DNA from: J061 sp003695725 [NCBI: Candidatus Schekmanbacteria bacterium]
GTDB lineage: Bacteria; Schekmanbacteria; GWA2-38-11
Assembly (NCBI GenBank): GCA_003695725.1
Contig: RFHX01000005.1
Coordinates: 1 to 14,474 of the forward strand
Length of the DNA: 14,474 nucleotides
Direction of reading: 5' to 3'
Under the pieces are notes generated by a model, which was given only the letters and a program-made list of their open reading frames with translations, did no database searches and had not been told where the DNA came from. A program made the position numbers and the translations under genes. Of this stretch, positions 1-14,474 are shown in pieces (the first letter of the stretch is position 1; every line of letters starts with the position of its first letter).

Positions 1-135
1 CTTAATTTTCACGTGTCATTTTTGACAAAAGTCAATAAAATCAATAACTTAACCTCTTTTCTCAAAATCCTCAATCGATCCATGCATTTTTGACTTAACT
101 ATCTGTTTTTCTTAAACTTTCTTTATCAAAGACAT
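1..135. other. AT-rich non-coding tail beyond cas2, possible CRISPR leader side
   Basis: No credible coding frame is seen here. The stretch is strongly AT-rich and lies directly downstream of cas2, where leaders and arrays often sit. It contains a 10-base direct repeat, CATTTTTGAC, at 17-26 and 85-94. It also has a short perfect inverted repeat, TGTCA-TTTT-TGACA, at 14-27. No CRISPR repeat unit is present, so the leader assignment is inference from position only. The inverted repeat could equally end the cas transcript weakly. Confidence 0.3.
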
Positions 136-411
136 TTACCAGATGATAATCTCCTCATCTTCAATAACAATTCCTTCACCGGAAACAACTATATTTTCCT
201 TACATTTTTTACACAAAAAATAATATCGCACGGAGTCACTTTCATAGTCAATTATTTTTTCTACCTTCTTCTTTAATTTATCAAAATTTTTTTCATCAAT
301 TGAACATTCAAAAACAGATTTTTGTACCCTCTTTCCATAATCAAGAAGAACCTTTGCTAATTTAATTCTTCTTCTATCATTAACAATATCATATGAAATT
401 ACAACATGCAT
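136..411 (-). CDS. cas2: CRISPR-associated endoribonuclease/integration subunit Cas2
   Basis: Cas2, 91 residues, the usual length for the family. Cas2 is the dimeric core that bridges two Cas1 dimers in the spacer-integration complex; some members also show metal-dependent nuclease activity. The N-terminus reads HVVISYDIVNDRRR, the ferredoxin-like first strand with the conserved Asp at residue 8. It is followed by an RVQKSVFEC segment, the typical second-strand signature. The rest is Lys/Glu-rich and ends in a short acidic tail with IIIW. The ATG start lies one base past the cas1 stop codon, so translation is probably coupled to cas1; no strong Shine-Dalgarno is seen. It is the last gene of a leftward capp-cas1-cas2 operon. 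The family call is secure; whether nuclease activity persists cannot be read from sequence. Confidence 0.93.
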   Translation of the reverse strand: MHVVISYDIVNDRRRIKLAKVLLDYGKRVQKSVFECSIDEKNFDKLKKKVEKIIDYESDSVRYYFLCKKCKENIVVSGEGIVIEDEEIIIW

Positions 412-412
412 T

Positions 413-1471
413 TTATCTTATCAGAAATGGCTCATACAATATATCTTTTTCCATAAAACTATTTGCCAGAAGGCGTGCCTGCGCAAGACAGATATCCTTA
501 TATGTCATCCTGCTGCCAAGTCTGGGATAAAACACCTTATTATTCATCTGCTTTTCATAATAGATCAAAAACTTCTTTATACCTTCATAGGTCATCAACA
601 CAGGATAGTCTTCTTTTGTCAGATTTTCAGATTCATCTTTATTATCTTCGTATATTTCATCCATATCTCTTCTTACATAAAAATTTTTTAGTGTAATTAT
701 TTTTTTGTTCAAAAGTTTTAATACCAATGAATCTATCAAAACAGGTCTAAATTCTTCCATTATATCAAGTGTGAGCGAAGGTCTTCCATACTCAACTGAA
801 TGGAGAGAACCCAAATAGGGGTCTAATCCAACACAATTTATTATTCCCTCAATAGTATTAGCAAGAAGTGTGTATCCAAAACTTAACATTGCGTTTACCG
901 GATCTCGTGGAGGTCTTCTGTTTCTTCCTTCAAAAACGATACCTTCCTGTTTAATCAAATTACCAAAAACCTGAAAATAATACTTACTTCCAATTCCCTC
1001 TAATCCTCTCAAATAATCAAAGTCGCTTGAATGTTTAATTTTATCCATTATGCCTCTTATTTTGTGTATCATAGATTGAATATCATCAATCTTGAGGATC
1101 TGATTCTGCCTTCTCAAAAATGTGCGATAATTTTTCAGCTTTCCATAAACATAACGGGTGGCAAGTTGAAGGGCAAATTCCCTATCTTGTAAGCAATTAA
1201 ATTGAGCAATTCTAAGTTCTATGTTTTTGCCAAGCTCTGGAACAAGGCGTCCTCGATATCTGCCTGTTCCTGTCAGGAACACGGTATCTATACCATTTTT
1301 TAATAAAAAAGCTATTGCCTGAGGGGTAATTGCAATATTGCCAAAGAGGACCACCTGATCAACTTTAAAGGACGGAACTGACAACAGAATGTTTTTTCCC
1401 TTCTTAAGAACAAGTTTATTACTTTGTTTGCTTAAAATAGTACCCTGTTCAATTAAATATAAAATAGACAT
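413..1471 (-). CDS. cas1: CRISPR-associated integrase Cas1
   Basis: Cas1, the metal-dependent integrase that inserts new spacers into the CRISPR array with Cas2. From the ATG chosen here the protein has 352 residues, normal for a full-length Cas1. The N-terminal beta domain is followed by the helical catalytic domain. Catalytic positions visible are Glu158 (in LRGLEGIGS), His224 (in GSLHSVEYGRPSL) and the acidic pair Asp236/Glu239 in the LDIMEEFRP signature. There is no reverse transcriptase or Cas4 fusion. An in-frame TTG lies two codons upstream, but an AAGG-like site 7 bases before ATG favours the ATG. It follows the primase-polymerase gene by 17 bases and precedes cas2 by one base, a tight operon. 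The family is certain. The CRISPR subtype is not, because no effector gene is in the window. Confidence 0.94.
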   Translation of the reverse strand: MSILYLIEQGTILSKQSNKLVLKKGKNILLSVPSFKVDQVVLFGNIAITPQAIAFLLKNGIDTVFLTGTGRYRGRLVPELGKNIELRIAQFNCLQDREFALQLATRYVYGKLKNYRTFLRRQNQILKIDDIQSMIHKIRGIMDKIKHSSDFDYLRGLEGIGSKYYFQVFGNLIKQEGIVFEGRNRRPPRDPVNAMLSFGYTLLANTIEGIINCVGLDPYLGSLHSVEYGRPSLTLDIMEEFRPVLIDSLVLKLLNKKIITLKNFYVRRDMDEIYEDNKDESENLTKEDYPVLMTYEGIKKFLIYYEKQMNNKVFYPRLGSRMTYKDICLAQARLLANSFMEKDILYEPFLIR

Positions 1472-1488
1472 AGACAACCTTACATCTG

Positions 1489-3381
1489 TTACATTTTAAG
1501 AATGAAATTAATTTTTCCATCTTCCTCGATTACCTTGATTAGTTCTCCATATGATGTATTGAGTGAATCGACTCCTGCATTTGAAAAAAATTCTTCCAGT
1601 TTTTTTTGATAACTCATCATAAGTTTTTCTTGGTCCTGAAGGTTCTTCTTAATCTTCAAATATTCAGAAACTATAATCTCAAAAGTAATGGCACTGGTTA
1701 ATCCGGCTGTCTTCTGCTTGAGAGATTCGAGATGAAGAACTGGTGTAGGATACATATTCAACAAGGGCTCAAAGGTGCAGTTGCAGTCAACAGAAGAAGT
1801 AATATCCGGCACTCTTGTCCTGATTTTCGGACAACTAATTGGATTGCCTCGTAATCTGCTTTTTAGATATGAAGAAGAGTCCGCATTAACACATTTTTGT
1901 AGGATAGCATTTACAGCAAGAGGGCCATTTTTTAGATGACCCACCGAATGGGAAAGAACAATTATTTCATCATTAGAAAGTTGCGAAGTTTGATTGGCTT
2001 TTTCATATATCTTCTGGATAACCGGACATTTGAGAGCTATGTATTGGAACTCTTCATCATTATCTATATTATATTCTTCAACATAAATTGCTCCTTTTAA
2101 TGAATCTTTTTCAGAAATGGAGATTTCTTCGACTCCTGCCTCTTCTTCACTCTCAACAATCTTTTTATTTGTAGGATGGTAAAGAGGGTAGATATTCTTT
2201 TTTTCTTCAATATATGAATAAATAGATGATTTTGTTGCTGATTCAATCCCAAACAAAAAGGCAAATTGGTCCTTATATGGATTTCCTTCCCCATCTACAA
2301 AAAGTCCTCTCTCCATAGTTTTTCGGTGAATTCCAAAGGGTAATTTGATGAGATTGCCAAGACTTCCTTCTTTGACAAACTTTTGCTTTGGAAATATCTC
2401 AATTGAAAGGAAATCATCTGCTTTAATTGATGAGACGATTCGGCGTGCAAAATCTCTCGCAATACTCGCTCGCAAAGGTGATTTCAAAAATATCCAACAA
2501 TGATAGCCTTTATAACCGCTATCTTCTATATAGGAAAAGACATCGGAAGTGGCACATTCATTTACAATTGATTTTGCAGTTTTTAAAGCTACCTTTTTTG
2601 CTGATTTCCATTGTTGTCTGTCTGTTATGAATTTTGGAATAAATCGACTTGATATATCAATATCAAAGGCAATAAAATTTACTGTATTGTCGAGACGAAC
2701 AGGATATATACCTACGGTAAAATTTCCCAATATGTGGTTTTTTGCCACCTTAAAAGTGAAAGGCTCTCTCACAACTGAATAGCCAGTGTCGCCCGTTTGA
2801 CTTGCCCACTGTCGCGCATATACGCCTTCTCTTCCTGAAAAAAGCTCAACAAAGCGTAAAAGTTGTTCATCTGTGGGAAGAGGAAAATGATAGTCATCTT
2901 CTGTTTCAATAGAATCTTCTGAATCTATTCTTTCCTTTGCCAATGCTTCAGCAATATGTTTATACTTCTCATCAGAAGTTGTTTCGAATGCCTTCTCATA
3001 GTGAATTCTTGCTTCTTCATATTGATTTGTTTCCTCAAGCACTTCACCTTTGAGATCTAATAATTCTTTACTTGATGGGGAAAATTTAAGTGCTTTATTC
3101 AAACATTTTAGTGCTTTTTCAAACTCCCCGCTATCGACCAACGCTTCTGAAACTTTTAAGACAACTTCTTCATTTTTAGGATTGTCTCTTAATGCAAGGT
3201 TATATTCTTTAAACATCATCTCACTCAACCCAAGTTCTTCATAAATCCTTGCAAGAGATAGATGAAAGTCACTGTCAAATATTTCTTGTGAAGGAAATTC
3301 TTTTGCAAGAGCTCTGATTTCATCAGTAAGGTTTTCCTTTGCAAGGGACCTGATTTTTTGTTCGAAAGAATTTTTATCCAT
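1489..3381 (-). CDS. TPR-fused CRISPR-associated primase-polymerase (CAPP-like, AEP superfamily)
   Basis: Large protein (630 residues) heading the adaptation operon. Seen in order: about three TPR-like helical repeats at residues 39-137; an archaeo-eukaryotic primase catalytic domain at about 170-380; a cysteine-bearing helical domain at about 445-537; a coiled-coil-like helix at about 565-600; and a short C-terminal beta segment. Primase motifs are intact: motif I FDIDIS (Asp240, Asp242), motif II SGYKGYHCW (His294), IEIFPKQ (Glu328) and GNLIKLPFG. The cysteines at 452, 497, 517 and 533/535 are spaced like the Fe-S ligands of PriL. Known CRISPR-associated primase-polymerases of this superfamily make primers and extend DNA, and are linked to adaptation. 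Here the gene abuts cas1, so supplying or completing prespacer DNA is the likely role (inference). ATG start with GGAG 7 bases upstream. A relationship to TOTE-type primases is the main alternative label. Confidence 0.85.
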   Translation of the reverse strand: MDKNSFEQKIRSLAKENLTDEIRALAKEFPSQEIFDSDFHLSLARIYEELGLSEMMFKEYNLALRDNPKNEEVVLKVSEALVDSGEFEKALKCLNKALKFSPSSKELLDLKGEVLEETNQYEEARIHYEKAFETTSDEKYKHIAEALAKERIDSEDSIETEDDYHFPLPTDEQLLRFVELFSGREGVYARQWASQTGDTGYSVVREPFTFKVAKNHILGNFTVGIYPVRLDNTVNFIAFDIDISSRFIPKFITDRQQWKSAKKVALKTAKSIVNECATSDVFSYIEDSGYKGYHCWIFLKSPLRASIARDFARRIVSSIKADDFLSIEIFPKQKFVKEGSLGNLIKLPFGIHRKTMERGLFVDGEGNPYKDQFAFLFGIESATKSSIYSYIEEKKNIYPLYHPTNKKIVESEEEAGVEEISISEKDSLKGAIYVEEYNIDNDEEFQYIALKCPVIQKIYEKANQTSQLSNDEIIVLSHSVGHLKNGPLAVNAILQKCVNADSSSYLKSRLRGNPISCPKIRTRVPDITSSVDCNCTFEPLLNMYPTPVLHLESLKQKTAGLTSAITFEIIVSEYLKIKKNLQDQEKLMMSYQKKLEEFFSNAGVDSLNTSYGELIKVIEEDGKINFILKM

Positions 3382-3419
3382 AACTCTACTCCATATAAAA
3401 AGAATTGAAGTAAATAATC

Positions 3420-3489
3420 TTTCTGAAATATTTTAGATTTAAGAATTGTTTGATGGTATAAAAGAAATATTTCAGAAATATTTTCTTTT
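3420..3489. repeat. Paired 15-base AT-rich repeats upstream of the adaptation operon
   Basis: TTTCTGAAATATTTT at 3420-3434 recurs as TTTCAGAAATATTTT at 3470-3484, differing at one base, with the copies 50 bases apart. The second copy is overlapped by the perfect 10-base palindrome GAAATATTTC at 3464-3473. The block 3460-3489 is nearly self-complementary overall. Lying 40-110 bases before the primase-polymerase start, these could be regulator binding sites. A hairpin in the leader RNA is the other reading. AT-richness makes a chance match possible. Confidence 0.4.
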
Positions 3490-3632
3490 TAGTTATATGA
3501 TTTGCACAAATTATCTATTTGGTCTGCTAACAGTTAGGTTAAAGTAGAAAGGCAAATTCCAATGCTGATTTTTCTTCTGAAACCGATTTGCCAAAGGATG
3601 GGAACAATTTTCGAGAGAGATTGTGTGCCGCT

Positions 3633-4622
3633 TCAATTATAGCCAGTTGTCGAAGCCTTTCCTATCTGTATGACTTCACTAAACTTTATCTTGCCCATAA
3701 TAAGAGAAAAAATTCCCTGTCCCAATGTTGCAAAAAATTGCACACTATGAAGAATGATTGAAAAGGCAAGTGCCTCAGATTTTTCGATTCCATACAACGA
3801 AAGGGCAATGATGCAGAAATATTGAAAATTCCCAATAAACCCCGGCGCTGACGGAATCATAATGCCGATGCTGATTATAATAAAAGCTGTCAATGCAGCA
3901 GTTAGAGGCAGTTTCAAATCAAAGGCAAAAAACAACAAATAGGTGTTAAAGACAGGAATTACCCAAAAAAAGAGTGAAATTACACTTGCCAATACTACTG
4001 CCCTCTTATCAGGCATTATATCAAATCCCTTTTTGAAGGAATCAAAGAGGTTAAGGATTTTTTCCTGAAAGGGGGCTAACAATTTGTTTGAAGTCATCTT
4101 TGCGAGAAATGTTCTGCCTTTCCATAGGATAATTATGAAGACCCCTATCAAAACAACTATTCCAACTAACGCATCTTTGCCAGATTCGATTACATTTTGG
4201 GGCAAAGGGGCATAAATTATGGCAAAAACAATAAAGATGAAAAGGGTGCCGGCATCAAGAATCCTCTCTACGACAGTAGTGGCAAGAGATGTGGAAATTG
4301 GCAGTTTCTCCTGTTTAGCCATCAGATAAGGCCGAAGAAGATCACCTAATCGAAAAGGAAGAATATTTATTCCCATAAATCCGATGCAGTGAACATAATA
4401 AACCATAGCAAGACGAATTCTTTTTATAGGATTTAAAATCAACTTCCATCTTAGAGATTTGAAAAGCTGAAGAATTACACTCAATGCAAACATAGGAATG
4501 AGATAGTAATAATTGCACGACTGAAGGGCTGATTTCAATTCAGAATAAGCAACACGGCTTATTGCAAGATAGATGAAAAAAGCGCTTATCAAAATTCCTA
4601 TGATGAATCCTTTTTTCTTCAC
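3633..4622 (-). CDS. LPG-synthase-TM (UPF0104/flippase-like) integral membrane protein
   Basis: Polytopic membrane protein of 329 residues resembling the transmembrane domain of lysylphosphatidylglycerol synthases (UPF0104-type). The N-terminus (KKKGFIIGILISAFFIYLAI) is a classic first membrane helix after a basic start. About seven to eight hydrophobic helices follow. Typical marks are SLRWKLIL near residue 55, INILPFRLGDLLRPYL near 90-105, TTVVERILDAG near 120-130 and the IPSAPGFIGNFQY segment near 255-267. Members lacking the soluble MprF domain are often linked to lipid or polyprenyl-linked glycan handling; no substrate can be assigned here. The start is GTG at 4620-4622 with a GAGG-type site 8 bases before it. 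It follows the SDR gene by 3 bases and is surely co-transcribed. A 40-codon open frame overlaps its 3' end (see findings). Confidence 0.85.
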   Translation of the reverse strand: MKKKGFIIGILISAFFIYLAISRVAYSELKSALQSCNYYYLIPMFALSVILQLFKSLRWKLILNPIKRIRLAMVYYVHCIGFMGINILPFRLGDLLRPYLMAKQEKLPISTSLATTVVERILDAGTLFIFIVFAIIYAPLPQNVIESGKDALVGIVVLIGVFIIILWKGRTFLAKMTSNKLLAPFQEKILNLFDSFKKGFDIMPDKRAVVLASVISLFFWVIPVFNTYLLFFAFDLKLPLTAALTAFIIISIGIMIPSAPGFIGNFQYFCIIALSLYGIEKSEALAFSIILHSVQFFATLGQGIFSLIMGKIKFSEVIQIGKASTTGYN

Positions 4623-4626
4623 ACTA

Positions 4627-5517
4627 TTACGCCTCGCCCAAAATTTTTTTTATTCCATTCATATAGCTATGCCTTTCAATCGGATAGTATTTCAAGAAAT
4701 CTTCGCTTTTTACTTCTTCTTCATCCATCATACTGAGCTGGTCAGAAGATATTGGGTAGAAAGAAAATCTTTCGAGAGCCCTTGTAACAAGCCGCAAAGG
4801 AATACGCGGAAGATAGAAAAAATGCGGGGTTTTGCCGCTAATCTTCGCAATTGTTTCTATCATCTCTTTGTAAGTCATCTCCTGAGGACCTTCGAGGTCG
4901 AGAGTGCGTGATATGGTATTGTCTTCCTTAATGATGGTGTGTATTGCTTCAAGAAGGTCTTCAACAAAAAGGGGTTTAATTTTTTTATGGCGGTTAGCAA
5001 TGAGAGGGACAATTGAGGAATTTGCCAATTTGATAAAGTGTGCTGTTGAATTGTCTCCTTTCCCATATATCAACGGGGTTCTCAGAATCAAATAGTCAAA
5101 GGGAAAATTTTTGATAAGCTCTTCACATATTGATTTACTCCTTAAAAATTTTATCTTTGAATAAGGTGAAGCGCCTAATGCGCTCAAAAAGATAAATTTT
5201 CGGGCTGAAATTTTTTCCGCTATGATCAGAGCATGTTTTGTTGACAAGAAATTCGAAGTTTCAAAATCTATTTTCTTTCTCTTAAATTCTCTGAAAATTC
5301 CTGCAAGATGAACAACTACATCTGCTTGTGGATAAGAAATAGAAAGTGACTCTGGAGAGGAAATATCTGTGGGAATAATTTCAATACCTTTTATGTGAGC
5401 AATCTTATAAATGGATTCCCTTCTTGCCAAAGCAAATACATCAAAGCCCTTCTGCTTTAAAAATTTGCACAAAGCCGTACCAACAAATCCTGTTGAACCG
5501 GTAATCAGCACATTCAC
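4627..5517 (-). CDS. NAD(P)-binding SDR-family protein (NDUFA9-like atypical epimerase/dehydratase)
   Basis: Rossmann-fold nucleotide-sugar or lipid-modifying type protein of 296 residues from the start chosen here. The N-terminal VNVLITGSTGFVG carries the TGxxGxxG dinucleotide motif at residues 6-13, followed by an ALARR segment that suits NADP. Further on are VVHLAGI and the FLSALGASPYS...FLRSKS...EEL pattern typical of the atypical SDR branch that includes NDUFA9-like proteins. The catalytic-type YxxxK is altered: Phe124 sits at the Tyr position with Lys128 retained, so it may bind rather than turn over its ligand. The frame stays open 36 codons further upstream, but GTG at 5515-5517 is preferred because GAGGGAGG lies 10 bases before it and the Rossmann strand begins immediately. 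It is operonic with the downstream membrane protein. The substrate is unknown. Confidence 0.82.
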   Translation of the reverse strand: MNVLITGSTGFVGTALCKFLKQKGFDVFALARRESIYKIAHIKGIEIIPTDISSPESLSISYPQADVVVHLAGIFREFKRKKIDFETSNFLSTKHALIIAEKISARKFIFLSALGASPYSKIKFLRSKSICEELIKNFPFDYLILRTPLIYGKGDNSTAHFIKLANSSIVPLIANRHKKIKPLFVEDLLEAIHTIIKEDNTISRTLDLEGPQEMTYKEMIETIAKISGKTPHFFYLPRIPLRLVTRALERFSFYPISSDQLSMMDEEEVKSEDFLKYYPIERHSYMNGIKKILGEA

Positions 5518-5527
5518 TTTCTCGACG

Positions 5528-5535
5528 CCTCCCTC
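5528..5535 (-). promoter_or_regulatory. Shine-Dalgarno deciding the SDR gene start
   Basis: Read leftward this is GAGGGAGG, a near-perfect anti-16S match, 10 bases before the GTG at 5515-5517. It supports that start over the longer open frame, whose extra 36 residues do not look like part of the Rossmann fold. Confidence 0.75.
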
Positions 5536-5745
5536 GAAATAGGAAAAAAGAGAATTTATCGTTTTTTTAGAATAAATCAGAATCAAATTGTGAGCAAGTG
5601 CTTGTTGTCGATATTTGCAATACACAAAAGCTTTGTATCCCTTTATTTTTTCATCTTTTTAAGTTAGAAGATTTGAGCAAAAAATTGAGCTATTTGAAAA
5701 AAGCCGCTTTGAAGAAATGATTCACATCAATAAAAAGAAACTATA

Positions 5746-7086
5746 ATGATCGATGCCACAAAAGGAAGTCTGAGTCGCGCACTCTTGAAACTTGCCATTC
5801 CCTTCATTATGGCAATGCTTCTCGAAACGGTAATGCAACTGACGGATATGTTTTTCGTAAGCCGCCTTGGTTCTGCATCAATAGCTGCTGTTTCTTTTTG
5901 CGGAATTATTCTTTTGCTTCTTTCCACTATAGTCGAAGGCATATCTGCATCTGCACTTGCTATCGTTGCCCGACGAGTAGGTGAGGCAGACAAAGAAGGG
6001 GCAAATATTGCAGCTTCAAATACGATGTTCATCTGTCTCCTGCTTTCCATTATTACCGGCATTGGAGGATATTACATTGCAGGACCTACCTTAAAGATAT
6101 TAGGTGCGCCTGAAGATGTCTATAATCTTGGAATCGGATATATTCAATATTCATTTCTCGGAATTTATTCAATGTTCTTCCTTTTCATTGTGCAGGCAAT
6201 TATGAGGGGTGCTGGCGAACCAATATATCCAATGCTCATACTATCGGGTTCAGCCTTTATGAACATCATTTTCGATCCTCTTTTCATTTTTGGATTGGGT
6301 CCTTTCCCCAAGCTTGGAGTAACAGGCGCGGCAATTGCAACAGTTACGGCAAGGACTATTGCATCTACCATAGGTATTTATCTGCTCTTTTCAGGAAAAA
6401 CTTTCATAAAACTTACTTTGAAAAAGATGAAGATCGACTTGAATATAATTGCCACGATATTTAGAATTGCATTCCCTGCAATGGGGCGAATGAGTCTAAA
6501 CTCTATTACGCGCGTAATTTTAATGAAAATTGTTGCCCTTTTCGGAACTTCCGCAATTGCGGCTTACGGCATTGGTCTGCGCCTCGATATGGTTGCGTTT
6601 CTACCGGGACTTGGATTTGCAGCAGCAACTTCTACGATTGTAGGGCAAAATCTTGGCGCAAAAAAAATAGATCGAGCAGAACGAAGCACAATAATAGCTT
6701 TGCTGTGCAATATTGCCGTCGTTGGAACAATTGCTGTTCTCTTCCTGCTCTTTTCGGAAAACATTATATCAGTCTTTGACAAATCGGCAGAGGTGATGAG
6801 AATTGGCACTATGTATATATACATTGTGGTGCCGTCGTATTTCTTTATGGCTGGACGGTTGGTGTATAATGGTTCACTACGAGGCGCGGGAGATACTTAT
6901 TCCACTATGGTGGCTTCATTCATTTCAATGGTTTTGATGCAGATTCCTCTTGCATATCTATTAGCCAAATACACATCTCTCGATGTTTACGGTGTTTTCA
7001 TATCAGTGGCAGCCGTCAACTTCTTTGAAACATTGATGCTTTACTACTGGTTCAAGAAGGGAAAGTGGAAATACAAAAAAGTTTAG
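5746..7086 (+). CDS. MATE-family multidrug/cation antiporter
   Basis: MATE transporter of 446 residues, the standard length, with twelve predicted membrane helices in two homologous halves. Helix 1 contains the family signature ETVMQLTDMFFVSRLG, whose Asp is the conserved cation-coupling residue of the first helix. Other hallmarks are IMRGAGEPIYPM (about 155-166), an FPKLGVTGAAIATV segment near residue 190, and SLRGAGDTYSTM in the second half. MATE proteins export amphipathic or cationic compounds, or in some branches metabolites, using sodium or proton gradients; the substrate here cannot be read. ATG start; no clear Shine-Dalgarno (only AAGAAA) precedes it. It diverges from the SDR gene and ends 9 bases before the stop of a convergent small gene, leaving no room for a terminator between them. 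Confidence 0.92.
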   Translation: MIDATKGSLSRALLKLAIPFIMAMLLETVMQLTDMFFVSRLGSASIAAVSFCGIILLLLSTIVEGISASALAIVARRVGEADKEGANIAASNTMFICLLLSIITGIGGYYIAGPTLKILGAPEDVYNLGIGYIQYSFLGIYSMFFLFIVQAIMRGAGEPIYPMLILSGSAFMNIIFDPLFIFGLGPFPKLGVTGAAIATVTARTIASTIGIYLLFSGKTFIKLTLKKMKIDLNIIATIFRIAFPAMGRMSLNSITRVILMKIVALFGTSAIAAYGIGLRLDMVAFLPGLGFAAATSTIVGQNLGAKKIDRAERSTIIALLCNIAVVGTIAVLFLLFSENIISVFDKSAEVMRIGTMYIYIVVPSYFFMAGRLVYNGSLRGAGDTYSTMVASFISMVLMQIPLAYLLAKYTSLDVYGVFISVAAVNFFETLMLYYWFKKGKWKYKKV

Positions 7087-7095
7087 CATTTTGAC

Positions 7096-7344
7096 TTACT
7101 GATTCTGTTTCATTTCTCTATCGATGTGGTCCCAATAGCGCATAAAAAGACACATAAATCGAGGATGAGTAATAAGATTCGTCTTTGAATGCCTTCTTAT
7201 TTTTTCAACCACTGAGTCTTCTTTATGGTTGCCCAATATTTTATCTGTAATATCTTCTTTCAGTTGCTGAATTCCATATTCTCCTTCTGTCAATTCTTCA
7301 AGAAGATGGGTAAGCTCAATTTCAGTTTCTTCCATAGTAGCCAT
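7096..7344 (-). CDS. Small acidic protein of unknown function
   Basis: An 82-residue protein that I do not recognise. It is probably a real gene because GGAG sits 7 bases before the ATG and the composition is protein-like. The N-terminal half is Glu-rich and predicted helical (EETEIELTHLLEELTEGEYG). The C-terminal half is more basic with aromatic residues (KTNLITHPRFMCLFMRYWDH). There is no signal peptide, membrane helix or metal-binding motif, apart from a single Cys and a few His. It is leftward like the flavin-protein genes further right but separated from them by a 314-base spacer. It converges with the MATE gene over 9 bases. Possibly a small regulatory or adaptor protein; no function is claimed. 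Confidence 0.65.
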   Translation of the reverse strand: MATMEETEIELTHLLEELTEGEYGIQQLKEDITDKILGNHKEDSVVEKIRRHSKTNLITHPRFMCLFMRYWDHIDREMKQNQ

Positions 7345-7658
7345 TGGTTATCTCCAAAGATTTTTTTATAGATATTCTCTCTGATATAAAAAAAAAGAGG
7401 CAGTTGCCAGAAAAAATATTCATTCAACAAATAGAGCTTCAAGATTGCTGATAAATTTCAGCAAAAACTCAACACGGTTTTTTTGGCACAGGATTTCATC
7501 AAACAGATAGACGAAATTATTTCTGAGGAAGATTAAAAAAGAGACCTTCAACTCAGAAAACAAGCGAAGGATAATGAATTTTCAATCAAATCATTAAAAT
7601 TTTCTCGAAAGACTATTCCGTTAACAATTCTCCCTCGTTTCAACAATAAATCTTGCCA
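7345..7658. other. 314-base spacer with weak coding traces
   Basis: No gene with a start and ribosome site is visible on either strand. On the plus strand an open frame without a start codon runs 7435-7536 and looks protein-like (LAQDFIKQIDEIISEED before TAA). After the TAA the same frame stays open to 7758, antisense to the next gene. A small hairpin, TTGCTGA-TAAATT-TCAGCAA, lies at 7445-7464 without a T-run on either side that would make it a terminator. The promoter of the leftward 82-residue gene must lie at its left end, but no convincing hexamers were found. Confidence 0.4.
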
Positions 7659-8087
7659 TTACCCTGATTTTCTGCCTGAGATGTCTTCTGCTTCAATGAC
7701 AAAGCTCATCGATTTTTCAGGGTTTTCCTTTACCATTGCAACTTGCTTGTCTATATAGGAAGAAGGTACTCCATATTTTTCTGCGGCAAGTTCAAGACTT
7801 TCCCTCAATTCATCTATATCTGTTACTTGCCTAATCTTACCCTCAACCAAAACAGAGCGCCATCCTCCCTTTCCTGCTCTCCATACACTAAAAGCGGCAT
7901 TGTTGTTCGATTTTATACATTCATACTTTCTTCCCGACGGCATTATGCCGATTCTTATGTTGCCATTATCATAGACAAACCAACAGACAACTCCATAGGG
8001 TCTATCACCATCAACTAAAAGAAGCGTACCAACTTTCTCTGAACTCATAAGGTCTTCAATCTCTTTGTGAGTCATTTCAACTGACAT
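7659..8087 (-). CDS. Pyridoxamine 5'-phosphate oxidase-related flavin-binding protein (NimA-like)
   Basis: Split-barrel FMN-binding family protein of 142 residues, resembling the NimA/PNPOx-related branch. The order is a short helix with THKEIEDLMSSEKVGTLL, then the PYGVVCWFVYDNGNIRIGI strands, the GRKYECIKSNNNAAF segment typical of NimA-like proteins, and SVLVEGKIRQVTD leading to a C-terminal helical and strand region. Family members reduce nitro-compounds, act on F420- or flavin-linked substrates, or simply bind FMN or haem; the specific role is unknown. An in-frame TTG lies three codons upstream, but GGGAGGT is 10 bases before the ATG at 8085-8087 and only 1 base before that TTG, so the ATG is chosen. 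It lies 29 bases downstream of the flavodoxin-fold reductase gene on the same strand, probably one operon of redox proteins. Confidence 0.82.
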   Translation of the reverse strand: MSVEMTHKEIEDLMSSEKVGTLLLVDGDRPYGVVCWFVYDNGNIRIGIMPSGRKYECIKSNNNAAFSVWRAGKGGWRSVLVEGKIRQVTDIDELRESLELAAEKYGVPSSYIDKQVAMVKENPEKSMSFVIEAEDISGRKSG

Positions 8088-8097
8088 AACTGCCAAT

Positions 8098-8104
8098 ACC
8101 TCCC
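8098..8104 (-). promoter_or_regulatory. Shine-Dalgarno deciding the PNPOx-like start
   Basis: Read leftward this is GGGAGGT, 10 bases before ATG 8085-8087 and too close to the upstream in-frame TTG at 8094-8096 to serve it. It fixes the 142-residue product. Confidence 0.75.
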
Positions 8105-8116
8105 AAATAAATTGTT

Positions 8117-9079
8117 TTATTTTTCTGTTATTACCTCTACCGTTTTTGCACCTGCTTGAAAAACTTTTTCCATTCCTTTCTCATCTTGCGTTACCACTCC
8201 TCTGCCATGCGCCCTGCCTCTGCATCCTGATGCAGAAATAGCAAAAAGAGTTTCTATTCCGCGAAGTCCCATCAACATCATCATTCCTTCCATATGGTCG
8301 CGGTATGTATGCTCTTCTGGCCAAGCCCAGCAGGTAATCAATGTGCCTGCCTTTCTGCCGCCAAATCTCTGCTTGTTGTATTTATTGCTCATACAATCCA
8401 AACGGTCCCAGAATGCTGCAGTTTGCGCTGATTCTCTTGCTGTGTAGATGGGATATCCAATCACAACGGCATCTGCTTCACAAAGTTTTTTGTAGATTTC
8501 CGTCATATCGTCCTTTATTGTGCAAAAAGTTTCAATAATAGTGCCATCGTTCTTTTCACGGCATTTCCTACAGCCAATGCAGTATGATATCTTTTTGAAA
8601 TGAAGGTAAATTTCTTCGCATATTGCACCCCTCGATTCCGCGCCTCTAAAAAACTCTTTGATTAAGAGGTCTGAATTTCCCTTCCTGCGAGGGCTCCCGC
8701 AGAGTGCAATAATCTTTGGTGTTGTTTTGGTTTTCCTTGTGATAAATTTCCTTCCCTGTATTGCGCGCTTGACCTTTATTTTAACCCACCTCTTCGATGT
8801 CTCCTTGTATCCTTCTATTCCGCTTCTTGCTATAGTCTGAAATTTTGATGGATTTGAAAGTTTGACAAAAAGGGGACTAAATCCTGAAGGCATTACTTCT
8901 TTTGCCGCATCAAAAATATCGTCAGAAGAAATTTCTTCTCTGCTCTCAAAAAATACATTTTTTTCTGCCTGTCTTAAAATTCTTTCTTTCCACAGAGGTT
9001 GAAGAATGGAAGGAGTGATTGAGATGATTGTGTTCAACATTTTTAACGCGTCTTGCGTCAAACTCAATTTTTTATTCAT
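8117..9079 (-). CDS. Flavodoxin-fold NAD(P)H-dependent FMN reductase with PCP_red-like N-terminal domain
   Basis: A 320-residue two-part protein. Residues about 20-70 (PLWKERILRQAEKN...ISSDDIFDAAKEVMP) resemble the small PCP_red helical domain first described in light-independent protochlorophyllide reductase, which also occurs alone in anaerobe redox proteins. Residues about 121-320 form an FMN-reductase/iron-sulfur-flavoprotein-like flavodoxin fold. The phosphate-binding loop is ALCGSPRRKGNSDLL, then come SYCIGCRKC and ADAVVIGYPIYTARESAQTAAFWDRLD. Cysteines 167, 170 and 173 are close, with Cys186 twelve residues on. That resembles, but does not clearly match, the Fe-S motif of iron-sulfur flavoproteins. 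A basic linker (RRxK-rich, about 95-118) joins the parts. ATG start with AGGGA 8 bases before it. It probably passes electrons from NAD(P)H or ferredoxin to an unknown acceptor. Likely operonic with the downstream PNPOx-like gene. Confidence 0.78.
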   Translation of the reverse strand: MNKKLSLTQDALKMLNTIISITPSILQPLWKERILRQAEKNVFFESREEISSDDIFDAAKEVMPSGFSPLFVKLSNPSKFQTIARSGIEGYKETSKRWVKIKVKRAIQGRKFITRKTKTTPKIIALCGSPRRKGNSDLLIKEFFRGAESRGAICEEIYLHFKKISYCIGCRKCREKNDGTIIETFCTIKDDMTEIYKKLCEADAVVIGYPIYTARESAQTAAFWDRLDCMSNKYNKQRFGGRKAGTLITCWAWPEEHTYRDHMEGMMMLMGLRGIETLFAISASGCRGRAHGRGVVTQDEKGMEKVFQAGAKTVEVITEK

Positions 9080-9110
9080 ATTCCAATTCCCTATCTTTAA
9101 TGAAATAACA

Positions 9111-9299
9111 ATGTTACCTCTTGATTTGCATCAGCTTTCATTAGGTCGATTCTGGAATCCGAGAATGAGTAATAAAATACAATGGAAAACAGAAGAAGAG
9201 TTTGAAGAGAAGACAAAAGGAACATATGTCCCACTGACAGAAAAAAAGGGCTTTTCATTTGCCTTGCCCATAGAATTCATATCCGCAAATCAAGACTAA
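9111..9299 (+). CDS. Possible 62-residue small protein, unknown function
   Basis: A rightward open frame in the 223-base gap between two leftward genes. From ATG 9111 it encodes 62 residues that look protein-like: a short hydrophobic start, then GRFWNPRMSNKIQWKTEEEF, a charged helix-like stretch, and FALPIEFISAN near the end. The opposite strand here reads as low-complexity Ser/Phe/Leu and is unlikely to be coding. Against the gene: there is no Shine-Dalgarno (only AATGAAATAAC before ATG), no recognised family, and short length. It would overlap the promoter region of the leftward reductase gene. It could be a remnant of a longer gene, since the frame stays open upstream. Confidence 0.35.
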   Translation: MLPLDLHQLSLGRFWNPRMSNKIQWKTEEEFEEKTKGTYVPLTEKKGFSFALPIEFISANQD

Positions 9300-9302
9300 T
9301 CC

Positions 9303-10493
9303 TTATATAGCGCCCTTTTCTTGCAATTCTTTTATCTTGTCTTCAGGATAATGCAGCAACTTTTGAAGAATTTCTTCATTGTGTTCGCCAAGAGTGGGCG
9401 GAGGATTGTATTCTTGCTTCATTCCTTCAATCTTTATTGGTGAACCAATAACTTTCACTTTTCCGCATTTTGTGTGGTTAACTTCTACAATCATCTCACG
9501 TGCTGCAACCTGTGGTTCTTCGAGGGCTTCAGCAATGGAGTTTACAGGCGCCCCGGGTATTCCCACTTCATAGAATTTCTTTACAAGTTCGCGACCACTT
9601 TTCTTCAGAAATGCTTCTTCAAGTATTGGTTCAAGCTCCTTGCGGTTTTTAGACCTCTTATCATTTCTGTCAAACCTGCTGTCTGTTGCAATATGAGGAA
9701 TATCGAGAAGTTCACAAAGTTTGACCCAAAAATTTTCGCCAAGAATTGCAACAACGATTTTGATGTCTTTTGTCTGATACATCTTGTAGGGCACAATATT
9801 TGGATGTCCCGTACCTTCAGGTTTTTTCTCCCTGATTCCTTCCAGCAGATATGGGGACTGATGGTAGCATAGGAGAGCAAGCTGTGTATCAAAAAGCCCT
9901 ATATCTATATGTCTTCCCTTGCCATCACGCTCCCGTGCATAAAGGGCAGCAAGGATGCCTGCCGCTCCGAAGAATGACCCACCAAGGTCTCCCATAGGAA
10001 CTCCCATTTTTGCAAGCATTCCGTCAGGTTCTCCTGTTATGCTTATTTCACCGCTTATCGCCTGCATAGTAAGGTCATAGCCGGGAATATCCCTGTAGGG
10101 TCCGTTGCTTCCAAATGCAGTGATGGAACAATAAATAATCCTCGGATTTACTTTCTTCATATCTTCATAGCCGATTTTCAGCTTGTCCGCTACACCAGCC
10201 CTATAGTTTTCGAGAATGACATCGGATACTTTTACAAGCTCTTTGAAAACCTCGAGACCTTCTTCCGTTTTGAGGTTCAAAGTCATACTCTTCTTGTTCC
10301 TGTTTATACTGATAAAATATCCACTTTCACCATCCTTGAAAGGTGGACCAAGTTTTCTTGAAGGGTCGCCTGAACCGGGTTGTTCAATCTTGATTACCTC
10401 TGCGCCCAAATCCCCAAGCATCATTGCGCAATAGGGTCCTGAAATCACTCGCGTCAAATCGAGCACTCTGATTCCTTTTAAAAGCTGCGTCAT
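9303..10493 (-). CDS. Class III (CaiB/BaiF) CoA-transferase
   Basis: Family III CoA-transferase of 396 residues, the typical length. These enzymes move CoA between a donor acyl-CoA and an acid through an aspartyl-CoA mixed anhydride. Some members are racemases instead. Visible signatures are IRVLDLTRVISGPYCAMMLGDLGAE at the N-terminus, IKIEQPGSGDPSR, NRNKKSMTLNLKT, DVILENYRAG, FGSNGPYRDIPGYDLTMQA, and GVPMGDLGG with Asp169 as the expected catalytic residue. ARERDGKGRHIDIGLFD follows, then the C-terminal PAPTLGEHNEEIL-like end (here PPTLGEHNEEIL). It follows the tetR gene by 9 bases with an AGGAG site inside the last codons of tetR, so the two form an operon. The partner acid is unknown; the TetR neighbour suggests it responds to an acyl-CoA or an aromatic or fatty acid. 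Confidence 0.92.
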   Translation of the reverse strand: MTQLLKGIRVLDLTRVISGPYCAMMLGDLGAEVIKIEQPGSGDPSRKLGPPFKDGESGYFISINRNKKSMTLNLKTEEGLEVFKELVKVSDVILENYRAGVADKLKIGYEDMKKVNPRIIYCSITAFGSNGPYRDIPGYDLTMQAISGEISITGEPDGMLAKMGVPMGDLGGSFFGAAGILAALYARERDGKGRHIDIGLFDTQLALLCYHQSPYLLEGIREKKPEGTGHPNIVPYKMYQTKDIKIVVAILGENFWVKLCELLDIPHIATDSRFDRNDKRSKNRKELEPILEEAFLKKSGRELVKKFYEVGIPGAPVNSIAEALEEPQVAAREMIVEVNHTKCGKVKVIGSPIKIEGMKQEYNPPPTLGEHNEEILQKLLHYPEDKIKELQEKGAI

Positions 10494-10503
10494 CGTTTTC
10501 TTC

Positions 10504-11094
10504 TCACTCCTTTTTTGTTTGCTTGATACCGTTAAAGATTAAATCATAAAATATATCAGCAATTTCGTCTGCCGTCAGTCGTCCATTCACTCTGTACCAT
10601 TTGAAAAGCCAATGGCACATTCCCATTATAGCTTTGGTAATAATTTTCACATCTAAATTTTCTCTAAATTCTCCTTTCTCTATACCTTCATAAATTATTT
10701 GAGACCATAATCTTTCATCTTCTCGTTGACCATTTCTGAGGATTTCCCTCTCTTCTTCAGGCAATTCTTCAAACTTTTCCTGGAAGAAGACAGTCATTTC
10801 CGTGTGATATTTCTCAAATGCCCTTATCCTCTCTCTTATTGCTTTTTTAAGTTTTTCAGAAGGCGCTGCATCACCTTGAACAATACTTTTGAGCTCCTCG
10901 GTTGTAGTTTTTAGAGGAACGATTCCTATTTTGAACAGAAGCTCATTTTTGTTTTTGATATAATAGTAAAGACTTCCCTTAAGTATTCCTACTTCTTTAG
11001 CCACATCTTCGATTGTAGCCCTTTGATACCCTTTTTCACGAAACACCTTCGCAGCTGCGTCCAGTATCTGTCTCTCTCTTTGAGACATAGTCAT
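10504..11094 (-). CDS. TetR/AcrR-family transcriptional regulator
   Basis: A 196-residue TetR-type repressor. The N-terminal DNA-binding domain is clear: ILDAAAKVFREKGYQRATIEDVAKEVGILKGSLYYYIKNKNELL, with the helix-turn-helix at about residues 27-46 ending in the typical SLYYYIKNK recognition and hinge. The remainder is a helical ligand-binding and dimerisation domain, Glu-rich in the middle (EKFEELPEEEREIL), ending GLIFNGI-like. The family binds palindromic operators and releases on ligand binding; the ligand here is unknown. As first gene of a leftward operon with a class III CoA-transferase, it likely senses an acyl-CoA or the corresponding acid and controls its own operon through the upstream inverted repeat. 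The start is ATG at 11092-11094 with GGGCGAG upstream; a second in-frame ATG two codons in is equally possible. Confidence 0.9.
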   Translation of the reverse strand: MTMSQRERQILDAAAKVFREKGYQRATIEDVAKEVGILKGSLYYYIKNKNELLFKIGIVPLKTTTEELKSIVQGDAAPSEKLKKAIRERIRAFEKYHTEMTVFFQEKFEELPEEEREILRNGQREDERLWSQIIYEGIEKGEFRENLDVKIITKAIMGMCHWLFKWYRVNGRLTADEIADIFYDLIFNGIKQTKKE

Positions 11095-11321
11095 AGTTTT
11101 CTCGCCCTGTTATCAAAGTAAAAATTTAAAGAGCAGTTTAATTATAAACCGTTGTTTTCTAAACCTTTATTTTACTGAATGTCAAGAATTTAAATTTTCC
11201 CCGCTCATCATCATAATCTAAAAAACCTTTCGACGGCTACACAATAGAATGCGAAAACAAGAGACCGCGAGAAATATGAAAAGAGCCATAATAAGACAAA
11301 AGGGACAACAGCTTCGATTTG
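11095..11321. other. Spacer between glgA end and tetR
   Basis: It holds the candidate TetR operator near its left end and otherwise AT-rich sequence. No hairpin with a T-run that could end the leftward glgA transcript was found. Nothing else is supported here. Confidence 0.5.
11136..11149. promoter_or_regulatory. Candidate TetR operator overlapping a -10 element
   Basis: GTTTA-ATTA-TAAAC is a perfect 5-base inverted repeat, 42 bases before the tetR start. Read leftward it contains TATAAT, so a protein bound there would block a promoter firing into tetR-caiB. No good -35 hexamer is seen at the right spacing, so this promoter is weak or regulator-dependent. Role inferred from position. Confidence 0.4.
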
Positions 11322-12803
11322 TCAAATAACTCCTTCAATCGCTAAAGCCGTCTTGTAGAGTTTGATATATTCTTCTGCCGACTTTCTCCACGAAAAATCG
11401 CAACGCATTGCGTTCTCGATTATTTTGTTCCATTCTGATGAGCTATAACAGTTAAGCGCTCTCTTTATGGCTGAAAAAAATTCCGAAGGCGTCAACTCCT
11501 CAAATTTAAAACCATTGCCCTGCTCCATATCTTTGTCAAAATCAATTATCGTATCATCGAGACCACCGGTTGCACGGACGATTGGGATTGTGCCGTATTT
11601 CAAACTATACATCTGGTTCAAACCGCAGGGCTCATAGCGTGATGGCATAAGAAAAAAATCGCAGCCTGCTTCTATGAGATGGGCAAGTTCGTTGTCAAAA
11701 CCGATTGTTACCGAGACAGCTCTTTTAAATTCCGATGCCCTCTTTCTAAGGGCTTCTTCGTATCGAGCTTCACCTGTTCCCAAAACAACAACTTGGCCAC
11801 CTGCATCCACGATTTCAGGAATCGTTTCAGCTAAAATATCGATACCTTTTTGATATGCAAGACGCGAAACTATACCGAGTAGCGGTATCTCTGGTGAAAT
11901 ATCAAGTTTGGAGTTTTTTTGAAGGACCTCCTTGCATTTCTTTTTTCCTTCTAATTTTTCAGCACTATAATTGAAGGGTATGAGTTTGTCCGTTTCAGGA
12001 TTCCACTGCGAATAGTCAACGCCATTTAATATTCCAAATACCGTCTTCGACCTATTCTTCAAAATATTCTCCATTCCACAGCCAAACTCAGGAGTCTGTA
12101 TCTCCTTGCTGTATTTGCGGCTCACTGTGTTCACCACTGTTGAAAATATCAATCCACCTTTGAGGAAGCTATAACTGTCATAATGTTTGAGGGCTTCTTC
12201 GGTAAGATATTCGGGAGGAATGTTCAGAGGAGAAATCTGTTCAAAAGAGAAATTACCCTGATAAGCAAGGTTATGGACTGTGAGACATACTGCCGTGTTC
12301 TTGAAATTGTCATCGTCTGAAAAGGTTGTCTTCAGAAAAATTGGAACAAGTGATGTCTGCCAATCGTTGCAGTGGATTATATGTGGATGTAATTCGATCT
12401 GCTTCATATAGTAGAGACTTGCAAGAGAAAAGAAGGAAAACCTCTGTGCATTGTCAGGATAATCTCCATTTGGTGTTACATACAATCCTTCTCTGTCATA
12501 GTATTCATCATTTTCAATGAGAATTATATCGACATAATCAGAAAGTTTTCCGCGCATAAAACCTGCAGTGGTTCTTTTGCCGCAAAAATCAAAGGATATC
12601 TCACATTCTTTTGAGATCTCATTTCTGCTCTCCTTTGCTTCTCTGTACGCAGGCATAAACACTAAAATTTCACCAACACCTGCTCTTTTCAATTCAACGG
12701 GCAATGTTCCGCTTACATCTGCAAGACCGCCTGTTTTTGCATAGGGAACGACTTCCGATGAAAGAAAAGCAACTTTCAATTTTTTCCGATCAATATCACC
12801 CAT
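11322..12803 (-). CDS. glgA: Glycogen/starch synthase, GT5 family
   Basis: Glycogen synthase of 493 residues, normal for bacterial GlgA. It transfers glucose, usually from ADP-glucose, to the non-reducing end of an alpha-1,4-glucan, inverting nothing (retaining GT-B fold). The diagnostic N-terminus KVAFLSSEVVPYAKTGGLADV carries the KTGGL nucleotide-sugar motif at residues 23-27. Also visible are HIIHCNDWQTSLVP, TVHNLAYQG, ILNGVDYSQWNPETD, the GIVSRLAYQKGIDIL hinge to the second domain, MPSRYEPCGLNQMYSLKYGT with the conserved Glu, and VRATGGLDDTI. ATG start with AGAGG 9 bases upstream. It is a single leftward gene; the other glycogen genes are not in the window. A sigma-70-type promoter precedes it at 12845-12873. 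The identification is secure; the sugar donor is inferred from the family. Confidence 0.95.
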   Translation of the reverse strand: MGDIDRKKLKVAFLSSEVVPYAKTGGLADVSGTLPVELKRAGVGEILVFMPAYREAKESRNEISKECEISFDFCGKRTTAGFMRGKLSDYVDIILIENDEYYDREGLYVTPNGDYPDNAQRFSFFSLASLYYMKQIELHPHIIHCNDWQTSLVPIFLKTTFSDDDNFKNTAVCLTVHNLAYQGNFSFEQISPLNIPPEYLTEEALKHYDSYSFLKGGLIFSTVVNTVSRKYSKEIQTPEFGCGMENILKNRSKTVFGILNGVDYSQWNPETDKLIPFNYSAEKLEGKKKCKEVLQKNSKLDISPEIPLLGIVSRLAYQKGIDILAETIPEIVDAGGQVVVLGTGEARYEEALRKRASEFKRAVSVTIGFDNELAHLIEAGCDFFLMPSRYEPCGLNQMYSLKYGTIPIVRATGGLDDTIIDFDKDMEQGNGFKFEELTPSEFFSAIKRALNCYSSSEWNKIIENAMRCDFSWRKSAEEYIKLYKTALAIEGVI

Positions 12804-12844
12804 CTGCTTAATCCTCTTCTTCTTAACACAAAAACTTTTTTTTG

Positions 12845-12873
12845 ATTCTATCTAGAAAAGTTATGATGGTCAA
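12845..12873 (-). promoter_or_regulatory. Sigma-70-type promoter for glgA
   Basis: Read leftward: TTGACC at 12873-12868, a 17-base spacer, and TAGAAT at 12850-12845, each hexamer matching consensus at five of six positions. The expected start is near 12838, giving a leader of about 35 bases before the glgA ATG. Confidence 0.6.
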
Positions 12874-12921
12874 AGTAATTAATTCAGTGGCAGGAAATGA
12901 ACTCGAACTCTTTACGATTTG

Positions 12922-12951
12922 TTGACTCGAAGCAATAGTTGACATTACAAT
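12922..12951 (+). promoter_or_regulatory. Candidate promoter for murJ giving a near-leaderless message
   Basis: TTGACT at 12922-12927, an 18-base spacer, and TACAAT at 12946-12951, each five of six to consensus. Transcription would begin about 12958, at or just before the murJ ATG at 12960, which itself has no Shine-Dalgarno. Two further TTGACA hexamers (12939, 12951) lie too close to the ATG to act as -35 elements for it. Confidence 0.4.
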
Positions 12952-12959
12952 TGACAGCT

Positions 12960-14474
12960 ATGAGTGAAACGAAAAAGATGGCAGGCGCAATTTTCATAAT
13001 TTCTGCCCTGACTTTGCTTTCAAGAATAGTTGGTTTTGGAAGAGAGATAATCCTTGCCAACTATTTTGGAATAAGTGAGATCAGAGGAGCTTTCACTGTT
13101 GCCTTCAAAATACCAAATCTTTTACGAACGCTTCTTACCGAAACAGCTATCAGCGCAGCATTCATTCCGGTTTTTACCGAATTGTTGTCCAAGGGTAATG
13201 ACGATGAGGCATTCAGTGTGGCATCCACTATAATCAATTTTTTTGCAATACTGCTCACAATCGTCATAGCTATATGTTGTATTTTTATGCCTGCAGTAAT
13301 TTCAATATGCGCTCCCGGATTTCGCAGCAATGAAGAGCTCTTTCAACACACGGTGCGCCTTTCGTTTATAATTTTTCCAACAATAATCTTCCTTGCCGTA
13401 AGTGGTGTAATAATTGGAATGCTCAATTCTTTCAATCACTTCACAGCGCCTGCCGCTGGTCCTGTGCTTTGGAATATTGTGATAATTTCAATGATTATCC
13501 TTTTTCAGAACAAAATTGGAATATACTCGGCTGCGTGGGGAATATTGATTGGGACAGCGGCACAGTTTTCTGTACTTCTTCTACCATTCAAAAGACTTAA
13601 AATCCGGTACAAGCCAATAATCAAATTGAAAGATGAAAATGTAAGAAGGATATTCAGACTAATACTGCCTGTTTCTATCACATTGGGAATAGTCAATCTA
13701 AATGTCTTCGTAGATACAATTTTTGCATCATATCTCGGACCGCGAAGTATTGCGGCAATAGATTCTGCATTCAGAATATTTCATCTTCCAATGGCAATAT
13801 TTGCAATAGCAATTGGCACAGCGCTATTTCCTATGCTTTCAAGATTCTCAGTAGATGATGATGAGAAGTTCAAAAAAACACTTCAATCTGGGATTGGTCA
13901 AATTTTTTATCTTACGATTCCATGTTCCATCATCTTTTTCATTATGTCTGTGCCTATTGTCAAATTGGTATTTGAGCGTGGAAGCTTTTCAGAATCTGAT
14001 ACTGTCTTTGTTGCTGACGCTCTTACCTTCTTTGCTGTAGGACTTCCTTTCACAAGCGCAAATACTCTTCTCAATAGAGGTTTCTACAGCCTCAAAAAGA
14101 ACTGGGCGCCTGCTTATGTCGGGATATTCAACATAGCACTCAATGCTTTTCTTGACTGGATTTTTATGAAAAGATGGGGACATGCTGGTATTTGTCTCTC
14201 TACCTCAATGGTCTCAATGTTCAACTTTATTGCCCTAACTACAATAATGAAAAAGACAACGAACATCAATATCTCTGCCATTGCTGTATCACTTTTCAAA
14301 ATATCTGTTGCATCACTACCGGTCGGACTTTTATCATTTTATATTTTCAGTTTATTTATCGATAGCTCAAGAGGAATATTATTTGGACCAATACTTCTAT
14401 TGTCTCTCATTATTCCATCTTCACTATATATCCTTATAACAACTTTTTTAAAGATTGATGAATCAGAAATAACA
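12960..14474 (+). CDS. murJ: Lipid II flippase MurJ/MviN homologue, 3' end cut by window
   Basis: Open from ATG 12960 to the window end without a stop: 505 residues seen, so only a few are missing if the length is typical (about 510-525). It is a MOP-superfamily membrane protein with about fourteen helices. MurJ carries lipid II across the inner membrane for peptidoglycan synthesis. Signatures include LLSRIVGFGREIILANYFG, AFTVAFKIPNLLRTLLTE, AAFIPVFTELL, and LPMAIFAIAIGTALFP in the second half. The arginines matching E. coli R18, R24, R52 and R270 are present (Arg22, Arg28, Arg56, Arg272). The acidic partners D39 and D269 are replaced by Gly43 and Phe271. No Shine-Dalgarno is seen; in-frame TTG codons at 12939 and 12951 are alternative starts. 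It is divergent from glgA. A paralogue flipping another undecaprenyl-linked glycan is the main alternative. Confidence 0.87.
   Translation, partial: MSETKKMAGAIFIISALTLLSRIVGFGREIILANYFGISEIRGAFTVAFKIPNLLRTLLTETAISAAFIPVFTELLSKGNDDEAFSVASTIINFFAILLTIVIAICCIFMPAVISICAPGFRSNEELFQHTVRLSFIIFPTIIFLAVSGVIIGMLNSFNHFTAPAAGPVLWNIVIISMIILFQNKIGIYSAAWGILIGTAAQFSVLLLPFKRLKIRYKPIIKLKDENVRRIFRLILPVSITLGIVNLNVFVDTIFASYLGPRSIAAIDSAFRIFHLPMAIFAIAIGTALFPMLSRFSVDDDEKFKKTLQSGIGQIFYLTIPCSIIFFIMSVPIVKLVFERGSFSESDTVFVADALTFFAVGLPFTSANTLLNRGFYSLKKNWAPAYVGIFNIALNAFLDWIFMKRWGHAGICLSTSMVSMFNFIALTTIMKKTTNINISAIAVSLFKISVASLPVGLLSFYIFSLFIDSSRGILFGPILLLSLIIPSSLYILITTFLKIDESEIT

Follow-up and report, generated by a model that had tools for sequence, protein, structure and literature searches.

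What does a primase-polymerase contribute at the head of a CRISPR adaptation operon, and must it copy nucleic acid to be of use there? The question is raised by a contig of the Schekmanbacteria genome J061 sp003695725 (RFHX01000005.1; contig C5 of genome G000), which was analyzed over its whole length of 14,474 nucleotides (the window) and belongs to an assembly of 374 contigs and 2.77 Mb. Three genes follow one another on the minus strand of this contig: a gene with an ATG start encoding a protein of 630 aa (3381-1489), cas1 (1477-413; PF01867, 307 bits) and cas2 (411-136; PF09827, 91 bits), the last of which lies 1 base after cas1. The first gene is separated from cas1 by 11 bases if cas1 begins at the upstream TTG given as its start in the ORF list, and by 17 bases, the spacing noted in an initial sequence-only reading, if it begins at the alternative ATG at 1471. 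That reading had regarded the locus as an adaptation operon led by a TPR-fused primase-polymerase, which was thought to make or trim double-stranded prespacers for Cas1-Cas2 while its TPR part docks Cas1 or another partner.

The 630-aa protein is identified as a CRISPR-associated primase-polymerase (CAPP) of class A, TPR type, by agreement among NF040561, PF22548, Foldseek and VIA. The NCBIfam model NF040561 (CRISPR-associated primase-polymerase type A1) scores 350.9 bits, relative to a cut-off of 200. At the N terminus is a TPR domain (residues 3-156; 2914..3375, minus strand) in which eight Pfam TPR models exceed their cut-offs, the best stretches residing inside residues 63-141, and for which the structure model displays nine helices, as expected from the repeats perceived earlier in the sequence alone. 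This is followed by the AEP primase-polymerase catalytic domain (residues 169-400; 2182..2877, minus strand), which is recognized by PF22548 (AEP-TOTE; 162 bits, E 1.8e-47, residues 173-388) and by a sequence match to the Prim-Pol domain of the Marinitoga CAPP (PDB 7nqd, E 1.3e-38), with related matches to 7nqf, 7nqe and 7p9j. The motifs that had been picked out by eye are located at residues 239-244 (FDIDIS), 288-296 (SGYKGYHCW), 327-333 (IEIFPKQ) and 342-350 (GNLIKLPFG), and the catalytic residues D240 and D242 (motif I), H294 (motif II) and E328 (motif III) are all intact. D240 and D242 align with D177 and D179 of the Marinitoga piezophila enzyme (MpCAPP), the mutation of which abolishes activity (PMC8211822), and E328, when counted by hand along the alignment, falls on Marinitoga E260, a residue reported to contact the initiating ribonucleotide.

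The fold of the catalytic domain was likewise found as the initial reading had anticipated. An AlphaFold2 model built from 31 sequences has a mean pLDDT of 87.4 and a pTM of 0.48, and because of the latter value the arrangement of its domains relative to one another is not trusted; an earlier model built from 5 sequences (pLDDT 73.0, pTM 0.39) was set aside as poor. The AEP domain of the model matches 7nqf in Foldseek (E 2.7e-18) and superimposes in VIA on the solved Marinitoga CAPP with a Z of 31.2 and an rmsd of 1.7 over 219 residues, the next AEP family, Prim-PolC, following at a Z of 14.0. The VIA rows barely cover residues past 394, and so these statements about fold are limited to the AEP domain. 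Trimming of prespacers, as put forward in the initial reading, received no backing, as no nuclease family is present among the Pfam and NCBIfam matches of the protein. The same matches include no helicase family and no reverse transcriptase (RT) family.

Downstream of the AEP domain are two further parts. The cysteine-bearing primase C-terminal domain (residues 440-557; 1711..2064, minus strand), which the sequence-only reading had also recognized, carries C452, C517, C533 and C535 and is mostly helical in the model, with mean pLDDT values of 68-97 in ten-residue blocks over 441-560. The C terminus itself (residues 561-630; 1492..1701, minus strand) is an addition to the earlier account of the protein. 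It matches the Mu-Gam/Gp157-like model PF22709 at 43.7 bits (cut-off 27, residues 570-629), and is modeled as a long helix (561-602) followed by three strands (606-629) with block pLDDT values of 64-95. Mu Gam binds DNA ends, and it is from this background and from the name of PF22709 that a putative function for the tail is suggested by analogy.

Both the E-G and the LHSVEYGRPSLTLDIMEE motifs are found in the window cas1, which is the single Cas1 match in the genome. The contig terminates 135 bases beyond cas2, at the place where several relatives have an array, and no CRISPR array is found within the window. Rfam and tRNA scans of the window returned no matches, and a scan for promoters and terminators gave no excess relative to shuffles. 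Upstream of the operon, at 3416-3491, are two A+T-rich 26-base copies that are 81% alike and lie 50 bases apart, perhaps representing a regulatory site, or chance. Beyond these, genes resembling lysylphosphatidylglycerol synthase (PF03706) and NAD epimerase (PF01370) occupy 3633-5625 and are read as ordinary chromosome.

Elsewhere in the genome, one Cas10 match and one RAMP match reside on contig C313, apart from the operon contig, and are accompanied by a 130-aa ORF that by eye looks like a candidate Csm2. On the basis of these three genes, a link between the operon and a type III-A system is likely. The Cas6 model PF10040 has no match in the genome, and matches in only 2 of 14 control genomes. 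Two patterns derived from the repeats of relatives found no array elsewhere in the genome, a search that other repeats would escape. A pattern search of viral contigs picked up 12 stretches, none of which was confirmed. Relatives of the protein on plasmids and phages match its AEP part alone, at less than 31% identity among the matches listed (30 of 94 for plasmids, 20 of 21 for phages), and those on plasmids are mostly situated within helicase proteins, again among the matches listed.

The same arrangement recurs in other genomes. The first four relatives, found by a scan of genome contigs, belong to Thermodesulfobacteriota (three) and Aminicenantes (one). All have the order CAPP-cas1-cas2, a locus in which a CRISPR-like repeat occurs at least twice and a Cas10 in the genome, and share with the window all four cysteines of the C-terminal domain. 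In one of them (L041:11632-12675), cas1 is split over two ORFs by an in-frame stop. A larger sample came from the phylum to which G004, the Thermodesulfobacteriota genome that contains locus L038, belongs. Matches at E 1e-30 or better occur in 42 of its 395 genomes; 46 matches were listed and 30 loci examined, two of the loci being duplicates (L048 is the same place as L038, and L049 the same as L040). A cas1 ORF is present in the short flank of 28 of the 30. At L059 the gene is truncated at the end of its contig, and the other half lies on a second contig, followed by cas1 (L087). The CAPP of L066 (L133:5852-7474, genome G300) is a real exception, having intact motifs and no cas1, cas2 or array within 14 kb.

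In an alignment of 31 CAPPs (A3), from which the duplicates L048 and L049, the contig-end gene L059 and the gene with an in-frame stop at L060 are omitted, D240, D242, H294, E328, C452, C517 and C535 are identical in every row, and C533 is identical in 16. PF22548 and NF040561 each match all 31. Several loci of the sample are unusual in other ways. The CAPP-like gene of L060 (also L125, genome G299) is interrupted by an in-frame TGA; the gap between CAPP and cas1 at L117:8223-8895 (the same place as L053) is unusually long, and the frame preceding cas1 there has a short repeating peptide pattern that probably reflects non-coding repeats; and at L112:3101-5080 (G291) an AEP domain is followed by an RT domain in one ORF that reaches the end of the contig.

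The Gam-like tail divides these proteins into a long and a short form. PF22709 matches 14 of the 31 aligned CAPPs at E 0.001, a number equal to that of the long-form rows (14), membership having been confirmed singly for twelve, namely the window and eleven genomes above the cut-off. Across the 395 genomes the cut-off is passed in 14, of which 12 owe the match to a long-form CAPP (that of G051 being split between contigs). In a tree of the AEP and cysteine domains, the long form occupies one side of a branch supported at 100/100, in a tree that carries a long-branch warning; the corresponding branch has 94/91 in the tree of the AEP domain alone. Several results count against a clean long-form clade: the short-form CAPPs of L061 and L063 group with the long form in the AEP tree (98/94), support falls to 86/74 when the degenerate proteins described below are included, and the long form is not one group in the tree of the cysteine domain. 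The Marinitoga CAPP resides among short-form CAPPs in the best AEP tree, and its union with the long form is not rejected (AU p 0.0595).

A search with PF22709, together with the remaining matches in the genome sample, uncovered nine loci (L102-L108, L113 and L114), all from the one phylum sample, in which the CAPP homolog has no intact catalytic site and is here called a pseudo-CAPP. Eight of the genes are intact (L102:7761-9539, L103:687-2549, L104:7669-9390, L105:12850-14691, L106:8550-10325, L108:1-1803, L113:2733-4451 and L114:2577-4352); the ninth (L107:5682-7657) contains a frame change that was left unmended, and it was omitted from the trees and, along with L108, from the profile. None of the eight intact proteins keeps either D240 or D242, and all have arginine in place of H294. 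Glutamate at position 328 is kept in six of them, while the KQ and GNLIK parts of the neighboring motifs are lost. All four cysteines, by contrast, are kept in each of the eight. The 35 other rows of the same table all retain the aligned DxD and H. The lost residues make it appear that the pseudo-CAPPs are inactive.

Despite this loss, the kinship of pseudo-CAPPs with the family is clear. When a profile of seven pseudo-CAPPs is compared with a profile built from five long-form CAPPs, the two align across 563 columns (probability 100, E 3.6e-81), LVH of L106 being set against DID in the window protein, and the alignment extends through the region of the Gam-like tail. The eight intact pseudo-CAPPs form one clade, supported at 100/100 in the large tree and at 95/77 when the tree is built from the cysteine domain; support for placing them next to the long form is weak (82/98), and the long-branched L112 shares that fork. 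The tail itself is variably recognized, PF22709 exceeding its cut-off in two of the nine pseudo-CAPP genomes (G033 and G395), scoring below it in four (G024, G045, G064 and G376) and not being listed for three (G087, G099 and G378). NF040561, in turn, matches the proteins of L102, L104, L105, L106, L113 and L114 at 298-337 bits, all above the cut-off of 200. This curated equivalog model thus names six of six tested pseudo-CAPPs primase-polymerases despite their missing catalytic aspartates.

Pseudo-CAPP genes occupy the same operon setting as their intact counterparts. A cas1 gene adjoins eight of the nine (seven of the eight intact genes, that of L108 lying at a contig end), and the Cas1 glutamate and His/Asp motifs are found in seven of eight Cas1 ORFs at these loci, the remaining ORF, that of L103, being truncated ahead of the second motif. 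An array is present in seven of the nine loci, where the commonest 30-mer occurs 4 to 82 times, and the loci of L106, L102 and L104 include Cas10, RAMP and CARF-type proteins, with Csm2 also at L106. One feature sets this group apart: in all seven pseudo-CAPP loci that reach past cas1 (L102, L104-L107, L113 and L114) there are two adjacent and visibly different cas2 genes, whereas no second cas2 is seen at any of the 27 loci that pair another CAPP with cas2, several of which, the window included, end soon after cas2. Since the pseudo-CAPPs form one clade, this association may represent a single event.

Replacement of the lost activity by a reverse transcriptase was considered and rejected. No other ORF in the pseudo-CAPP loci matches the RT part of L112 in phmmer, RVT_1 has no match in five of the nine genomes, and in the remaining four the RVT_1 matches lie on different contigs or, for G376, about 340 kb distant. 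A search of open-licence main texts, including those of PMC8211822, PMC9048733 and PMC10910872, with queries that mostly contained no wording for inactivation, returned no report of stand-alone pseudo-CAPPs; a figure legend in PMC10910872 mentions AEP and PrimPol among new associations of the adaptation module.

Sequence and model show the AEP fold, the intact motifs I-III and the CAPP-cas1-cas2 order of the window, and a Cas10 gene is present in the same genome. It is probable, with good though incomplete confidence, that the window protein is a catalytically active class A CAPP of the TPR type, which serves spacer acquisition by a type III system. An adaptation role is the best, though still putative, reading. 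By extension from its Marinitoga relatives, the AEP domain would prime with GTP opposite CC on single-stranded DNA, extend with dNTPs and displace strands, and the TPR and AEP half of the protein would hold Cas1. We further infer that, beside Cas1-Cas2, CAPP could make prespacers by rendering single-stranded fragments double-stranded, fill repeat gaps after integration, or do both. The cysteine domain, perhaps with the Gam-like tail, may act as a scaffold that binds DNA or protein; such a second role could persist without catalysis, as the pseudo-CAPPs suggest. Counting against an active CAPP of this kind are the lack of an array in the window and, as judged by two repeat patterns, elsewhere in the genome, the location of Cas10 on a separate contig, the CAPP of L133 with no cas1 and the split cas1 of L041.

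Synthesis could serve gap filling after integration rather than the making of prespacers, with CAPP staying on Cas1-Cas2 to fill and displace the repeat strands. This is a refinement of the active-CAPP explanation, and the likelihoods assigned to the two overlap; we consider it possible, with the balance somewhat against it. In vitro, MpCAPP carries out displacement on a post-synaptic substrate, and both prespacer making and gap filling are proposed for it (PMC8211822), yet gap filling has no need of de novo priming, of which the family is capable. The conservation of E328, the equivalent of E260, is weak evidence in the same direction, as this residue also constitutes motif III in polymerase catalysis. 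Far less credible, indeed very improbable, is a generic repair primase or TOTE-type conflict primase that merely adjoins cas1. The Pfam models that recognize the AEP domain and the tail do take their names from TOTE conflict systems, and distant AEP relatives do occur on plasmids and phages; set against this, a cas1 ORF adjoins the gene at 28 of the 30 loci, and all 31 aligned proteins match NF040561.

A further challenge to the active-CAPP reading comes from the pseudo-CAPPs, whose existence shows that synthesis by CAPP is apparently not needed everywhere, and suggests that a putative scaffold function is separable from it. Conceivably, the function chiefly conserved is that of a non-catalytic scaffold for Cas1-Cas2 and DNA, composed of the TPR and cysteine domains and perhaps the tail, synthesis being an accessory in some lineages, that of the window among them. 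Eight intact proteins have dispensed with D240 and D242 and carry arginine for H294 while retaining the four cysteines; cas1 lies beside seven of them and two cas2 genes accompany six, as is also the case for the frame-broken L107; five of the nine genomes have no RVT_1 match; and an inactive Prim-Pol domain kept in RT-CAPP fusions is reported as unexplained (PMC10415136). However, the DxD and H of the 35 other rows indicate strong selection on catalysis outside the pseudo-CAPP clade, and the tail is poorly kept within it, as the two PF22709 matches over cut-off attest. As an account of the family as a whole, a primarily non-catalytic function is unlikely, if well short of negligible. The chances are closer to even, and still slightly adverse, for a combined proposal in which CAPPs have a catalysis-independent core: the TPR and four-cysteine domains, joined by the Gam-like tail in the clade of the window, would make up a scaffold holding Cas1-Cas2 and guarding or measuring prespacer ends. 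The window enzyme would perform both jobs, and the other clade would have lost the copying site, kept the TPR and cysteine parts and gained a divergent second Cas2, possibly forming a Cas2 heterodimer.

The mode of action of CAPPs in adaptation is still a proposal. Because pseudo-CAPPs occur naturally in the same operon setting, scaffold and enzyme are separated there without engineered mutations, and the question becomes directly testable. Annotation by NF040561 hides this difference between active and degenerate proteins, as it did in all six tested.

Comparison with known systems indicates which of these features are familiar. CAPPs were defined in PMC8211822, where the TPR-AEP-CTD protein is the first type of class A, and two of them, from Marinitoga and Dysgonamonadaceae, were reported to have primase, polymerase and strand-displacement activities and to bind Cas1. 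Integration by Cas1-Cas2 was reported as well, and a role of CAPP in adaptation was offered as a proposal (PMC8211822); no in vivo role was found in those parts of the literature that were examined. For the Marinitoga piezophila protein, binding of Cas1 was traced to a fragment comprising the TPR and AEP domains (aa 1-360), the C-terminal domain binds Argonaute, and the TPR takes part in self-association (PMC8211822). Docking of Cas1 by the TPR part, as in the initial reading, would be one possible basis of the first of these interactions. Priming by the Marinitoga enzyme is reviewed in PMC10345425. The window protein resembles this CAPP (NF040561; 7nqd, 7nqe, 7nqf, 7p9j and 7qaz) in its order of TPR, AEP and cysteine-bearing C-terminal domains, its DxD/H/E motifs, its operon with cas1 and cas2 and the type III system of its genome, at about 35% identity over the AEP domain to the proteins of Marinitoga piezophila and Marinitoga sp. 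1137. It belongs to the long-form clade with the Gam-like tail, a possible further difference from the Marinitoga CAPP. A TPR-AEP-CTD protein beside cas1-cas2 is thus already known as the type example of class A, and the sequence-only interpretation, right in outline, is not new.

More distant systems share some of these parts. With TOTE conflict systems, in which TPR, OB, TBP and effector genes occur together (as cited in PMC12458937), the window protein has in common the AEP and Mu-Gam/Gp157-like models (PF22548 and PF22709), both over cut-off, but its gene lies beside cas1-cas2 and no helicase family was matched. CAPPs of class B (Bacteroidetes, VirE-N type) are likewise described as Prim-Pol proteins that bind Cas1 in type III loci; by that description they are simpler, have no TPR and belong to a non-intersecting homology set (PMC8211822). 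The RT-CAPP fusions, such as the CART-CAPP of Caloramator australicus, possess a Prim-Pol of the same family and also act in CRISPR adaptation, but have an RT where the window protein has a TPR domain, the motifs of the latter protein being intact. In the fusions studied, the Prim-Pol is inactive, the RT is proposed to replace it, and the reason for its retention is called unclear (PMC10415136). Pseudo-CAPP genes, unlike the fusions, contain no RT, and none was found in their loci, so the replacement proposal does not fit them. They also bear on this puzzle, being cases in which a domain that appears inactive has been retained where neither gene nor locus was found to contain an RT.
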